The translations under genes and the position numbers were made by a program. Positions 1 to 64,000 of a stretch of DNA of 64,000 bases are shown here, in pieces. The notes below the pieces were generated by a model that saw nothing but the letters and a program-made list of their open reading frames with translations, was not told the DNA's origin and searched no databases. Location of the stretch: the NCBI GenBank assembly GCA_019118275.1, contig DWZH01000042.1, forward strand, positions 58,654-122,653, in the 5' to 3' direction. Numbering within the stretch: the stretch's first letter is position 1; every line of letters starts with the position of its first letter. This stretch comes from Candidatus Brachybacterium merdavium. Lineage in GTDB: Bacteria; Actinomycetota; Actinomycetes; Actinomycetales; Dermabacteraceae.

Positions 1-584
1 ACGACGGTGCCGGCCCCGGAGATGGTGAAGGAGCGGTCCACCCACAGTCGCACCCGGTCCTCGGCAGCGGGCTGCGGGGCGGCCGCGGTGACCTCGTCGA
101 GGCGGGCGCGCAGCTGCTCCATGCCCGCCCCGGTGACGGCGGAGACCACGCTCACGGGGGCCTCGGCCAGGCCGGTGCCGGCGAGCTCGGTCCGGGCCTG
201 GGCGATGACGGCCTCGACCCGGTCGGGGGCGAGGTCGGCGCGAGTGACCACCAGCAGCCCGCGGTCGAGGCCGAGGGCGGCGATCGCGTCGCGATGATCG
301 CTGGACTGGGCCTGCCAGCCTTCGTCGGCGGCGATCACGAAGCAGACGATCGGGGCCGGTCCGAGGCCGGCGAGCATATTGCCCAGGAAGCGTTCATGCC
401 CGGGGACGTCGACGAAGGAGACCTCCCGGCCGGAGGGGAGATCGGTCCAGGCGAACCCCAGGTCGATGGTCAGGCCCCGCCGCTTCTCCTCGGCCCACCG
501 GTCCGGTTCGATGCCGGTCAGGGCGCGGATCAGGGTGGACTTGCCGTGATCGACGTGCCCGGCGGTGGCGATCACGTGCCTCAT
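1..584 (-). CDS. selB: Selenocysteine-specific elongation factor SelB (N-terminal part)
   Basis: SelB is the GTPase that delivers Sec-tRNA to ribosomes stalled at UGA codons marked by a SECIS hairpin. Only about 194 N-terminal residues are in the window; the gene runs off the left edge, which is why it is missing from the ORF track. The P-loop GHVDHGKST lies at residues 9-17, a RGLTID switch I segment near 36-41, and the G3 motif DVPGH at 59-63. The C-terminal SECIS-binding winged helices lie outside the window. The ATG overlaps the selA TGA by four bases (ATGA), so the two are translationally coupled behind tRNA-Sec. A generic EF-Tu is unlikely given the neighbours. Confidence 0.93.
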   Translation of the reverse strand, partial: MRHVIATAGHVDHGKSTLIRALTGIEPDRWAEEKRRGLTIDLGFAWTDLPSGREVSFVDVPGHERFLGNMLAGLGPAPIVCFVIAADEGWQAQSSDHRDAIAALGLDRGLLVVTRADLAPDRVEAVIAQARTELAGTGLAEAPVSVVSAVTGAGMEQLRARLDEVTAAAPQPAAEDRVRLWVDRSFTISGAGTV

Positions 585-2005
585 CGCCGATCGTCCCCGT
601 CGTGCCCGGACCGGCTCTGCTCGCGCAGACGCTCGCGCGCCGCCTCGACGGCGCCGGCGAGCTGCGTCTGGGCGGTGTGCGGGACGCAGCGCAGGTCCAG
701 CAGCAGCTCCCCGCCGCGCAGGGTGCCGACCACAGCGGGATCGCCGGTGCGCAGCGGCGCGGCCAGCTCCTCCTCGAGGGCGAGCGCCCAACCGGGCAGC
801 GGCACCTCGGCCCCTCCCCCGCCGCCGACACGGCCGTCGTGCGGGACCACTCGCCCGCCGATCTGCTGGGCCAGCGCCTCGGTGCGATCGCGCAGGTGCC
901 CGGCATCGGCATGCAGGGATCCGGTCACCGGGGGCGGCGGCCCGGTCAGGGTCGCTTCCAGTGCGGCCAGGGTCAGCTTGTCCGCCCGCACGGCGCGGGC
1001 CATGGGATGGCGGGCCAACTGCGCGATCATCTCGGTGCGTCCCAGCAGGATCCCGGCCTGCGGTCCGCCCAGCAGCTTGTCGCCGCTGGCGATGACGAGG
1101 TCGGCGCCGTCGCGGAGGGCGGAACCGAGATCGGGTTCCTCGGGAAGCCGTGGTTCGGGGCCGAGCAGTCCGCTGCCCAGGTCGGCGATCAGCGGCACCC
1201 CGGACTCTCGGCAGGGGCCGGTGAGCTCGGCGACGTCCACCGCGCTGGTGAAGCCGATGACGCGATAGTTGCTGGTGTGGATGCGCAGCACGGCACCGGT
1301 GTCCGGGCCGAGGGCGCGAGTGTAGTCGGCCAGGTGGGTGCGGTTGGTGGTGCCCACCTCGCGGATCCGTGCACCGGTGGAGGCGATCAGATCGGGCAGG
1401 CGGAAGCCGGCACCGATCTCGATCAGCTCTCCGCGGCTGATGATGATCTCCCCGCGGCCGCCCAGGGCGGCGGTCGCCAGGAGCAGGGCGGCGGCGCCGT
1501 TGTTGACGACCAGGGCGTCCTCCGCCTCTGGGCAGGCCGCGAGCAGGGCGGACCGGGCGCCGGCCCCACGGCGGGCCCGGGCTCCCGTCCCCAGGTCGAA
1601 CTCGACGTCGGTGTACCCGCTGGCCTCCAGCATCGCCTGCCGCGCGGCATCCGACAGCGGGGCACGGCCGAGGTTGGTGTGCACGATGACGCCGGTGGCG
1701 TTGAGCACCGGGCGCAGAGACGCGGCCGGGCGGTCACCGATCGCCGCGAGCACCTGCTCGAGGACCTCTTCGGGAGCGATCTGCCCGGCACGGGCCCGGT
1801 CCTGCACGGCACGGATGATCCCGCGCAGCACCTGCGGGCCCAGCGCGGCCCCGGCTGCGGTGACCCGGGGGTGCTCGAGCAGATGGTCGGTGCGCGGGAT
1901 CCTGCGCCGCGGGTCGCTGTCGCGGCCGCCGGGTGGCGCCGATCCGAGGGCACCAGCCCCTTCCGAGTCGGACGCGAGATCCTCGACCGGTCCTGATGAC
2001 TCCAC
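581..2005 (-). CDS. selA: L-seryl-tRNA(Sec) selenium transferase SelA
   Basis: SelA is a PLP enzyme that converts Ser-tRNA(Sec) to Sec-tRNA(Sec) using selenophosphate. The 474-residue length matches the family (about 460-480). The central PLP fold carries VVNNGAAA near residue 167 and the Schiff-base lysine in SGDKLLGGPQAG at K310. The N-terminal segment LNATGVIVHTNLGRAPLS is typical of SelA. I chose the GTG at 2005, preceded by AGGAGG about 12 bases upstream. The ORF track start at 2131 must be wrong because it would translate through the tRNA-Sec gene. It lies 30 bases downstream of tRNA-Sec and overlaps selB by four bases, forming selC-selA-selB. Confidence 0.95.
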   Translation of the reverse strand: MESSGPVEDLASDSEGAGALGSAPPGGRDSDPRRRIPRTDHLLEHPRVTAAGAALGPQVLRGIIRAVQDRARAGQIAPEEVLEQVLAAIGDRPAASLRPVLNATGVIVHTNLGRAPLSDAARQAMLEASGYTDVEFDLGTGARARRGAGARSALLAACPEAEDALVVNNGAAALLLATAALGGRGEIIISRGELIEIGAGFRLPDLIASTGARIREVGTTNRTHLADYTRALGPDTGAVLRIHTSNYRVIGFTSAVDVAELTGPCRESGVPLIADLGSGLLGPEPRLPEEPDLGSALRDGADLVIASGDKLLGGPQAGILLGRTEMIAQLARHPMARAVRADKLTLAALEATLTGPPPPVTGSLHADAGHLRDRTEALAQQIGGRVVPHDGRVGGGGGAEVPLPGWALALEEELAAPLRTGDPAVVGTLRGGELLLDLRCVPHTAQTQLAGAVEAARERLREQSRSGHDGDDRR

Positions 2006-2034
2006 GGGCTCGAGGCACCTCCTGGGCGGCACGG

Positions 2035-2129
2035 TGGCGGAGGCGGACGGGAATCGAACCCGCCAGACCGAGCTGCTCGGTCTCACCGGTTTTGAAGACC
2101 GGGGTGCCCACCAGGACACGTACACCTCC
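2035..2129 (-). tRNA. selC: tRNA-Sec (anticodon UCA)
   Basis: The minus strand folds into a 95-nt tRNA with encoded CCA. GGAGGTG pairs with CGCCTCC in the acceptor stem, the anticodon arm CCGGT-CTTCAAA-ACCGG presents TCA, and a long variable arm (GAGACCGAGC/GCTCGGTCT) is present. The T arm is GCGGGTTCGATTCCCGT. UCA reads UGA, and the long extra arm and total length are hallmarks of tRNA(Sec). It lies directly upstream of selA on the same strand and is probably co-transcribed with it. Confidence 0.96.
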
Positions 2130-2321
2130 ATGGGTCACGAGCGCGATCGCGGCGAGTCCATGGATCCCTCGCCGCTGTCCGGGCGGCCGCCGGTGCTCGG
2201 GACGAGCCCGCCGGATTCCGGGTGCGCCGCCCCAGGGTATCGCCTCCGCCCGCGGGCTCCCGGCGCCTCGCCTATACCGGGGAGAGCGCGGGCTCCGGGC
2301 TCTCCCCGCAGGCGCCCGGCC

Positions 2322-2327
2322 TAGACT
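2322..2327 (+). promoter_or_regulatory. -10 element of a leaderless selD promoter
   Basis: TAGACT ends six bases before the selD ATG, placing transcription start at or next to the A of the start codon. No Shine-Dalgarno sequence is present. The same spacing recurs at about a dozen genes in this window. Confidence 0.6.
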
Positions 2328-2333
2328 CGGGGG

Positions 2334-3335
2334 ATGGCGACAATCTCCACTCCCCTGCCCGGAATCCGACTCACGACGATGGCCCACGGCGGCGGCTGCG
2401 CCTCCAAGATCCCAGCCGGTGAGCTCGAGGAGGTCGTCACGGCTCTCGCCGGACAGCACCACGACTCGGTGGTGGTCGGCCTGGCCGACGGCGACGACGC
2501 CGCGGCGGTGCGCATCGCCGACGGACTGGCCGTGCTGTCGACCGCCGACTTCTTCACCCCGGTGGTCGACGACCCCTTCGACTGGGGACGCATCACCGCC
2601 GCCAACGCGCTCTCGGACATCTATGCGATGGGCGGCGAGCCGGTCGTGGCCATCAACCTGGTCGGCTGGCCGCGGGCGACGCTGCCGCTCGAGCTGCTGC
2701 GTGAGGTCCTGGCCGGAGGACTGGCCACTGCACAGGAGGCCGGGGTGCCGGTGCTCGGCGGCCACTCGGTCGACGACCCGGAACCCAAGTACGGCATGGC
2801 CGTCACCGGCACCGCCGACCCCGAGCAGCTGCTGCGCAACGACGCCGCTCGGCCCGGGCTGCCGCTGACGCTGACCAAACCGATCGGCTCAGGGCTGCTG
2901 AACAACCGTCACAAGTCCACCGGTGAGGTCTTCGCCGCAGCGGTGGAGACCATGACGGCGCTGAACCGTGACGCCTCGCGGGCGGCGCTGGCCGCCGGTG
3001 CCCGGGCCGCCACCGATGTGACCGGCTTCGGGCTGCTGGGCCACCTGCACAAGATGATCAGGGCCTCCGGTGTCGGCGCAGTGCTCGACCAGGCGGCGGT
3101 GCCGCTGATCGAGGGGGCCGCCGAGGCGCTGCGTGACGGATACATCTCCGGTGGCACACGGAAGAACCTGGACTGGGTGCGCGAGCACCTGCGACCGGCC
3201 TCCTCCATCAGCGAGGAGGACCTGCTGGTGCTGGCCGATGCCCAGACCTCCGGCGGGCTGCTGGTGGTCGGCGAGGTGCCGGGCTACCCGGTGATCGGGG
3301 AGATCGTCGAGGGCTCCGGCATCGATGTGCGCTGA
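2334..3335 (+). CDS. selD: Selenide, water dikinase SelD (Cys form)
   Basis: SelD makes selenophosphate, the selenium donor for SelA, from selenide and ATP. The protein is 333 residues, usual for the family. The glycine-rich N-terminus AHGGGCASKIPAGEL supplies the catalytic Cys22 and Lys25; the position that is Sec in some homologues is Cys here, so SelD does not need its own product. ATP/metal motifs follow, including GDDAAAV near residue 51 and GGHSVDDPEPKYG near 143. It is divergent from selC-selA-selB and faces the fdh operon tail-to-tail. The ATG follows a -10 box by six bases and has no Shine-Dalgarno sequence. Confidence 0.96.
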   Translation: MATISTPLPGIRLTTMAHGGGCASKIPAGELEEVVTALAGQHHDSVVVGLADGDDAAAVRIADGLAVLSTADFFTPVVDDPFDWGRITAANALSDIYAMGGEPVVAINLVGWPRATLPLELLREVLAGGLATAQEAGVPVLGGHSVDDPEPKYGMAVTGTADPEQLLRNDAARPGLPLTLTKPIGSGLLNNRHKSTGEVFAAAVETMTALNRDASRAALAAGARAATDVTGFGLLGHLHKMIRASGVGAVLDQAAVPLIEGAAEALRDGYISGGTRKNLDWVREHLRPASSISEEDLLVLADAQTSGGLLVVGEVPGYPVIGEIVEGSGIDVR

Positions 3336-3376
3336 GCTGCGGGCAGGAGGCACGCCCGGCGCGGGGTCAGCCGCTC

Positions 3377-4480
3377 TCAGCCGGCGGTGGTGATCGAGTC
3401 GTCGGTGATGCCTGCCGCGCGGCGTGCCGCGAGCCGGGCCTTCTGCGGTTCGATCACACGGCGCGGGTCCTTGACCGACTCCAGCCCGGCCTCGAGCACC
3501 CCGTAACGGGTCAGGGCCGACGCCGCGAGCAGCGCCGCCCCCGAGGCCGCGGCGATCCAGCGGCGGCGGCCACCGACGAGGGCGCCGATCCCGCCCACGA
3601 TCGCCAGGCGCTCGGCCCACTGCAGCTTGGTGCCGGCCCGGCCGGTCTCCAGCGGCTCGGACTCCAGCGGGTGCATCGACTCCTTCATGGCACGCATCGT
3701 GACCACGTCCCCGACGACACCGGCGGCGGCCAGGAGCCGGGCCGGTCCCGCCTCGACGACCGGGGTGGTCACCATCGCGGCGCCCCCCGTGGCCAGACTC
3801 GCCGAGGAGACGAACAGGTAGGACAGGTGGTCACGGGAGGCGGCCCAGGTGGGCACGGCGGTATCGGCCAGCAGCGCGCCCGTGTACGAGGCCAGGGCCG
3901 GTCCCAGTGCCCCCTGGGCGAGAGCCAGCGGGGTCTCCATGCCGTGGACCAGGCCGCGCAGTGACCGCAGTGGGACCTTCTCCCCCACCATCCGGTCCAC
4001 CTCGATGGCTCCCAGCACCCCCGAGACGGTGCCGAAGCCGCCCAGCAGCCAGGTGCCCAAGCTCATCGGAGAGGTCACCTTGAAGGTGCGCATCATGTTC
4101 AGGAAACGCTCGGGCCGGCCCAGATCCTCGATCAGGGCCGCGGTCCCCAGCCCCACGGCGCCCAGGGCCACCAGACGCGAGTTGCGACGCAGGGCAGGGC
4201 GATCGGTCAGCTGCGCGCCCAGGGAGAGCATCCCGCAACCGCCGGCGAGGCCGCCCAGGAAGAGGTAGGCCGCGATCGGGCCGCGCCAGGGCGGGGCCTT
4301 GACCACCTGGCGGCCGTAGTAGGAGTCGAACTGGATGTCGCCGACCAGCTGCGCCTCGCGGGTCCCGTCCCCGCCACCGGCACGGAAGGGGTCCATGGGC
4401 CGACGCCGCCTGCGCGTGCCGCTTCGCCGGCGGCGCGGCGGCTCGGGCGGGCGATCGGAGTCGAGATCGGAGACGCTCAT
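3377..4480 (-). CDS. nrfD: NrfD/PsrC-family membrane subunit of formate dehydrogenase
   Basis: This is probably the quinone-reactive membrane subunit that passes electrons from formate dehydrogenase to the menaquinone pool. It is 367 residues long with an Arg-rich hydrophilic N-terminus of about 60 residues, followed by roughly eight hydrophobic segments. The first carries APPWRGPIAAYLFLGGLAGG, a pattern typical of NrfD/PsrC, and EDLGRPERFLNMMRTF follows near residue 118. It is the third gene of fdhA-fdhB-nrfD, and its start overlaps the fdhB stop (ATGA). It replaces the cytochrome b gamma subunit used by E. coli FDH-N. The NrfD family call is firm; the quinone chemistry is inferred from family and operon. 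Confidence 0.88.
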   Translation of the reverse strand: MSVSDLDSDRPPEPPRRRRSGTRRRRRPMDPFRAGGGDGTREAQLVGDIQFDSYYGRQVVKAPPWRGPIAAYLFLGGLAGGCGMLSLGAQLTDRPALRRNSRLVALGAVGLGTAALIEDLGRPERFLNMMRTFKVTSPMSLGTWLLGGFGTVSGVLGAIEVDRMVGEKVPLRSLRGLVHGMETPLALAQGALGPALASYTGALLADTAVPTWAASRDHLSYLFVSSASLATGGAAMVTTPVVEAGPARLLAAAGVVGDVVTMRAMKESMHPLESEPLETGRAGTKLQWAERLAIVGGIGALVGGRRRWIAAASGAALLAASALTRYGVLEAGLESVKDPRRVIEPQKARLAARRAAGITDDSITTAG

Positions 4481-5478
4481 CGGCGGCCCCCCAGGAACGA
4501 GAGGGCCGCCACCGTGGCCATGCCGGCTGCCGCGATCCCCACCTTGGCGAACATCTGCGGCAGGAACTTGGTGGACACCTGCGGATCCGGCGGCAGCCCG
4601 TAGACCTCAGGTTCGTCGAGCAGCAGGAACACCGAGCCGGTGCCCCCGACCCCGTCGTTGGCGTTGGCACCGTACAGGCGCGCCTCGGTCATGCCCCGGT
4701 CGTGGAGCTGCTGGACGCGCTCCTGCGCGTCACCGACCAGCTCCTCATGGTCGCCGAACCGGATGGACTGGGTGGGGCAGGTGGCGGAGCAGGCCGGCTC
4801 CTGACCGTCGACCAGACGGTCGTGGCACAGGGTGCACTTCTTGGCGGTGCCCTGGTCGGGAACCTCGTCCGTCCCCCCGGCACCGGTGGTGAAGGTGCCG
4901 TCGTCACGCCGCTCGATGACCCCGAAGGGGCAGGCCGCCACGCAGGTGCCGCAGCCGTTGCAGACATCAGGCTGCACCACCACGGAGCCGAACTCGGAGC
5001 GGTAGATGGCACCGGTGGGGCACACGTCCAGGCACCCGGCGTTGGTGCAGTGCTTGCACACGTCGGAGGACATCAGCCAGCGGAACTCCGGGGTGTCCGG
5101 CGGGGTGGTGTCCACTCCGGCGAGATCCCCCTCGGGCAGATCCCCGCGGCGGCCGCCGCTCTTGGGGCCGATGCCGGGCATGCCCAGGCTGACCAGCTTG
5201 CGGCCGGACTCACGGGCCTGCTCGATCCGCTCCTGCCCCTGTTCGACGAAGGCCACGTGGCGCCAGGTGTTGGCACCCAGCTCCCCGGTGTTGTCGTAGC
5301 TCTGGCCGAGGATCTGCAGATCCCCGTCGGTCGGGTTGCGATTCCATTCCTTGCACGCCACCTCGCAGGCCTTGCAGCCGATGCAGATCGAGGTGTCGGT
5401 GAAGAACCCCTTACGGGGCTGGTCGTGGCCCCAGCCGGTGGAGGCGGCAGGTCCCTCGGGCCCGGACAGCAGGGTCAT
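4477..5478 (-). CDS. fdhB: Formate dehydrogenase iron-sulfur subunit FdhB (beta)
   Basis: This electron-transfer subunit relays electrons from the Mo/W site of FdhA to the membrane subunit. It is 333 residues from the ATG at 5478. Cysteine clusters for four 4Fe-4S centres are visible: CIGCKACEVAC near residue 30, CKHCTNAGCLDVCP near 130, CNGCGTCVAACP near 160, and CTLCHDRLVDGQEPACSATCP near 205. A single hydrophobic helix near the C-terminus (VGIAAAGMATVAALSFL) could anchor it. The ORF track start at 5712 lies inside fdhA and is rejected because the ATG at 5478 overlaps the fdhA TGA by four bases. Confidence 0.95.
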   Translation of the reverse strand: MTLLSGPEGPAASTGWGHDQPRKGFFTDTSICIGCKACEVACKEWNRNPTDGDLQILGQSYDNTGELGANTWRHVAFVEQGQERIEQARESGRKLVSLGMPGIGPKSGGRRGDLPEGDLAGVDTTPPDTPEFRWLMSSDVCKHCTNAGCLDVCPTGAIYRSEFGSVVVQPDVCNGCGTCVAACPFGVIERRDDGTFTTGAGGTDEVPDQGTAKKCTLCHDRLVDGQEPACSATCPTQSIRFGDHEELVGDAQERVQQLHDRGMTEARLYGANANDGVGGTGSVFLLLDEPEVYGLPPDPQVSTKFLPQMFAKVGIAAAGMATVAALSFLGGRR

Positions 5479-8400
5479 CGGTTGTCCAACTCCTTCATCG
5501 AGGGATTGTTGTCGGGGACCGCGCCGGCTTCGAGCGGGCCCCGGACGCTCGCCGGGCTGAACCCGTCGACCGGTCCGCCGCCCACCGGGTCCACCCCGCC
5601 GCCATCGACCTGCGCCTGCTCGGCCGGCAGGATCCCGGCCCGGCGACGGTAGTCGTCGACCAGCTCCCGCAGCGCCGGTCCCCGTGGCCGTCTGCCGGGG
5701 CGGATGGCGCACGAGTTGTTCTTGCTGTTCTGGATCTGCACGTTCGCGTCGAGGTTCATGCCGATCAGGTCGTTGGCACCATCCCCCTGGACGATCGCCT
5801 CATGGCCCCGACCGAAGTGGAAGGGCATGCCGATCTGGTGCACCGTCGAGTCCCCGGTGCGGATCGGTTTCATCCGCTCGGTCACCAACACCTTCGCCTC
5901 GATGGCCGATCGTGCGGAGATGATCGTGGCCCACCCGTAGGGCTCCAGCCCCGCCTCTTCGGCCAGCTCCGGGGAGACCTCGCAGTACATCTGCGGCTGC
6001 AGCTCCACCAGGTAGGGCAGGAATCGGCTCATGCCGCCGGCGGTGTGATGCTCGGTGATGCGGTAGGTGGTGAACACGTGCGGATAGACGCTGCCGCCCT
6101 CCCCCATCGCCCCGGGCGAGCTGAGGTTGTCCTCATCGATGAAGGTGACCCTGGTGGGGTTCGACTGCTGCGTGTACAGCGGGTTCCGCACGTTCGACTC
6201 GGGGGCCTCGTAGTGGGTGGGCAGCGGGCCGTCGACCATGCCGGTGGCCCCGAACAGCCAGCCGCGCCCATCGGCCTGCATGGTGAAGGCGTCGTTCCCG
6301 GCCAGCGCGGCGGCACCGCCGGCATCCGGGTCGCCCGGGTCGTCGGGACGCTTGGTGATCGGGAAGTCGGGGACGTCGTCGCCGGTCCATCTGCCGGCTT
6401 CCTCGTCCCACCACACCAGCTTCTTGCGCTCGCTCCACGGTCTGCCCTGCGGGTCCGCCGAGGCGCGGTTGTACAGGATGCGCCGATTGGCGGGCCATGC
6501 CCATCCCCATTCGGCGGCGATCTCGTCCTGCTCGGAACCGGGCGTGCGCCGGCGGGCCTGGTTGACGCCGTCCGCGTAGACCCCCGCATAGATCCAACAG
6601 CCCCCGTCGGTGGAGCCATCGGCCTTCATCTCGTTGAAGCTGCTGAGCGGCTGCCCGGCCTTCTCTCCGCTCAGGTGGCGTCCGTTGATCTCGGCCAGCA
6701 CCGCTTCGGCGTCGGGTTCACCGTTCTCGTCCGTCGGGTAGTCCCAGGTCAGCTCGAGGATCGGTCGATCACGTTCATCGGTGGAGTCCTTGAGCTTCTC
6801 CCGGACGCGCTTGCCGAGCTCGTAGGTGAACTGCAGATCGCTCTGGGCGTCCCCGGGCGGGTGGACCGCCTGGTCGCGCCACTGCACCATCCGCTGGGTC
6901 TGGGTGAAGGAACCTGCCTTCTCCGTGTGGTTCGCGGCCGGCAGGAAGAACATCTCCGTGCCGATCTCCTCGGTCCTCAGCTCACCGCTCTCGATCTCCG
7001 GGCCGTCCTTCCAGAAGGTGGCCGATTCGATCATGTAGAAGTCGCGCACCACCATCCACTTCAGCTGGGCCATGCCCTTGCGCTGCAGACGGCCGTTGGC
7101 CGATCCCACAGCGGGGTTCTGGCCGTACAGGAAGTACCCGTCGACCCCGCCCTCGTTCATCCGCATGGTGGTCTGATAGGTGCCGTGCGCACCGGTGAGC
7201 TTGGGCAGGTAGTGGTATCCGAAGTCGTTCTCCGCGGTGGCCGCATCGCCCCACCAAGCCTTGAGCAGGCTGGTGGTGTAGTTCTCGGCGTTGGCCCAGT
7301 ACCCCTTCTGCTCCTTCTTCCCGATCGCCCGGGTGAACTCGTGGAAGTCGTCCTGGCCGACCTTGGGCATCGGCAGGTACCCGGGCAGGATGTGGTAGAG
7401 CGTCGGGATGTCGGTCGAGCCCTGGATGGTGGCGTGGCCGCGCAGGGCCATGACCCCGCCGCCCGGCCGGCCGATATTGCCCATCAGCAGCTGCAGCACC
7501 GAGGCGGTGCGGATCATCTGCGGGCCGCCCTGATGCTGGGTCCAGCCCAAGGCGTAGGCGAAGACCGTGGTCCGGTCCCGCCCCGAGTTCTCGGCGACCG
7601 CATCGGCCAGGTACTCGAACTCCTCGCGGGAGATGCCGCAAGTGGCCTCGACCAGCTCCGGCGTGTACCGGGCGTAGTGGCGCCTCAGGATCTGCAGCAC
7701 CGAGCGGGGGTGCTGCATCGTCTCGTCACGCTCCGGCAGCCCGCGGTCGAGCCGGTCCTGCGGCCCGTCGTAGGACCACGAGGAGTTGTCGTAGGTGCCC
7801 GTCTCCGGGTCGTAGCCGGAGAACAGCCCGTCGAGGTCCTCCGTGTCGGCGTAGTCCTCAGCGATGATGGTCGAGGCGTTGGTGTACGCCTGCACGTACT
7901 CCTTGAAGTACAGCTCGTTCTCGAGCACGTGACGGATCACGGCGCCCAGCAGCACGATGTCGGTGCCCGCGCGGATCGCGATGTGCCGATCGGCATTGGC
8001 CGAGGTGCGCGTGAACCGGGGATCGATGTGGATCACCTTCGCGCCGCGCTTCTTCGCCTCCATCACCCACTGGAAGCCCACGGGATGAGCCTCGGCCATG
8101 TTCGAGCCCTCGATGACCACGAGGTCCGCATTGGCCATGTCCTGCTGCGACTGGGTGGCTCCGCCACGTCCGAACGAGGTTCCCAGACCGGGAACCGTGG
8201 AGGAGTGTCAAATGCGCGCCTGGTTCTCGATCTGTATCGCACCGGCGGCGGTGAAGAACTTCTTGATCAGATAGTTCTCCTCGTTGTCGATGGTCGCCCC
8301 GCCCAGGCTGGCGATACCCATCGTGCGCCGCAGTGGACGCCCCTGGGAGTCCTCGGCCTCCCAGTGCCTGCGCCGCGCCTCGATGAAGCGGTCGGCGATC

Positions 8401-8774
8401 ATGTCCATCGCGGTGTCGAGGTCCAGATCCTCCCAGTCGGTGCCGTACGGCCGCCGGTAGCGGACCGTGGTCTGCCGATGCTTGGAGTTGGCGAGCTGCT
8501 CGCTGGCGGCGCCCTTGGGGCACAGCCGTCCGCGGGAGACGGGGGAATCCGGGTCGCCCTCGATCTGGATGACCTTGCCGTCCTTGTGGAAGATGCGCTG
8601 ACCGCAGCCGACGGCGCAGTACGGGCAGATGCTCTGCGCGACCCCGTCGGCATCGGCGGTGCGGGGCTCGAGGTCCCGAGTCCGCTGCGAGGTGACCGAG
8701 GTGCCGCGGCCCGTGGGATCGGCACCTCTGAGCTGGCGGATGACCGGCCAATCGAGGAACGTCTTGCTGCCCAT
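5475..8774 (-). CDS. fdhA: Selenocysteine-containing formate dehydrogenase alpha subunit (TGA at 8208-8210 = Sec189)
   Basis: This is the molybdopterin catalytic subunit that oxidises formate to CO2. The full reading frame is 1,099 residues: the 188-residue ORF from 8774 and the ORF track entry ending at 5475 are one frame joined across a TGA. The N-terminal 4Fe-4S ligands are CPYCAVGC...RLCPKG. The active site reads NQARI-U-HSSTVPGLG then TSFGRGGATQSQQD, matching Sec-FDH alignments (E. coli FdnG has NQARV-U-H). A SECIS hairpin follows the TGA. The C-terminal domain contains a molybdopterin-binding stretch with FHFGRG and DLIGMN. No twin-arginine signal is visible at the N-terminus (MGSKTFLDWPVIRQ). 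The start follows a -10 TAATGT by six bases. It leads the operon fdhA-fdhB-nrfD. Confidence 0.96.
8178..8210 (-). promoter_or_regulatory. Sec UGA codon and bacterial SECIS hairpin in fdhA
   Basis: On the minus strand the in-frame TGA (8210-8208) is followed after 11 bases by GGTTCCC-GGTCT-GGGAACC, a perfect 7-bp stem with a GGTCT loop. The loop begins 18 bases after the TGA. E. coli fdhF, as I recall it, has the same GGUCU loop at the same distance. This is the element SelB recognises to recode UGA as selenocysteine. Confidence 0.92.
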
Positions 8775-8780
8775 GGAGCC

Positions 8781-8786
8781 ACATTA
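8781..8786 (-). promoter_or_regulatory. -10 element of a leaderless fdhA promoter
   Basis: The minus strand reads TAATGT, then GGCTCC, then the fdhA ATG. The six-base gap puts the transcript start at the start codon, and no Shine-Dalgarno sequence is visible. It supports 8774 as the true start and hence the absence of a Tat signal. Confidence 0.6.
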
Positions 8787-8826
8787 GCACCGTGACCACC
8801 GTCGACGCCTCCGTCTCGGCACAGCG

Positions 8827-9180
8827 CTACCGCTCGGTGGGCTCCTCGTCGCGCAGGCGTTCGTGGTGCCGGATGACCTCGGTGACGATGAAGCGCAGGA
8901 AGGCCTCGGCGAAGACCGGGTCGAGGCCCGCCTCATCGGCCAGGGAGCGCAGACGCCGGATCTGGTCCTGCTCGCGGGACGGATCGGCCGGGGGCAGGCC
9001 GTGGGTGGCCTTGAGGACCCCGACGCGCTGGGTGTGCCGGAACCGTTCGGCCAGCAGGTGCACCAGAGCGGCGTCGATGTTGTCGATGCTACGGCGTTCG
9101 TCGAGCAGGAGCTCCTCTGCGCGGATGGTGTCGTCCGGGCGGCCCGAGGCGTCGCCGGAGCCGGTCGCTGCGGCCGCCAT
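8827..9180 (-). CDS. Chorismate mutase, AroQ type
   Basis: This small all-helical enzyme converts chorismate to prephenate for Phe/Tyr synthesis. It is 117 residues. RRSIDNIDAALVHLLAERF near residues 30-48 is the typical first helix, followed by RVGVLKATHGLPPADPSREQ, which carries the expected Lys and Arg active-site positions, and a final helix FIVTEVIRHHE. The start ATG overlaps the clpX stop (ATGA), so it is translated from the clpX message. The first 25 residues are low-complexity, and a start slightly downstream is possible. Shikimate-pathway neighbours are absent, so the coupling to clpX appears accidental or lineage-specific. Confidence 0.88.
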   Translation of the reverse strand: MAAAATGSGDASGRPDDTIRAEELLLDERRSIDNIDAALVHLLAERFRHTQRVGVLKATHGLPPADPSREQDQIRRLRSLADEAGLDPVFAEAFLRFIVTEVIRHHERLRDEEPTER

Positions 9181-10523
9181 CAGGCGCTGCGCTCCTGCTG
9201 GGAGCGTTCCTGGGCCCGGTCCGAGTCCTTGGTGGTGACCATCAGCGGGCCACGGCCCTCGGTGACCACGCCGGCGGTGATCACCACCTTGGCGATGTCG
9301 TCACGGGAGGGCACCTCGAACATGACCGGCTGCAGCGACTCCTCGAGGATGGCGCGCAGTCCGCGCGCGCCGGTCCCGCGCTCGATGGCCTTCTCGGCGA
9401 TGGCCTCCAGGGCGCTGGCCTCGAAGTCCAGCTCGACACCGTCCAGGGCGAACATCTTCTGGTACTGCTTGACCAGGGCGTTGCGCGGCTCGGTGAGGAT
9501 CTTGATGAGCGCCGGCCGATCGAGGTCGGACACACTGGTGATCACCGGCAGACGACCGATGAACTCGGGGATCAGTCCGAAGGTCAGCAGGTCATCGGGC
9601 TGGAGCTGGCCGTAGATCTGCTCCTGCTCCAGGGGCGTGTGCAGCTCCGAGCCGAAGCCGATCCCCCGCTTCCCGATCCGCGTGCCGATGATGTCCTCGA
9701 TACCGGCGAAGGCACCGGCGACGATGAACAGCACATTGGTGGTGTCGATCTGGATGAACTCCTGGTGGGGGTGCTTGCGTCCTCCCTGCGGGGGCACCGC
9801 CGCCACCGTGCCCTCGATGATCTTCAGCAGCGCCTGCTGCACGCCCTCGCCCGAGACGTCCCGCGTGATCGAGGGGTTCTCGGACTTCCGCCCGATCTTG
9901 TCCACCTCGTCGATGTAGATGATGCCGCGCTCGGCCTTCTTCACGTCATGGTCGGCGGCCTGCAGCAGCTTCAGCAGGATGTTCTCGACATCCTCACCGA
10001 CGTACCCGGCTTCGGTCAGCGCGGTCGCATCGGCCATCGCGAAGGGGACGTCCAGCATCCGGGCCAGCGTCTGGGCGAGGTAGGTCTTCCCGCAGCCCGT
10101 GGGGCCCACGATCAGGACGTTGGACTTGGCGACCTCGATGCCGTCCTCGGTCTCTTCGACCTCCGCCTCACCTCCGCCGGGTTTCTTGGCGCCGGTCGGC
10201 GCGCTGGCCGCGGTGTCCTCCTGGGCGCGCACCCGCTTGTAGTGGTTGTAGACGGCGACCGACAGGGCGCGCTTGGCGGGATCCTGGCCGATCACGTACT
10301 CGCCCAGGAACCCGAAGATCTCCTGCGGGGTGGGCAGGGCCGTCTGCTCCTCGGCGGCGGGCTGGGCGGCCTGGATCTCCTCGGCGATGATCTCGTTGCA
10401 CAGCTCGATGCATTCTTCGCAGATGTACACGCCGGGGCCGGAGATCAGCCTCTCGACCTGCTTCTGGGACTTGCCGCAGAAGGAGCATTTGAACACGTCG
10501 GCTCCATCGCCCGTGCGCGCCAT
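9180..10523 (-). CDS. clpX: ATP-dependent Clp protease ATP-binding subunit ClpX
   Basis: ClpX is the AAA+ unfoldase that recognises substrates and threads them into ClpP. It is 447 residues. The N-terminal zinc-binding domain has C13, C16, C35 and C38 (CSFC...CEEC). The AAA+ core has Walker A GPTGCGKT near residue 140, Walker [14 protein letters not shown] near 200, and the pore-adjacent segment [17 protein letters not shown]. The linker at about 90-125 is longer and more acidic than in E. coli. It lies downstream of clpP1-clpP2 but is separated by a strong terminator hairpin, so it probably has its own promoter. The chorismate mutase gene follows with an overlapping start. Confidence 0.97.
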
Positions 10524-10728
10524 GTCCGTGTCCTCTCATCGGTCCGACTTCGTCTTCGCTGGTGCCCTGCTACGCCCCATTCTCCCATCGGGAACGAGCC
10601 TGGCCGTGCGCGGTTCCACGCTACCCCGGCGGTCTTCGGCGCCGTGGGAGGCAGGCCGCCGTGGCGACCGCCGCCGAGGACCCGGGCCGGTCCGTCGGAA
10701 CGGCTGATGGACCGGGCCGGAGCCAGTG

Positions 10729-10759
10729 CGCGCCCGGATGCTCGGAGCATCCGGGCGCG
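10729..10759 (-). terminator. Terminator palindrome between clpP2 and clpX
   Basis: CGCGCCCGGATGCTC-G-GAGCATCCGGGCGCG is a perfect 15-bp inverted repeat lying 21 bases past the clpP2 stop. It lacks a clear T-tract, as is common for actinobacterial hairpin terminators. The rest of the 257-bp clpP2-clpX gap shows no recognisable feature. Confidence 0.75.
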
Positions 10760-10780
10760 ACCGCTGTGCCGCGTGATCGA

Positions 10781-11485
10781 TCAGCTGGAGACCTGGGGCC
10801 GCACGTCCTTGCGGGACTCGAGCACCTGGTCGACCAGCCCGTACTCGAGCGCGGCGCTCGCAGTCAGGATCTTGTCGCGCTCGATGTCCTGGCTGATCTG
10901 CTCCTTGTCACGGCCGGAGTGGAAGGCGAGAGTCTCCTCGAGCCATTCGCGCATGCGCAGGATCTCGTTGGCCTGGATCTCGATGTCCGAGGCCTGACCG
11001 CCGCCCTGGCCCCCCATGGCCGGCTGGTGGATGAGGATGCGGGCGTTGGGCAGCGCCAGGCGCTTGCCGGGCGACCCGGCGGCCAGCAGCACGGCGGCGG
11101 CCGAGGCCGCCTGGCCCAAGCACACCGTGGTGATCTCGGGCTTGACGTACTGCATCGTGTCGTAGATGGCGGTCAGCGCGGTGAAGGATCCACCGGGGCT
11201 GTTGATGTACAGGATGATGTCGCGCTCGGGGTCCTGGGACTCGAGCACCAGCAGCTGGGCCATCACGTCATCGGCCGACGCATCGTCGACCTGGACGCCG
11301 AGGAAGATGATGCGGTCCTCGAACAGCTTGGTGTAGGGATCCTGGCGCTTGAGGCCGTAGGCGGTGCGCTCCTCGTACTGCGGCAGCACATAGCGCGAAG
11401 TGGGCAACGGCGCGGCGGGGCGGGAGTCGAACGATGGGGCCTGGGCGTAGGGCATCGGGACGGTGGTGCGGGGATCGAAGGTCAC
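10781..11485 (-). CDS. clpP2: ATP-dependent Clp protease proteolytic subunit ClpP2
   Basis: This is one of two ClpP subunits that in actinobacteria assemble into a mixed ClpP1P2 barrel. It is 234 residues from the GTG at 11485, which has AAGGAG five to six bases upstream. The catalytic serine is S128 in [13 protein letters not shown] and the histidine is H153 in LIHQPAMGG. The IGF-loop region and handle helix are intact. An N-terminal extension of about 45 residues ([15 protein letters not shown]...) probably includes a propeptide. The ORF track start at 12076 reads through clpP1 in another frame and is not the gene start. clpP1 lies 65 bases upstream, and a terminator follows. Confidence 0.96.
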
Positions 11486-11550
11486 GGGGTCTCCTTGGTC
11501 GAAGCGGGTCGGTGTCTGGCGCGGTCGGAGCCGGTGGCAGATGGCGAGGG

Positions 11551-12183
11551 TCAGCTCGCGGTGCCGCCGCCACCCGTGACGTCGCCCGCCCGGTTGACGA
11601 TCTGGTCGATGAAGCCGTACTCGAGGGCCTCGGTGGCGGTGAACCACTTGTCGCGGTCCGAGTCGGCGGTGATCTGCTCGACGCTCTTGCCGGTCTGCTC
11701 GGCGATCAGCTCCGCGAGCGTGCGCTTCATGGACAGGATCAGATCGGCCTGGATCTTGATCTCGCTCGCGGTGCCTCCCAGGCCGCCCAGCGGCTGGTGC
11801 ATGAGCACGCGCGTGTGGGGGGTCGCGAAACGCTTGCCCTTGGCGCCGGAGGAGAGCAGGAACTGCCCCATCGAGGCGGCCATGCCCATGCCCACGGTCA
11901 CGACGTCGGGCTGGACGAACTGCATGGTGTCGTAGATGGCCATCCCCGCGGTGATCGATCCGCCCGGGCTGTTGATGTAGAGATAGATGTCCTTGTCCGG
12001 ATCCTCGGCCGCCAACAGCAGCAGCTTCGAGCAGATCGCGTTGGCGACATCGTCGCGGACCTCGGAGCCCAGCCACACTATCCGCTCGCGCAGCAGGCGC
12101 TGGTAGACGTTGTCATCGAGGCCCAGGGCGTTGTCCCCGACGACATTGCCGGGCTGGGAGGTGAGGTCGTGCTGCGAGGTCAC
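11551..12183 (-). CDS. clpP1: ATP-dependent Clp protease proteolytic subunit ClpP1
   Basis: This is the second ClpP subunit, 210 residues, with catalytic S104 in [11 protein letters not shown] and H129 in VLMHQPLGG. It differs from ClpP2 at its termini, with a Gly-rich C-terminal tail (VTGGGGTAS). The start is the GTG at 12183, preceded by AAGGAG five bases upstream. It leads clpP1-clpP2. Upstream on the same strand are a possible -10 (TAGAGT, 12225-12220) and a palindrome CGCCGCAGGCG resembling a ClgR box. The pair acts in the cytoplasm with ClpX and ClpC. Confidence 0.97.
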
Positions 12184-12256
12184 GGTGTCTCCTTCGTGGC
12201 GTGATGATGGATGAGCACGACTCTATGCGCTGGGCCGGTTCCGCACCCGCGCTGTT

Positions 12257-12267
12257 CGCCGCAGGCG
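12257..12267 (-). promoter_or_regulatory. Candidate ClgR operator upstream of clpP1P2
   Basis: CGCCGCAGGCG preceded by TGTT resembles the actinobacterial ClgR consensus as I recall it (CGCYNANRGCG flanked by A/T), with the central A replaced. It lies about 32 bases upstream of a TAGAGT -10-like box reading toward clpP1. ClgR is the known activator of clpP1P2 in corynebacteria and streptomycetes. The assignment is by motif and position only. Confidence 0.4.
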
Positions 12268-12399
12268 CACCGGAGTGCGGATCCCCAGCGGGGCCGGCCG
12301 GTGCGTGAGTCCCGTTCCCGCGGGGCCCACAGGGACACGAGCCACACGCACGCCCCGTCCCGGAGGGGCCCGGATCCCGTCTCGATGTGCACCACCTCC

Positions 12400-12455
12400 C
12401 CCGCGAATCTCCCGCGAACGTCAAGTCGCCCCCGCGTCAGGTCACGTCAGGCCAC
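12400..12455 (+). repeat. Short tandem direct repeats upstream of the NlpC/P60 gene
   Basis: Two adjacent tandem pairs are visible: CCCGCGAATCT/CCCGCGAACGT (12400-12421, 11-bp period) and GTCAGGTCAC/GTCAGGCCAC (12436-12455, 10-bp period). Helically phased direct repeats suggest binding of a dimeric response regulator such as MtrA, whose sites contain GTCAC-type repeats. They lie 50-105 bases upstream of a possible -10 box (TACTTT, 12505-12510). Confidence 0.4.
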
Positions 12456-12504
12456 GCATGTGCAAAACCTCCGTCAAGATCGCTGCCCGGCTGTCTCAAG
12501 CCGC

Positions 12505-12672
12505 TACTTTTCGCTGACGAGCCGCTCCTACGGTGGTCACATCGTCCACAGCCGATGAGCGGCCCGCCTCCCACTCCGACGGAGACCTCCCGGAGCCGCT
12601 CGCCCCAGGGGACGCACAGACCAGCAGTACCAGTCGCCTCTCACCGAGGACGGAAGGAACGAACTGAGCATC
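12505..12672 (+). promoter_or_regulatory. Promoter and about 155-nt structured 5' leader of the NlpC/P60 gene
   Basis: TACTTT at 12505-12510 is a possible -10, leaving an unusually long leader for this genome. The leader starts with a hairpin whose arms are GCCGCTC (12521-12527) and GAGCGGC (12557-12563). c-di-AMP (ydaO-type) riboswitches are known upstream of cell-wall hydrolases in Actinobacteria, but I cannot recognise that consensus here, so the class is left open. The remaining part of 12184-12504 holds only the clpP1 promoter region and the repeats listed separately. Confidence 0.35.
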
Positions 12673-13485
12673 ATGGCCAAGCACAACACCCACCGCGCCA
12701 CGGGCCGCGCCCACACCCCCGTCACCGACACCCGCCGCGCCGCGACCGGCCTGGGTGGCGCCGCCGTCCTGGGCACGGTCCTGGTGGGAACCGCCTTCGC
12801 CGGCACCCCGGCCGAGGCCGCTCCCGCAGCTCCGGCTCCGGCACCCGCCACGCAGACCGCCCCTGCCGCGCCCTCGACCACCGCTCCGACCACCGCTCTG
12901 CAGTCCAGCGAGAAGCTGCGCTGGGGCTCCCGCGGTGACGCCGTGAGCGATCTGCAGTCCGCTCTGAACAACAACGGCGCGAACCTCGCCGTCGACGGCG
13001 TGTTCGGCCCGCTCACCGACAGCGCGGTCAAGGACTACCAGCGCAGCAACGGCCTGCTGGTGGACGGCGTGGTCGGCCCCGAGACCCGTGGCTCGCTCAA
13101 CGGCACCTCCTCGGCGCCCTCCGGCGGCACCTCCGCCCCCGCCTCGTCCTCCAACTCCGGCAACGCCATCGTCGACGCCGCCCGCTCCGCGATCGGCACC
13201 CCGTACTCCTATGGCGGCTCCTCCATGAGCGGCATGGACTGCTCCGGTCTGATCAACTACGCCTACCAGGCCGCCGGCATCGACGTGCCGCGCACCAGCA
13301 GCCAGATCGCCAACGGCGGTCGCTCGATCTCCCAGTCGCAGGCCCAGCCCGGTGACATCGTCACCTGGCCCGGCCACGTCGCGATCTACGCCGGCAACGG
13401 CAAGATCATCGACGCCTCCGGCTCCAAGCAGACGGTCGTCGAGCGCGGAATCTGGGGCTCCCCCGGCTTCGTCACCTACCGCTGA
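12673..13485 (+). CDS. Secreted peptidoglycan hydrolase, PG-binding domain plus NlpC/P60 peptidase
   Basis: This secreted cell-wall endopeptidase probably cleaves D-Glu/meso-DAP type stem-peptide bonds. It is 270 residues. The N-terminal signal region has a basic n-region and a hydrophobic stretch GGAAVLGTVLVGTAFAG ending near AEA-AP at about residue 50, followed by an Ala/Pro linker. A PG_binding_1 domain (about 85-142) carries WGSRGDAVSDLQ and DGVFGPLTDSAVKDYQ. A Ser-rich linker leads to the NlpC/P60 domain (about 163-270) with catalytic C190 in MDCSGLINYAY and H235 in WPGHVAIY. A long leader and tandem repeats upstream suggest tight control. Confidence 0.92.
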   Translation: MAKHNTHRATGRAHTPVTDTRRAATGLGGAAVLGTVLVGTAFAGTPAEAAPAAPAPAPATQTAPAAPSTTAPTTALQSSEKLRWGSRGDAVSDLQSALNNNGANLAVDGVFGPLTDSAVKDYQRSNGLLVDGVVGPETRGSLNGTSSAPSGGTSAPASSSNSGNAIVDAARSAIGTPYSYGGSSMSGMDCSGLINYAYQAAGIDVPRTSSQIANGGRSISQSQAQPGDIVTWPGHVAIYAGNGKIIDASGSKQTVVERGIWGSPGFVTYR

Positions 13486-13510
13486 TCCGCGCAACCCGCT
13501 GATCCGCACA

Positions 13511-13552
13511 GCGCAGAGGCCCGGTCTCCGTATGGAGGCCGGGCCTCTGCGC
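13511..13552. terminator. Strong hairpin terminator after the NlpC/P60 gene
   Basis: GCGCAGAGGCCCGGTCTCC-GTAT-GGAGGCCGGGCCTCTGCGC forms a 19-bp stem with one G-U pair and a 4-base loop, 25 bases past the stop codon. It could act in both directions. Confidence 0.85.
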
Positions 13553-13860
13553 ATGTCCGGGCCGGCGGCTTGATGGTGCTCCTGGGCCCGGCCCGTGGCT
13601 CGAAGATCACGCGGAGCAAGCCCGAGCGCCCACCACGTCGCTGACGACCGACTCGAACCAGCCGGTGCCAGACCGTCGCGATACAGATCGAGAGCACTCC
13701 GGCGGGACACTGCCGACGAGCGAACCTCCCTGACCACCAGAGGCACGTCGGTCCCGACAACGCACCCGGTGCCGATCGGGATGCCCCGCAGGTGCGAGCG
13801 GGTGCCCCGGCTACCGGGGCTGCCGGCAGGCAGTGGAGCATTCCGGACCCGCGACGGCAC
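13553..13860. other. Unassigned spacer between two terminators
   Basis: About 300 bases lie between the NlpC/P60 terminator and the tig terminator. Open frames here are fragments of long high-GC shadow ORFs without recognisable domains or ribosome binding sites. I see no RNA gene, repeat or pseudogene that I can name. Confidence 0.5.
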
Positions 13861-13905
13861 GGACGACGGGCCGCCTCCCCGGTCAGGGGTGGCGGCCCGT
13901 CGTCC
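13861..13905 (-). terminator. Terminator of tig
   Basis: GGACGACGGGCCGCC and GGCGGCCCGTCGTCC form a perfect 15-bp stem, and the intervening TCCCCGGTCAGGGGT extends it by four more pairs after a T-T mismatch. It lies 31 bases downstream of the tig stop codon on the minus strand. Confidence 0.85.
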
Positions 13906-13935
13906 TGGTCCCGGCCGATCAGCCGGGCGGGAGGA

Positions 13936-15399
13936 TCACTCCTCGGTCTCGGCCTTCTTGTCCGACGCCTTCTTCGCAGCGGCCTTCTTCTCGGCGGGCG
14001 CGTCCTCGGCGGGGGCGTCCTCCTCAGCGGGTGCGTCGGCGTCCTCGGCGGACTCCTGGGCGGCAGCCGCCTCCTGCGAGGCAGGCTCCTCGGTCTCGGC
14101 ATCCGCCTCGCCCTCGGCGGGTTCCTCTTCGAGGTCCAGGTCCAGCTCGAGCACCTGACCGTCAGTGTTCTTGACGGTCACATCGGCCAGAGCCACCTCG
14201 AGGGCCTTGGAGCGCTGGACATCGGAGAAGATCTGCTCGAGCTGTCCGGACTGGGCCAGCATCTGCAGCAGCTGGTTCGACTCGATGCCGTACTGCTGCG
14301 AGAGCTGGGTCATGTAGTTCATCAGATCGTTCTGGCCGACGTTGACCTCGCGGGTCGCGTTGATCTCGTCGAGCAGGAACTGGGCGCGGACGGCCTTGAC
14401 GGTGTCCTCGCGGATCTCCTCGCCGTGCGGGTCCCCGGCCTCCTTGCCCTCGTTCTCCAGGTGGGCGAGGATCTCGTCCTCCACCAGCTGGTCGGGCACG
14501 GGGATATCGAGTTCGTCGAGGAGCTTCTCGAGCAGGGCGTTGCGGGCCAGAGCCACGCGGTTGCCCTCGGCGTCGGCCACGGCCTTGGCGCGCAGGTCCT
14601 CCTTGAGCTCGTCGATGGTGTCGAACTCGGAAGCCATCTCGGCGAACTCGTCGTCGGCCTCGGGCAGCTCCCGGATCTTGACGGACTGCGCGGTGACCTT
14701 GATCTGGGCCTCCTCGCCGGCGCGCTCGCCACCGGCGAGCTTGGAGACGAAGGTGGTGGTCTCCTCGGCCGACAGGCCGGTCAGCGCCTCATCCAGGCCC
14801 TCGAGCATGTTGCCGTCGCCGATCTGGTAGGAGACGCCCTCGACGCTCTCGATCTCCTCGTCGTCGATGGTGGCGACGAGGTCGAGGGAGACGAAGTCAC
14901 GGTCCTCAGCGGGGCGATCCACCCCCACCAGGGTGCCGAAGCGCTCACGCAGCTCGGTCAGGCGCACCTCGACCGCGTCATCGTCGACCGAGGGCTCCTC
15001 GATCTCGAGCTCGAGGGTGGAGAAGTCGGGCAGCTCGAGCTCGGGGCGCACGTCCTGTTCGACGACGAAGATCAGGTCGCCCTCGTCCGTGCCATCGAGG
15101 CCGGGGATGTCGGTGATCTCGACCTCGGGGCGGCCCACGGGCTTGATCTCGGCCTCGGCCGCGGCCTGCTGGTAGAAGTCGGGCATGGCGTCGTTGACGG
15201 CCTCCTGCATGATCGCGGGACGGCCGAAGCGCTGCTCGACGAGGCGGGTGGGAACCTTGCCCTTGCGGAAGCCGGGGATCTGCACCTCGTCGGCGATCTT
15301 CTTGGTAGCTGCCTCGACGGCCGGCTTGAGCTCGTCGAACGGGACTTCGACGGTGAGCTTCACCCGGGTGGGGCCGAGCTTCTCGGACGCGGTCTTCAC
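13936..15399 (-). CDS. tig: Trigger factor (ribosome-associated chaperone and prolyl isomerase)
   Basis: Trigger factor binds the ribosomal exit tunnel and shields nascent chains. It is 487 residues. The N-terminal ribosome-binding domain has the signature GFRKGKVPTRLVEQRFG at about residues 43-59, the PPIase domain spans about 150-240, and a helical C-terminal chaperone domain follows. A C-terminal tail of about 60 residues is low-complexity Ala/Glu/Lys (EEPASQEAAAAQESAED...), common in actinobacterial trigger factors but longer than in E. coli. The start is the GTG at 15399 with GGGAGA upstream. A strong terminator follows, so the gene is monocistronic. tRNA-Pro lies upstream on the same strand. 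Confidence 0.96.
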   Translation of the reverse strand: MKTASEKLGPTRVKLTVEVPFDELKPAVEAATKKIADEVQIPGFRKGKVPTRLVEQRFGRPAIMQEAVNDAMPDFYQQAAAEAEIKPVGRPEVEITDIPGLDGTDEGDLIFVVEQDVRPELELPDFSTLELEIEEPSVDDDAVEVRLTELRERFGTLVGVDRPAEDRDFVSLDLVATIDDEEIESVEGVSYQIGDGNMLEGLDEALTGLSAEETTTFVSKLAGGERAGEEAQIKVTAQSVKIRELPEADDEFAEMASEFDTIDELKEDLRAKAVADAEGNRVALARNALLEKLLDELDIPVPDQLVEDEILAHLENEGKEAGDPHGEEIREDTVKAVRAQFLLDEINATREVNVGQNDLMNYMTQLSQQYGIESNQLLQMLAQSGQLEQIFSDVQRSKALEVALADVTVKNTDGQVLELDLDLEEEPAEGEADAETEEPASQEAAAAQESAEDADAPAEEDAPAEDAPAEKKAAAKKASDKKAETEE

Positions 15400-15492
15400 T
15401 GGTCAGGTCTCCCTAAGGATGCGGTGGACATGTGGTCTGTCGGTCGCCGACGTTCCGAGTGACCCGCACAGGACGGCGACCCGGCGGCGGAG

Positions 15493-15566
15493 TCGGGGTG
15501 ACAGGATTTGAACCTGCGGCTTCCCGCTCCCAAAGCGGGTGCTCTACCAAGCTGAGCTACACCCCG
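15493..15566 (-). tRNA. tRNA-Pro (anticodon UGG)
   Basis: The 74-nt cloverleaf has acceptor arms CGGGGTG/CACCCCG, D arm TAGCTCAGCTTGGTAGAGCA, anticodon arm CCCGC-TTTGGGA-GCGGG with TGG, and T arm CAGGTTCAAATCCTG, ending with discriminator A. No CCA is encoded. Confidence 0.95.
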
Positions 15567-15814
15567 GAGGGCAACCCACCGGATATTACCCGCATTGAGC
15601 CTGGCGTGCCCGAATCACGACCGATCGCTGTGAGCAGATGCATCCCTCATCGGAGCGTCCCCGATATGCCAGCGGGCCCGCGATCTGGTTCAATGGTCTC
15701 CGATCCCGGTGCACGGCACCTCCCGGAGAGGCGCGGTCATCGCGGATCACGGCTGTCCGACGGAACGGGCCGGAGCCTCCCAGATGCGCTCCGGACACTG
15801 TTTTCGCTGGTCAG

Positions 15815-15885
15815 GCGGGCGTAGCTTAATGGTAAAGCCTCAGTCTTCCAAACTGATGACGCGGGTTCGATTCCCGTCGCCCGCT
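15815..15885 (+). tRNA. tRNA-Gly (anticodon UCC)
   Basis: The 71-nt cloverleaf has acceptor arms GCGGGCG/CGCCCGC, D arm TAGCTTAATGGTAAAGCC, anticodon arm TCAGT-CTTCCAA-ACTGA with TCC, and T arm CGGGTTCGATTCCCG. The 247-bp gap to tRNA-Pro upstream shows no other feature I can name. A hairpin terminator follows ten bases downstream. Confidence 0.95.
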
Positions 15886-15894
15886 CCGCTGTCC

Positions 15895-15927
15895 GACGCC
15901 GCGGTTCCCCTCGGGGGCCGCGGCGTC
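15895..15927 (+). terminator. Terminator after tRNA-Gly
   Basis: GACGCCGCGG and CCGCGGCGTC form a perfect 10-bp stem, with CCCC/GGGG pairing inside the loop region. GTCATTTCC follows on the plus strand. Confidence 0.8.
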
Positions 15928-15953
15928 GTCATTTCCCCGGCTGCGGGCCCGAG

Positions 15954-16598
15954 CTACCCGAGCACTCCTTGACGAAGCGCCCTCAGCACCGCATTGGTGC
16001 GATCGCGGGCTCCAGTCTTCTGCAGGATCATGGAGATGTGGTTCTTCACGGTGCCTTCGGCCAGGTGGAGGATGCCGGCGATCTCGCGGTTGCCGTAGCC
16101 CTCGGCGATCAGGCGCAGCACGTCGATCTCCCGCACGGTCAGCGCCTGGATGGGGGCAACCCGATCCTCGTCGGCGCCCGGTGCGGAGCGGATGGCTCGC
16201 AGCAAACCGTCGGTGATGGACGGGGAGATGAGGGTGCCGCCGCCGGCCAGGGTGCGGACCGCGTGCGCGAGCTGCTCGACGGTGACGTCCTTGAGCAGGT
16301 AGCCGCGGGCCCCGGCGCGCAGCGCCTGCAGCACCAGCTCGTCGTCGTCGAAGGTCGTCAGCACCAGCACGGGGACGGTGAAGCCCTGCGCACGCAGCTG
16401 CTCGAGGGCCCAGATACCGTCGAAGCGCGGCATGCGCAAGTCCATCAGCACGACCTCGGGGTGGTGCTCGGCGACGGCATCCAGCGCGGCCTGCCCGTCC
16501 TCGGCCTCGGCGCTCACGTCGATCCCCGCCACCTGCAGCAGAGTGCCGATGCCCTCTCGCACGAGAGCCTGGTCGTCGACCACGATCACCCGGGTCAT
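15954..16598 (-). CDS. NarL/LuxR-family response regulator
   Basis: This DNA-binding response regulator partners the histidine kinase encoded just upstream. It is 214 residues. The receiver domain has the DD pair at residues 8-9, phosphoacceptor D53 in LMDLRMPRFDG, and a conserved Lys in GARGYLLKDV. The C-terminal LuxR-type HTH (about 150-210) has LTVREIDVLRLIAEGYGNREIAGILHLAEGTVKNHIS. Its ATG overlaps the kinase stop by four bases. It is divergent from an ABC exporter operon whose promoter region contains two matching inverted repeats, the likely binding sites. The stimulus is unknown. Confidence 0.93.
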   Translation of the reverse strand: MTRVIVVDDQALVREGIGTLLQVAGIDVSAEAEDGQAALDAVAEHHPEVVLMDLRMPRFDGIWALEQLRAQGFTVPVLVLTTFDDDELVLQALRAGARGYLLKDVTVEQLAHAVRTLAGGGTLISPSITDGLLRAIRSAPGADEDRVAPIQALTVREIDVLRLIAEGYGNREIAGILHLAEGTVKNHISMILQKTGARDRTNAVLRALRQGVLG

Positions 16599-17710
16599 GT
16601 GCTCACCAGCCGGCCCGTGACGGCGAAACCATGGCGACCGTCCACCGTCAGCTCCCCGCCGAGATCCTCGAACCTCTCGCGCAGGCCCTGCAGCCCGTTG
16701 CCGAGCTCAGAGGTGTGCGCTCCGACTCCGTCATCCCTGGCCACCAGCGTCACCTGGCCGTCCTCACAAGCCAGGTCGATCTGCAGCCGGGTGGCGTAAG
16801 AATGGCGGATCGTGTTGGTGACGGCCTCCTGGGCGAGACGGATGAAGGCGACCTGCTCGTCCTCGCCGAGGTCCAGCTCGGGATCCACGGCGATGTCGAC
16901 GGCGAGACCCGGGATGCCTCCGGCCATGTCCTCGAGGGCTCGCTGCAGATCGGTCGGCCGGGCGCGCATCTGCCCGACGGTGGCCCGCACGTCGCGCAGC
17001 AGCCCGCGAGCGACCTCGTCGGCCCGGTCGACATGGCGCCTGGCCGCGTCCGCCTCCAGATGGCGAGCCGCCTCGAGGTTGAGGGTGAGCACGGTCAGCT
17101 GGTGCCCGATCAGATCGTGCAGCTCCCGGGAGATCCGCAGCCGCTCGGCGGTCCGGGTGGACTCGGCGAGCAGCACGCCGGCCGCCTGCAGATCGACGTG
17201 GGCCCGGGCCAGTTCGAGCCGCATCTGCTTCTCCCGCCGCAGCGCCGCAGAGCTGAACACCGTGGCGACCTGGATCAGCAGATAGAAGCCGGACAGCATC
17301 AGCGCCTCGGGCCAGAGCCCCGCGGACCACTCCCCGGTCCGGCCCAGGGACGCCAGCAGGACCACACCGGTGTTGAGCACCGCCAGGACGACGCTCGTGG
17401 GCAACGACACCACGAAGACGCTGAGCGCAGCGGTGATCACCACGATCACGTGCAGCAACCCCATCCCCGGGACCGTGAGCACCAGGGCCCAGGAGGCCAG
17501 GACGGCCACCAGGAGCGCTGCCCGTGAGACCCCCGCCCGCCCGGTGACTTCCGTGGCCAGCACGGCGAGCACGAAGACCATCAGCAGCACCGCCCACACC
17601 AGGCGGGGGATCACCGGGTCGGCCAGGCCCAGCAGCGCCGGCAGGGCGACGGCCACCGCGACGACCAGCATCGCCACGCCGGCCCAGCCCTCCGTGCCCA
17701 GTCTCCGCAT
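16595..17710 (-). CDS. NarL-type (HisKA_3) sensor histidine kinase
   Basis: This membrane sensor kinase has 371 residues. About five hydrophobic segments occupy residues 10-155 with no sizeable extracellular domain, so it probably senses within the membrane, as small actinobacterial stress kinases do. The dimerisation and phosphoacceptor segment LRISRELHDLIGHQLT places the active histidine at H198. The HATPase domain shows QEAVTNTIRH and DDGVGAHTSELGNGLQGLRER. The start ATG follows TAGAGT by six bases, indicating a leaderless transcript. It is co-transcribed with the response regulator and divergent from the ABC transporter it probably controls. Confidence 0.92.
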   Translation of the reverse strand: MRRLGTEGWAGVAMLVVAVAVALPALLGLADPVIPRLVWAVLLMVFVLAVLATEVTGRAGVSRAALLVAVLASWALVLTVPGMGLLHVIVVITAALSVFVVSLPTSVVLAVLNTGVVLLASLGRTGEWSAGLWPEALMLSGFYLLIQVATVFSSAALRREKQMRLELARAHVDLQAAGVLLAESTRTAERLRISRELHDLIGHQLTVLTLNLEAARHLEADAARRHVDRADEVARGLLRDVRATVGQMRARPTDLQRALEDMAGGIPGLAVDIAVDPELDLGEDEQVAFIRLAQEAVTNTIRHSYATRLQIDLACEDGQVTLVARDDGVGAHTSELGNGLQGLRERFEDLGGELTVDGRHGFAVTGRLVST

Positions 17711-17716
17711 GCATCC

Positions 17717-17722
17717 ACTCTA
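17717..17722 (-). promoter_or_regulatory. -10 element of the leaderless kinase promoter
   Basis: The minus strand reads TAGAGT-GGATGC-ATG, with the six-base spacing seen at other leaderless genes in the window. Confidence 0.55.
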
Positions 17723-17737
17723 TGGGCGGCATCTGTC

Positions 17738-17800
17738 TCGGCACCCGTGCCGATGGTCATGGCCCAGGCACCGGAAGCCGATGACAGCCGGCACGCGTGC
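17738..17800. promoter_or_regulatory. Paired operator-like inverted repeats between kinase and ABC operons
   Basis: TCGGCAC-CC-GTGCCGA (17738-17753) is a perfect inverted repeat, and GCACGCGTGC (17791-17800) is a second palindrome. Both contain CGGCACNCGTGC, at 17739 and 17789, exactly 50 bases apart, which is close to five helical turns. They lie between the divergent -10 boxes and are the natural candidates for the adjacent response regulator. Confidence 0.5.
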
Positions 17801-17818
17801 TCGGCAGGGCGGCGTCCC

Positions 17819-17824
17819 TAGCGT
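17819..17824 (+). promoter_or_regulatory. -10 element of the leaderless ABC exporter promoter
   Basis: TAGCGT is followed by CGGGGC and then the ATG at 17831. The spacing is six bases, and no Shine-Dalgarno sequence is visible. Confidence 0.55.
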
Positions 17825-17830
17825 CGGGGC

Positions 17831-18586
17831 ATGATGACGCTCAGTTCGAAGAACCCCGCGGTGGAGGTCGAGAACCTCACCAAGAGATACAAGGGAACGG
17901 TCGCTGTCGATGGCATCAGCCTGAACGTCTTCCGGGGCGAGACCCTCGGGATCCTGGGCACCAACGGCGCCGGCAAGACCACCACGGTCGAGATGATCGC
18001 CGGACTGCGCAGGCCCGACGGTGGCCGCCTGTCGGTGATGGGGCTGGACCCCACCCGTGACCGCACGAAGCTGCGGCAGGTCCTCGGGGTGCAGCTGCAG
18101 GAGGGCTACCTCCATGGTTCCCTGACCGTGAGCGAACTGCTCGCGCTCTACCGCAGCTTCTATCTCGACCCCCGGCCGCACGATGAGCTCCTGCGCCTGG
18201 TCGAGCTGCAGGACAAGGCCGACGAGCGCTTCGAGAAGCTCTCCGGCGGGCAACGTCAACGGGTCTCGGTGGCGCTGGCGATGATCGGGCGTCCCCGCAT
18301 GCTGATCCTCGACGAGCTCACCACCGGACTGGACCCCGCCGCCCGCCGCCGGATGTGGCGCACCATCGAGCAGCTGCGCCATGAGGGAGTGACGATCCTC
18401 CTGGTCAGCCATGCGATGGATGAGGTCGAGAAGCTCTGCGACCGGATCGTCCTGCTCGATGCCGGCCGGATCCTGACCATTGGCACCCCCACCGACATCG
18501 TCGCCGAGACCGGCGCCGCCACCCTCGAGGACGCCTTCGTCGCCCTCACCGGACAGGAACTGCACGAGATGGAGAGCTCCGCATGA
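17831..18586 (+). CDS. ABC transporter ATP-binding protein (DrrA-like exporter)
   Basis: This is the cytoplasmic ATPase of a two-gene exporter. It is 251 residues and complete. Walker A is GTNGAGKTTT near residue 44, the Q-loop region is GVQLQEGY, the signature is KLSGGQRQRVSVALA near 136, and Walker B is PRMLILDELTTGLDP, followed by the H-loop in LLVSHAMDEVEKLCDR. The permease start overlaps its stop (ATGA). A two-component system divergent from it most likely regulates it, a common arrangement for drug or antimicrobial-peptide exporters, but the substrate cannot be read from sequence. A second ATG lies one codon downstream. Confidence 0.93.
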   Translation: MMTLSSKNPAVEVENLTKRYKGTVAVDGISLNVFRGETLGILGTNGAGKTTTVEMIAGLRRPDGGRLSVMGLDPTRDRTKLRQVLGVQLQEGYLHGSLTVSELLALYRSFYLDPRPHDELLRLVELQDKADERFEKLSGGQRQRVSVALAMIGRPRMLILDELTTGLDPAARRRMWRTIEQLRHEGVTILLVSHAMDEVEKLCDRIVLLDAGRILTIGTPTDIVAETGAATLEDAFVALTGQELHEMESSA

Positions 18587-19383
18587 ACACCGCCACCCCG
18601 ATCCCTGCCCCGCCCCCGTTCCCTGCCGTCCGGGCGCATCGGCCCGGCCTGCGCTCCCTGCTGATCATGGTCCGCGCCGAGACGAAGATGGTCGCTCGCG
18701 ACACGGCCGGGATGGTCATCCCCTTCGGCCTGCCGCTGCTGATCCTGCTGACCTCCGCCTCGTCCGCGAGCCAGGAGGTGATCATGGCCGGTCGCACCGC
18801 CCTGGACCTGTTCGTGCTGCCTCTGGTGGCGGTGATGGTGCTGACGATGATCGGCGTGCTGAACATGCCGAGCTTCCTGGCCTACTACCGTCGCGCCGGG
18901 ATCCTGCGCCGCTTGGCCGTCACGCCCGTCTCCCCCCTGATGGTGCTGCTCGCACAGGTGATCGTCAGCTTCCTGCACGCCCTGCTCGGCATCGGCCTGG
19001 CGGCCGCTGTCGCGGCGCTGGCCTTCGGGATGAGGCCTCCGATCGATCTCGCGGCGGCCCTGGGGGTGCTGGCGCTGATCACCGCCGCGATGTACGCGGT
19101 GGGGATGATCGTCGCCGCCCTCGCCCCCACCCCCAACTCCGCGGTCGCGATCGGTCTGATCGGTTTCCTCGGCCTGGGAGCGACCGGTGGGATGTTCGGC
19201 AGCCGGGACGCCTTGCCGGGCCCCGTCGCGGAGATCGGCGCGCATCTGCCCTTCGGCGCCGGGATGGACGCCCTGGCCGCCGCCTGGGCGGGGCAGAGCA
19301 TCGAGGCGAGCTCAATCATCTCTCTGGTCGCCGCGATCGTGGTCGGGTCCGTGATCGCCGCCGTGTTCTTCCGCTGGGATTGA
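18583..19383 (+). CDS. ABC-2 type transporter permease
   Basis: This is the membrane half of the exporter encoded with the upstream ATPase. It is 266 residues with about six hydrophobic segments (for example VIPFGLPLLILLTSAS near residue 48 and VPLLVAVMVLTMIGVL-like stretches around 75). RRAGILRRLAVTPVSPLMVLLAQV is typical of ABC-2 permeases of the DrrB/YadH group. The start overlaps the ATPase stop by four bases. The substrate is unknown; daunorubicin-resistance-like annotation would only reflect the family name. Confidence 0.9.
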   Translation: MNTATPIPAPPPFPAVRAHRPGLRSLLIMVRAETKMVARDTAGMVIPFGLPLLILLTSASSASQEVIMAGRTALDLFVLPLVAVMVLTMIGVLNMPSFLAYYRRAGILRRLAVTPVSPLMVLLAQVIVSFLHALLGIGLAAAVAALAFGMRPPIDLAAALGVLALITAAMYAVGMIVAALAPTPNSAVAIGLIGFLGLGATGGMFGSRDALPGPVAEIGAHLPFGAGMDALAAAWAGQSIEASSIISLVAAIVVGSVIAAVFFRWD

Positions 19384-19410
19384 ATTGATCGGGGGTCTGC
19401 AGGATGCGCT

Positions 19411-20202
19411 TCAGGGCCCCGGCGGGCCGTCGCGGCGCAGCCGCAGGACCGCGGTGCCCCCCTCCTCCCACTCGACGATCTCGGCTCGCGCGTACTGCGC
19501 CGTCGCATGGAGGACATCGGTCATGACCCGGGCCTGCGCGCGGTGCATCTCGATCAGCAGCTGCCCACCCGGTGCCAGCCAGCGCGGCGCCGCGTCGGTC
19601 AGTCGCCGCACCTGCTCGAGCCCGTCCCGGCCACCGAGAAGGGCCGCCTGGGGTTCGTGATCGCGTGCCTCGCGTGGCATCAGCTCCTCGGCATGGTCCG
19701 GCACGTAGGGCGGGACCGCGGCGATCACGTCGATCCGGCCCATGAGTGCCCCGGGGAGGGCATCGAGGCCGTCGCCCCGATGTAGCGCCGCCGACGGAGG
19801 CAGGTTCCGGCGAGCGGACTCCAGTGCCCGGCGATCGGTGTCGGCGGCATGGAGGTCCGCCCCGGGCACGCGGCGCGCGACGAGCGCGGCCACTGGTGCG
19901 ACCCCGCAGCAGGCCTCCAGGACCACGGGCCGCTCGCGGCCGCGGAGGGCGGCGAGGGTCTGCTCGATGAGCAGGGCGGTGCGCTGGCGGGGGACGAACA
20001 CCCCCGGCCGCACCGCCAGGCGCTCCCCCATGAGCTCCACGGACCCGACCACGTGCTCGAGGAACTCCCCGGCCTCGCGCCGCGTGCACAGCCGCTCCAG
20101 CTCGGCGGCGTCCCGGGCGGCGCCGCGCAGGAGCCGCGCCTCCTCCTCGGCGAAGACGCAGCCGGCCCGACGCAGTCGCGACACCAGCTCACCCGATTCC
20201 AT
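19411..20202 (-). CDS. PrmC/HemK-like class I methyltransferase
   Basis: This SAM-dependent methyltransferase resembles those annotated as putative protein N5-glutamine methyltransferases. It is 263 residues from the ATG at 20202. The N-terminal helical region (about 1-70) precedes VFVPRQRTALLIEQTL, which matches the PrmC segment before the SAM site. Motif I reads VLEACCGVAPVAALVA instead of the usual DLGCGSG, and the catalytic NPPY is AVPPYVPDHAEELMPRE. The loss of Asn at that position makes true PrmC activity doubtful. The ORF track start at 20337 is less likely. It is divergent from the Ada/AlkA gene. The real release-factor methyltransferase is probably elsewhere. Confidence 0.75.
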   Translation of the reverse strand: MESGELVSRLRRAGCVFAEEEARLLRGAARDAAELERLCTRREAGEFLEHVVGSVELMGERLAVRPGVFVPRQRTALLIEQTLAALRGRERPVVLEACCGVAPVAALVARRVPGADLHAADTDRRALESARRNLPPSAALHRGDGLDALPGALMGRIDVIAAVPPYVPDHAEELMPREARDHEPQAALLGGRDGLEQVRRLTDAAPRWLAPGGQLLIEMHRAQARVMTDVLHATAQYARAEIVEWEEGGTAVLRLRRDGPPGP

Positions 20203-20335
20203 CCCGGAAGTCTTCCCTCCCTCCCCATCGGGGGCAAGTGCTGCGCTCCCGGCGGTCTCGGGGACGGCCACCGGCTCCGCCACACTGACCGAATCCCGCT
20301 GGTGCTGCAGGCCGCACCCGGGGTTCACTGGGGAC

Positions 20336-21859
20336 ATGATGGTGCTGACCGACGATGAACGCTATGCCGCGATCCGGGCGCGGGACTCTCGCTTCGACGG
20401 CATGTTCTTCACCTGTGTGCGCTCCACCAAGATCTTCTGCCGGCCCTCCTGCCCCGCCCGCACCCCGCACCGCGGGGGCGTCGAGTTCCTCCCGTCGGCC
20501 GCTGCCGCTGTGGCCGAGGGCTACCGGGCCTGCAAGCGCTGCGGGCCGGCTGCTCCGCCCGGCAGCCCCGACCGCGATCCCGCGGGTTCCCTCAGCGACC
20601 GGGCCCTGCATCTGATCGATGAGGGCGCCCTCGACCATGGCGGCACGGTCCCGGCTCTGGCCGAACGCCTGTCGGTGTCCGAGCGGAGCCTGCACCGGGC
20701 CCTCGTGGCCGCCACCGGAGCCGGCGCCCTCGCCCACGCCCGGATGCGCCGGGCCCGCCGCGCCCATGAGCTCGTGGTCGACTCCCCCCTGCCCCTGGGC
20801 ACGATCGCGCATGCGGCGGGCTTCGGCAGCGAGCGCCAGTTCCACGACACATTCACCCGGATCTACGGACACAGCCCATCGGTGGTGCGCGAGCGCCTCC
20901 GGGGCGGGCCCGCGCTGGCGCGATCCCCGGAGGAGGCCGCCCCCTCACCTGCGGACGCCGCGGTGCTCACCGCGCAGCTCGCGGTGCGCAGGCCCTTCGA
21001 CGGGCCGGGGCTGGCCACCTGGTTCGCCACGCGCGCCGTCCCCGGCGTCGAGCACGTGGACGGCCTGCGCTGGTCCCGTGCGGTGCACCTGCCCCACGGC
21101 CCCGGTGTGCTGCACGTCGATCTGGGCGTCGAGCACGGTCCGCTGCCCCTGACAGCGCACCTGGCCGACCTGCGTGATTATGCGGCGGCGGTTGCCATGG
21201 CCCGGCAGCTGCTGGACCTGGACGCCGACCCCCTCGGCATCGATGCGGGACTGTCCGCGGCGATGCCCGCCCTGGCCCCCCTGGTCGCCAGGCGACCCGG
21301 GGTGCGCATACCCGGCACCCCGAGCCTCGCCGAGGCTCTTCTGTGGGCGATCGTCGGCCAGCAGATCACCACCGCACAGGCACGCACCATGATCACCGCC
21401 GCCACCGACCTCGCCGGGTCCAAGCTTCCCGCAGCACTCGCCACCGAGCACATCCACCGGCTCCTCATCACCCCCTCGGAGGCCGCCGAGCGGGCCGGTG
21501 AGTGGTTCCGCGGGCCGGGTGCACGACGCCGCACCCTGGCCGCCGTCCTCGCGGACCCGCCCGCGGCCCATCGGCCCGTCCCCGAGCTTCGCGACCAGCT
21601 GCTGGCCCGCCCCGGCATCGGACCATGGACGGCCGACTACGCGCTGCTGCGCGGCGTGCGAGCGATCGATGTGGCCCCGGCCCGCGACGTGGCCCTGCTC
21701 GCCGCGGCCCGCGCGCTCGGCCTCGCCGACGACTTCACGGCCCTGGGCACCTGCCTGCAAGCTGCCTCCCCGTGGCGCAGCTACGCCGTGATGCATCTGT
21801 GGCACCACCGCGACGAGCTGCCCCCTGAACACCGCACCCTCCGGAAGGAGAACTCATGA
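20336..21859 (+). CDS. Ada-type metal-binding/HTH domain fused to AlkA 3-methyladenine DNA glycosylase
   Basis: This bifunctional alkylation-response protein has 507 residues. The N-terminal Ada zinc/methyl-acceptor domain has C35, C39, C66 and C69 (FCRPSC...CKRC). An AraC-type HTH follows (about 85-185; LSVSERSLHRALVAATG and IAHAAGFGSERQFHDTF). The rest is an AlkA-like glycosylase with IVGQQITTAQART and helix-hairpin-helix LLARPGIGPWTADYALLRG, then the catalytic Asp region DVAPARD. The two ATGs in tandem (20336, 20339) cannot be separated. It overlaps ogt by four bases, making a methylation-inducible repair operon likely: Ada phosphotriester methylation would activate the HTH. Confidence 0.93.
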   Translation: MMVLTDDERYAAIRARDSRFDGMFFTCVRSTKIFCRPSCPARTPHRGGVEFLPSAAAAVAEGYRACKRCGPAAPPGSPDRDPAGSLSDRALHLIDEGALDHGGTVPALAERLSVSERSLHRALVAATGAGALAHARMRRARRAHELVVDSPLPLGTIAHAAGFGSERQFHDTFTRIYGHSPSVVRERLRGGPALARSPEEAAPSPADAAVLTAQLAVRRPFDGPGLATWFATRAVPGVEHVDGLRWSRAVHLPHGPGVLHVDLGVEHGPLPLTAHLADLRDYAAAVAMARQLLDLDADPLGIDAGLSAAMPALAPLVARRPGVRIPGTPSLAEALLWAIVGQQITTAQARTMITAATDLAGSKLPAALATEHIHRLLITPSEAAERAGEWFRGPGARRRTLAAVLADPPAAHRPVPELRDQLLARPGIGPWTADYALLRGVRAIDVAPARDVALLAAARALGLADDFTALGTCLQAASPWRSYAVMHLWHHRDELPPEHRTLRKENS

Positions 21860-22428
21860 GCACCGCACCCCACCCCGACCCCTCGCCCCGCCCCGAGCCC
21901 ACCGTCACGACCGGCACCTCCCCCGCCTCCCCGGTCGCAGGCCGCGTGCACCGGCACCTGGAGACACCGCTGGGAACCTACGTCCTCGCCGCCGACGGAG
22001 ACGATCTCGTCGGCGTCTGGCGCGAAGCCCAGAAGAAGTTCCCGGCACCGGCCCGCCTGGGAGAGCCCGCCGCGGGAACGCACACCGTCCTCGACGAGGC
22101 CGGGCAGCAGCTGCTGGACTACCTGGCCGGCAGGCGGGAACGGTTCGAGCTGCCCCTGGCACCGGGCGGCACCCGGTTCCAGCAGGCCGTCTGGGACCAT
22201 CTGTCCACGATCCCGCGGGGAACCACCACCACCTATGGCGAGATCGCCGGCGCCCTCGGTCGGCCCCGGGCCGCTCAAGCCGTCGGCGCCGCGGTCGGCT
22301 CCAATCCCCTGTCGATCGTGGTGCCCTGCCACCGCGTGGTCGGCAGCAGCGGGGACCTGACCGGGTACGCGGGCGGGATGGAGACCAAACGCGCACTGCT
22401 GATCCTCGAAGGCGCGTTGAGCGCGTGA
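21856..22428 (+). CDS. ogt: Methylated-DNA-protein-cysteine S-methyltransferase
   Basis: This suicide repair enzyme takes methyl groups from O6-methylguanine. It is 190 residues. The active-site cysteine is C158 in IVVPCHRVVGSSG, and the helix-turn-helix DNA-binding region has TTYGEIAGALGRPRAAQAVG. The N-terminal 25 residues are Pro/Ser/Thr-rich. It overlaps the Ada/AlkA stop (ATGA) with GGAGAA a few bases upstream. Together the two genes cover N3-alkylpurine, O6-alkylguanine and the adaptive response sensor. Confidence 0.95.
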   Translation: MSTAPHPDPSPRPEPTVTTGTSPASPVAGRVHRHLETPLGTYVLAADGDDLVGVWREAQKKFPAPARLGEPAAGTHTVLDEAGQQLLDYLAGRRERFELPLAPGGTRFQQAVWDHLSTIPRGTTTTYGEIAGALGRPRAAQAVGAAVGSNPLSIVVPCHRVVGSSGDLTGYAGGMETKRALLILEGALSA

Positions 22429-22441
22429 CACGATAGGGCCC

Positions 22442-23644
22442 ATGCCCCACGACCAGCGTCACCCGTTCAGCTACCCGGTCGCCGCGCGCTACGCGGGCAT
22501 GGCCTCCTCCCCGCTGAAGGACATCTTCGCCCTTGCCGCCCGCGAGAACGTGATCTCCTTCGCCGGTGGCATCCCGGATCCGCAGCTGTTCGATCTCGGC
22601 GCCGTCACCGAGACCTATGACTGGGTGCTCACCCATCACGGTGTCCGCGCCCTGCAGTACGGGGTCAGCGAGGGCGAGACCGAGCTGCGTGAACAGGCGG
22701 CCCGCCGCCTCTGTCGATCCCTGCCCACCGATGCCTCCCAGATCCAGGTCACCTCCGGCTCCCAGGAGGGCCTGTTCGTCATCGCCCAGGCGATGCTCGA
22801 GCCCGGCGACGTGGTGCTGGTCGAATCCCCGACGTACCTCGCGGCGGTGCAGGCCTTCTCCGTGCACGGCGCGCGGATCATCGGCGTGGACACCGACGAC
22901 GACGGCGTGCTGCCAGAGGCTCTGGACGAGGCGATCCGCACCCACCACCCGAAGTTCGTCTACCTGATCCCCACCTTCCAGAACCCCACCGGGCGCACCA
23001 TGCCGATGGCGCGCAGGCAGGCGGTGGCCGAGGTGCTGCTGCGCACCGAGGTGCCGCTGATCGAGGACGACCCCTACGGGGAGCTGAGCTTCACCGGGGG
23101 CACATGGGCACCGATCGCCTCCCTGCCGGGGATGAGCGAGCGCACCCTGCTGCTGAACTCGATGAGCAAGCTGATGAGCCCGGGCCTGCGGATCGGCTGG
23201 GTCCGCGCCGAGGGGACGATCCGCGACACCCTGTCGGTCGCGAAAGCCGCCATCTCCATGCAGTCCTCGGTGATCGACCAGCTGACCGTGGCCCGCTACC
23301 TGGAGACCCAGGACCTCGATGCCCACGTCGCGACCGTCAGCGCCGTCTACCGCGAGCGGCGCGACGCGATGGCAGCCGCGATCGGGCGGGTGCTGCCCGA
23401 TTCCGCGCACGTCACCCACCCCGACGGCGGCATGTTCCTGTGGGCCGCGCTCGGGGACGGCTACGACGCACAGGCCATGCTGACCGATGCGGTCGAGGCC
23501 GGGGTGGCCTACCTGCCGGGCTGGTCATTCTTCGCCGACCACGCGGACGTCTCGACGATGCGGTTGAGCTTCGTGACCCACTCCCCCGCGGTGATCGAGG
23601 ACGGCATCTCCCGCCTCGGCGAGGTCATCGCACGCCACGGGTGA
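22442..23644 (+). CDS. PLP-dependent aminotransferase, class I/II (2-aminoadipate aminotransferase-like)
   Basis: This fold-type I aminotransferase has 400 residues. FAGGIPDPQLFD near residue 40, YGVSEGETELRE near 73, TFQNPTGRTM near 178, EDDPYGELSF near 209 and the PLP lysine K243 in LLNSMSKLMSPGLRIGW are all visible. The pattern fits the LysN/ARO8-like group of broad-specificity enzymes for 2-aminoadipate, leucine or aromatic amino acids. There is no N-terminal GntR domain, so it is not a MocR regulator. It starts 13 bases after ogt and is followed five bases later by an Smr protein gene. The substrate cannot be fixed from sequence. Confidence 0.85.
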   Translation: MPHDQRHPFSYPVAARYAGMASSPLKDIFALAARENVISFAGGIPDPQLFDLGAVTETYDWVLTHHGVRALQYGVSEGETELREQAARRLCRSLPTDASQIQVTSGSQEGLFVIAQAMLEPGDVVLVESPTYLAAVQAFSVHGARIIGVDTDDDGVLPEALDEAIRTHHPKFVYLIPTFQNPTGRTMPMARRQAVAEVLLRTEVPLIEDDPYGELSFTGGTWAPIASLPGMSERTLLLNSMSKLMSPGLRIGWVRAEGTIRDTLSVAKAAISMQSSVIDQLTVARYLETQDLDAHVATVSAVYRERRDAMAAAIGRVLPDSAHVTHPDGGMFLWAALGDGYDAQAMLTDAVEAGVAYLPGWSFFADHADVSTMRLSFVTHSPAVIEDGISRLGEVIARHG

Positions 23645-23648
23645 GGAC

Positions 23649-23906
23649 ATGGGCAAGCGGATCACCCTGGACCTGCACGACATCTACAACCGCAGCCGCG
23701 ACATCGACCGCTCCCTCGAGGACGCCATCGACGAGGCTGAGCGCACCGGGACCAAGACCGTGGAGATCATCCCCGGCAAAGGCAGCGGCCAGCTGAAGAA
23801 GCGGGTGCTGAGGTTCCTGGACCGCAAGGACATCAAGGCCCGCTACCACCGGGTGGAGAAGGACAGCAAGAACTTCGGCCGGGTCTTCGTGCACTTCAAG
23901 CACTGA
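23649..23906 (+). CDS. Stand-alone Smr-domain protein
   Basis: This 85-residue protein consists almost entirely of one Smr domain, related to the MutS2 C-terminal nuclease domain. LDLHDIYNRSRDIDRSLEDAIDEA at the start replaces the canonical LDLHG, and VEIIPGKGSGQLKKRVLRFL near residue 38 is the GxGxG-like motif typical of the fold. Small free-standing Smr proteins of this size are common in actinobacteria, and their role (RNA or DNA nuclease) is not settled. The gene starts five bases after the aminotransferase stop and is probably co-transcribed. The 148 bases downstream show nothing recognisable. Confidence 0.85.
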   Translation: MGKRITLDLHDIYNRSRDIDRSLEDAIDEAERTGTKTVEIIPGKGSGQLKKRVLRFLDRKDIKARYHRVEKDSKNFGRVFVHFKH

Positions 23907-24054
23907 CCCCGGCGCGCCCTTGTCGACGCTGACGCTGCCCTGACGTTCTTGTGCATCCTGCTTCCGTGCATGGTTCTGTGGCGCTCAGAAACGCGGGAGG
24001 GGGCCACGGACGGGAGGCGGGCAGGGCAGGCCGGGAGCGGGCAGATCGAAGACC

Positions 24055-24762
24055 TCAGGTGACCGGCTTGCGCCAGGACAGGGTCACCCGGAAGCCCTGG
24101 CGCCGCCGGATCCGGGCGCCCGGCAGCAGCTCGGCGGCGGCCTCGCGCAGGTCATCGATCGTCAGTTGCGGGTCCCGGACGGGCGGCGCGGCCGCGGCCG
24201 GCTCCGCCTGCCGATCCGTCGGTCGCACCAGGCGGGGATGCTTGACCAGGCCGATCAGCGGGTTCATCAGGGCACTGAGCACGTCCCAGGCGTGGTCGGC
24301 CCGCGTCCGGGGGCGCGTCAGCGTCACGATCAGCAATCGTCCGCCGGGCCGCAGCAGGGCACTCGCCTCGGCCAGAGCGGTGGCCGTGTCCATGTGGTGC
24401 AGGGAGGCGACCATCGTGACCGCGTCGTACTGGCCGGCCCGCGCCGGGTCGCCTGCCTGCTCGGTCAGGGTGCGGCGCGCGATGTGGACCCGTGGTTCGC
24501 TCCGGAACCGGGTGGCGGTGGCGTAGGCCATCGCCGCGTCGGGGTCGATGCCCTCGACCAGGCCCGCCCGGGGGATCAGGGCCCCGACCAGCTCGCCACG
24601 ACCGCAGCCGACGTCGAGCACACGGGTCGGGGCCGCTGGCAGGGAACGCAGGATCCAGGGATGGAAGTGATCGTTGTGGCTCCACGGGTGGCGATCGTTC
24701 ACGCGCTCCAGCCAGTGCCCCGCGGCACGGACCAGAGGGTTCGAGGTGGCGCGGATGTTCAT
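24055..24762 (-). CDS. SAM-dependent class I methyltransferase
   Basis: This 235-residue methyltransferase has motif I VLDVGCGRGELVGALIP near residue 47, a motif II acidic region GIDPDAAMAYA, and ASLHHMDTATALAEASALLRPGG, which is typical of Methyltransf_11/UbiE-like small-molecule methyltransferases. I chose the ATG at 24762, which has AGGAG eight bases upstream; the ORF track start is a GTG seven codons earlier. It is the third gene after an ABC ATPase and permease on the same strand, so it may modify the same compound the transporter handles. No substrate can be named. Confidence 0.8.
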   Translation of the reverse strand: MNIRATSNPLVRAAGHWLERVNDRHPWSHNDHFHPWILRSLPAAPTRVLDVGCGRGELVGALIPRAGLVEGIDPDAAMAYATATRFRSEPRVHIARRTLTEQAGDPARAGQYDAVTMVASLHHMDTATALAEASALLRPGGRLLIVTLTRPRTRADHAWDVLSALMNPLIGLVKHPRLVRPTDRQAEPAAAAPPVRDPQLTIDDLREAAAELLPGARIRRRQGFRVTLSWRKPVT

Positions 24763-24775
24763 GGGGCGGCTCCTG

Positions 24776-26293
24776 TCACTCACGCATCCCGCGCAGCCTG
24801 CTGCGGGCCATCAGGGCCATCACAACACCGGCACCGGCGGCGGCGAGCAGCACCCAGGATGTGCCCGCGGCCCCGGCGAGGGTCAGCGCGGCCCCCGAGA
24901 GGAGGGCCAGCACGATCGCATCGGACTGCCAGATCAGCATCGGTATGACCGACAGGTCACCCTGCGCGGTGGGCATGGGTGTGGCCAGGCTGAGCGGCAT
25001 CGGCCCCTTGGCGGCGTCCCGCACCCGACCGGCGACCAGCACCGGCACCAGCAGGACCGGGACCAGCAGCACCACCGCCGCGTCGGCCCCGGGCGAGCCG
25101 GTGAACAGGGCGGCCCCTGCCGCGCCGAGCGTCGCCAGGGCGCCCAGCAGCAGTGTCGGCGCGAGGGCATGCAGCACGGCCTGCAGTGCCGCGGACTGCC
25201 CCAGCAGGGGCGGAGCCCCGAGGGTGTGGATCGCGTGGTGGATACCGTCGACGAACGCGCCGCTGCCGGCCCAGAGACCGAGCGTCCCGGCACCGATCAC
25301 CAGCCATGCCAACGGTCCCGCCAGCTGCATCCCGCCGGCGAGCGCCGCCGCCGCACAGATCACCAGCAGCGCGTTGACCACGCTGCGCTCCGGGGTGCGC
25401 AGCCAAGCGACCGCATCGCGCCGGGCGTACAGCAGCGGCAGCGCGCCCGGCCCGATCGCCGGCAGTCGGCGAGCGGCGGTGGGGCGGTCCCGGAACTGGC
25501 CGGCGACCCCGGCGAGATCACCGGTGGTGGCGATGACGGTGGCCGATTCCCAGCGGGAAGCCTGCTCGGCCAGCACCGTGCCGCGCAACCGGTCCAGCAT
25601 CGGGATGCAGGCTCCGACCGCGACCGCCCCGCCCAGGAGCATCCCGATCGCCCACGGCACACTCGTCGCGGCAGGGTCGGCCGGGTAGACCGCCCCCAGC
25701 AGCAGCGGCACCGGCTGCCAGGCGGCCACCGCGGCCGAGGCGGTCAGCGCCAGGACGAGCAGGCGGCGCGGGCCGGCCTCCAATTTCTGCCCGAGCAGCC
25801 AGGCAGACCCCAGCAGCAGGCTCCCGCCGAGACCGGCGAGCACGAACCAGGCCCCGGCCGCTGGCCCGGCATGGCCGGAGCCGACCAGCGTGACGGTGAC
25901 CAGCGTGGCCGAGATGACGCCTCCGAGAACGGGGACCGTCAGTGCGCGCGTAAAGGGCCGCCACAGCACGGTGCGGCGGCGCAGGTGGGACCAGGCGAGG
26001 GAAGCGGTGAAGAACGGTGCCAGCAGCGCCGGGCCCCGCATCGCCCCCACCAGCAGCGCCACGGCGCCCGCCAAGGGCAGCGCGGCCCCGACGACCTGCG
26101 GGGCGCTTCCGGCCAGCAGCACCGGCAGGACGTCGGGGCGGGCCAGGCCCATCCCGAGCATCCGCAGCAGCGGCACCACCAGCACCGGCACCGAGAGCAC
26201 CGCCACGTAGAGCAGATAGAGCAGGTCCCCGCGGGTGCGGGCCTCGGTGCGGTCCGCCCAGATCTCGCGTACGGCACGGAGTGAGGCGGTCAC
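24776..26293 (-). CDS. Multi-spanning membrane protein, ABC transporter permease
   Basis: This 505-residue protein has about 11-12 hydrophobic segments rich in Ala, Leu and Val, with charged loops such as RRRTVLWRPFTRAL and LPLLYARRDAVAWLRTPERS. I recognise no named domain, but its GTG start overlaps the stop of an ABC ATPase gene (GTGA), and the size and layout match the fused or large permeases of such two-gene systems. It is therefore most likely the membrane component of that transporter. The first 30 residues (REIWADRTEARTRGDL) are cytoplasmic-like. Direction and substrate are unknown. Confidence 0.7.
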   Translation of the reverse strand: MTASLRAVREIWADRTEARTRGDLLYLLYVAVLSVPVLVVPLLRMLGMGLARPDVLPVLLAGSAPQVVGAALPLAGAVALLVGAMRGPALLAPFFTASLAWSHLRRRTVLWRPFTRALTVPVLGGVISATLVTVTLVGSGHAGPAAGAWFVLAGLGGSLLLGSAWLLGQKLEAGPRRLLVLALTASAAVAAWQPVPLLLGAVYPADPAATSVPWAIGMLLGGAVAVGACIPMLDRLRGTVLAEQASRWESATVIATTGDLAGVAGQFRDRPTAARRLPAIGPGALPLLYARRDAVAWLRTPERSVVNALLVICAAAALAGGMQLAGPLAWLVIGAGTLGLWAGSGAFVDGIHHAIHTLGAPPLLGQSAALQAVLHALAPTLLLGALATLGAAGAALFTGSPGADAAVVLLVPVLLVPVLVAGRVRDAAKGPMPLSLATPMPTAQGDLSVIPMLIWQSDAIVLALLSGAALTLAGAAGTSWVLLAAAGAGVVMALMARSRLRGMRE

Positions 26294-26961
26294 GCCGGCT
26301 CCCCGAGATGGAGTCGGCGGTCGGCGAGCTTCTCGAGCAGACGAGGGCTGTGGGTGGCGATGACCAGGGCGGTCCCGCCGTCGGCCCGGGCCCGGACCGC
26401 ACGGATCACCAGGTCCAGCCGCTCGGGGTCCAGGCGCTGCTCCGGCTCGTCCAGCAGAAGCACCTGGCAGGGCCGGGCGAGCGTCAGGGCCAGGGCCACC
26501 AGCTGGGACTGACCACTGGAGACCTCATGCGGGAAGCGACGCGCGAGGGAGGTGATCGCGAACTCCTCGAGCAGAGCCTGCGCCGTCTCCCGGGCCGCGG
26601 CGGCGCTGGCGCCCCAGGTGGCGGCGACGAACTGGAGGTGCTCGACCACGGTGAGGTCGCGTGCGGTCTGGGGCGCGCCGATCAGGGCGGCGAGGGAGGC
26701 GCGGTGACGGCGGTCGCGGTCGTCGGGAACCCTCCCCATGACGGTCACAGTGCCGGCCGTCGGGTTGAGCAGGCCTGCCAGGGCGCGCAGGAGCGTGGTC
26801 TTGCCCGAACCATTGGCACCGGTGATGGCGAGGACCTCCCCGGCCCCGACGTACCCGGTGGTCTCTCGCAGCAGCACCGTCTCGTCGACGATCACGCCCA
26901 CTCCGTCGAAGGCCGCCGCCGGGGTGCTCGGGCCGCCGGGGACGGGTGAAGAGAAGTGCAT
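26290..26961 (-). CDS. ABC transporter ATP-binding protein
   Basis: This 223-residue ATPase leads a three-gene minus-strand operon with a permease and a methyltransferase. Walker A is ITGANGSGKTTLLRALAG near residue 48, the signature is EVSSGQSQLVALALTLARP (SSGQS instead of LSGGQ), and Walker B is VLLLDEPEQRLDPERLDL, followed by ATHSPRL. The Q-loop region reads ALIGAPQTARDLTVVEHL. The start ATG has CAGGA four bases upstream. The domain is complete but short, as in CcmA-like exporters. The substrate is unknown. Confidence 0.88.
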   Translation of the reverse strand: MHFSSPVPGGPSTPAAAFDGVGVIVDETVLLRETTGYVGAGEVLAITGANGSGKTTLLRALAGLLNPTAGTVTVMGRVPDDRDRRHRASLAALIGAPQTARDLTVVEHLQFVAATWGASAAAARETAQALLEEFAITSLARRFPHEVSSGQSQLVALALTLARPCQVLLLDEPEQRLDPERLDLVIRAVRARADGGTALVIATHSPRLLEKLADRRLHLGEPA

Positions 26962-27319
26962 GGTCCTGATTCGACACCATCACAGGGCCTGCGGGCATCC
27001 TCCCTTGGTCGTCGGCAACCCGCGCCGTCGGTCGCGGCTGGGTGTGGAGGCCGCGCCGCTGCCGCACGGGTCACCGTGCACTCGGCCCGGAGACGTCACA
27101 TACTGGACTTTGCGTCATATCCATGCGATCATGTGGTAGCCGCCGTAGGTGTTGCCGCCCTGTCTCCGCAGGTTGAGCAGCACTCGAGCCACCCCGATGC
27201 CGCCGCCGCAACGACCGTGTCCCGTTGCGCCCGATGCCGGGAGAGGCCGCCGCGAGCGACCTGTGTCCACAGGTCCGCGGTACCGGTGAGGCATTCGACC
27301 AACGAGGAGGAGCCCACCT
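26962..27319. other. Divergent intergenic region between the ABC operon and the CarD-like gene
   Basis: This 358-bp spacer should contain both divergent promoters. I see no strong hairpin, tRNA or riboswitch, and no convincing -35/-10 pair. The only clear element is GAGGAGG eight to nine bases before the TTG start of the CarD-like gene. Open frames in the region are shadows without family matches. Confidence 0.5.
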
Positions 27320-27940
27320 TTGTCCGTTGCCGCCAAGACCGCGAAGACTGCTGCGAAGAAGACCAGGAAGTCCGACGCGAAGACCAAGACCGCACGTCCC
27401 GCCCAGGCCGACTCCCGCGTCGTGACCATCGGTGACATCCTGGCCCACCCCGTGCACGGTCCGGTGCGCGTGCTCGCCCACCGCGAACGCACCGTGCGCG
27501 GTGAGAGGCGCGAATACGTCGACCTCGAGGTGATCGGCGACGCCATGCGGATCTCCGTGCCCAGCGACGACGGTCAGATCGTCGGCATGCGCGACCTGCT
27601 CAGCGAGAAGGAGATCACCGAGGTGCTGGACTGGCTCCAGGAGACGGCGCCGGAGCGTCCCAAGCGCGAGACCTGGGCGCACCGCATGAAGTCCCTGACC
27701 ATGCAGCTGCAGTCCGGCAAGCTCAGCGAGCGGGTCAGCGTGATCCGCTACATCCTGCAGGCCTCCGGCATCTCGCCCAAGAGCCTCGCAGAGCGCAACA
27801 TGCTGCGTTCGGCGCTGGACCCCCTGGCCACCGAGATCGCGATCGCCCGCGGGATCGAGAAGGACGCCGCCGAGCAGCTGCTGGTCGAGACCGCAGCGCT
27901 CGGGGCCCCGACCGCGGAGGACGAGAAGGTCGCCGCCTGA
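27320..27940 (+). CDS. CarD-family RNA-polymerase-binding protein (divergent second copy)
   Basis: This is a paralogue of the canonical CarD encoded at 42405. It is 206 residues with a TTG start and GAGGAGG upstream. Residues 1-32 form a basic Ala/Lys tail (AAKTAKTAAKKTRKSDAKTK) absent from CarD. The CarD_CdnL_TRCF-like RNAP-interaction domain (about 34-85) has IGDILAHPVHGPVRVLAHRERTV and EYVDLEVIGDAMRISVP. A helical C-terminal DNA-binding domain retains a tryptophan at the equivalent position (ETWAHRMKSL versus NWSRRYKAN in CarD) and extends about 25 residues further. It is monocistronic and convergent with an MFS gene. Role inferred: modulating promoter opening at a subset of promoters or conditions. 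Confidence 0.82.
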   Translation: MSVAAKTAKTAAKKTRKSDAKTKTARPAQADSRVVTIGDILAHPVHGPVRVLAHRERTVRGERREYVDLEVIGDAMRISVPSDDGQIVGMRDLLSEKEITEVLDWLQETAPERPKRETWAHRMKSLTMQLQSGKLSERVSVIRYILQASGISPKSLAERNMLRSALDPLATEIAIARGIEKDAAEQLLVETAALGAPTAEDEKVAA

Positions 27941-27966
27941 CCACACCTGCTCGGACCGGCCCCGTC

Positions 27967-29280
27967 TCACCGCCCCCGGGTGCTCCCGGAGGGCGTGAGG
28001 CGGGGCAGTGCCCGCGCCAGCCACGCTCCCCCGGCCACACAGAGCGCACCGGTGACTGCGCCGGCCACCGCGACCGGGGCCACCACGGTGATGCCGGTGA
28101 CCAGCAGCGGAGCGGTCAGCCGGCCCGCGCCCATCAGGGTGTTCCACCAGGCCAGGTACCGGGTGCGGTCATGGACGGGGGACACGTCGATGCCCAGGGT
28201 CATCACGATGCCGCTGCCCAGACCATTGCCCACGGCGATCACCATGCTCGGCACGAGCAGCGCGACCACCGCGGCGGTCACGCCGTCCCCCGCGAGCGCC
28301 TGGGTCATCACCGCCAGCAGCAGGTAGCCCGCCCCGTTCACCAGGGCGCAGGGCACGGCGACCGCCACGCGTCCGTAGCGGTCCATCAGGGTCCCCGCGG
28401 GGATCACCAGCAGGATCTCGATCACGGCGCTGACGCCGAAGACGATCGAGACCCACATGGACTCCAGCCCCAGTGAGGCACCCAGCAACGGGATGATCAC
28501 CGGCCGGTTCACGCGTGAGATCATCACCGGCGCGATCCCCACCCCGACCATGACCATCCGTGACAGCACCGCCCGGGTCAGACGGGTCCGGGCCTGGCTG
28601 GGCCGGGGACGCCGCCCCCGCGGCGCGGACCGGCCGCCCCGCAGCTCTCCGGCTGGCAGGAAGGTCGCCACCATCACGGTCGCCCCGCACGCGGTGACCG
28701 CATACAGCACGAACACCCCGGTGTCGTGGCCCAGCGCCAGCACCAGCGCGCCCAGCAACGGCCCCGCCACCTGGCCGATCCGGATCACCCCGCCGAACAT
28801 GGTCATGCCCCGGGCCCTCATGGCCGGCGGCAGCGCCGTGCCCAGATACGACTGCCGCCCCAGCATCCACACCTGGGCGCTGGCGGCCATCATGGTCAGC
28901 AGTCCCACCAGGGTCAGTTGGTGGGCGAGGCCCGCCCCCGCCTCGAGCCCGTGCGAGATCACCGTGAACGCCACCAGATTGGCCACCACCAGCAGGCTGC
29001 CGGTGGTCACCAGGGCGGGACGTGCGCCGACCCGGGAGATCAGCCGGCCGGCCGGGATGGGGCCGAGGAAGGAGGCGATTCCGAAGATCGTGGTCAGCGC
29101 CGCTGCCTGCGGTACCGAGAACCCCAGCTGCAGCGCCAGCAGCGGGATCACGGGCATCAGCGCGGCCTGGCCGGTGAACTCCAGCAGCGAGGGGATGTAC
29201 ACCGAAGGCGCCAGGGACCGGATGACCTGCGAGGTGGTGCGCGGCGACCGCTCGGCAGGGGGCGGGGCGGACGCGGTCAC
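27967..29280 (-). CDS. Major facilitator superfamily transporter
   Basis: This 437-residue protein has about 12 hydrophobic segments with a basic cytoplasmic central loop (RSAPRGRRPRPSQARTRL near residue 210). SFLGPIPAGRLISRVGARPAL near residue 73 corresponds to the MFS motif A region, and GTLMDRYGRVAVAVP is its counterpart in the second half. It resembles drug or sugar efflux members, but the substrate is not evident. I chose the GTG at 29280; CACACT lies six bases upstream, a weak match to the leaderless signature. The ORF track start (29316) adds 12 residues lacking a ribosome binding site. It is divergent from a small NAD(P)-binding protein gene. Confidence 0.85.
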   Translation of the reverse strand: MTASAPPPAERSPRTTSQVIRSLAPSVYIPSLLEFTGQAALMPVIPLLALQLGFSVPQAAALTTIFGIASFLGPIPAGRLISRVGARPALVTTGSLLVVANLVAFTVISHGLEAGAGLAHQLTLVGLLTMMAASAQVWMLGRQSYLGTALPPAMRARGMTMFGGVIRIGQVAGPLLGALVLALGHDTGVFVLYAVTACGATVMVATFLPAGELRGGRSAPRGRRPRPSQARTRLTRAVLSRMVMVGVGIAPVMISRVNRPVIIPLLGASLGLESMWVSIVFGVSAVIEILLVIPAGTLMDRYGRVAVAVPCALVNGAGYLLLAVMTQALAGDGVTAAVVALLVPSMVIAVGNGLGSGIVMTLGIDVSPVHDRTRYLAWWNTLMGAGRLTAPLLVTGITVVAPVAVAGAVTGALCVAGGAWLARALPRLTPSGSTRGR

Positions 29281-29342
29281 CGGCCGAGTGTGACACCCGA
29301 TAGTGAGCCGGGGCAAACACTCTCGAAGGGCGGGCTCTCCGG

Positions 29343-29348
29343 TAGGTT
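29343..29348 (+). promoter_or_regulatory. -10 element of a leaderless promoter
   Basis: TAGGTT-CGTGTC-ATG places transcription start at the ATG of the NAD(P)-binding protein gene. No Shine-Dalgarno sequence is present. Confidence 0.55.
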
Positions 29349-29354
29349 CGTGTC

Positions 29355-29996
29355 ATGACGAGCAGCAGCATCACGGTGATCGGCGCGGACGACCCCCTCG
29401 GCGAGGCGGTGGTGCGGGAGGCTTTGGTGAGGGGGCTGCTCGTGCAGGCCACGGCAGTGCATCCCGAGCAGCTGCCGAGGCTCTCGCCCACACTGAGGGT
29501 GGTGCGCGCCCGGCCCGCGGTCCAGCATGAGCTGGTCCCCGCGATCAGCGGCACCGACGCGGTGGTGCTGGGATTGTCGCCGCGGCTCGGCTCCGAGCCG
29601 ACGATGCGGGTGACCGACGCGGCGATCGCGACGGCCCGAGCGATGCGCGCGGCGGGGGTGCCGCGCCTGATGGCCGCCTCGAGCCTGGATCTGGCCGGCC
29701 CGTCGGCCGCGCCGAACGCCCTGCGCTCGCTGCTCGCCCCGGTCCACGATCGTCTCCACCACGGCGGGCTGCAGGATCTGCGCCGCCTCGAGCGGCTGCT
29801 GGCGAGCTCCGGGCTGGACTGGACCGTCCTGCGCGCCGGGCAGCTGGTGGACCTGCTGGGCACCCGGGAGCAGCGGGTCGTGCCCGTCGAGACCGGCGCC
29901 AGCCGCACCCTGGCCCGCGAGGATCTCGCGCGCGCCCTGGTGGATCAGGCGCTGCGGCCCGGCGAGGAGCCCCGGGTGCTGGCGGTCACCGCCTGA
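29355..29996 (+). CDS. NAD(P)-binding protein of the atypical SDR/NmrA-like group
   Basis: This 213-residue Rossmann protein has an altered dinucleotide motif VIGADDPLGEAVVREAL near residue 8 (GxxxxxGxxV), then AVVLGLSPRLGS, AAGVPRLMAASSLDL near residue 107, and SGLDWTVLRAGQLVD near 155, the pattern of NAD(P)H-binding (PF13460-type) proteins. No catalytic YxxxK is visible, so it may be a sensor or an atypical reductase. Its 3' end overlaps the convergent SRPBCC gene by 11 bases. Function unknown. Confidence 0.75.
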   Translation: MTSSSITVIGADDPLGEAVVREALVRGLLVQATAVHPEQLPRLSPTLRVVRARPAVQHELVPAISGTDAVVLGLSPRLGSEPTMRVTDAAIATARAMRAAGVPRLMAASSLDLAGPSAAPNALRSLLAPVHDRLHHGGLQDLRRLERLLASSGLDWTVLRAGQLVDLLGTREQRVVPVETGASRTLAREDLARALVDQALRPGEEPRVLAVTA

Positions 29997-30678
29997 GGTG
30001 GGGGGCCGGGTCATCGCCCCCGGCCCGGTAGGCCGCCACCGTCTCCCGTTCCCCGCGACGCGCGGTGTGCTCATCGACGCCCACTGCCATCGCCTGGGCC
30101 GCCCAGCGCACCGCCCAGGCCCGTAGGTGCTCCCCGCCCTCCCGTCCGGCCAGCCACTGCGCCGTCGGGACGGGCACATCGCGCAGGCAGGCCGCCCGCC
30201 ATCCACCGGTGGCCGCAGCCAGGCGCACCAGCGCCAGCTCCCAGCCGATCGCCACCAGACCGGGGCCGTACCGGCTCACCACCGGGGCGCCGATCATCGC
30301 CGAATGGGCCAGGCGCAGCGAGGTGGAACCGTCGTCCTCGGGATCCAGCCGGATCATCAACGGTTCAGGGTCGGAGCCCGGCGCCGGCGTGAGCTCGAGC
30401 ACCATCTTGTGCGGCGCCTCGACCTCGAGGATCCGGCATTCCACCCCTCCGGGCAACTGGAGCCGGCCGCCCTCGCGCAGCTCGCCGCTGACGGGTCCGT
30501 ACCACTGGGCGAGCCGATCCAGGCGGCTCAGCATCGGCCACAGCTGAGCGGGCGCCTGTCCGAGCGTGGTGGTGAGCGTGAACGCGGCGCGTACCGTCGA
30601 CCGCGGCCCGGGCAGCTCGTCCATCTCGAGCCGCCGTCGCACCGCCTCGACGATCGGCGGCGACTGGGTGAGCGTCAT
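29986..30678 (-). CDS. SRPBCC (START-like) family protein
   Basis: This 230-residue protein has an AHSA1/START-like ligand-binding fold. FTLTTTLGQAPAQLWPMLSRLDRLAQWYGPVSGEL near residue 33 is the characteristic beginning, followed by beta-rich GGRLQLPGGVECRILEVEAPHKMVLELTPA. I chose the ATG at 30678 because GAGGAGA lies four to five bases upstream; the ORF track start at 30711 adds 11 residues. The C-terminal 70 residues are helical and Arg-rich. Such proteins bind small hydrophobic ligands or act as Hsp90-ATPase-activator-like folds; no specific function can be named. It is convergent with the preceding gene. Confidence 0.75.
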   Translation of the reverse strand: MTLTQSPPIVEAVRRRLEMDELPGPRSTVRAAFTLTTTLGQAPAQLWPMLSRLDRLAQWYGPVSGELREGGRLQLPGGVECRILEVEAPHKMVLELTPAPGSDPEPLMIRLDPEDDGSTSLRLAHSAMIGAPVVSRYGPGLVAIGWELALVRLAAATGGWRAACLRDVPVPTAQWLAGREGGEHLRAWAVRWAAQAMAVGVDEHTARRGERETVAAYRAGGDDPAPHLRR

Positions 30679-30849
30679 GTTCTCCTCGGAGGGTCGGCCC
30701 CTGCTCCGCACCGGCGTGCGCGGCGGCGCGCGGGAGCGGACGACGGCAGGTTAGCCGACACGGACCGTCCGTGCCATGGGCAGAGGTCCTCCGGGCCGCG
30801 CCGGGGAGGGTTCCTATCCGGGCCCTAGGATCGGGCCCGGGCCCGTAGC

Positions 30850-31596
30850 ATGGCCGATGTGACTGACGTGGGAACTTTCCGAGCGGCCGACTACACCGCC
30901 CATCTCTTCGACCTGGACGGCGTGATCACGCCGACCGCCGAGGTGCACATGCGAGCCTGGGCCCAGATGTTCACCGATTTCCTCTCCAGCCGCGGCTCGA
31001 GCACGCCGTACACCGATCAGGACTACTTCGCCTACGTCGACGGACGTCCGCGGTACGACGGAGTGCGCACCTTCCTGGCATCGCGCTCCATCGAGCTGCC
31101 CGAGGGCGAGGACACCGACCCCTCCACCCAGCCCCTGGGCGAGGAGACCGTCCGCGGCCTGGGCAATCGCAAGAACGACCTGGTACTGGACCTGATCCGC
31201 ACCGCAGGTGTACAGCCCTACCCCGGCACCGTCGCCTTCCTCGACGCGCTCCCCGCCGCGGCCCGCCTGGCGATCGTCTCCTCCTCCCGCAACGCCCGGG
31301 AGGTGCTGCGGGGGACGGGCCTGCTAGACCGCTTCGAGCACATCGTGGACGGCAACGTCGCCGCCCAGGAGGGCCTGCCCGGCAAACCCGCACCGGACAC
31401 CTACGTGCGCGCCGCCGAGCTGCTCGGCGTCCCCCTCGGCGAGACCGTGGTCTACGAGGACGCCGTCTCCGGGGTCCAGGCCGGGGCCGACGGCCGCTTC
31501 GGGGCGGTGATCGGGGTCGACCGGGGCGTCGGCCACCAGGCCCTGTCCGACGCCGGTGCGACGCTCGTCGTCGCCGACCTCGAGGAGATCACATGA
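30850..31596 (+). CDS. pgmB: Beta-phosphoglucomutase-like HAD hydrolase
   Basis: This enzyme most likely converts beta-glucose 1-phosphate to glucose 6-phosphate. It is 248 residues with the HAD nucleophile in FDLDGVITPT near residue 19, TTxxS-type motif II IVSSSRNAREVL, Lys in GLPGKPAPDTY, and motif III VYEDAVSGVQAG. The helical cap is about 100 residues. The stop overlaps the GH65 phosphorylase start (ATGA). A GTG nine bases downstream (30859), preceded by TAGCAT seven bases earlier, is an alternative leaderless start. Together the pair would phosphorolyse a disaccharide and feed glycolysis. Confidence 0.85.
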   Translation: MADVTDVGTFRAADYTAHLFDLDGVITPTAEVHMRAWAQMFTDFLSSRGSSTPYTDQDYFAYVDGRPRYDGVRTFLASRSIELPEGEDTDPSTQPLGEETVRGLGNRKNDLVLDLIRTAGVQPYPGTVAFLDALPAAARLAIVSSSRNAREVLRGTGLLDRFEHIVDGNVAAQEGLPGKPAPDTYVRAAELLGVPLGETVVYEDAVSGVQAGADGRFGAVIGVDRGVGHQALSDAGATLVVADLEEIT

Positions 31597-34157
31597 GCCG
31601 CCTGCGCTCGGTGCCCACCGATCCGGTCGACCGCCTCCACCTGCCGGTCGACGAGTGGCGCCTGGTCGAGTCCCGCCCCAATGGCGATCTGGGCCTGATG
31701 GAGACCCTGTTCGTCACCGCCAACGGCTTCCTGGGGATGCGCGGCATCCCCGAGGAGGGGCGCGATGCCGAGCACCACGGCACCTTCCTCAACGGCTTTC
31801 ACGAGACCTGGCCCATCAACCACGCCGAGTCCGCTTTCGGGTTTGCCCGGACCGGGCAGACCATGATCTCGGTGCCCGACTCCTCGGTGATGAAGCTGTA
31901 CGTCGACGACGAGCCGCTGCTGCTGTCGATCGCGGACGTGGTCGAGTACGAGCGGTGGATCGACTTCCGCGAGGGCGTGCTGCGCCGCGAGCTGGTGTGG
32001 CGCACCCCGGCGGGCAAGCACGTGAAGGTCTCCACCTCCCGCATGGTCTCCTTCACCCAGCGGCACCTGGCGCTGATGACCATGGAGATCACCATGCTCG
32101 ACGGGGAGGCCCCGGTGGCGGTCTCCTCGCAGATCATCAACCGCGAGGACATCGCCGACGACTTCGGCCACGGCCGCGGCCGGAAGCCCCAGGACAGCTC
32201 CGGGCCGATCACCGACAAGGACGACCCCCGTCAGACCACGGCCTTCACCCACCGGGTGCTGGAGCCCCAGCAGGACTGGCACTCCAGCCGCCGCATGCTC
32301 CTGGGGTACCGGGTGGCCGACTCCGGCATGACCCTGGCGGTCGGCGCCGATCACGCGGTGGAGTCCGACGTCGAGGTCGAGCAGCTGATCGACACCATGC
32401 CCGACCTGGGCCGGCACATCTTCCGCGCCAACCTGGCCGCGGGCGACACCCTGACCGTCCGCAAGGCCGTGGCCTACCACTCCTCCCGCTCCGTCCCGCA
32501 CCGCGAGCTGTTCGACCGTTGCCGTCGCACCCTGGACCGGATCCGCACGGAGGGCTTCGGCAAGCAGTATCAGGACCAGCGCGACTACCTCCACGACTTC
32601 TGGACGCGCTCGGACGTCGAGCTGCCGGGCCAGCCCGTGGAGCAGCAGGCCACCCGCTGGTGCCTGTACCAGCTGGCGCAGTCCTCGGCCCGCTCGGACC
32701 AGTGGGGGATCCCCGCCAAGGGCGTCACCGGCTCGGGCTATGAGGGCCACTACTTCTGGGACACGGAGATCTACGTGGTTCCGTTCCTGACCTTCACCTC
32801 TCCGACCTGGGCGCGCAACGCTTTGCGGTTCCGCTCCAATCTGCTGCCCAAGGCCCGCGAGCGCGCCCGGGAGCTGAACCAGCGCGGCGCCCTGTTCCCC
32901 TGGCGGACCATCAACGGGGACGAGGCTTCGGCCTACTACGCGGCCGGCACCGCGCAGTACCACATCAACGCCGACATCTCCCACGCCTTCGCCCAGTTCG
33001 TGGACGTCACGGGGGACCTCGACTTCCAGCGTCGCGACGGGGTGCGGGTGCTGGTGGAGACTGCGCGGCTATGGGCCGACCTGGGCTTCTGGCGGATCAC
33101 CGGGGACGGCGACGCCAGCTTCCAGATCCATGGCGTGACGGGGCCGGATGAGTACACGACAGTGGTGAACAACAACATGTTCACCAACGTCATGGCCCGC
33201 CACAACCTGCGCCGGGCGGCCCGGGCGGTGCGCGAGCTGCGGACCGCTGATCGCGCCGCCTACGACTCGCTGGTGGCCGAGCTGGGACTCGATGAGCTGG
33301 AGCTGGAGCAGTGGGACGCCTGTGCGGACGGCATGCACGTCGCCAAGGACGAGTCCTTGGGGATCCATCTCCAGGAGGACCGGTTCCTGGATCGTGAGGT
33401 GTGGGATCTCTCGGCCACCCCGCCGGAGGCCTTCCCGCTGCTGCTGAACTTCCATCCGCTGGTGATCTACCGCTTCCAGGTCCTCAAGCAGGCCGATGTG
33501 GTGCTGGCTCTGTTCCTGCGCGGCAGTGAGTTCACCGACGCGGAGAAGCGCGCCGACTTCGAGTACTACGACCCGCTCACCAGCGGAGACTCCTCCCTGT
33601 CGGCGGTGGTGCAGTCGATCATGGCGGCGGAGGTGGGTCACCAGAAGGCGGCCATGGACTACTTCCGGGCCGGGCTGTTCGTGGACCTGGGCAACCTGCA
33701 TGGCAACACCCCCGACGGCGTGCACATCGCCTCGGCCGGCGGTGTGTGGAACGCGCTGGTGCACGGTTTCGGGGGGATGCGGCAGGACGAGGGTGAGATC
33801 TCCTTCGACCCTCGCCTGCCCGATGCCTGGCCCGAGCTGGTCTTCCCGCTGACGGTGCGCGGCTCCCGGTTCCGGGTGCGGCTGCTGCGCGAGGAGATCA
33901 GCCTGACCCTCGAGACGGGTGACCAGCTCGAGGTGAGTGTGCGGGGCCAGCGGGTCACGGTCACACCCGAGGGCGTCACCGTGCCCCTCGAGCATCAGGG
34001 CCCGGTCCTCGACGACGCGGTGCTGGCCTCCCCTGTCGGCCTCGGTGACAAGCGCGCGGACGGCTCGATCGTCACCTCCTTCGTGCCGAAGGACCCCGAC
34101 GACCCCTGGGAGTTCCCCATCCACACCGACCCCGACGACATCATCGAGGCCGGCTGA
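31593..34157 (+). CDS. Glycoside hydrolase family 65 disaccharide phosphorylase
   Basis: This 854-residue cytoplasmic inverting phosphorylase acts on an alpha-glucoside such as maltose, trehalose or kojibiose and releases beta-glucose 1-phosphate. The N-terminal beta-sandwich (about 1-300) contains NGFLGMRGIPEEG. The (alpha/alpha)6 barrel carries GYEGHYFWDTEIYVVPF near residue 385 and the general acid in TGPDEYT at E520. The C-terminal jelly roll has GGVWNALVHGFGGMR and FDPRLPDAWPEL. It is translationally coupled to beta-phosphoglucomutase, the expected partner. Distinguishing maltose from trehalose phosphorylase needs comparison of the specificity loop. Confidence 0.9.
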   Translation: MSRLRSVPTDPVDRLHLPVDEWRLVESRPNGDLGLMETLFVTANGFLGMRGIPEEGRDAEHHGTFLNGFHETWPINHAESAFGFARTGQTMISVPDSSVMKLYVDDEPLLLSIADVVEYERWIDFREGVLRRELVWRTPAGKHVKVSTSRMVSFTQRHLALMTMEITMLDGEAPVAVSSQIINREDIADDFGHGRGRKPQDSSGPITDKDDPRQTTAFTHRVLEPQQDWHSSRRMLLGYRVADSGMTLAVGADHAVESDVEVEQLIDTMPDLGRHIFRANLAAGDTLTVRKAVAYHSSRSVPHRELFDRCRRTLDRIRTEGFGKQYQDQRDYLHDFWTRSDVELPGQPVEQQATRWCLYQLAQSSARSDQWGIPAKGVTGSGYEGHYFWDTEIYVVPFLTFTSPTWARNALRFRSNLLPKARERARELNQRGALFPWRTINGDEASAYYAAGTAQYHINADISHAFAQFVDVTGDLDFQRRDGVRVLVETARLWADLGFWRITGDGDASFQIHGVTGPDEYTTVVNNNMFTNVMARHNLRRAARAVRELRTADRAAYDSLVAELGLDELELEQWDACADGMHVAKDESLGIHLQEDRFLDREVWDLSATPPEAFPLLLNFHPLVIYRFQVLKQADVVLALFLRGSEFTDAEKRADFEYYDPLTSGDSSLSAVVQSIMAAEVGHQKAAMDYFRAGLFVDLGNLHGNTPDGVHIASAGGVWNALVHGFGGMRQDEGEISFDPRLPDAWPELVFPLTVRGSRFRVRLLREEISLTLETGDQLEVSVRGQRVTVTPEGVTVPLEHQGPVLDDAVLASPVGLGDKRADGSIVTSFVPKDPDDPWEFPIHTDPDDIIEAG

Positions 34158-34244
34158 GCCCACGGTGCGCAGGCAGACGGGGCAGGTGGCGTAAGCTCCT
34201 GCCCCGCCCATCCCTGCCTCACCTGCACGATCTCCAGGAGCGCC

Positions 34245-35384
34245 ATGAGCACCTCCAGGCCCCGTCGGCCCCGCCCGGTGGTGGAGTACCCCCGGCCGCG
34301 GCTGAGCGTCCTGCACGTGCTGAACCGGGTACGGATGCGCCTGCTGGAGATCCAGGTGTGGGACGTGGCCGGCACGATGACCTTCTACGCGGTGCTCTCG
34401 CTGTTCCCCGGTGCCGTCGCGGTGGTCTCCTTGATGTCGATGATCGGCATCAGGGCCGAAGCCGTCGACGCCCTGGCGAGCATGGTCACCGAGGTCTTCC
34501 CCTCGCTGGACCCGCGCCCGTTCATCAGCGCCATCCTGGCGGTCACCTCCACCGGTGGCGGCATGCTGGGGTTGACCCTGGGCCTGGCCGGGTCGCTGCT
34601 GTCGGCCTCCAATGGGGTGGCCGCGTTCCACCGCGCCCTGCACCGCGTCTTCGACACCCGCGAGGGGCGCCCCTTCCTGTGGTTCCGCACGATCGTGTTC
34701 GGCGAGACGGTGCTGATCGTATCGGTGGTGCTGCTGGTGATCGGCATGGTGATCGTGGGCGGTGAGGCCTCGCAGCGCCTGGGTTCGCTGATCGGCATCC
34801 CCCAGCTCGCCTTCGACGCCTGGAACCTCATCAAATGGCCGATCCTGCTGGTGATCCTGATCATCGGGGTCTCGCTGGCCTACTACCTGTTCCCCAATGT
34901 GCGGCTGCCTCGCTACCGGCTGATGACCCTGGGCTCGACGCTGTCGGTGCTGGTGCTGTTCGGCTCCGCCCTCGCCCTGGGGCAGCTGATGGACCACGCG
35001 GCCCGTTTCACCGAGGTGCTGAGTGTCCTCAACGGCCTGATCGGCATCCTGCTGCTGCTGTGGATCGCCAACATCGTGATCATCTCCGGTGCGGCCCTGG
35101 ACGCCGAGTTCCTGCGCGCCCGGCAGATCGCCTCCGGCCTGCACGCCTGGCACACGCTCCAGCTGGAGCCGCACGCCACCCACACCATCGACTTCCTGGC
35201 CGACGACTCCGCCCAGGCAGAGCGGCTGGGGCGGGCGGTCGCCGGTTCCGTGCGTGAGGGCACCCCGCTGCACCGCGAACGCGGTCCGTGGATCGTCGAT
35301 TCCCACCATCTGCTGGCGGTCAACCCGCCGCGCCGTCGCAGCCGCTCCGCCGACCCATCGACCTCAGGAGACGCCCAGTCATGA
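34245..35384 (+). CDS. YihY/BrkB family inner membrane protein
   Basis: This 379-residue membrane protein has about six hydrophobic segments. The family signature runs through WDVAGTMTFYAVLSLFPGAVAVVSLM near residue 43, then GVAAFHRALHRVFDTREGRPFLW and AYYLFPNVRLPRYRLMTLGS, ending with WIANIVIISGAALDAEF. Cytoplasmic tails are about 30 and 85 residues. It was once called ribonuclease BN by mistake; the real function is unknown, with export or barrier roles proposed. CCAGGAG lies four bases before the ATG. Its stop overlaps the def start (ATGA). Confidence 0.88.
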   Translation: MSTSRPRRPRPVVEYPRPRLSVLHVLNRVRMRLLEIQVWDVAGTMTFYAVLSLFPGAVAVVSLMSMIGIRAEAVDALASMVTEVFPSLDPRPFISAILAVTSTGGGMLGLTLGLAGSLLSASNGVAAFHRALHRVFDTREGRPFLWFRTIVFGETVLIVSVVLLVIGMVIVGGEASQRLGSLIGIPQLAFDAWNLIKWPILLVILIIGVSLAYYLFPNVRLPRYRLMTLGSTLSVLVLFGSALALGQLMDHAARFTEVLSVLNGLIGILLLLWIANIVIISGAALDAEFLRARQIASGLHAWHTLQLEPHATHTIDFLADDSAQAERLGRAVAGSVREGTPLHRERGPWIVDSHHLLAVNPPRRRSRSADPSTSGDAQS

Positions 35385-35947
35385 CCGTCCGCCCGATCAC
35401 CATCGTCGGCCACCGGGCCCTCGAACGGCGCACCCGCAAGGTCCGGGAGATCACCGAGGACATCCGCACCCTGGTCGCGGACATGTTCGAGACCAACGAC
35501 GCCGCCGACGGCGCCGGGCTGGCCGCACCCCAGGTCGGATCGCGCTGGCGCCTGTTCATCTACTCCTGCCCGGACGCGGAGGGGATCGAGCGGCGCGGGG
35601 TGGTGATCAACCCCCGCCTCGAGCGATACGGTCCGCTCGAGCTGGAGGAGGACACGATCGAAGGTTGCCTCTCGGTGCCCGGCGAGGGCTTCCCCACGGC
35701 CCGCCACCGCGGAGCCCGGGTCACCGGCATCGACCTCGAGGGCCAGGAGATCACGGTCGAGGACGAAGGCGGGGTGCTGGCCCGCGCCCTGCAGCACGAG
35801 GTCGACCATCTCGAGGGATCGCTGTACCTCGACCGGCTCACCCCGGCCCTGCGGCGAGAGGCCCTGGATGCGATCACCGCCCGCGGCTGGCGGGCCCGCG
35901 GCATCCTCAGCTGGGACCCGCGCACCCTCGAGGCCGAGGACGTGTGA
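35381..35947 (+). CDS. def: Peptide deformylase
   Basis: This enzyme removes the N-formyl group from nascent proteins. It is 188 residues with all three motifs: GAGLAAPQVG at residues 44-53, EGCLSVPG with metal ligand C96, and QHEVDHLEG with H139, E140 and H143 (HExxH). The ORF track start at 35288 lies inside the YihY gene; the ATG at 35381 has CAGGAG ten bases upstream and overlaps the yihY stop. The C-terminal extension (RGWRARGILSWDPRTLEAEDV) is typical of actinobacterial enzymes. Confidence 0.95.
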   Translation: MTVRPITIVGHRALERRTRKVREITEDIRTLVADMFETNDAADGAGLAAPQVGSRWRLFIYSCPDAEGIERRGVVINPRLERYGPLELEEDTIEGCLSVPGEGFPTARHRGARVTGIDLEGQEITVEDEGGVLARALQHEVDHLEGSLYLDRLTPALRREALDAITARGWRARGILSWDPRTLEAEDV

Positions 35948-35991
35948 CCGACGACCCGCCAGGCACCCACTCACCCCCCAGGGTCTCCGCC

Positions 35992-35997
35992 TATCCT
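35992..35997 (+). promoter_or_regulatory. -10 element of the leaderless Rieske gene promoter
   Basis: TATCCT-GGAGAG-ATG shows the six-base spacing of the leaderless class. The GGAGAG directly abuts the ATG and is too close to serve as a Shine-Dalgarno sequence. Confidence 0.55.
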
Positions 35998-36003
35998 GGA
36001 GAG

Positions 36004-36429
36004 ATGGAACGCCCCTGCCTGTCCCGTCGCCGTGCCCTGATGCTGCCCGCCTCCGCCGTGGCCGTCGGAGGGGTCGCTGGTTGCGCGCCGGAGGGCGAGG
36101 GCTTCGGGACCTCCGAGCCGGTCCGCGCCGAGGACGGCGAGATCGATCTGGCCGAGGTCCCCGAGAACGCCAGCACCCTGGTCAATTTCGGCGGCCAGCA
36201 GCCCTTCGCCCTCCTGGTGCGCGGCAGCGGCGAGGACATCACCGCCTACTCCGGGTACTGCACCCACAATGGCTGCGCACTGCGCCAGGACGAGATGGAG
36301 CTGGACTGCCCCTGCCACGGCTCCCGCTTCGATGCCGCCAACGGCGAGGTGCTGGCGGGGCCCGCCACCACCCACCTGCCCGAGATCTCCGTGACCGTCG
36401 AGGACGGGGTCGTGCGCCGTGGCGCCTGA
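36004..36429 (+). CDS. Exported Rieske [2Fe-2S] lipoprotein
   Basis: This 141-residue exported electron-transfer protein has a twin-arginine signal (SRRRALMLPASAVAVGG) that ends in a lipobox-like GVAGC at C27, so it is probably folded, exported by Tat and lipid-anchored. The Rieske cluster ligands are C87/H89 (YCTHNGC) and C103/H106 (CPCHGS), with C92 and C105 placed for the stabilising disulfide. The ATG at 36004 is fixed by the signal peptide and by a -10 box six bases upstream; the ORF track start (35089) is in upstream genes. It lacks the transmembrane hairpin of QcrA and so is not the bc1 Rieske subunit. Its partner is unknown. Confidence 0.9.
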   Translation: MERPCLSRRRALMLPASAVAVGGVAGCAPEGEGFGTSEPVRAEDGEIDLAEVPENASTLVNFGGQQPFALLVRGSGEDITAYSGYCTHNGCALRQDEMELDCPCHGSRFDAANGEVLAGPATTHLPEISVTVEDGVVRRGA

Positions 36430-37261
36430 CCCGGGGTCCCGACCTGCGCAGGAACCGCCCCACCGCCTCCACCGCGGATCGTTCTCCTTCGTCCGCCGCG
36501 GCGACCGCCTCTCCCCCAACCGGCAGGCGGCCTGGGACCGGCTCGCCGATCGCTACGTGCTGGATCTGCCCCGGGGCCAGCACGACACCCTGCCCGCCCC
36601 GGAGGCCTCGCTCGACCTGGAGCTGACCTTCGGTCGTCGGGCCGAGCTGGTGGTGGAGATCGGCAGCGGGCTGGGCGAGAACATCGCCGCCGCGGCCGCA
36701 GCTGATCCCACCCGGGACCATCTCGCGGTGGAGGTCTACGCCCCCGGCATCGCTCAGACCCTGCTGCGCCTGGAGCGAGCGGGCCTGCCCGACAACGTGC
36801 GGATCCTGCCGCTGGATGCCCAGGCCAGCCTGCCCGCCCTGCTGCCACCCGCCTCGATCGCCGAGCTATGGGTGTTCTTCCCCGATCCGTGGCCCAAGGC
36901 CCGTCACCACAAGCGCCGGCTGATCAACCCCGAGTTCCTGGCGGACCTGCTGCCGCTGCTCGCCGACGGAGCCGAGCTGCGCCTGGCCACGGACTGGGCC
37001 CAGTACGCCCATCACATGCGCGAGCTGCTGGATGCACGTGAGGAGCTCGAGCTGCTGGTGCCCGACGGGCCGCGCCCAGCGGGATCGACCAGCGATCCCG
37101 TCCCCGAGGATCTTCCGGTGAAGGGATGGGCGCCGCGCTTCGAGGGTCGCGTGAAGACCAGCTTCGAGGGCAAGGGATGCGCCGCGGGCCGTCTAGTATG
37201 GGATCTCGCATACACCCGGGTCCCCCGGTCCCGAGTTCCCGGCCCCGTGCCTGTCCCCTGA
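36419..37261 (+). CDS. trmB: tRNA (guanine-N7-)-methyltransferase
   Basis: TrmB makes m7G46 in tRNA. It is 280 residues from a GTG that overlaps the end of the Rieske gene. SAM motif I is VVEIGSGLGENIAAAAAADP near residue 78, the acidic partner is HLAVEVYAPGIAQTLLRL, and the family signature is ELWVFFPDPWPKARHHKRRLINPEFL near 150, followed by GAELRLATDWAQYAHHMRELLDA. A C-terminal FEGRVKTSFEGKG tail matches the family. The N-terminal about 20 residues may be untranslated if a later start is used. The 3' part contains TAGTAT near 37194, a possible -10 for the next gene. Confidence 0.94.
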   Translation: MAPDPGSRPAQEPPHRLHRGSFSFVRRGDRLSPNRQAAWDRLADRYVLDLPRGQHDTLPAPEASLDLELTFGRRAELVVEIGSGLGENIAAAAAADPTRDHLAVEVYAPGIAQTLLRLERAGLPDNVRILPLDAQASLPALLPPASIAELWVFFPDPWPKARHHKRRLINPEFLADLLPLLADGAELRLATDWAQYAHHMRELLDAREELELLVPDGPRPAGSTSDPVPEDLPVKGWAPRFEGRVKTSFEGKGCAAGRLVWDLAYTRVPRSRVPGPVPVP

Positions 37262-37304
37262 CCATCCGTCCCCCTTCGGAGACACCGGATGAGAGCGAGT
37301 CCGC

Positions 37305-38354
37305 ATGACTGGCCCCGACGACGTCGATCTGCCCGCCGACTGGGAGGATGGCGACTCCCCCGAACCCGGTCGGCGCCGGGGCCGCCGCCTCGCACTGATC
37401 GGGCTGGGGCTCGTCGCCGTGGTGGTGATCGGCGCGGGCGTGGTGATCGGCAGCTACATGAAGTCGCTCAGCGACTCGTACCAGAAACGTGATGTCGTCA
37501 GCATCACCCGCGGGCCCTCCGACGGTGAGCGACCCGAGCACGTCGACGGCACCGGGCGCAACTTCCTGCTGCTGGGTTCGGACAAGCGGTCCGAGGAGGA
37601 CGCCGCCTCCGAGGGGGTCAGCGGCGAGCGCTCGGACGTGATGATGCTGGTGCACGTCTCCGACGACGACCAGGACGTGCACGTGGTGTCCTTCCCCCGT
37701 GACCTGTACGTGGAGATCCCCGGGCACGGCAGGGACCGGATCAACGCGGCCCTCGCCTTCGGCGGAGTGGGCCTGGCGGTCAGCACGGTCGAGAACTACA
37801 CGGGCGTGCCGATCGACCATGTGGCCCTGATCGACTTCGACGGCATCGAGGGCCTGGTGGACACGCTGGGCGGTGTCGACGTGGACGTCCCCGTCGACTT
37901 CGAGGCCGACGGCCACCAGTTCACCGAGGGCACCCAGAGCATGGATGGCGAGCAGGCCCTGACCTTCGTGCGCCAGCGCAAGCAGTTCGCCGACGGCGAC
38001 TTCCAGCGCAACCGCAACCAGCAGGCCGTGCTGCAGGGCATCGCCGACAAGCTGATCAGTGCCGATACCCTCACCGACCCGCGCAAGCTGCGCGACACCA
38101 TCGACGCGGTCTCCCCGTACCTCACCACCGACGACGGACTCAGCAGCACGGCCATGGTGGAGCTGGGCCTGTCCCTGCGCTCGGTCCGCTCGGGGGACCT
38201 GTACTTCCTGTCGGTGCCGCACGCGGGGCCGGAGACCACCAGCGGCGGCGCGAGCGTGGTGGCCACCGACGAGGAGTCCATGGACGAGCTGCGCGATGCG
38301 CTGCGCAGCGACGACATGGGAACCTACTACGCTCAGAACGCCGGCACCTTCTGA
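37305..38354 (+). CDS. LytR-CpsA-Psr (LCP) family cell-wall glycopolymer ligase
   Basis: This is a membrane-anchored phosphotransferase that attaches polyprenyl-linked glycopolymers to peptidoglycan. It is 349 residues: a cytoplasmic N-terminus of about 22 residues, one transmembrane helix (LALIGLGLVAVVVIGAGVVIGSY), then the LCP domain. Key segments are NFLLLGSDKR, SDVMMLVHVS, SFPRDLYVEIPGHGRDRINAALAFGG with the conserved Arg/Asp residues, and EQALTFVRQRKQFADGDFQRNRNQQAVLQ. It is followed by a DUF4235 protein gene 45 bases downstream. A second, larger LCP gene lies at 49679. Confidence 0.92.
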   Translation: MTGPDDVDLPADWEDGDSPEPGRRRGRRLALIGLGLVAVVVIGAGVVIGSYMKSLSDSYQKRDVVSITRGPSDGERPEHVDGTGRNFLLLGSDKRSEEDAASEGVSGERSDVMMLVHVSDDDQDVHVVSFPRDLYVEIPGHGRDRINAALAFGGVGLAVSTVENYTGVPIDHVALIDFDGIEGLVDTLGGVDVDVPVDFEADGHQFTEGTQSMDGEQALTFVRQRKQFADGDFQRNRNQQAVLQGIADKLISADTLTDPRKLRDTIDAVSPYLTTDDGLSSTAMVELGLSLRSVRSGDLYFLSVPHAGPETTSGGASVVATDEESMDELRDALRSDDMGTYYAQNAGTF

Positions 38355-38399
38355 CCGGTACCGCCCACCCCCGTCGTCACCGCCTGGAGGACACCCCCC

Positions 38400-38765
38400 A
38401 TGGGAAACGTGCTCGTGAAGATCTCCATGACCATCGCCGGCCTCGCCGCAGCGGTGGTCGGCAACAAGCTGATCATCTCCCTGTGGGGAGCGATCTTCGG
38501 TGAGGACGCCCCCACCGCGAAGCACGCCAAGTCCACCGCCAAGGAGACCAAGCAGCGCCGCAAGGAGGCGAAGAAGGAGGGCCAGACCGCCCAGGAGATC
38601 GCCGCGATCCGGGATCCCTCGGAGGATCAGCCCGTCTGGAAGGCCCTGCTGTGGACCCTGCTGTCCGGGGTGTTCCTGCAGGGGATGCGGATGCTGGCCC
38701 AGCGCGGAGCGCGCGTGGGCACCGAGAAGGTCGCCGGGCGCCGTCCCCGCCCCAACCGCGGCTGA
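38400..38765 (+). CDS. DUF4235 domain small membrane protein
   Basis: This 121-residue protein matches the pattern of DUF4235: a hydrophobic helix at residues 6-27 (VKISMTIAGLAAAVVGNKLIISLWG), a charged linker rich in Lys/Glu (KETKQRRKEAKKEG), then PVWKALLWTLLSGVFLQGMRMLAQRGA as a second helix. It has a GGAGGACACCCCCC leader just before the ATG. The function is unknown. It follows an LCP gene, which suggests a cell-envelope role but proves nothing. Confidence 0.8.
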   Translation: MGNVLVKISMTIAGLAAAVVGNKLIISLWGAIFGEDAPTAKHAKSTAKETKQRRKEAKKEGQTAQEIAAIRDPSEDQPVWKALLWTLLSGVFLQGMRMLAQRGARVGTEKVAGRRPRPNRG

Positions 38766-38849
38766 GGCCGCCACCGTCCCGTCGCCACGCCCCTCACGGC
38801 TCGGGGACGGGACCCGGCACGGGCGGCACCGGCCCCGGCCTGCTGCGGC

Positions 38850-39524
38850 TCAGAACTCGTCGACGTCGGTGGCGGAGTTCAGCGTGTCCACGGAATCGCC
38901 GGTCACCAGGAAGCCCACCCGACGGACCAGCGAGACAGCATGGTCGCCGAGGCGCTCGTAGAACCGGATCAGCAGGGTCATGTCGACGATCTGCGCGTTG
39001 GAGAAGCCCTCGCTGCGCGCGATCTCACGAGCGATCTCGCGCTGCAGCTCATCGAGCTGGCTGTCATTGTTCTCCACCCGCGCGGCCAGGGCCAGATCGC
39101 GCTCGGCGATGACCACCGCGGCCTCGTGCACGGCCGTCGCGGCCAGCTCACCCATGCGGGCGATCTGCTCCCGGTGCTGCGCGGGCACGGTGGGCTCGGG
39201 ATGGCTGCGGCGCGCCGTCAGCGCGATGTGGGCGCTGAGGTCGCCCATCCGCTCGAGCGATGAGCTCATGCGCAACGCGGCCACCATCAGCCGCAGGTCG
39301 GTGGCCACCGGGGACTGCCGCGCCAGCAGCTCGACGATCTTCGAGTCCAGGTCCACCTGTCGTTCATCGATGTGGGGGTCGGCGGCGATCACCCTCTCGG
39401 CCAGACCGAGATCGCTCTCGAGCAGCGCCGTGGTGGCGTCCTCGAGAGCGGTCCGCACCATCGACGCCATGTCGACCAGATCGTCGACGAGATACCGAAG
39501 GTCGCTCTGATAGGCCTCGCGCAT
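38850..39524 (-). CDS. phoU: Phosphate transport system regulatory protein PhoU
   Basis: PhoU links the Pst phosphate transporter to the SenX3-RegX3 two-component system and represses signalling when phosphate is abundant. It is 224 residues from the ATG at 39524, with GAGGAGA about nine bases upstream; the ORF track start at 39542 is six codons earlier. Two three-helix repeats are visible, each with an E/DxxxD metal-binding motif (for example AADPHIDERQVDLDSKI and ENNDSQLDELQREI). Helix segments SSLERMGDLSAHIA and YERLGDHAVSLVRRV are diagnostic. It is divergent from senX3, with a PHO-box-like repeat in between. No pst genes are in the window. Confidence 0.94.
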   Translation of the reverse strand: MREAYQSDLRYLVDDLVDMASMVRTALEDATTALLESDLGLAERVIAADPHIDERQVDLDSKIVELLARQSPVATDLRLMVAALRMSSSLERMGDLSAHIALTARRSHPEPTVPAQHREQIARMGELAATAVHEAAVVIAERDLALAARVENNDSQLDELQREIAREIARSEGFSNAQIVDMTLLIRFYERLGDHAVSLVRRVGFLVTGDSVDTLNSATDVDEF

Positions 39525-39579
39525 GCTCTGCACTCTCCTCATCCGGTGGGGGCTCCACCGACCGATCCTGGCAACCCCG

Positions 39580-39607
39580 GGTGAACATCCGTCGATCCCA
39601 GGTGAAC
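39580..39607. promoter_or_regulatory. PHO-box-like direct repeat between phoU and senX3
   Basis: GGTGAAC occurs at 39580-39586 and 39601-39607, start-to-start 21 bases, which is GTTCACC on the minus strand. The middle unit GTCGATCCCA is degenerate. Streptomyces PHO boxes consist of 11-bp GTTCACC-type direct repeats bound by PhoP, and RegX3 uses related sites. Position between the PhoU and SenX3-RegX3 genes supports autoregulation. Confidence 0.6.
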
Positions 39608-39687
39608 TGCCGGCGGAGTCTCCGTGAATTCCTGGCCCCAGTCTCCCCCATGGGCGCGGCCGGCGGCCCGGCCCCGACCAGCCGCCC

Positions 39688-39693
39688 TATTCT
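39688..39693 (+). promoter_or_regulatory. -10 element of the leaderless senX3 promoter
   Basis: TATTCT-GTAGAG-GTG: six bases separate the -10 from the GTG start, so the message probably begins at the start codon. Confidence 0.6.
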
Positions 39694-39699
39694 GTAGAG

Positions 39700-40920
39700 G
39701 TGCCCAGCTCCCTCCTGCTCCTGATCGCCGCGCTGATCGGCCTCGTGATCGGCTGCAGCTCGATGTGGGCGCTGATGCGTTCGGAGCGGCGCCGCGCACT
39801 CTCGTTCTCCGCGCCCCCCGGCCCGCAGGTGCTGCCCGAGGCCGCCGCCGAGGTGCTCGCGATCCTGTCCTCCGCCTATGTGGTCCTCGACTCCAGCGGG
39901 GACGTGCTGCGCGCCTCGCCGTTGGCCTATTCCTACGGGATCGTGCGCGCCGCCGGCGGTGACCACCCCCGACTGGCCAACAGCGAGCTGATGGAGCTGG
40001 CTGCCGACGTCGGCCGCAACGGCGGCTTCCGTGACGAGCGCCTGTCGGTGCGGCGCTCCAGCCAAGGCGACTCGGACGCGGTGATCGACGTGCGGATCGG
40101 GGCGCTGGGCGAACACGGGGCGCTGCTGCTGGCCGATGACCTCACCCGCGCGGTCCGCGTGGAGGAGACCCGCCGGGACTTCGTGGCCAACGTCTCCCAT
40201 GAGCTGAAGACCCCGGTCGGCGCGATCAACCTGCTCGCCGAGACCATGGAGGACGCGGCCGAGGACCCCGACGCCGTGCGCCGCTTCGCCGAGCGCATGC
40301 AGACCGAGTCGCGCCGCCTGTCCCACCTGGTCCAAGAGATCATCGAGCTCTCGCGGGTGCAGGGCTCCTCCGCCCTGCCCCATGCGGAGCCGGTCGAGCT
40401 CGACGAGGTCGTCGAGGAGGCCGTGGCCCTGAACCGCAACCTCGCGCTCGGCTCCCACATCGATCTCGCGGTCGGCGGCGCCGAGGGCCTGCAGGTGTTC
40501 GGCTCGGCCCCGATGCTGACCACGGCGCTGTCCAACCTGATCTCCAATGCCATCACCTACTCCGAGCCCGAGACCCGGGTCGGGGTGTCGATCCGGCGCG
40601 AGGGCGGGATGGTGGAGCTGTCGGTCAAGGACCAGGGCATCGGGATCTCCAAGGAGAACCTGGAACGGGTCTTCGAGCGCTTCTTCCGGGTCGACAAGGC
40701 GCGATCGCGCGACACCGGCGGCTCGGGCCTGGGACTGGCGATCGTCAAGCACATCGCCACCGACCACGGCGGGCAGGTCACCGCCTGGTCGATGGCCGGC
40801 CAGGGGTCGACCTTCACCCTGCACATCCCCGAGATGGGGCGCACCGAGACCATCACGGCCGGAGGCTCGGACAGGATTCGAACAGCGGCTGCCGAGCAGG
40901 CACCGGGAAAGGGAAGCTGA
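39700..40920 (+). CDS. senX3: SenX3/PhoR-type phosphate-sensing histidine kinase
   Basis: This sensor kinase for phosphate limitation has 406 residues with a GTG start. A short N-terminal hydrophobic region (LLLLIAALIGLVIGCSSMWALM) is followed by a PAS-like domain (about 45-145). The HisKA domain has phosphoacceptor H167 in FVANVSHELKTPVGAINLLAE. The HATPase has SNLISNAITYS, VKDQGIGISKENLERVFERFFR and TGGSGLGLAIVKHIATDHGG. RegX3 follows three bases after the stop. The neighbouring divergent phoU and the RegX3-type partner identify it as SenX3 rather than a generic kinase. Confidence 0.93.
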   Translation: MPSSLLLLIAALIGLVIGCSSMWALMRSERRRALSFSAPPGPQVLPEAAAEVLAILSSAYVVLDSSGDVLRASPLAYSYGIVRAAGGDHPRLANSELMELAADVGRNGGFRDERLSVRRSSQGDSDAVIDVRIGALGEHGALLLADDLTRAVRVEETRRDFVANVSHELKTPVGAINLLAETMEDAAEDPDAVRRFAERMQTESRRLSHLVQEIIELSRVQGSSALPHAEPVELDEVVEEAVALNRNLALGSHIDLAVGGAEGLQVFGSAPMLTTALSNLISNAITYSEPETRVGVSIRREGGMVELSVKDQGIGISKENLERVFERFFRVDKARSRDTGGSGLGLAIVKHIATDHGGQVTAWSMAGQGSTFTLHIPEMGRTETITAGGSDRIRTAAAEQAPGKGS

Positions 40921-40923
40921 CAT

Positions 40924-41616
40924 ATGACGCGCATCTTGATCGTGGAGGACGAGGAGTCGTTCTCGGATCCTCTGTCGTATTCGCTGCGCAAGGAGGGCTA
41001 CGAGGTCGCCGTGGCCGACACCGGCACCGACGGCCTGCGGATCTTCTCCGCGCACGGCGCCGACCTGGTGCTGCTGGACCTGATGCTGCCCGGGCTGAGC
41101 GGGACCGAGGTGTGCCGGGAGATCCGTCGCACCTCGAGCGTCCCGGTCATCATGCTCACCGCGAAGGACGACGAGTTCGACAAGGTGCTCGGCCTGGAGC
41201 TCGGGGCCGACGACTACGTCACCAAGCCCTACTCCTCCCGGGAGCTGCTGGCCCGGATCAAGGCCGTGCTGCGGCGCGGCCAGGACTCGGCGGAGGACGA
41301 GGAGGACACGACGCTGACCGCGGGCGGCATCATGATGGACGTCGAGCGTCATGTGGTGGAGGTCCGCGGCCAGGACGTGGCCCTGCCATTGAAGGAGTTC
41401 GAGCTGCTGGAGATGCTGCTGCGCAATGTCGACCGGGTGCTCACCCGCGGTCAGCTGATCGACCGGGTCTGGGGCGCCGACTACGTCGGCGACACCAAGA
41501 CCCTGGATGTGCACGTCAAGCGCCTGCGCGCCAAGATCGAGCAGGACCCACGGAACCCGGTGCACCTGGTGACCGTGCGGGGCCTGGGCTACAAGTTCGA
41601 ATCCGGCAGCGCCTGA
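40924..41616 (+). CDS. regX3: RegX3/PhoP-type phosphate response regulator
   Basis: This OmpR-family response regulator has 230 residues. The receiver domain has acidic E8/D9 and phosphoacceptor D52 in LLDLMLPGLSG, T in IMLTAKD and K in YVTKPYSSREL. The winged-helix DNA-binding domain has LPLKEFELLEMLLRNVDRVLTRGQLIDRVWG and TLDVHVKRLRAKIE. It lies three bases after senX3 and forms its operon. Expected targets are pst and phosphatase genes and its own PHO box upstream of senX3. A hairpin terminator follows. Confidence 0.95.
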   Translation: MTRILIVEDEESFSDPLSYSLRKEGYEVAVADTGTDGLRIFSAHGADLVLLDLMLPGLSGTEVCREIRRTSSVPVIMLTAKDDEFDKVLGLELGADDYVTKPYSSRELLARIKAVLRRGQDSAEDEEDTTLTAGGIMMDVERHVVEVRGQDVALPLKEFELLEMLLRNVDRVLTRGQLIDRVWGADYVGDTKTLDVHVKRLRAKIEQDPRNPVHLVTVRGLGYKFESGSA

Positions 41617-41633
41617 TCCGCCCCTGAGGTGCG

Positions 41634-41664
41634 GAGCGCCCCGGAGCAGGGCTCCGGGGCGCTC
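41634..41664. terminator. Bidirectional terminator between regX3 and the lipoprotein gene
   Basis: GAGCGCCCCGGAGC-AGG-GCTCCGGGGCGCTC is a perfect 14-bp stem with a 3-base loop, 17 bases after the regX3 stop and 23 bases from the convergent lipoprotein stop. Confidence 0.85.
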
Positions 41665-41687
41665 TCACGACGGCGGGTGCGGGCGGC

Positions 41688-42209
41688 TCACTCCTCGGCG
41701 GCGCCCTGCTCGAAGTAGCCCAGCGTGTTGTCGGTGACCGGCATGGTGATCTCGGTGGACTCCCCGTCCCAGGACACCGCCAGGTCCATCAACTCGCCCG
41801 GGGCGACGTCCAGCTCACCGATCGACACGGCCTGCTGATCCGGCCCGGAGCCGAGCTCGACGACGTCACCGGCCGGGACGGCCACCTGGGTGGAGAAGAC
41901 CACTGCACCCTCGACCAGGCCCTCCAGCTCGACGGTGATCTCCTCGGCCGTGTAGTTCGCGACGGACCCGCTGAACGTGGCCGCGCCGTCCGCATCGACC
42001 ACGACCACCGCGTTGCGCACGCCGGCCGTGACACTGCCCGACTGCTCCAGGTTCGCGTTGGTACCGTCGGAGGACTGGTAGAACTCGTGGGTCTGCACGG
42101 GATTGGTGTAGGCGCAGCCGCTGGCGCCCAGAGCCAGGCCGAGGGCGGCGACGGAGAGCACGAGACGACGGGTACGGCGCACTGAGGGCTCCTGTTCGAT
42201 GCCGCTCAT
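41688..42209 (-). CDS. Putative lipoprotein of unknown function
   Basis: This 173-residue exported lipoprotein has a basic n-region (RRTRR), a hydrophobic stretch ([13 protein letters not shown]) and a lipobox GASGC with C32. The mature part is beta-rich and acidic, with repeated hydrophobic-polar alternation ([39 protein letters not shown]), suggesting one or two immunoglobulin-like domains. I recognise no family. The ATG at 42209 is preferred over the ORF track start because of the signal layout. It is convergent with regX3, and a copper or phosphate role is speculation I do not make. Confidence 0.7.
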
Positions 42210-42404
42210 CGCGGCGAGACGTTCGGGGAGGGCGCGGTCAGGATACCGCACGCGAACGCCTCGGACCGACGGCGCGGCGCGAGAGGGGACCCGCCGATGG
42301 CCGGGCCGCACCAGGGGGCACGGAGACGGGGCCGGGACGAGGGAGCGCGAATGTTAGCACAGCCCTCCCCTGATAGACTGCTCCGCGGAAAGGGGACCAT
42401 CCAC

Positions 42405-42887
42405 ATGAACTTTGCCGTCGGCGAGACCGTCGTCTACCCGCACCATGGTGCTGCACTCATCGAAGAGGTCAAGACTCGCACCATCAAGGGCGAAGACCGC
42501 ACCTATCTGAAGCTGAGGGTCGCCCAGGGCGACCTGACCATCGAGGTCCCCGCCGACAACGTCGACCTGGTCGGCGTGCGCGACGTGGTGGACAAGGAGG
42601 GCTTGGACGAGGTGTTCGAGGTCCTCCGTCAGCCCTACACCGAGGAGCCCACCAACTGGTCGCGTCGGTACAAGGCCAATGTCGAGAAGCTCGCCTCCGG
42701 CGATGTGAAGAAGGTCGCCGAGGTCGTGCGCGATCTGTGGCGCCGCGACCAGGACCGTGGCCTCTCGGCCGGGGAGAAGCGGATGCTCGCCAAGGCGCGG
42801 CAGATTCTGGTCTCCGAGCTGGCGCTGGCCGAGAAGACCGATGAGGCCGATGCCGAGTCGATCCTCGATGAGGTCCTCGCCTCCTGA
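42405..42887 (+). CDS. carD: RNA polymerase-binding transcription factor CarD
   Basis: CarD binds the RNAP beta subunit and stabilises open complexes at most promoters in actinobacteria. It is 160 residues, the standard length. The RNAP-interacting domain is [22 protein letters not shown]..., and the C-terminal DNA-binding helices contain the conserved tryptophan in [17 protein letters not shown]. The start ATG at 42405 has GAAAGGGGA upstream and a possible -10 TAGACT at 42374; the ORF track start adds 36 spurious residues. The gene precedes the ispD-like gene as in mycobacteria. A divergent CarD paralogue lies at 27320. Confidence 0.96.
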
Positions 42888-42901
42888 CCCCGTCCCGAAC
42901 C

Positions 42902-43627
42902 GTGTCCTCAGCCGCCGCGTCGATCCGTTCAGGCCCCCCGCGGCCGATCGTCCTGGCCCTCGCGCCACCGGTCGCCGGTGCCTCCGCCGAGGCGGACATC
43001 CCATGCCTGGGGATGCTCGGCGGCTCCCCGCTGATCGAGCGTCTGCTCACCACCCTGCGCGGGCCCGGCCTGCCTCCCGCACTGGTGGTCGCCGCCCCTG
43101 AGCCGGCCCGTCAGCTGCGCTCCGCCCTGCCCGGTCTGGAGGTGGTGTCGGCGGTGGGCGGCCGCCCGGGTGCCCTGCGCGCGGCGCTGGACGCCACGGA
43201 CGAGCCGTTGCTGCTGGTCCACGACGCCGAACGGGCCCTGACCCCGGAATCCACCGTCACCGAGGTCCTCGCGGGTCTGGACGAGCAGGCCGACGCAGTC
43301 GTGCCCGTGATCCCGATGACCGACTCGGTCAAGGCCGCCCCCGCCGACCGTTCCGGCGGCCTGCGCAACATCGACCGCTCCACGCTGGCGGGTGTGCAGA
43401 GTCCGCGCCTGCTGCGCCGGACCGTGTTGGAGCGCGCCCTGAGAGATGCCCCGCAGGCGCCCGATGAGGTCCTCGGCGCCCTCGAGATCGGCGCGCGCGT
43501 GCGCACCGTGCCGGGCTCGCACTCGGGCTTCGCGGTGGTGGACCGGCTCAGTCTGTGGCAGGCGCAGATCTCCCTCGGCCTGGCTCGGGACACCTCCCAC
43601 CGCTACGGCCTGGCGCGCCGCAGCTGA
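42902..43627 (+). CDS. Degenerate IspD-like protein (probable pseudoenzyme)
   Basis: This 241-residue protein sits where actinobacteria carry ispD (directly after carD) and aligns with mycobacterial IspD over most of its length: LLVHDAERALTP, AVVPVIPMTDSVKAA, ALEIGARVRTVPGS. However, the CTP/MEP-binding residues are gone. The glycine loop GSGxR is replaced by PPVAGAS (about 22-28), the Pro-Lys step by PCLGML, the TPQGF motif by VQSPRLL, and the C-terminal FKIT lysine by FAVV. MEP cytidylyltransferase activity is therefore unlikely. The reading frame is intact, so it may be a retained non-catalytic protein. An IspD with intact motifs is encoded at 44031. Confidence 0.8.
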   Translation: MSSAAASIRSGPPRPIVLALAPPVAGASAEADIPCLGMLGGSPLIERLLTTLRGPGLPPALVVAAPEPARQLRSALPGLEVVSAVGGRPGALRAALDATDEPLLLVHDAERALTPESTVTEVLAGLDEQADAVVPVIPMTDSVKAAPADRSGGLRNIDRSTLAGVQSPRLLRRTVLERALRDAPQAPDEVLGALEIGARVRTVPGSHSGFAVVDRLSLWQAQISLGLARDTSHRYGLARRS

Positions 43628-43708
43628 CCGGTCCCTGCGCGCTGCCCCCCCCCGGGGCCGGTCCGTGGCCGGCCTGCTCCACTGGGCGGCCGAACCTGGT
43701 CACCGCGG

Positions 43709-44020
43709 TCACCGCGCGCGGCGGCTGCGCCAGACGGTGCGGAACTCGCCGGCCATCCGCAGGGGCTTGGACAGCGTCCGCACCGGCAGCGAGGTCGCCA
43801 GCTCCCCGGGGTCCCTGCGCAGGCGTCGCATCAGGCGCCCCGGTTTGCTCGAGATGCGCTGACGCAGGTCCGGCAGGTAGTCCTCGCTGACATCGAGGCG
43901 GGTGACCGCACCGCAGCCGGCGCACTGGATCTCCGAGACGAAGCGACCGGCATAGACCACCACGTGCTCCGCCTCCTGCTCGCAGGCGATGCACCGCAGG
44001 TAGCTCTCCTGGACGCTCAT
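43709..44020 (-). CDS. Small zinc-ribbon protein of unknown function
   Basis: This 103-residue protein has two CxxC pairs in its first 40 residues (LRCIACEQEAEHVV and IQCAGCGAVTRL), a zinc-ribbon arrangement, then a basic C-terminal half (RQRISSKPGRLMRRLRRD; RTVWRSRRAR). It begins 10 bases after the stop of the intact ispD-like gene on the same strand, with GAGGAG upstream, so the two are probably co-transcribed. I do not recognise the family. The basic tail suggests nucleic-acid or acidic-partner binding, which is inference. Confidence 0.6.
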   Translation of the reverse strand: MSVQESYLRCIACEQEAEHVVVYAGRFVSEIQCAGCGAVTRLDVSEDYLPDLRQRISSKPGRLMRRLRRDPGELATSLPVRTLSKPLRMAGEFRTVWRSRRAR

Positions 44021-44030
44021 CGGCTCCTCC

Positions 44031-44816
44031 TCACCCTGTTCTCAAACCTAGCGCGGTCACCACGTCCTGCGCCAGGAGAAGGTCCTGGGCGTAGGTGATC
44101 TTGAAGTTGGTCTCCTCGCCCCGGACCCAGGTCACCGGGATATCGGTGTACTCCTCGGCGCAGGAGGCGGTGTCGGTGCCCACGAATCCGTGGCGGGCGG
44201 CCGCCTCATAGGCATCCAGGATCGTCGCCGCGCGGAAGCCCTGGGGGGTCTGCACCCGCACCAGGACCCCCGGGTCGAAGCGCCCGGTCGCCAGCAGCTC
44301 CCCGTCACCCACGGGCGCGATGTCGTCGGCCGGGATGCCCGGCACCGCTCCCCCGGCCTCGCGCGCCGCGTGCAGGACCGCCGCGGCCAGGCCGTGGGAC
44401 ACCAGCGGCCTGGCCGCGTCGTGGATCAGCACCGTGTCCACGGCCCCCGAGTCGATCCGGTCGGCGAGATGACGCAGGGCCAGCAGCTCGGACTCTTGAC
44501 GGGTGTCCCCTCCGGTGATGATCTCCAGGCGGTGATCGGTCTCGCGGCCGGCCACGAAGCGTGCGTGCTCGAGGTCCTCGGGGCGCACCACGAACACCAG
44601 CAGCCCGACACCCTCGACGGAGCCCAAGGTGTTCAGCCCCCAGCTGGCGATGGAGCGACCGGCCAACGGCAGGAAGGCCTTGTTCATGTCGGCACCCACG
44701 CGGGTGCCGGACCCTCCGGCGAGCACCACCGCGGCCGCGCGGCCGCGGAGGCGGTGGGCACGCTGGCGTCGGGAGGCGGTCACCCAGGCATCGTAGACGG
44801 CCCGCACCGGCCTCAT
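44031..44816 (-). CDS. ispD: IspD/TarI-family cytidylyltransferase (intact active site)
   Basis: This enzyme probably makes CDP-ME from MEP and CTP in isoprenoid synthesis. The 261-residue frame contains the catalytic loop LAGGSGTRVGADMNKAFLPLAG (R39, K46), VLIHDAARPLV, VQTPQGFRAATIL, TDTASCAEEY and the substrate lysine in ETNFKITYAQDLLLAQ. About 25 basic residues precede the fold, and a start at a downstream GTG is possible. The gene is inverted relative to carD and ispF and lies next to the degenerate IspD-like gene, consistent with functional replacement. TarI (ribitol-5-phosphate) specificity cannot be excluded, since the families share all these motifs. Confidence 0.85.
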   Translation of the reverse strand: MRPVRAVYDAWVTASRRQRAHRLRGRAAAVVLAGGSGTRVGADMNKAFLPLAGRSIASWGLNTLGSVEGVGLLVFVVRPEDLEHARFVAGRETDHRLEIITGGDTRQESELLALRHLADRIDSGAVDTVLIHDAARPLVSHGLAAAVLHAAREAGGAVPGIPADDIAPVGDGELLATGRFDPGVLVRVQTPQGFRAATILDAYEAAARHGFVGTDTASCAEEYTDIPVTWVRGEETNFKITYAQDLLLAQDVVTALGLRTG

Positions 44817-44936
44817 GCACCGTGCAGGCGTAACGTGTCAGAATCAATGTCCGCCGGGGTGCTGCATGCGCTCGATGCGGCCCTGCACCCGCAGGGGCGC
44901 GCCCCTCGCGGCCCATCGTCGACCCCAGGAGCCCGA

Positions 44937-45236
44937 ATGCTCACCATCGCCATCGTCTGCGGCGCGGGGATCACCACTTCCTCGCTGATCGCGGAGCAGG
45001 TGCGTGACCACATCGCCTCCCGCGGCCGCACCGCCCACGTGATCCAGGCCACCGTGATGGACCTGCTCTCCCCCGACTTCACCGCGGATCTGGTGGTCAG
45101 CACGGTCGACCTGCCCGATGCGCTCGGCATCCCCCGTGTCTCGGGGATGCCGCTGCTGTTGGGGACGAGCCCGCAGGTCACCTATGACGACATCGACCGG
45201 CAGCTGGATCTGCTGCCTCCTCGGGACGAGGCGTGA
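44937..45236 (+). CDS. Orphan PTS EIIB-like protein (galactitol/lactose-type fold)
   Basis: This 99-residue protein resembles a sugar-PTS IIB subunit of the GatB group. The phosphorylatable cysteine is C8 in [22 protein letters not shown], a typical CGxGxxTS loop. AGGAG lies five bases before the ATG. No IIA, IIC, HPr or EI gene is nearby, and the stop overlaps the ispF start (TGATG), so it is co-translated with an isoprenoid enzyme. It could be a free IIB partner for a distant transporter or a repurposed phosphocarrier. The ORF track frame begins at 44190, far upstream, and is not used. Confidence 0.75.
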
Positions 45237-45733
45237 TGGCCGTGCCCCTGCCCCGGGTCGGGATCGGGGTCGACGTCCACGCCCTGGCCGCCGAGGAGTC
45301 GCCGCGCCCGCTGTGGCTCGCCGGTCTGCGGTGGGAGGAGGAGCGCGGCCTGGACGGCCACTCCGATGGCGATGCGGCCTGCCACGCGGCCTGCGACGCC
45401 CTCTTCTCGGCCGCAGGCATCGGTGACCTCGGTGCTCACTTCGGCACCGGCCGGCCCGAGCTGGCCGAGGCCTCCGGCACCCGGCTGCTCGCTGAGGCCG
45501 CGCAACTCGTGCGCGAGGCGGGGTTCACCATCGGCAACCTCTCGATCCAGGTGATCGGGAACCGTCCCCGGCTCTCGCTGCGCCGGGAGGAGGCCTGCCA
45601 GGTGCTGAGCCGGGCCGCCGGCGCAGCGGTGTCCGTCTCCGGCACCACCGCGGATGGACTGGGGCTGACGGGACGTGGGGAGGGCGTGGCGGCCGTCGCC
45701 ACCGCCCTGGTGATCGCACAGGAGGCGCAGTGA
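45236..45733 (+). CDS. ispF: 2-C-methyl-D-erythritol 2,4-cyclodiphosphate synthase
   Basis: IspF cyclises CDP-ME 2-phosphate to MEcPP in the MEP pathway. It is 165 residues with zinc ligands in GIGVDVHAL (D13, H15) and [17 protein letters not shown], then [13 protein letters not shown] and a [17 protein letters not shown] loop near residue 142. The start codon overlaps the IIB stop; a GTG three bases earlier is an equally possible start. In mycobacteria it directly follows ispD; here about 1.6 kb with two inverted genes and the IIB gene separates it from the degenerate ispD-like copy. Confidence 0.95.
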
Positions 45734-47043
45734 GCACGTTCGAGTCCATGCACACGGCGGAGCTGCCGCTGTCGGCCGAGGACGTCGAGGCCGCCGCCCG
45801 GCGGCTCGGCCCTGTGCTGCGCCGCACCCCCCTCGAGCTCAGCCATCGGCTCAGCGAGCTGACCGGCGTGCCCGTGTGGCTCAAGCGCGAGGACCTGCAA
45901 GCGGTGCGGTCCTACAAGCTGCGTGGGGCGCACCTGTTCATGGATTCCCTCGATGCGGCGGACCGGGAGGCGGGGGTCGTCGCGGCCAGCGCCGGAAACC
46001 ATGCCCAGGGCGTCGCCGAGGCCTGCCGCACCCTCGGGATCCGGGGACGGATCTACGTCCCCGGCACCACTCCTCGCCAGAAGCGGGAGCGGATCACCGC
46101 GATCGGCGGGGAGATGGTCGAGCTGATCCTGGTCGGCGACAGCTTCGATGACGCCGCGGAGACCGCGGCCGACGACGCGGAGCGCACCGGTGCCACCCAG
46201 GTGCCGCCCTTCGACCATCCGCTGACCATGGCCGGCCAGGGCACCGTCGCCTCCGAGGCGGTCGAGCAGCTGCGCACCGAGCACGGCCGCGAGCCCTCGA
46301 CCATGGTGCTGCCGGTCGGCGGGGGCGGCCTGCTGGGCGGCTGCGGGGCGTGGCTGCATGAGCGCACCCCCTCGCTGCGGATCGTCGGCGTCGAGCCTGC
46401 CGGGGCGGGGTCGATGGCTGCGGCGGTGCGAGCCGGCCGCCCGGTGACGCTGAACGAGCTGGACCGCTTCGTCGACGGCGCCTCGGTGCGCCGGGTGGGC
46501 CTCTCCCCACTGCGGATGGTGCAGGCGATCACCCCGGAGCTGATCTCGGTCGACGAGGGCGCGGTGTGCACCGAGATGCTCTCGCTCTACCAGGTCGAGG
46601 GGATCATCGCCGAACCGGCGGGGGCCCTCGCGGCCGCTGCCGTGTCCACCGGGGCCATCGGACATCTGGGGACCCGCGCGGCGGACTCCGACGACGGTGA
46701 CGTGGTGGTGGTGGTCTCGGGCGGCAACAACGACGTCTCCCGCTACAGCGAGGTGGTCGAGCGGTCCCTGGTCCACGAGGGGCTCAAGCACTACTTCCTG
46801 GTGACCTTCGCCCAGGAACCGGGGGCGCTGCGCCGCTTCCTGGACCAGGTGCTCGGCCCCCACGACGACATCGTGCTGTTCGATTACATCAAGCGCAACA
46901 ACCGGGAGCAGGGACCGGCGCTGGTGGGGCTGGAGATCGGCGACCGCGAGGACCTCGAGCCGCTGATGAGCCGGATGGCCGCCTCGAACATGGAGATCGA
47001 GAGGATCGACCCCTCCGACCCGATCTACCGCTACCTGACCTGA
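45730..47043 (+). CDS. ilvA: Threonine ammonia-lyase IlvA
   Basis: This PLP enzyme deaminates threonine to 2-oxobutyrate for isoleucine synthesis. It is 437 residues. The PLP lysine is K63 in [26 protein letters not shown] near residue 94 and the phosphate-binding [11 protein letters not shown] near 195 are intact. The C-terminal regulatory domain (about 345-437) is of the short, single ACT-like type ([23 protein letters not shown]), as in actinobacterial and Bacillus biosynthetic enzymes. The GTG start overlaps the ispF stop (GTGA). Feedback by isoleucine is expected from the family. Confidence 0.93.
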
Positions 47044-47090
47044 ACGGGGCCGCGCCGATGCCGGTCATGGCGGGGCCGCCGGTGCCGGGC

Positions 47091-48056
47091 TCAGGCGCCC
47101 GCGCGCGCCTCGACGGCGGAGCGGACGATGTCGTCCAGCGTCTTCGTCGACTCCCAGCCCAGGGTCTCGCGGATCCGGTCGGTCGAGCAGATCAGCCGCG
47201 CCGGATCCCCGGCCCGGCGCTCACCGATCTCCGGGGTGATCTCGATGCCCTTGGCACGGGCGATGGCCTCGATCACCTCGAGCACGCTCGAGCCGGTGCC
47301 GGTGCCGACGTTGAACACCCGGTGGGGGCGCTGCTCTCCGCGCAGGTACTCCAGCGCGGCGACATGGGCGTCGGCCAGGTCGAGCACGTGGACGTAGTCG
47401 CGGACGCAGGTGCCGTCGGGCGTGTCGTAGTCGTCGCCGAACACCACCGGTGCACGGCCCTGCTCGAGCTGGTCCAGGACGATCGGGACCAGGTTCATCA
47501 CCGCGGTGTCGGCCAGCTCCGGCCAGCCGGAGCCGGCGACGTTGAAGTAGCGCAGCGCCACCGTCCGCAGGCCGTGGGCCCGTTCCGCGTCGGCCAGCAT
47601 CCACTCCCCCACGTACTTCGTGGCGCCGTAGGGGTTGATCGGCTGCGGGGTGAGGTCCTCGGTCACCAGGTCCACGTCGGGCATGCCGTAGACGGCGGCC
47701 GAGGAGGAGAAGACCACATCGCGGATCCCGGCGCTCGCGCAGGCGGACAGCACGTTGGCCAGCCCCCCCACGTTGTCGTGCCAGTACATCTCGGGCTCGA
47801 CGACGGATTCGCCGACCTGCTTGTGGGCGGCGAAGTGGATCACGGAGTCGGCGCCGGAGGCACGCAGGTGGGAGGCGAGCTTCTCGCTCGCGTCCGGGAG
47901 CGTGATGTCGATCTGCACCAGCTCGGCACCTGCGGTGCGCTCCTCCTTGCCGGTGATCAGGCTGTCGACCACGACGACCCGCTCCCCCTTCTCCAGGAGG
48001 AGCCGCACCACGTGCGACCCGATGTATCCAGCGCCACCGATCACGAGAGTCGTCAT
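47091..48056 (-). CDS. galE: UDP-glucose 4-epimerase
   Basis: GalE interconverts UDP-glucose and UDP-galactose for polysaccharides and galactose use. It is 321 residues. The NAD-binding motif is VIGGAGYIGSHVV at residues 6-18, catalytic residues are S119 (VVFSSSAAVYG), Y143 and K147 (NPYGATKYVGEW), and FHFAAHKQVGES-like substrate contacts appear as VIHFAAHKQVGES. The ORF track start at 48095 is rejected for the ATG at 48056, where the Rossmann motif starts properly and TAAACT lies seven bases upstream. It is convergent with ilvA. Confidence 0.94.
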   Translation of the reverse strand: MTTLVIGGAGYIGSHVVRLLLEKGERVVVVDSLITGKEERTAGAELVQIDITLPDASEKLASHLRASGADSVIHFAAHKQVGESVVEPEMYWHDNVGGLANVLSACASAGIRDVVFSSSAAVYGMPDVDLVTEDLTPQPINPYGATKYVGEWMLADAERAHGLRTVALRYFNVAGSGWPELADTAVMNLVPIVLDQLEQGRAPVVFGDDYDTPDGTCVRDYVHVLDLADAHVAALEYLRGEQRPHRVFNVGTGTGSSVLEVIEAIARAKGIEITPEIGERRAGDPARLICSTDRIRETLGWESTKTLDDIVRSAVEARAGA

Positions 48057-48063
48057 GGGCGCG

Positions 48064-48069
48064 AGTTTA
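48064..48069 (-). promoter_or_regulatory. -10 element upstream of galE
   Basis: The minus strand reads TAAACT, seven bases, then ATG. The spacing is one base longer than most leaderless cases here, and no Shine-Dalgarno sequence is present. Confidence 0.5.
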
Positions 48070-48124
48070 CCCCGGCAGAGCCCCGCTCCTGACATCGGGG
48101 CCCGCGGGAGCGTGGGCGTCCGGC

Positions 48125-51970
<3,846 letters not shown>

Positions 51971-52109
51971 GCGCGTCCTCGCCCCTTCGGCCTCGATGAG
52001 AGGCACGTGTCGGCTACCTGTCGTCCCCCTGCCTGCCGATGGGCCGGCCGCCGCTCCGTGGACCCGGCCGCACCGGTCCGGCCATCGCGGGAATCCGCCC
52101 GCTCAATGA

Positions 52110-52128
52110 CACTTGTTCTTTACAAGTG
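52110..52128. promoter_or_regulatory. Inverted-repeat operator of the HxlR operon
   Basis: CACTTGT-TCTTT-ACAAGTG is a perfect 7-bp inverted repeat in a locally AT-rich patch. It overlaps a -35-like TTGTTC (52113-52118), which lies 18 bases upstream of TAGGGT. This is the expected layout for autorepression by the adjacent HxlR-type regulator. Confidence 0.7.
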
Positions 52129-52136
52129 AATGATTG

Positions 52137-52142
52137 TAGGGT
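52137..52142 (+). promoter_or_regulatory. -10 element of the leaderless hxlR-like promoter
   Basis: TAGGGT-GCAAGC-ATG: six bases separate the -10 from the start codon, with a -35 TTGTTC 18 bases further upstream inside the inverted repeat. Confidence 0.65.
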
Positions 52143-52148
52143 GCAAGC

Positions 52149-52835
52149 ATGCGCACCTATGGCGATGCCTGCGGGATCACCCGGGCTCTTGATCTGATCG
52201 GCGAGCGCTGGGCCCTGCCGGTCGTCCGGGAGCTGCTGCTCGGTCCTCGGCGCTACTCGGATCTGCGCGAGGCCCTGCCGGGGATCAGCACGAACATCCT
52301 GGGCAGTCGCCTCAAAGAGCTCACCGAGGCGGGCGTCGTGCACAGACGGCGACTCGGCCCACCCGCTGCGGCCACGGTCTACGAGCTCACCGCATGGGGT
52401 GCCCAGCTCGAACCCATCCTGCTCCAGCTGGGGCGATGGGCCGCGCACACCCCGGTCGATCTGAGGGAGCAGGCCTTCAGCGTCTCCTCCTTCGCGCTCT
52501 CTCTGCGGACGACCTTCGATGCCGACACCGCCGGGGAGGTCGAGCTGCACCTGTGGTTCGTGATCGGGGAGGAGATCCTCGACGCCCGTATCCAGCGCGG
52601 CGATTTCCAGATCCAGCGCCTACCGCAGTCCTCCGACTCTCCCCCGCCCTCCCGAGACCGCCCGCCCCGAATCGACTCGGATCCCAAGACCCTGGCCGCG
52701 ATCATCCACGCGGGGCTGCCCCCGGCCGAGGCTGCCGACCAGGGTGCACTCCGGGTCGAGGGATCACCCGATGTGCTGCCCGCCTTCGCCCGCTGCTTCA
52801 AGCTCCCCGAACCACCGGTGGAAGGACACCCATGA
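52149..52835 (+). CDS. HxlR-family winged-helix transcriptional regulator with C-terminal ligand-type domain
   Basis: This 228-residue regulator leads a three-gene operon. The N-terminal HxlR winged helix (about 1-100) has ALDLIGERWALPVVRELLLGPRRYSDLREALPGISTNILGSRLKELTEAGVV. The C-terminal half (about 105-228) has EVELHLWFVIGEEILDARIQRG and resembles an SCP2/sterol-carrier-like ligand pocket found in longer HxlR proteins. A perfect inverted repeat overlaps its promoter. Its stop overlaps the start of the first DHFR-fold reductase gene, so it probably senses a compound related to those enzymes. Confidence 0.88.
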   Translation: MRTYGDACGITRALDLIGERWALPVVRELLLGPRRYSDLREALPGISTNILGSRLKELTEAGVVHRRRLGPPAAATVYELTAWGAQLEPILLQLGRWAAHTPVDLREQAFSVSSFALSLRTTFDADTAGEVELHLWFVIGEEILDARIQRGDFQIQRLPQSSDSPPPSRDRPPRIDSDPKTLAAIIHAGLPPAEAADQGALRVEGSPDVLPAFARCFKLPEPPVEGHP

Positions 52836-53476
52836 ACAGCTCGGACGCATCATCGCGCGGCACCGTCGTCGCCGACATCTCCATGTCCCTGGACGGCTTC
52901 ATCACCGGTCCCGGCCCGGACCTCGAGCATGGCCTGGGACGCGGCGGGGAGGCGATCCAGCAGTGGGTCTTCGCCTCCCACGACTCGCCCCGGGACCGCG
53001 CCATCCTCGAATCAGCCGATCAGAGCACCGGAGCAGTGGTGATGGGCCGGCGCACCTTCGACTTCATCGACGGGCCCCACGGGTGGGACGAGGAGGTCAG
53101 CTACTCCTACGACCATCCCACCCCGTCCCTGCCCCCGATCTTCGTGGTCACCCATCAGGTCCCGGCCCGCCCTCGTCACAGCGGCTTCACCTACGTGACC
53201 ACCGGCATCGAGGCGGCGCTCACCCGGGCACGCGAGGCCGCAGGCGAACGGGAGGTGGTGATCATGGGCGGCGCCTCGGTGATCGCCCAAGCCCTCACAG
53301 CCCGGCTGGTCGACCGGATCCGCATCCACCTCTCCCCCGTGCTCATGGGCGCGGGGACCCCACTGTTCGAGCTGGTCGACGAGACGATCCAGCTCCTCCA
53401 GGAGGACGTCGTGATCACCCCGAACGTCAGCCATCTGACCTACACGGTCGACACAGAGCGAAGGACTCGACGATGA
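52832..53476 (+). CDS. DHFR/RibD C-terminal-fold reductase 1
   Basis: This 214-residue protein belongs to the dihydrofolate-reductase-like RibD_C superfamily. VVADISMSLDGFITGPGPDLEHGLGRGG begins the fold, VVMGRRTFDFIDGPHGW is the nucleotide-binding segment, and EVVIMGGASVIAQALTARLVDRIRIHLSPVLMGAGTPLF contains the GGA phosphate loop and the conserved strand. The start overlaps the HxlR stop (ATGA), and the stop overlaps the next paralogue. The ORF track frame begins in the regulator gene and is not the start. Substrate unknown; these proteins are NADPH-dependent by family. Confidence 0.85.
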   Translation: MNSSDASSRGTVVADISMSLDGFITGPGPDLEHGLGRGGEAIQQWVFASHDSPRDRAILESADQSTGAVVMGRRTFDFIDGPHGWDEEVSYSYDHPTPSLPPIFVVTHQVPARPRHSGFTYVTTGIEAALTRAREAAGEREVVIMGGASVIAQALTARLVDRIRIHLSPVLMGAGTPLFELVDETIQLLQEDVVITPNVSHLTYTVDTERRTRR

Positions 53477-54114
53477 GACTCAGCATCAACCTGTTCATGA
53501 CCCTCGACGGCGTCTCCCAGTCCCCGGGCGGTCCCGAGGAGGACACCCGGGGTGGCTTCGACCGTGGAGGCTGGCTGATGCCCGTCTTCGACGAGGGCTG
53601 CGGCCGCGCGGTCGACCACTGGTTCTCGCACACCTCCGCGCTGCTGCTCGGACGCAGCACCTTCGACACCTTCGCCGGCCACTGGCCCGAGGTGACCGAT
53701 CCGAAGGACCGGGTCGCCGCGCAGATCAACCACGGCCCGAAATACGTGGTCACCTCATCGCCGGTCGGCGAGGTCTGGGCGGACACCACCACGGTGCTCG
53801 GCGCAGACTTCCTCGACCGGGTCCAGGAGCTGCGGCAGCAGCCCGGGGACGAGCTGCAGGTCCATGGCTCCATCCATCTCGCGCGGTCACTGCATGAGGC
53901 CGGGCTGGTCGACGTCTACCGGTTCCTGATCGCACCGGTGATGGTCGGCCAGGGGGCGAGCATCTTCGGCGGCCAGGGCCTTGCCGGCAGCATGGACCTG
54001 ACCCGCGGCACGATCACCGACAGCGGGGTCATCTCCGTGGAGCTGACGCCCGGTGAGCTCCGCCAAGCCCGCGCCACCGCAGTCGACGGCGCGGACGTCA
54101 TCGAGGCGCTCTGA
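53473..54114 (+). CDS. DHFR/RibD C-terminal-fold reductase 2
   Basis: This 213-residue paralogue of the preceding gene shows only moderate similarity. LSINLFMTLDGVSQSPGGPEEDTRGGFDRGGWLMPVF is the N-terminal signature, ALLLGRSTFDTFAGHWPEV the nucleotide-binding segment, and LQVHGSIHLARSLHEAGLVDVYRFLIAPVMVGQGASIFGG the second half, with GSI in place of GGA. The start overlaps the previous stop (ATGA). Together with the HxlR gene it forms a compact regulator-reductase-reductase operon, closed by a hairpin terminator. Confidence 0.85.
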   Translation: MRLSINLFMTLDGVSQSPGGPEEDTRGGFDRGGWLMPVFDEGCGRAVDHWFSHTSALLLGRSTFDTFAGHWPEVTDPKDRVAAQINHGPKYVVTSSPVGEVWADTTTVLGADFLDRVQELRQQPGDELQVHGSIHLARSLHEAGLVDVYRFLIAPVMVGQGASIFGGQGLAGSMDLTRGTITDSGVISVELTPGELRQARATAVDGADVIEAL

Positions 54115-54130
54115 AGGCGCCACGGGCGCG

Positions 54131-54177
54131 GTCGGCCCGGACGACCGGCACATCGGCTCGTCTGCGGCCGGGCCGAC
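54131..54177. terminator. Hairpin between convergent reductase 2 and mycothione reductase genes
   Basis: GTCGGCCCGG (54131-54140) and CCGGGCCGAC (54168-54177) form a perfect 10-bp stem around a 27-base loop region that can pair further. Placed between two convergent stops, it can serve both. Confidence 0.6.
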
Positions 54178-54207
54178 TCGCGGGAGCGCTCATCCTCCCG
54201 CCTGCTC

Positions 54208-55638
54208 TCAGTCGATCAGCTCCAGCAGGGCGTTCTCGATCAGCTCGGGCATCGCCGGGTGGATCCAGTACTGGGTGGTGGCCAGGTCGCGGGCGGTCTG
54301 CCCGGTGCTCATGGCCTGGATCAACAGCTGGATCAGCGTGGTCGCCTCGGGACCGATCAGATGGGCGCCGAGGATCTCGGTGGTCTCGGCGTCGACGATG
54401 ATCTTGGCGAACCCGGTGGTGTCCTCCATCGCCCAGCCGTAGGCGATCGAGGCGTAGTCCTGATGGGCCACCCGAATCTGCCGGCCGGTGGTGCGAGCGG
54501 TCAGCTCGTCCATCCCCACCCAGGCCACCTGCGGGTGGGTGAACACGCCGTAGGGCACCGGCATGGTGTCCGAGGCGCGCAGCTGCTCGGGGTGGAGGAT
54601 GTTGTGGCGCACGATGCGCTGCTCGTGGTTGGCCACGTGCTTGAGCTGGTCGGCGCTGGAGAGGTCCCCGAGCGCCCAGATACCCTCGAGCACCTTCCCG
54701 CCACCGAGGACGCGCTGGTAGCGATCGACCACCACCCGCCCGTCGGCAGTGGTGTCGATGCCGGCGGCCGCCACGTCCAGCAGGTCGGAATTGGGGCGGC
54801 GCCCGGTCGCCACCAGCAGCTCCTCGGTCTTGACGACGACCTCGCGGCCATCGCGCGTGCCGCGCAGCTCGACCCCGGTGTCGGTGCGCCGGACGCTGGT
54901 GGTCTGCAGCGTGGTCTCCAGGTTCAGCCGCTCGCCGAGTATCTCGGTCAGGCGCGCGGAGACATCGGCATCGGCCTGGCGCAGCACCCGTCCCGAGCGG
55001 GCGATCACGGTGACCTCCACGCCCAGGGACGCGAAGATGTGCGCCATCTCGGCCGCCACCACACCGGAGCCGAGGATCGCGAGCGAGGCCGGCAGCTCGT
55101 CGACCCGCATGATGGTGTCCGAGGTATGGGGACGGGCGTCCTCGAGGCCGTCCACCGCAGGGAGTTCGGGCCGGGAGCCCGCTCCGAGCACGATGGTGTC
55201 GGCGGTGATGGTGCGCCGGGTGCCGTCGTTCATCGTCACCTGCAGCGTCTTGGGGCCGGTGAAGGTCGCGGTGCCGCGCAGCAGGGTCAGGTTCGCATTG
55301 TCCTGGTGCTCACGGCGGTACTCCTCGCCCCCGGCGCTGATGGGGTCGATCCGCCCGAAGATCCGGTCGCGGATCGCCGGCCAGTCCACGTGGCGAAGGA
55401 TCGCGCTGAGCCCGAACGGCGCCGAATCGGTCGCCGACAGCGCCCGATCGGCGGTGTGGACGAACATCTTGGAGGGGATGCAGCCCAGGTTCAGGCAGGT
55501 CCCACCGAAGACATGATCCGGGCCGACCCCTCGGTCGATGTGGGCGATGGAGCGGTCGGCGAACTCGGGGCCCGGGAAGGAGTTGGCCGAGCCGGAGCCG
55601 ATCAGGGCGATGTCGAAATGCGTCACGTCGTGGGTCAC
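54208..55638 (-). CDS. mtr: Mycothione reductase
   Basis: This FAD enzyme reduces mycothiol disulfide with NADPH, maintaining the actinobacterial thiol pool. It is 476 residues. The FAD motif is IALIGSGSANSFPG near residue 10, the redox disulfide is C48/C53 in GGTCLNLGCIPSKM, the NAD(P)-binding motif is LAILGSGVVAAEMA, and GIWALGDLS contacts FAD. The C-terminal HPAMPELIENALL supplies the active-site histidine. The short FAD-motif variant and FGGTCLNLGCIPSKMF fit mycothione reductase rather than lipoamide dehydrogenase. The GTG start follows TAACCT by six bases (leaderless). Confidence 0.92.
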   Translation of the reverse strand: MTHDVTHFDIALIGSGSANSFPGPEFADRSIAHIDRGVGPDHVFGGTCLNLGCIPSKMFVHTADRALSATDSAPFGLSAILRHVDWPAIRDRIFGRIDPISAGGEEYRREHQDNANLTLLRGTATFTGPKTLQVTMNDGTRRTITADTIVLGAGSRPELPAVDGLEDARPHTSDTIMRVDELPASLAILGSGVVAAEMAHIFASLGVEVTVIARSGRVLRQADADVSARLTEILGERLNLETTLQTTSVRRTDTGVELRGTRDGREVVVKTEELLVATGRRPNSDLLDVAAAGIDTTADGRVVVDRYQRVLGGGKVLEGIWALGDLSSADQLKHVANHEQRIVRHNILHPEQLRASDTMPVPYGVFTHPQVAWVGMDELTARTTGRQIRVAHQDYASIAYGWAMEDTTGFAKIIVDAETTEILGAHLIGPEATTLIQLLIQAMSTGQTARDLATTQYWIHPAMPELIENALLELID

Positions 55639-55644
55639 CAGCCC

Positions 55645-55650
55645 AGGTTA
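55645..55650 (-). promoter_or_regulatory. -10 element of the leaderless mtr promoter
   Basis: The minus strand reads TAACCT-GGGCTG-GTG, with six-base spacing to the GTG start. Confidence 0.55.
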
Positions 55651-55732
55651 GCTCGCCTGTCCGGGCCCCGGATGGGAGAATGGCGCGCGCCCGGGACCGT
55701 CCCCGTGGCCGATGCCCCTCGAGGAGGTCCCG

Positions 55733-58174
55733 ATGCCCTCTGCTGACACCCCGGCTGCGCCCCGCCCCGCGGATCGGGCTCACATCGCCGACGCCCACGA
55801 CCTGCTGCGGGTGCGCGGTGCCCGCGAGAACAATCTGCGCGGGATCGATCTGGACCTGCCCAAGCGCCGGCTGACGGTATTCACCGGGGTCTCCGGTTCC
55901 GGGAAGAGCTCCCTGATGTTCGGGACCATCGCGGCCGAGTCGCAGCGGATGATCAACGAGACCTACAGCTCCTTCGTGCAGGGCTTCATGCCGCAGCTGG
56001 CCCGGCCCGATATGGACTCGCTGGAGGGTCTGACCACCGCGATCGTCGTCGACCAGGAGCGGATGGGCGCCAACGTCCGTTCGACCGTCGGCACCGTCAC
56101 GGATGCCAACGCCTATCTGCGCACCCTGTTCTCCCAGCTCGCCGAGCCGCATGCGGGCGGGCCCGGGGCCTACTCCTTCAACGTGCCCTCCGTGTCCGGC
56201 TCCGGTGCCATCACCGTCGAACGCGGAGCGAAGACCATCGCCGAGAAGGCCAGTTACACGCGGGTGGGCGGCATGTGCCCTCGCTGCGAGGGCATGGGCC
56301 AGGTCACCGACCTGGACCTCACCCAGCTGTACGACGAGGACAAGTCCCTCGAGGACGGGCCCTTCCTGGTGCCCGGCTATTCGGCCGGCGGCTGGTACGA
56401 GAAGCTGTTCGCCTCCTCAGGCTTCTTCCCGACCGATCAGCCGATCAGGTCCTTCACCCGGCGCCAGCTGCACGACTTCCTGTACAAGGAGCCCACCAAG
56501 ATCCGGCTCGAGGGTGCGAACATGACCTATGAGGGCCTGATCCCCAAGATCCAGAAGTCGATGCTCAGCAAGGACCGCGACTCGATGCAGCCGCACATCC
56601 GAGCCTTCGTCGATCGCGCGGTCACCTTCATCATCTGCCCGGAGTGCGAGGGCACGCGCCTGGCCGAGCACGCCCGCACCTCGCGTATCGACGGGGTCTC
56701 CATCGCTGACGCCTGCTCGATGCAGATCACCGACCTCGCGGGATGGGTGCGGGGGCTGGGCAGGCAGAACGCCTCGGCGCAGGTGGCGCCGCTCCTGGGC
56801 AACCTCTCGGCCCTGCTGGAGTCCTTCACCCAGATCGGCCTGGGCTACCTGTCGCTGGACCGCCCCTCCTCGACGCTGTCGGGCGGCGAGTCCCAGCGCA
56901 CCAAGATGATCCGACACCTCGGCTCGGCGCTGACGGATGTGACCTACGTGTTCGACGAGCCGACCATCGGCCTGCACCCGCACGACATCGCGAACATGAA
57001 TACCCTGCTGCAGCAACTGCGCGACAAAGGCAACACGGTGCTGGTCGTGGAGCACGAGCCCGAGACCATCGCCATCGCCGATCACGTCGTCGACCTCGGA
57101 CCCCGCGCCGGTGCCGACGGCGGACAGGTCCAGTACGAGGGCGACGTGGCCGGACTGCGTGCCTCCGACACCCTGACCGGCCAGCACCTGGACCGGCGGG
57201 CACAGTTGAAGGAGCGGGTGCGCGAACCCGTGGGGCACCTCGAGATCCGCGACGCCAGCCACCACAACCTCGACTCCGTCGACGTCGACATCCCGCTCGG
57301 TGTGCTGACCGTGGTCACGGGGGTGGCCGGCTCGGGCAAGAGCTCCCTGGTGCACGCCTCGATGCCGAAGGACGCCGGCGCCATCGTGGTCGACCAGACC
57401 GCGATCCGCGGGTCCCGCCGCTCGAACCCGGCCACCTACACCGGTCTGCTGGAGCCGATCCGCAAGGCCTTCGCGAAGGCCAGCGGCAGGAAGCCCGCCC
57501 TGTTCTCCCACAACTCCGAGGGGGCCTGCCCGGCCTGCAAGGGCGCCGGCGTGATCTACACCGAGCTCGGGTTCATGGAGACCGTGGCGACCCCGTGCGA
57601 GGAGTGCGAGGGCAGGCGGTTCCGCGCCGACGTGCTCGAGCACACCCTCGGCGACAAGAACATCGCCGAGGTGCTGGCCCTGTCCGTGGCCGAGGCGCAG
57701 GCCTTCTTCACCGACCCCGGGACGAAGGTGCCGGCCGCCGCGAAGCTGCTGGGTCACATGCACGACGTGGGGCTGGGCTACCTGACCATCGGGCAGCCGC
57801 TGACCACGTTGTCCGGCGGCGAGCGGCAGCGGCTCAAGCTCGCCACCCACATGGGCGACAAGAGTGGCATCTACGTGCTCGACGAGCCCACCACCGGTCT
57901 GCACCTGGCCGACGTCGACCAGCTCCTGGACCTGCTGGATCGCCTCGTGGACTCCGGGAAGACCGTGATCGTGATCGAGCACCACCAGGCGGTGATGGCC
58001 CACGCCGACCATCTCATCGACCTCGGCCCCGGGGCGGGGGCCGACGGCGGCCGGATCGTGTTCGAGGGCGCTCCCGCCGAGCTGGTCGCCGCGGCATCCA
58101 CGCTCACGGGAGAGCACCTGGAGCGGTACGTCGGACGCCGACCCCGGGGGAGAGCGTGCGCATCCACCACCTGA
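55733..58174 (+). CDS. UvrA2-like (class II) ABC ATPase
   Basis: This 813-residue protein is a short UvrA homologue of the UvrA2/DrrC group, associated with drug tolerance or auxiliary DNA-damage roles rather than core repair. Two ABC modules are present: Walker A FTGVSGSGKSS near residue 52 with signature LSGGESQRTKMIRHLGS, and Walker A VTGVAGSGKSS near 535 with signature LSGGERQRLKLATHMGD. Zinc modules CPRCEG, CPECEG, CPACKG and CEECEG are retained, but the UvrB-binding domain is reduced. I chose the ATG at 55733 with GAGGAGG five bases upstream. Its end overlaps the MBL gene by 19 bases. Confidence 0.9.
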   Translation: MPSADTPAAPRPADRAHIADAHDLLRVRGARENNLRGIDLDLPKRRLTVFTGVSGSGKSSLMFGTIAAESQRMINETYSSFVQGFMPQLARPDMDSLEGLTTAIVVDQERMGANVRSTVGTVTDANAYLRTLFSQLAEPHAGGPGAYSFNVPSVSGSGAITVERGAKTIAEKASYTRVGGMCPRCEGMGQVTDLDLTQLYDEDKSLEDGPFLVPGYSAGGWYEKLFASSGFFPTDQPIRSFTRRQLHDFLYKEPTKIRLEGANMTYEGLIPKIQKSMLSKDRDSMQPHIRAFVDRAVTFIICPECEGTRLAEHARTSRIDGVSIADACSMQITDLAGWVRGLGRQNASAQVAPLLGNLSALLESFTQIGLGYLSLDRPSSTLSGGESQRTKMIRHLGSALTDVTYVFDEPTIGLHPHDIANMNTLLQQLRDKGNTVLVVEHEPETIAIADHVVDLGPRAGADGGQVQYEGDVAGLRASDTLTGQHLDRRAQLKERVREPVGHLEIRDASHHNLDSVDVDIPLGVLTVVTGVAGSGKSSLVHASMPKDAGAIVVDQTAIRGSRRSNPATYTGLLEPIRKAFAKASGRKPALFSHNSEGACPACKGAGVIYTELGFMETVATPCEECEGRRFRADVLEHTLGDKNIAEVLALSVAEAQAFFTDPGTKVPAAAKLLGHMHDVGLGYLTIGQPLTTLSGGERQRLKLATHMGDKSGIYVLDEPTTGLHLADVDQLLDLLDRLVDSGKTVIVIEHHQAVMAHADHLIDLGPGAGADGGRIVFEGAPAELVAAASTLTGEHLERYVGRRPRGRACASTT

Positions 58175-58950
58175 ACTGCGGGACGCTGCGCCCACCGGGT
58201 GAGTCGATGGTCTGCCATGTGCTGCTGCTCGAGACCGGCCCGCGCCTGGTGCTGGTCGACTCAGGGTTCGGGACGGCCGACGTGCGGGATCCGCGCCGGC
58301 TGGGCCCGGTGCGCCGCGTGATCGGTGCGGCGCTGCGCGAGGAGGAGACCGCGATCGCCCAGATCCGCTCCCGGGGCCTGGACCCGGCCGATGTCGGCGA
58401 CATCGTCCTCACCCACGGCGATCTCGACCATGCCGGTGGGATCGGGGACTTCCCCCGGGCGCGGATCCACCTGCTCGCCGAGGAGTACGTGGCGATCCAT
58501 CGTCGCCGCGGGCTGCGGGAGGCCCAGCGCTACCGGCCCCTCCAGTGGAGCCACCGTCCGCACCTGATCGGCCACCCTCCGGGCGAGGGCAGGTGGAAGG
58601 GCTTCGAGCAGGTCGTGGATCTGGGCGAGGTCCTGCCGGGGATGCTGCTGGTGCCGCTGCCCGGGCACACCGCCGGGCATGCCGGCATCGCGATACCCGG
58701 CGGGGACGGGTGGCTGCTGCACGCGGGCGATGCCTTCCACTCCCCTGTCTCGCTCGAGGCAGGCCGCAGCCGCCCGGACGTGCACCTGCGGCAGGGCCTG
58801 CTCGCCCATGCCGCACCGGCGCTGCGGCGCACCCAGAGGGCTCTGTCCGCCCTGTCCGGCGCCGCGGAGGTGCAGATCATCAATTCCCATGACCGCGGGC
58901 TGTGGGAGGCGAGTCGGGCCGCAGAGCCGGGCGGCGTGAACGGCGCCTGA
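58156..58950 (+). CDS. Metallo-beta-lactamase fold hydrolase
   Basis: This 264-residue MBL-fold hydrolase has the metal-binding motif VLTHGDLDHAGGIGDFP near residue 83, then PLPGHTAGHAGIAIPGGDGWLLHAGDAFHS and the last histidine in IINSHDR. The GTG at 58156 has GGGGGAGA just upstream and overlaps the 3' end of the UvrA2 gene, so the two are coupled. The family covers lactonases, glyoxalase II-like thioesterases and resistance enzymes; the substrate is not evident. The ORF track start at 56743 lies inside the UvrA2 gene and is spurious. Confidence 0.85.
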   Translation: MRIHHLNCGTLRPPGESMVCHVLLLETGPRLVLVDSGFGTADVRDPRRLGPVRRVIGAALREEETAIAQIRSRGLDPADVGDIVLTHGDLDHAGGIGDFPRARIHLLAEEYVAIHRRRGLREAQRYRPLQWSHRPHLIGHPPGEGRWKGFEQVVDLGEVLPGMLLVPLPGHTAGHAGIAIPGGDGWLLHAGDAFHSPVSLEAGRSRPDVHLRQGLLAHAAPALRRTQRALSALSGAAEVQIINSHDRGLWEASRAAEPGGVNGA

Positions 58951-58971
58951 GCGGCGCAGGATCCCCGGCCC

Positions 58972-59625
58972 CTAACCGTTCAGCGTCTTGTACAGGGCCA
59001 GCGCCAGGCCGGTGCGATCGCGGGCGCCGAGCTTGCGCAGAAGCGCGGAGACGTGGTTCTTCACGGTGCCCTCGGCGAGCACCAGGCTCTCGGCGATCTC
59101 CGTATTGGTGCGGCCTTCGGCCACCTGCTCGGCGACCAGGCGCTCGGCGCGGGTCAGCACTGCCAGGGGGTCATCACCGGACCGTCCCGCCAGGGTGCCC
59201 TCCGCGCTGCGGCCCATGGCGATCCGGGTGACCCGCGGGTCGATCACCATCCCGCCGCCGGCCACGGAACGGATCGCCTCGGCGAGCGCATCGGTCGAGG
59301 TGTCCTTCAGCAGGAAACCGGCCGCTCCTGCCGCGAGGGAGCCCTGCACGACGGCTTCGTCATCGAAGGTGGTCAGCAGCAGGACCGGAAGTCCGGGATG
59401 GTCGATGCGGCAGCGTGCCACCAGTTCGATGCCGTCCATGCCGGGCATTCGCACATCGGCCAGCACCACATCGGGACCGTGCTTGCCGATGACGGCCAGG
59501 GCCTCGAGGCCGTCGGCCGCAGCGCCGACGATGTCGATGTCCTCCACGGTCGACAGCAGCATCGCCAGCCCGCGCCGCAGCAGCTCCTGGTCGTCGACCA
59601 GGACGATGCGCAGGGGCGGGGTCAT
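58972..59625 (-). CDS. NarL/LuxR-family response regulator 2
   Basis: This 217-residue response regulator pairs with the kinase upstream. D57 in VVLADVRMPGMDG is the phosphoacceptor, LLLTTFDDEAVVQ and GAAGFLLKDTS follow, and the LuxR HTH has LTRAERLVAEQVAEGRTNTEIAESLVLAEGTVKNHVSALLRKLG. The start overlaps the kinase stop (ATGA). It is convergent with the MBL gene. The palindromic TGACCACGGTCA in the kinase/CPBP promoter region is the likely binding site. Confidence 0.92.
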   Translation of the reverse strand: MTPPLRIVLVDDQELLRRGLAMLLSTVEDIDIVGAAADGLEALAVIGKHGPDVVLADVRMPGMDGIELVARCRIDHPGLPVLLLTTFDDEAVVQGSLAAGAAGFLLKDTSTDALAEAIRSVAGGGMVIDPRVTRIAMGRSAEGTLAGRSGDDPLAVLTRAERLVAEQVAEGRTNTEIAESLVLAEGTVKNHVSALLRKLGARDRTGLALALYKTLNG

Positions 59626-60950
59626 GGGGTGACCTCCCGGACGGAGCGGCGCTGGCCGGCGGCCGCCGGGGCCGCAGGAACGGGATCGTCGGTCGACGCG
59701 CTGCCGAGTTCCGACCCCAGGCAGCGGCGGGCGTCGAGACGGACCCTCAGCTCGAAGTGGTCCCCGCGCCTCGCCGCGCTCACGCCGCCCTCCAGCGCCG
59801 CTGCCCGGTCGGCCAGTCCGCGCAGTCCGAACCCGAAACTCGCCTCCCCCACCGGGATGTGTTCGAGCCCGGAACGATCGAGGTCATTGACCATTCGCAG
59901 CACCACCTCGGCGCCCTCGATGCCCAGCGTGATGCGGACGTGGTCGGCGTGGCCGTGGCGCAGGGCATTGGTCAATCCCTCCTGCACGGCGCGGTAGAGC
60001 AGCAGGGAGGCATCGGGGGTGAGCTCCAGCTCGTGCTCGCCGCTGTCGACGACCACCTCCAGACCGGTGCCGCGGAAGGACTCGGCGATCGCCTCGAAGG
60101 CGGCGGCACCGGTGGCATCGCGGTCCCGGACCGGGCTCAGGGCTCGCACCCACGTGCGCATCTCCGACAGGGCCTCGCGCGCCGTGGTCTCGGCGGTGGC
60201 GACCTCGCTCCAGGCGGCGTCCGGGTCGATCTCCCGTGAGCGCTGAGCGAACTCCAGGCTCATGGAGATCAGGGTCAGGCGGTGGCCGAGACCGTCATGG
60301 AGATCGCGGGCGGACCGGGTCCGCTCATCAGCCAGCAGCAGCTCCTTCTCGATCTCGGCCGTGTGCCGCAGCTGAGTGATCGCCTCCTCGAGCTGGGCGA
60401 GCGCCTGGTCGCGTTCGGCGATGGTGCGCCGATCGCGCGCATGCGCCTGCTCGTAGGCGTTCAGTGCGCTGCCCAGGGCGATCCCGACGCCGAGCAGCAC
60501 CACCACCGGCAGTGAATTGACCAGGCCGACGAGAAGCCCATTGCCACTGCTCACGTGCAGGATGACAACAGCGGCACCGACTGCGAGCGTGGTCAGGAGA
60601 CCGGTGGCCCTGCCGACGTCGACGACCATCAGCGCAACAGCGGTCAGCAGCACCGGGATCGTGAATCCCACGGACCCGAACACCGCCACCGGGATCAGCA
60701 CGATCGCGACGAGCACGGTGAGCACGGCGCGCCCGCGCGCTGTGCCCACACGGGATCTGGCCACCCACAGCAAGGCCACCACCGGGATGGCCGATCCATA
60801 GAGGACGGCGACCATGGGCCCGGCGCTGGACCACGGGCCCGAGTCGGCGAGAGCCCCCAGGGTCGCGAACAGCAGGCACACCAGGGAGAGCGCCTGCAGC
60901 GGGGGCAGGAGCCGGCGGATCAGAGGCGCATCGCAGACTGGCTGGGTCAC
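59622..60950 (-). CDS. NarL-type (HisKA_3) sensor histidine kinase 2
   Basis: This 442-residue kinase has about five or six hydrophobic segments in residues 15-165, then a coiled region and the dimerisation segment RTRSARDLHDGLGHRLTLIS with H218. The HATPase has RAVQEGLTNALRHG and GFGLRGLADRAAALEGG. I chose the GTG at 60950, six bases after TACGGT; the ORF track start at 61115 lies beyond the promoter. It is divergent from a CPBP-family membrane protease gene across 141 bases, suggesting joint regulation. Confidence 0.9.
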   Translation of the reverse strand: MTQPVCDAPLIRRLLPPLQALSLVCLLFATLGALADSGPWSSAGPMVAVLYGSAIPVVALLWVARSRVGTARGRAVLTVLVAIVLIPVAVFGSVGFTIPVLLTAVALMVVDVGRATGLLTTLAVGAAVVILHVSSGNGLLVGLVNSLPVVVLLGVGIALGSALNAYEQAHARDRRTIAERDQALAQLEEAITQLRHTAEIEKELLLADERTRSARDLHDGLGHRLTLISMSLEFAQRSREIDPDAAWSEVATAETTAREALSEMRTWVRALSPVRDRDATGAAAFEAIAESFRGTGLEVVVDSGEHELELTPDASLLLYRAVQEGLTNALRHGHADHVRITLGIEGAEVVLRMVNDLDRSGLEHIPVGEASFGFGLRGLADRAAALEGGVSAARRGDHFELRVRLDARRCLGSELGSASTDDPVPAAPAAAGQRRSVREVTP

Positions 60951-60956
60951 TCCACC

Positions 60957-60962
60957 ACCGTA
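60957..60962 (-). promoter_or_regulatory. -10 element of the leaderless kinase 2 promoter
   Basis: The minus strand reads TACGGT-GGTGGA-GTG, with six bases between the -10 and the GTG start. Confidence 0.55.
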
Positions 60963-60987
60963 GGCCGCGCCCGGTGACCGGGACCCG

Positions 60988-61020
60988 TGACCACGGTCAT
61001 GAGTGCAGTGCCGGTGGTCA
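60988..61020. promoter_or_regulatory. Palindromic site in the kinase 2/CPBP divergent region
   Basis: TGACCACGGTCA (60988-60999) is a perfect TGACC-AC-GGTCA palindrome. A further copy of the half-site occurs inverted as GTGGTCA at 61014-61020. The position between divergent promoters suggests an operator for the adjacent response regulator. Confidence 0.4.
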
Positions 61021-61079
61021 TGCTCCCCACCGCCCGCAGTCGTGACCCCGGTGGGAGGCAGGTACCCTCCCCTTCTGTC

Positions 61080-61085
61080 TACCGT
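61080..61085 (+). promoter_or_regulatory. -10 element of the leaderless CPBP promoter
   Basis: TACCGT-CGACGC-ATG, six-base spacing to the ATG at 61092. Confidence 0.55.
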
Positions 61086-61091
61086 CGACGC

Positions 61092-62066
61092 ATGGATCCC
61101 AGCTCCGAGCCCCACGCCGGCGAGCCTGCCCCGGCCTCCTCCTCGAACCTGTCCCGGTCACCGGGTCCCCGCTCCCGGCGAACTGGCCCCGACGATTCTC
61201 CTACCGGGGACGCTGGGCCTCGGCTGCCGGTCTGGCTGCGGGTGCTGCTGCCGACGATCCTGTTCCTTCCCGCGGCCTCCGCCGGCCTCGTGCTGATCCT
61301 GATCCCCGGGTACGAGGGGCTCCTGGCACGCGACGACGAGGTCGCGGTCCTCGCCTACGCTCCCTTCGCCGCGGTGGTGCTCGCTGCCTATGTGCTGGTG
61401 TCCTGGGCCCTGCTGCGGTGGGTGGATCGCCGCCCCTTCCGCGCTCTCGGGCTGCGCGTCGACGCGCGGGCGGTGCTCGCGCTGATCATCGGCTACGCCA
61501 TCGCACAGGCTGCTGCCCTGCTGACCGCTGTCGCTGCCGACAGCTTCGGGATGGGCCGGCAGATCGACCCGGCCGCGATGGAGCAGCCGACGATCTCGCC
61601 GGTGGCGGTGCTCGCTGTGGTGCTGCTGCAGGCCTTCGTGCTGCAGGGCATCGGCGAGGAGGTGCTGTTCCGCGGCTATCTGCTGCAGTCCCTGCGCCGC
61701 CGCCCCGTGCTCGGCGTGGCGATCTGCGCTGTCGCCTTCACCATCCCGCACCTGGCCTCGAGCGGTGGCCAGCAGAGCGTCCTCGAGCATCTCCTCTACC
61801 TCGCGATCCCCTTCGGCTTCGCGATCAGTGCCGGGTTCCTGGCCATCGCGATGCGGTCGGTGTGGGCTGCCATCGGCATCCACGGCGGCTTCCATCTGGC
61901 GACCTGGGTGACCGCGCTGCTGGGCTTCACCTCCGACGGGCCGGCCGTGTGGGTCACCGTCGGCGGCCTGCACGCGCTCGCCGGGATCGTGATCGCCGTG
62001 CTGATCCCGAGCCGACGCTGGGTCGAGGTGCGCGAGCGCGGTCCCTTCGCGCCCCGCCAGGCCTGA
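61092..62066 (+). CDS. CPBP family intramembrane glutamic protease
   Basis: This 324-residue membrane protein is of the CPBP/ABI family (Rce1-like). The N-terminal 45 residues are polar and disordered, followed by about seven to eight hydrophobic segments. The conserved motifs are QGIGEEVLFRGYLLQSL near residue 190 (EExxxR), FTIPHLAS and GIHGGFHLATWV, which together form the active site. In actinobacteria such proteins process or protect against peptides, or act in envelope stress. It is divergent from a two-component system that probably controls it. The ATG at 61092 is fixed by the -10 box. Confidence 0.88.
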   Translation: MDPSSEPHAGEPAPASSSNLSRSPGPRSRRTGPDDSPTGDAGPRLPVWLRVLLPTILFLPAASAGLVLILIPGYEGLLARDDEVAVLAYAPFAAVVLAAYVLVSWALLRWVDRRPFRALGLRVDARAVLALIIGYAIAQAAALLTAVAADSFGMGRQIDPAAMEQPTISPVAVLAVVLLQAFVLQGIGEEVLFRGYLLQSLRRRPVLGVAICAVAFTIPHLASSGGQQSVLEHLLYLAIPFGFAISAGFLAIAMRSVWAAIGIHGGFHLATWVTALLGFTSDGPAVWVTVGGLHALAGIVIAVLIPSRRWVEVRERGPFAPRQA

Positions 62067-62121
62067 GACCGCCCCCGCCCAGCACCCGGCACGCCCGGGA
62101 CCAGGGACGTGGCGCATGGTC

Positions 62122-62219
62122 AGGTGCGCTGTGCAACCATGCGCGGTTATGTGCGCTGCGGAACCACGTGCGGCTCTCCAGCGCACATGACCGTCCAGGG
62201 ACGACTGCCCAGCGCACGT
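62122..62219. repeat. Nested inverted repeats between convergent CPBP and hutH genes
   Basis: Four copies of a TGCGCT/AGCGCA core occur in about 100 bases. ATGTGCGCT (62149-62157) pairs with AGCGCACAT (62180-62188), and AGGTGCGCT (62122-62130) pairs with AGCGCACGT (62211-62219) with one mismatch. This gives a nested double hairpin in the convergent gap. It may terminate both genes, but its regular structure is unusual for a simple terminator. Confidence 0.55.
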
Positions 62220-62232
62220 GACGCTGCGCCCC

Positions 62233-63774
62233 TCACCGCAGTGGACCGATGCCCCGCTCTGCCGCGGCCAGGATGCTCCCATCCACGAGCCGGGCCTCGG
62301 CCTCGGCGATGTCCGGAGCCAGGAAGCGGTCCGGGCCGGGCCCGGGGACGGTCTCGCGCAGCACATCGATCACGGCGATCGACGCCGGGGACGGTGCCAG
62401 CGGAGCCCGCAGGTCCACGGCGCGCGCGGCGGTCAGCAGCTCGATCGCGAGCACGCGGCGCAGGTTCTCGACCGCCGTGCGCAGCTTGCGGGCGGCGTTC
62501 CAGCCCATCGAGACGTGATCCTCCTGCATCGCCGAGGAGGGGATGGAGTCGACGCTGGCGGGCATCGCCAGGCGCTTCATCTCCGAGACCAGGGCCGCCT
62601 GGGTGTACTGGGCGATCATGAAGCCCGAATCGACTCCGGGGTCCTCCGCCAGGAACGGGGGCAGCCCGTGGGAGCGCGCCTTGTCCAGCATCCGGTCGGT
62701 GCGTCGCTCGGCGATCGAGGCGAGGTCGGCTGCGACCACGGCCAGGAAATCCAGCACGTAGCCGACCGGGGCGCCATGGAAGTTGCCGTTGGAGGTGACG
62801 GTGCCGTCGGGCAGCAGCACGGGGTTGTCGATCGCCGCGGTCAGCTCCCGTTCGGCGACTGTGCGGGCGTGCTCGAGGAGGTCGCGCACGCCGCCGGCGA
62901 CCTGCGGGGCGCAGCGCAGGGAGTAGGCGTCCTGCACCCGTGAGCCCTCGGCGGCGACGTCGTCGAGGATCGGGGATCCCTGCAGCAGCGCATGGATGTT
63001 CGCGGCCGAGGCGGCCTGTCCCGGATGGGGCCGCAGCGGCTCGTGCAGCTCGGGACGGAACACGCTGTCGCGGCCGCGCAGACCCTGGACCGTCAGGGCG
63101 GTGGTGACATCGGCGGTGCGCACCAGCTGAACGAGGTCGGCGATGGCCATCAGCAGCATCCCCAGCATCCCATCGGTGCCGTTGATCAGCGCCAGGCCCT
63201 CCTTCTCGGCCAGTTCCAGCGGTTCGATGTCCGCCTCGGCCAGCAGCTCGCGCACCGGATGCTCGGTGCCGTCCCGGTTGCGGGCGCGGCCCTCCCCCAT
63301 CAGCACCATCGCGCAGTGGGCCAGCGGGGCGAGGTCCCCCGAGCAGCCCAGCGACCCGTGCTCGTGGACGATCGGGGTGATGCCCGAGTTCAGCAGGGCG
63401 AGCAGGGTCTCCAGCACCACCGGCCGCACGCCCGTGCGACCGGAGGCCAGCGTGCGCGCCCGCAGCAGCATCAGGGCCCGCACCACCTCGGTCTCCACCT
63501 CCGGGCCGGTGCCGGCGGCGTGGGAGCGGATCAGGGAGCGCTGCAGGGCCTGGCGCATGTGGGTGGGGATCGCGGTGTCGGCCAGCGCCCCGAAGCCGGT
63601 CGAGACCCCGTAGACCGGGGTGGCGCCGGAGGCGAGCTCATCGACGTGGGCACGAACCTCGGCGACTCGTTCGCGGGCCTCGGGGTCCAGCTCGACGCGA
63701 GCACCGCGGCGGGCGACGGCGAGGACGTCGGCGGCGGTCAGGCCGGTGGTGGACAGGGTGACGGAGGGGTTCAT
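62233..63774 (-). CDS. hutH: Histidine ammonia-lyase
   Basis: HutH deaminates histidine to urocanate, the first step of histidine catabolism. It is 513 residues, the normal length. The active-site Tyr is Y55 in YGVSTGFGALAD. The MIO-forming tripeptide position reads GSLGCSGDLAPLAH, i.e. Cys144-Ser145-Gly146 rather than the usual Ala-Ser-Gly. Later segments NGTDGMLGMLLMA, NPVLLPDGTVTSNGNFHG and SSAMQEDHVSMGWNAARKL are canonical, with the catalytic Glu in MQEDHVSMG. I chose the ATG at 63774 with GGAAGGA upstream. A probable hutI end lies upstream on the same strand, and tandem repeats fill the gap. Confidence 0.95.
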   Translation of the reverse strand: MNPSVTLSTTGLTAADVLAVARRGARVELDPEARERVAEVRAHVDELASGATPVYGVSTGFGALADTAIPTHMRQALQRSLIRSHAAGTGPEVETEVVRALMLLRARTLASGRTGVRPVVLETLLALLNSGITPIVHEHGSLGCSGDLAPLAHCAMVLMGEGRARNRDGTEHPVRELLAEADIEPLELAEKEGLALINGTDGMLGMLLMAIADLVQLVRTADVTTALTVQGLRGRDSVFRPELHEPLRPHPGQAASAANIHALLQGSPILDDVAAEGSRVQDAYSLRCAPQVAGGVRDLLEHARTVAERELTAAIDNPVLLPDGTVTSNGNFHGAPVGYVLDFLAVVAADLASIAERRTDRMLDKARSHGLPPFLAEDPGVDSGFMIAQYTQAALVSEMKRLAMPASVDSIPSSAMQEDHVSMGWNAARKLRTAVENLRRVLAIELLTAARAVDLRAPLAPSPASIAVIDVLRETVPGPGPDRFLAPDIAEAEARLVDGSILAAAERGIGPLR

Positions 63775-63804
63775 GGGGATCCTTCCTGCGGGGACGAGGG
63801 GCAC

Positions 63805-63852
63805 CGCGCTGAGGGGGCACGGCGCCGAGGGTGGACGGCGCTGAGGGTGGAC
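63805..63852. repeat. Three tandem 16-bp imperfect repeats upstream of hutH
   Basis: GGCGCCGAGGGTGGAC (63821-63836) and GGCGCTGAGGGTGGAC (63837-63852) differ at one base and are preceded by a third, weaker unit CGCGCTGAGGGGGCAC (63805-63820). They lie 31-78 bases upstream of the hutH start. Confidence 0.7.
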
Positions 63853-63866
63853 GGCATCTGCAGACG

Positions 63867-63905
63867 GAGATTGCGGGCCGTGACGTGAGATTGCGGGCCG
63901 TGACG
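63867..63905. repeat. Tandem 19-bp direct repeat upstream of hutH
   Basis: GAGATTGCGGGCCGTGACG occurs identically at 63867-63885 and 63887-63905 with a 20-base period, about two helical turns. It lies between the upstream stop codon and the 16-bp repeats and could be a regulator site for hutH. Confidence 0.75.
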
Positions 63906-63914
63906 ACGGCCTCC

Positions 63915-64000
63915 TCAGGGGATCGGATGGCCGGCTTTCCATACCTGGTGGGTCAGCGGCATGCCGGGCCGGTAGGCGAGGTGGATCGCGGCGGGGGCGT
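63915..64000 (-). CDS. C-terminal end of an amidohydrolase, possibly imidazolonepropionase HutI
   Basis: The last 28 codons of a minus-strand gene are visible before the right edge, ending with TGA at 63917-63915. The sequence HLAYRPGMPLTHQVWKAG resembles the C-terminal strand of amidohydrolase-fold imidazolonepropionases (DAPSHLHLAYRPG-type ending), as expected upstream of hutH. Only the tail is present and too short for the ORF track, so the family call is tentative. Confidence 0.45.
   Translation of the reverse strand, partial: APAAIHLAYRPGMPLTHQVWKAGHPIP

Follow-up and report, generated by a model that had tools for sequence, protein, structure and literature searches.

A standard actinobacterial selenocysteine-formate dehydrogenase locus in Candidatus Brachybacterium merdavium, with FdhA as the probable sole client

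Zhang and colleagues (2006) proposed that the selenocysteine (Sec) trait co-evolves with the formate dehydrogenase alpha subunit FdhA, often its sole client, encoded in the same operon and transferred together with it (PMC1794560); a 2016 survey repeated the link between the Sec trait and FdhA, with selD included (PMC5029168). Among the Actinobacteria, the 2010 genome paper on Corynebacterium aurimucosum described selABCD together with fdnG and fdxH, genes of formate dehydrogenase, and called the gene order highly conserved (PMC2830990). A search of the literature for selenocysteine in Brachybacterium found no relevant paper. Here we describe a locus from Candidatus Brachybacterium merdavium that belongs with these systems. 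It lies at the left end of a 64,000-nucleotide stretch of DNA (the window; G000:C4:58654-122653) within an assembly of 3.66 Mb in 137 contigs. We consider it very likely that the locus is the standard actinobacterial one for selenocysteine and formate dehydrogenase, in which the sel genes serve the TGA codon of fdhA and FdhA is probably their only client.

On the minus strand, reading from the right, the window carries clpX, a chorismate mutase gene, fdhA, fdhB and an nrfD-type gene, followed by selC, selA and selB. The plus-strand selD lies between the fdh group and the selC-selA-selB group, convergent with the nrfD-type gene and divergent from selC. The features are as follows:

10523-9180, minus strand: clpX
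9180-8827, minus strand: chorismate mutase gene
5475-8774, minus strand: fdhA, alpha subunit of a selenocysteine formate dehydrogenase, 1,099 residues including Sec (NF041513; TIGR01553)
8208-8210, minus strand: in-frame TGA, predicted to be read as selenocysteine (NQARI-U-HSSTVPGLG)
8178-8196, minus strand: bacterial SECIS-type (bSECIS) stem-loop, 7-bp stem GGTTCCC/GGGAACC, loop GGTCT (covariation and covariance model)
4477-5478, minus strand: fdhB, iron-sulfur subunit (TIGR01582, 166 bits; several 4Fe-4S Pfam domains)
3377-4480, minus strand: NrfD-type membrane subunit of formate dehydrogenase (PF03916, 66.6 bits)
2334-3335, plus strand: selD, selenophosphate synthase, Cys form (TIGR00476, 375.9 bits; GGGCASK near the N-terminus)
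2130-2333, no strand: intergenic region separating the divergent selC and selD, with a TAGACT box immediately ahead of the selD start (from the sequence)
2035-2129, minus strand: selC, tRNA-Sec, anticodon tca (ARAGORN; Rfam RF01852, 81.1 bits)
581-2005, minus strand: selA, L-seryl-tRNA(Sec) selenium transferase (TIGR00474, 404.6 bits; single copy in this genome)
1-584, minus strand: first 584 bases of selB, whose ATG (584) overlaps with the stop codon of selA (TIGR00475, above cut-off; PF09107)

The initial annotation had described selC, selA and selB as co-directional, with junctions of 30 bp and 4 bp, and selD as divergent, and this is what we see: selA, with a GTG start at 2005 and its stop at 581, follows selC by about 30 bp, and the ATG of selB overlaps the selA stop by 4 nt. 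Overlaps of this 4-base ATGA form occur at selA/selB, fdhA/fdhB and fdhB/nrfD. The same annotation had placed a complete module in under 9 kb. All the components are indeed present, but the window holds only about a third of selB, and 1.2 kb more is needed past its edge, where the gene ends at G000:C4:57450 (57450-59237; window position -1203), intact and encoding 595 aa. Nor do the sel genes flank the fdh operon as had been stated; they adjoin it, all on its downstream side, while the other side is occupied by the chorismate mutase gene and clpX. Beyond selB lies a further gene (window -2611 to -1310; L002:17046-18344), present in many, not all, Brachybacterium, whose N-terminus looks WXG-type-like by eye and whose product gave no match in Pfam or NCBIfam.

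All four parts of the Sec-decoding trait (SelA, SelB, SelC and SelD) are encoded. The ARAGORN call for selC is accompanied by an Rfam score well over the gathering score of 47, and SelA exceeds the cut-off of its family. SelB scores 251.3 bits against a TIGR00475 cut-off of 242.25 and ends in the SECIS-binding winged-helix domain (PF09107, 55.7 bits, residues 547-590). The selD gene has no internal TGA. By the known activities of these families, SelD would make selenophosphate, SelA would convert the selC-encoded seryl-tRNA(Sec) to selenocysteyl-tRNA(Sec), and SelB, bound to the stem-loop that follows the fdhA TGA, would deliver this to the ribosome at that codon. A few bases 5' of the selD ATG, at window positions 2319-2334, is a TAGRCT-type box that recurs in many relatives and suggests a leaderless selD transcript. 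A 10-bp inverted repeat before selD was considered as a conserved operator and rejected, the repeat not being kept in relatives.

FdhA scores 1841.8 bits against the NCBIfam model NF041513 (formate_DH_Act; cut-off 1400), and nothing notable sets it apart from that family; it also passes TIGR01553, with 951 bits. TIGR01582 is the best family for FdhB, whose score falls below its cut-off. The three proteins resemble E. coli FdnGHI (formate dehydrogenase N) in comprising a catalytic Sec subunit, an iron-sulfur subunit and a membrane subunit, and differ from it in that the membrane subunit is of the NrfD type rather than the cytochrome b type of FdnI. We infer that this molybdopterin enzyme most likely oxidizes formate and, through its iron-sulfur and NrfD-type subunits, hands the electrons to the quinone pool. 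We looked for a twin-arginine pair in FdhA residues 1-60 and found none; to judge from this, and in contrast to E. coli FdnG, the enzyme may be oriented toward the cytoplasm. Several Brachybacterium relatives have a short extra stretch near FdhA residue 340.

The single in-frame TGA of fdhA (8208-8210) occupies the active-site position, with conserved coding on both sides. A stem-loop begins 11 nt past it, with a 7-bp stem, a GGUCU loop and 18 nt between the TGA and the loop; the SECIS loop of E. coli formate dehydrogenase N is of the same type. The folding energy of this element alone is not unusual for GC-rich DNA of this kind (z -0.40). Of the stem cells in 30 distinct actinobacterial sequences, 96.2 percent are paired and 12 are doubly changed, compared with a shuffled mean of 2.0, and sliding the partner columns by 1-3 loses most of the pairing. 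The C-G pair adjoining the loop is replaced by U-A in several Corynebacterium. A covariance model built from fdhA stem-loops only (R1) finds the element in a search of this genome at E 4.2e-12. The gene carries a TGA and a stem-loop of the bacterial SECIS type, and Sec insertion at this codon is predicted.

The distribution of the genes ties the machinery to this enzyme. This genome has one selA and one fdhA. Of the 47 family genomes, 42 have both selA and fdhA and the remaining five have neither, and every fdhA (42/42) contains an internal TGA. Across the wider order, FdhA scores above the family cut-off in 93 of 297 genomes, nearly all with one TGA. The exceptions seen among full-length proteins are two, from G211 (L184, 3391) and G095 (L185, 3461): each has a Cys codon where the others encode Sec, and the 20-kb stretches read around them contain no sel genes; in these, Sec has likely been replaced by Cys.

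The initial annotation had suggested that FdhA may be the only selenoprotein in this lineage. The single selA, the single fdhA and the shared distribution fit this suggestion, and when this genome was searched with R1 for further SECIS elements, only fdhA was credibly matched, no second site being found with this fdhA-tuned model, which would miss a very different SECIS. Beyond fdhA, R1 gave two weak matches only (E 1.9 and 5.8): one of them lies shortly before the start of a translational GTPase gene, the other in a frame open even without it. Both were rejected as extra selenoproteins for want of a matching coding frame. Bacterial SECIS elements vary widely among gene families, which counts in favor of another reading, namely that FdhA, though the chief selenoprotein, is joined by another, encoded elsewhere in the genome by a gene whose TGA is accompanied by a SECIS of a different kind from the fdhA element. 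R1 was derived from fdhA alone, and several selenoproteins are known in some bacteria then classed as Actinobacteria (PMC1794560). We regard this as unlikely, given that no family genome has selA without a Sec-type fdhA, that G007 lacks both, that SelD, a common second selenoprotein, is here the Cys form, and that the next-best two R1 matches fall outside matching coding frames. Somewhat more doubtful still is the particular case of a second, undescribed Brachybacterium selenoprotein whose SECIS does not resemble the fdhA element and which vanished with the sel genes in G007. We infer instead that FdhA is probably the only Sec-using protein in this genome; the claim is held at this strength because R1 recognizes fdhA-like elements.

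Compactness, which had suggested both a single client and gain or loss as one unit, proves a weak guide, since this arrangement is shared widely among actinobacteria and is not lineage-specific. The best SelA matches come from named Brachybacterium loci, which also have the same gene order. The block has an identical order in 31 further Brachybacterium stretches, and the same order is found in loci of Arthrobacter, Kocuria, Nesterenkonia, Mycobacterium, Mycolicibacter, Skermania, Gordonia, Corynebacterium, Propionibacterium, Leucobacter and Ruania, with selC just before selA in those checked. The locus of C. aurimucosum is alike in having a formate dehydrogenase gene with an internal UGA beside selD, selC, selA and selB (PMC2830990). 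Corynebacterium loci match the present block in order and orientation, while their proteins are about 45-70 percent identical to those described here and their flanking genes are different. The selA-selB-selC operon of Pseudomonadales and other proteobacteria is a more distant parallel, with Sec genes clustered with fdhA, FdhA as sole client and transfer as a unit proposed; selD is treated there as evolving apart from selA-selB-selC (PMC1794560), whereas here it lies within the block, divergent from selC. The order of the block is not particular to the Brachybacterium lineage; it is ordinary, and already described and explained.

The interval between selD and selC varies among relatives. A transposase gene lies there in L119 (G016), at about 8000-12000 in selA orientation, and several Brevibacterium and Mycolicibacter have other genes at this position, amounting to several kb. 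These inserts were considered as extra selenium genes and rejected, being a transposase (L119), a very large protein (Brevibacterium) and others without sign of a selenium role; the L119 transposase was the insert compared with the family library. In L147 (G003) and L146 (G027) selA is seemingly broken by frameshifts or a stop, as is fdhA in G003, through either decay or sequencing error.

Wherever a Brachybacterium stretch reaches far enough, the block sits between clpX-chorismate mutase and valS. One member of the genus, G007, has clpX and the chorismate mutase gene on one side of this site and valS on the other, but the place of the block (L150 14670-16008) holds only a small gene of the Phd/YefM antitoxin type, and tblastn detects no remnant of the fdh or sel genes. 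In a tree of ClpX and ValS, G007 falls inside the genus, in a group with 97/97 support that excludes the sel-positive G035. Because G007 nests in a group that leaves a sel-positive genome outside, the absence of the block is best read as loss. G007 also lacks fdhD and moaA, which are unlinked to the block in relatives, and thus the unit lost is the whole formate dehydrogenase trait and not this stretch alone. The other four sel-negative genomes of the family belong to other genera and retain fdhD and moaA. The proposal that the trait is gained or lost as one unit is supported for loss, by one clear case in which the whole block is gone from the same site; for gain it stays a suggestion, the SelA tree being weakly resolved around the family.

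Two other genera of the family, g2 and g4, carry the block intact, but not beside clpX or valS, and in the SelA tree the g4 protein groups with two Brevibacterium and not with its own family, with moderate support. For these genera, transfer or rearrangement is possible. That the block is more generally a mobile or exchangeable unit, moving between chromosomal sites or genera, would account for its intact presence at a different site in g2 and g4 and for the nearness of g4 SelA to two Brevibacterium. We think this improbable in view of its one constant site in all 31 Brachybacterium stretches and of the moderate support in the SelA tree, and no integrase was seen inside the block. We keep to the reading of a standard locus, in which the sel genes would be retained for one codon and lost once formate oxidation is lost.

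The activity of FdhA would also depend on genes elsewhere. An fdhD gene, as looked for following the initial annotation, is present on contig C17 (G000:C17:54938-55714) and scores above cut-off. Searches of this assembly at the DNA, protein and family levels did not find moaA, moeA or a MoCF_biosynth protein, although moaA is above cut-off in nearly all other family genomes; taken at face value, their absence would leave FdhA without its cofactor. In relatives about 10 kb at most separates the molybdopterin genes from groES-groEL. The gene groES is essential in bacteria of this kind; it is present in all three control relatives and missing from this assembly, in which contig C12 ends (27221) inside a groEL gene. 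The assembly is rated 99.96 percent complete, yet lacks groES, moaA and moeA. Because this essential neighbor is missing too, we read the absence of moaA and moeA as most likely an assembly gap, and on the same ground rejected a loss of molybdopterin synthesis in this strain. The remaining form of that idea, that the genes are intact but idle in a strain unable to make molybdopterin, with the fdh and sel genes on their way out, draws on the same departure from nearly all family genomes. It is highly improbable when set against the missing groES of that neighborhood, the contig that stops within groEL, the presence of fdhD, and the open and conserved state of fdhA, selA, selB and selD.

Brachybacterium is one more genus in which Sec decoding seems to be maintained for a single enzyme. 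In G007 the Sec machinery, formate dehydrogenase, FdhD and MoaA are all gone, which makes it a clean natural case, useful for studying how the trait is dismantled.

Follow-up and report, generated by a model that had tools for sequence, protein, structure and literature searches.

A second, divergent CarD-family gene with a putative promoter of its own and a covarying leader hairpin in Brachybacterium

CarD is normally a single-copy and often essential general factor. The 64,000-nucleotide stretch of Candidatus Brachybacterium merdavium DNA analysed here (the window) contains a canonical carD gene and a second, divergent gene of the same family, which we call carD2 (Table 1). At the level of sequence, the analysis establishes the family of CarD2, the presence of both domains and of the contact residues, purifying selection, a single genus-specific locus and a covarying leader hairpin. 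CarD2 most likely takes the place of CarD on RNA polymerase (RNAP) as an alternative under tight regulation, with promoter tuning as its most likely role. The explanation that fits best, and that we hold to be rather probable, is that CarD2 would compete for RNAP under the control of its own putative promoter, leader and probable degron; in this species, an added tail would probably raise its DNA affinity.

Table 1 Features of the carD2 locus and of canonical carD (positions are those of the window)
Feature	Coordinates	Strand	Remarks
ABC transporter ATPase, divergent neighbour	26290..26961	-	permease 24776-26293; synteny
Putative promoter	27089..27132	+	block GGAGACGTCA...CTGGA, then extended -10 TGnGAnnnT (27124-27132), G at -12
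Conserved hairpin, 5' end of carD2 leader	27137..27190	+	54 nt, 17 bp, covariation
Shine-Dalgarno AGGAGG of carD2	27305..27310	+	kept upstream of the start codon in all orthologs
carD2	27320..27940	+	second, divergent member of the CarD family; 206 aa from a TTG start; 24 Brachybacterium genomes with orthologs
N-terminal Lys/Ala tail	27320..27427	+	36 residues; predicted disordered; this species only
RNAP-interaction domain (RID)	27428..27571	+	Pfam residues 37-84
CarD C-terminal helical domain	27620..27883	+	Pfam residues 101-188
C-terminal Ala-Ala	27932..27937	+	possible Clp degron
MFS transporter, convergent neighbour	27967..29316	-	synteny
Canonical CarD	42405..42887	+	160 aa; CarD_C 130 bits, RID 51 bits; ispD-like gene after

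Judged by its sequence, CarD2 is a genuine CarD-family protein. It scored above the gathering cut-offs of both Pfam CarD_C (PF21095; 58.4 bits, E 7e-16) and CarD_TRCF_RID (PF02559; 27 bits, E 5e-6), the latter by 4 bits only. The domain order is of the CarD_CdnL type, with the RID, a Tudor-like beta domain, preceding the helical CarD_C domain. In BLASTP, CarD2 and the canonical CarD share 30% identity across an alignment of 157 residues (E 3e-22), and a sequence search of the PDB returned mycobacterial CarDs as its closest relatives. The AlphaFold2 model of the window protein, computed with its relatives (pLDDT 84.6), features strands at residues 39-82 followed by helices at residues 95-193. 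Its best Foldseek matches are CarD in the Streptomyces and Mtb RNAP complexes (8hvr and 6edt; TM-score by target 0.82, rmsd 3.0-3.2), and PDB matches 1-11 are all CarD or CdnL (E 1e-11 to 1e-6), with Mfd next. TRCF/Mfd proteins join the RID to helicase modules; CarD2 comprises 206 residues with a CarD_C domain. Three proteins of this genome contain a RID: CarD2, the canonical CarD and a 1029-residue open frame on contig C106 that is presumed to be Mfd.

These results bear out an earlier, sequence-only reading of the window, which had given the coordinates and frame of carD2 exactly and had described a second, divergent CarD that retains the RNAP-interaction fold. The HMM search that it had proposed, the fold predicted by AlphaFold2 and placed by Foldseek, and 22 aligned orthologs all agree with this description. 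That reading had named a structural match to a different beta-barrel family as grounds for rejection; no such match emerged, because Foldseek puts the CarD of RNAP complexes first. Its 'longer helical C-terminus' corresponds to only about 12 extra residues, modelled at low confidence (pLDDT about 61). The canonical CarD is 94-98% identical across Brachybacterium. Two IspD-family genes (42902-43627 and 44031-44816) lie within 2 kb, a diverged copy beside carD and the second on the opposite strand. Elsewhere in the window, a selenocysteine tRNA gene is found at 2035-2129, so this actinobacterium probably uses selenocysteine.

The residues through which CarD contacts the transcription machinery can be traced in CarD2, with the correspondence to Mtb CarD read by us from alignments. 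W119 (codon 27674-27676), at the start of alpha3, aligns with the wedge tryptophan W85/W86 (W85 in Mtb), which contacts T-12 (PMC4593161). R57 (27488-27490) aligns with R25, K124 with K90 and R159 with K125; the R25E and K125E mutations impair open-complex stabilisation (PMC10232725). W119 and R57 are unchanged in the 22 orthologs and the canonical CarD, as are, among others, P44, H46, G47, G61, Y66, R122, K124 and R143, and R159 is invariant within CarD2. The earlier claim that a key tryptophan position is kept therefore holds across all 22 aligned orthologs. In Myxococcus, the tryptophan is dispensable for CarD function (PMC4374960). The Mtb R47 position is a serine in CarD2 and a glutamate in canonical Brachybacterium CarD. 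Given this serine and the narrow margin of the RID match, the affinity of CarD2 for RNAP could be low.

In the CarD2 clade, the motif HPVHGPVR, which is invariant or nearly so, replaces the YPHHGAAL of the canonical RID. This replacement would be expected if the CarD fold had been co-opted to act off RNAP, on another partner or on DNA, and there is a precedent of sorts in Myxococcus CarD, whose RNAP binding is apparently dispensable and whose binding to CarG is crucial (PMC4374960). However, R57, G61, Y66 and the VGxR segment, all conserved through the family, are retained in CarD2, and we regard such a change of partner as very unlikely.

carD2 is present in 24 of 38 Brachybacterium genomes, or about two thirds (one of the 24, G791, is linked to carD2 by position via contig L118 only). 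It is missing from the other 14 and is therefore not essential to the genus. CarD2 orthologs were not found in five genomes of the same family that represent four genera besides Brachybacterium. Scanning the genome contigs with a single CarD2 protein as query returned nothing, and with an alignment as query 14 loci. By our count, a second CarD_C match occurs in 17 of 368 other genomes of the order (~5%); the second CarDs tested from the order fall outside the CarD2 clade. In the tree, which has a few long branches of unsure place, CarD2 forms one clade separate from canonical CarD (support 96/99), and its stem is long, at 2.14 changes per column. As judged from these comparisons, the clade is specific to Brachybacterium. 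The tree also rules out a recent duplication of canonical carD. Between close orthologs, dN/dS values of 0.14-0.31 reveal purifying selection.

The locus is constant in the carriers examined, flanked by the ABC ATPase and MFS transporter genes, and in the loci examined it lies about 14.5 kb from carD-ispD. Where carD2 is missing, the interval between these neighbours can be a clean 48 bp (G025) or contain an unrelated reading frame (G011), which rules out a decayed remnant in these two genomes; in G008 the ABC pair is missing as well. A plasmid origin was rejected, as plasmid matches are about 25-35% identical. So was a phage origin, since the single 56% 'Bacteriophage' match (MT835782) is Brachybacterium chromosome with an identical gene order. 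This GenBank record (MT835782.1, L135; 'UNVERIFIED: Bacteriophage sp.'), an 18-kb contig from human faeces, consists of Brachybacterium-like chromosome, keeps the gene order of the carD2 neighbourhood and is not phage.

Three Brachybacterium genomes depart from the common pattern. G032 carries tandem CarD2 genes (L103/L080, about C1:691333-692617), each with a separate leader hairpin; one copy groups with that of B. epidermidis and the other stands alone within the CarD2 clade. G013, which lacks carD2, contains a different, very divergent second CarD (L085, C109:1713-2198) with its own conserved tryptophan and an AA end. The 99%-complete genome G029 gave zero CarD_C matches, probably owing to an assembly gap; otherwise it would be a CarD-less actinobacterium.

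From conserved elements upstream of the gene, we infer a promoter for carD2. The extended -10 element TGnGAnnnT is present in 25 of 25 carD2 loci, with G at -12 throughout; canonical carD of the same genus has TGnTAGACT, with T at -12, and a short 5' UTR. Provided that this is the promoter, the G at -12, where the CarD tryptophan contacts T, suggests that carD2 expression may be set apart from normal CarD activation. Promoters with a base other than T at -12 are less activated by CarD, and they are over-represented in the set of genes for which repression is predicted (PMC4593161, PMC10232725). A scan for the sigma-70 consensus found none, nor were terminators found. The 35-nt block upstream of the -10 element (27089-27123) reads GGAaACGTCA...CTGGAT...GTCAGATCC and is possibly the site of an unknown regulator. 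In the eight genomes searched, exact matches to the block core occur at carD2 only. A regulon sharing the block A motif was ruled out, with motif counts near those of a reversed-pattern control.

The same G at -12, the 2.14 changes per column on the stem branch and the weakened RID match would also suit an antagonist, which would fill the CarD site without productive RNAP activation, or pair with CarD, and thereby lower CarD-dependent transcription (for example, of rRNA) when expressed. We consider this unlikely: the wedge tryptophan and the basic patch, which are required for activation, are invariant in CarD2.

By the position of the putative promoter, the carD2 leader appears to be long (about 180 nt, with a 5' end predicted near 27139) and structured; the relevance to leaderless promoters suggested in the sequence-only reading finds no support here. 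Mean pairwise identity, to be read against a baseline of 0.66 at third codon positions, is 0.76 in the block and 0.80 in TGnGAnnnT (76-80% for the putative promoter), 0.82 in the hairpin, 0.54 in a variable stretch and 0.76 in the RBS region. The hairpin has 94.1% of its pair cells paired, versus 31-42% when slid, and six pairs show double (compensatory) changes. The observed covariation was reached by 0 of 500 shuffles, and the hairpin core was also predicted independently by RNAalifold. Strong matches to R1, a covariance model of the hairpin, have E-values no higher than 2e-8 and occur in 24 of the 38 Brachybacterium genomes, which are exactly the carD2 carriers, with one strong match per carD2 gene and two in G032. 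The other 14 genomes gave weak matches only (best E 0.002), and secondary matches (1e-4, 5e-4) are probably due to chance, as the E-values are rough. A regulon sharing the hairpin was ruled out, as no genome has a second strong site outside carD2; a leaderless upstream ORF inside the leader was likewise rejected, its GTG start not being conserved.

Directly after the putative start site, an operator would also be well-placed, and the hairpin could then be a DNA inverted repeat recognized by a regulator rather than an RNA structure. This is rather improbable, as the arms vary in a compensatory manner: pairing is kept and a fixed binding sequence is not. Considered as an RNA element, the hairpin appears to be undescribed so far. 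An Rfam search of the window gave no gathering-level match over the carD2 leader and, with the E limit relaxed to 10, yielded just one chance match, of 12.6 bits and upstream of the leader; a literature search on Brachybacterium CarD and CarD paralogs found no relevant paper. Tentatively, the leader might represent a new class of cis-regulatory RNA that controls a dedicated alternative CarD, perhaps with CarD2/CarD feedback at the G-12 promoter and the leader. If so, Brachybacterium would alternate two CarDs on one polymerase.

Translation of carD2 is expected to begin with a lysine-rich tail. AGGAGG sits 9 nt 5' of the TTG at 27320, and the orthologs share the Shine-Dalgarno sequence, the start and the initial residues (mostly M-S/P-V-A). 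Translation of the tail is thus very probable. A GTG start at 27422, yielding a tail-less protein, is disfavoured because it lacks a Shine-Dalgarno sequence, whereas the TTG has a conserved one. The tail contains 10 K/R in 36 residues here, compared with 0-3 K/R in the 11-20 residues of 21 orthologs, and residues 1-18 of the AlphaFold2 model are disordered (pLDDT <50). The basic tail pointed out in the sequence-only reading is thus present behind a conserved Shine-Dalgarno sequence, but it is not a family-wide trait: by comparison with the 21 orthologs, the lysine-rich stretch is a lineage-specific extension. It can neither define CarD2 nor be its purpose. A histone-like, DNA-compacting CarD, with the tail as the functional novelty, would draw on its charge and predicted disorder and on the functional basic disordered tail of Myxococcus CarD (PMC4374960); we find it very unlikely, the tail being missing in all 21 aligned orthologs and hence outside the conserved function. 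Instead of a conserved role, a role in DNA affinity is plausible by analogy, since basic disordered tails raise the activity of Myxococcus CarD (PMC4374960). In this species, the tail would probably increase non-specific DNA affinity. The regulatory layer, comprising the hairpin, the putative promoter and a putative degron, is more interesting than the tail.

The putative degron lies at the opposite end of the protein. An AA end was found in 24 of 24 CarD2 proteins checked (the 22 aligned orthologs, L079 and L103), the tails being otherwise unalignable, a count that is weakened by the alanine-rich ends of CarD2 and the relatedness of the sequences. Among the 52 predicted genes of the window, the carD2 product is the sole protein ending in AA. 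The terminal AA of Caulobacter CdnL serves as a ClpXP degron (PMC11034885), and the LAAAS at the end of mycobacterial CarD is conserved (PMC8820732). The AA end of CarD2 is likely to be a Clp degron.

In the mechanism that we propose, CarD2 would bind RNAP as a second CarD and compete with CarD, and would thus alter how long open complexes last, either at some promoters or in certain conditions. Control of its level, separate from that of CarD, would fall to the atypical promoter with G at -12 and the structured leader of its mRNA, and probably also to Clp proteolysis via the AA end. A genus with a second CarD in a fixed place, equipped with its own putative promoter, a structured leader and a likely degron, is a natural setting in which to learn how two competing CarDs act on a single RNAP, and pairs of carD2-plus and carD2-minus species make deletion and transplant tests direct.

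Among known systems, the mycobacterial and Streptomyces CarDs (CdnL group) share with CarD2 the two domains, the predicted fold (6edt and 8hvr, TM 0.82) and the equivalents of R25, W85 and K90. The LAAAS C-terminus of mycobacterial CarD is linked to Clp (PMC8820732), whereas CarD2 ends in AA. CarD2 differs from these proteins in its identity of about 30%, its N-terminal extension, its long structured leader and its occurrence alongside a canonical CarD, being non-essential by distribution. Other Actinomycetota also have second CarDs in addition to the canonical one (plasmid pRLCBG43, a Frigoribacterium plasmid and scattered chromosomes); those on chromosomes that were tested lie outside the CarD2 clade of Brachybacterium, and the plasmid ones are not on the tree. 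On the plasmids, the carD gene adjoins a sigma factor (pRLCBG43, L137) or an Lsr2 gene (Frigoribacterium, L136). Myxococcus xanthus, with CarD and CdnL, likewise has two CarD-family proteins, one with a basic disordered tail. That tail is C-terminal, HMGA-like and about 140 residues long, with RGRP AT-hooks and the partner CarG (PMC4374960), whereas the CarD2 tail is N-terminal, has 36 residues and no AT-hook, and occurs in one species only; HMGA-type proteins have a C-terminal domain with an acidic part and RGRP AT-hooks, and no RGRP occurs in the CarD2 sequence. Finally, Caulobacter CdnL shares the C-terminal Ala-Ala, there a ClpXP degron through which the protein is cleared in starvation (PMC11034885); in Caulobacter it is the canonical copy that carries it, and in Brachybacterium a second copy that carries a putative one.
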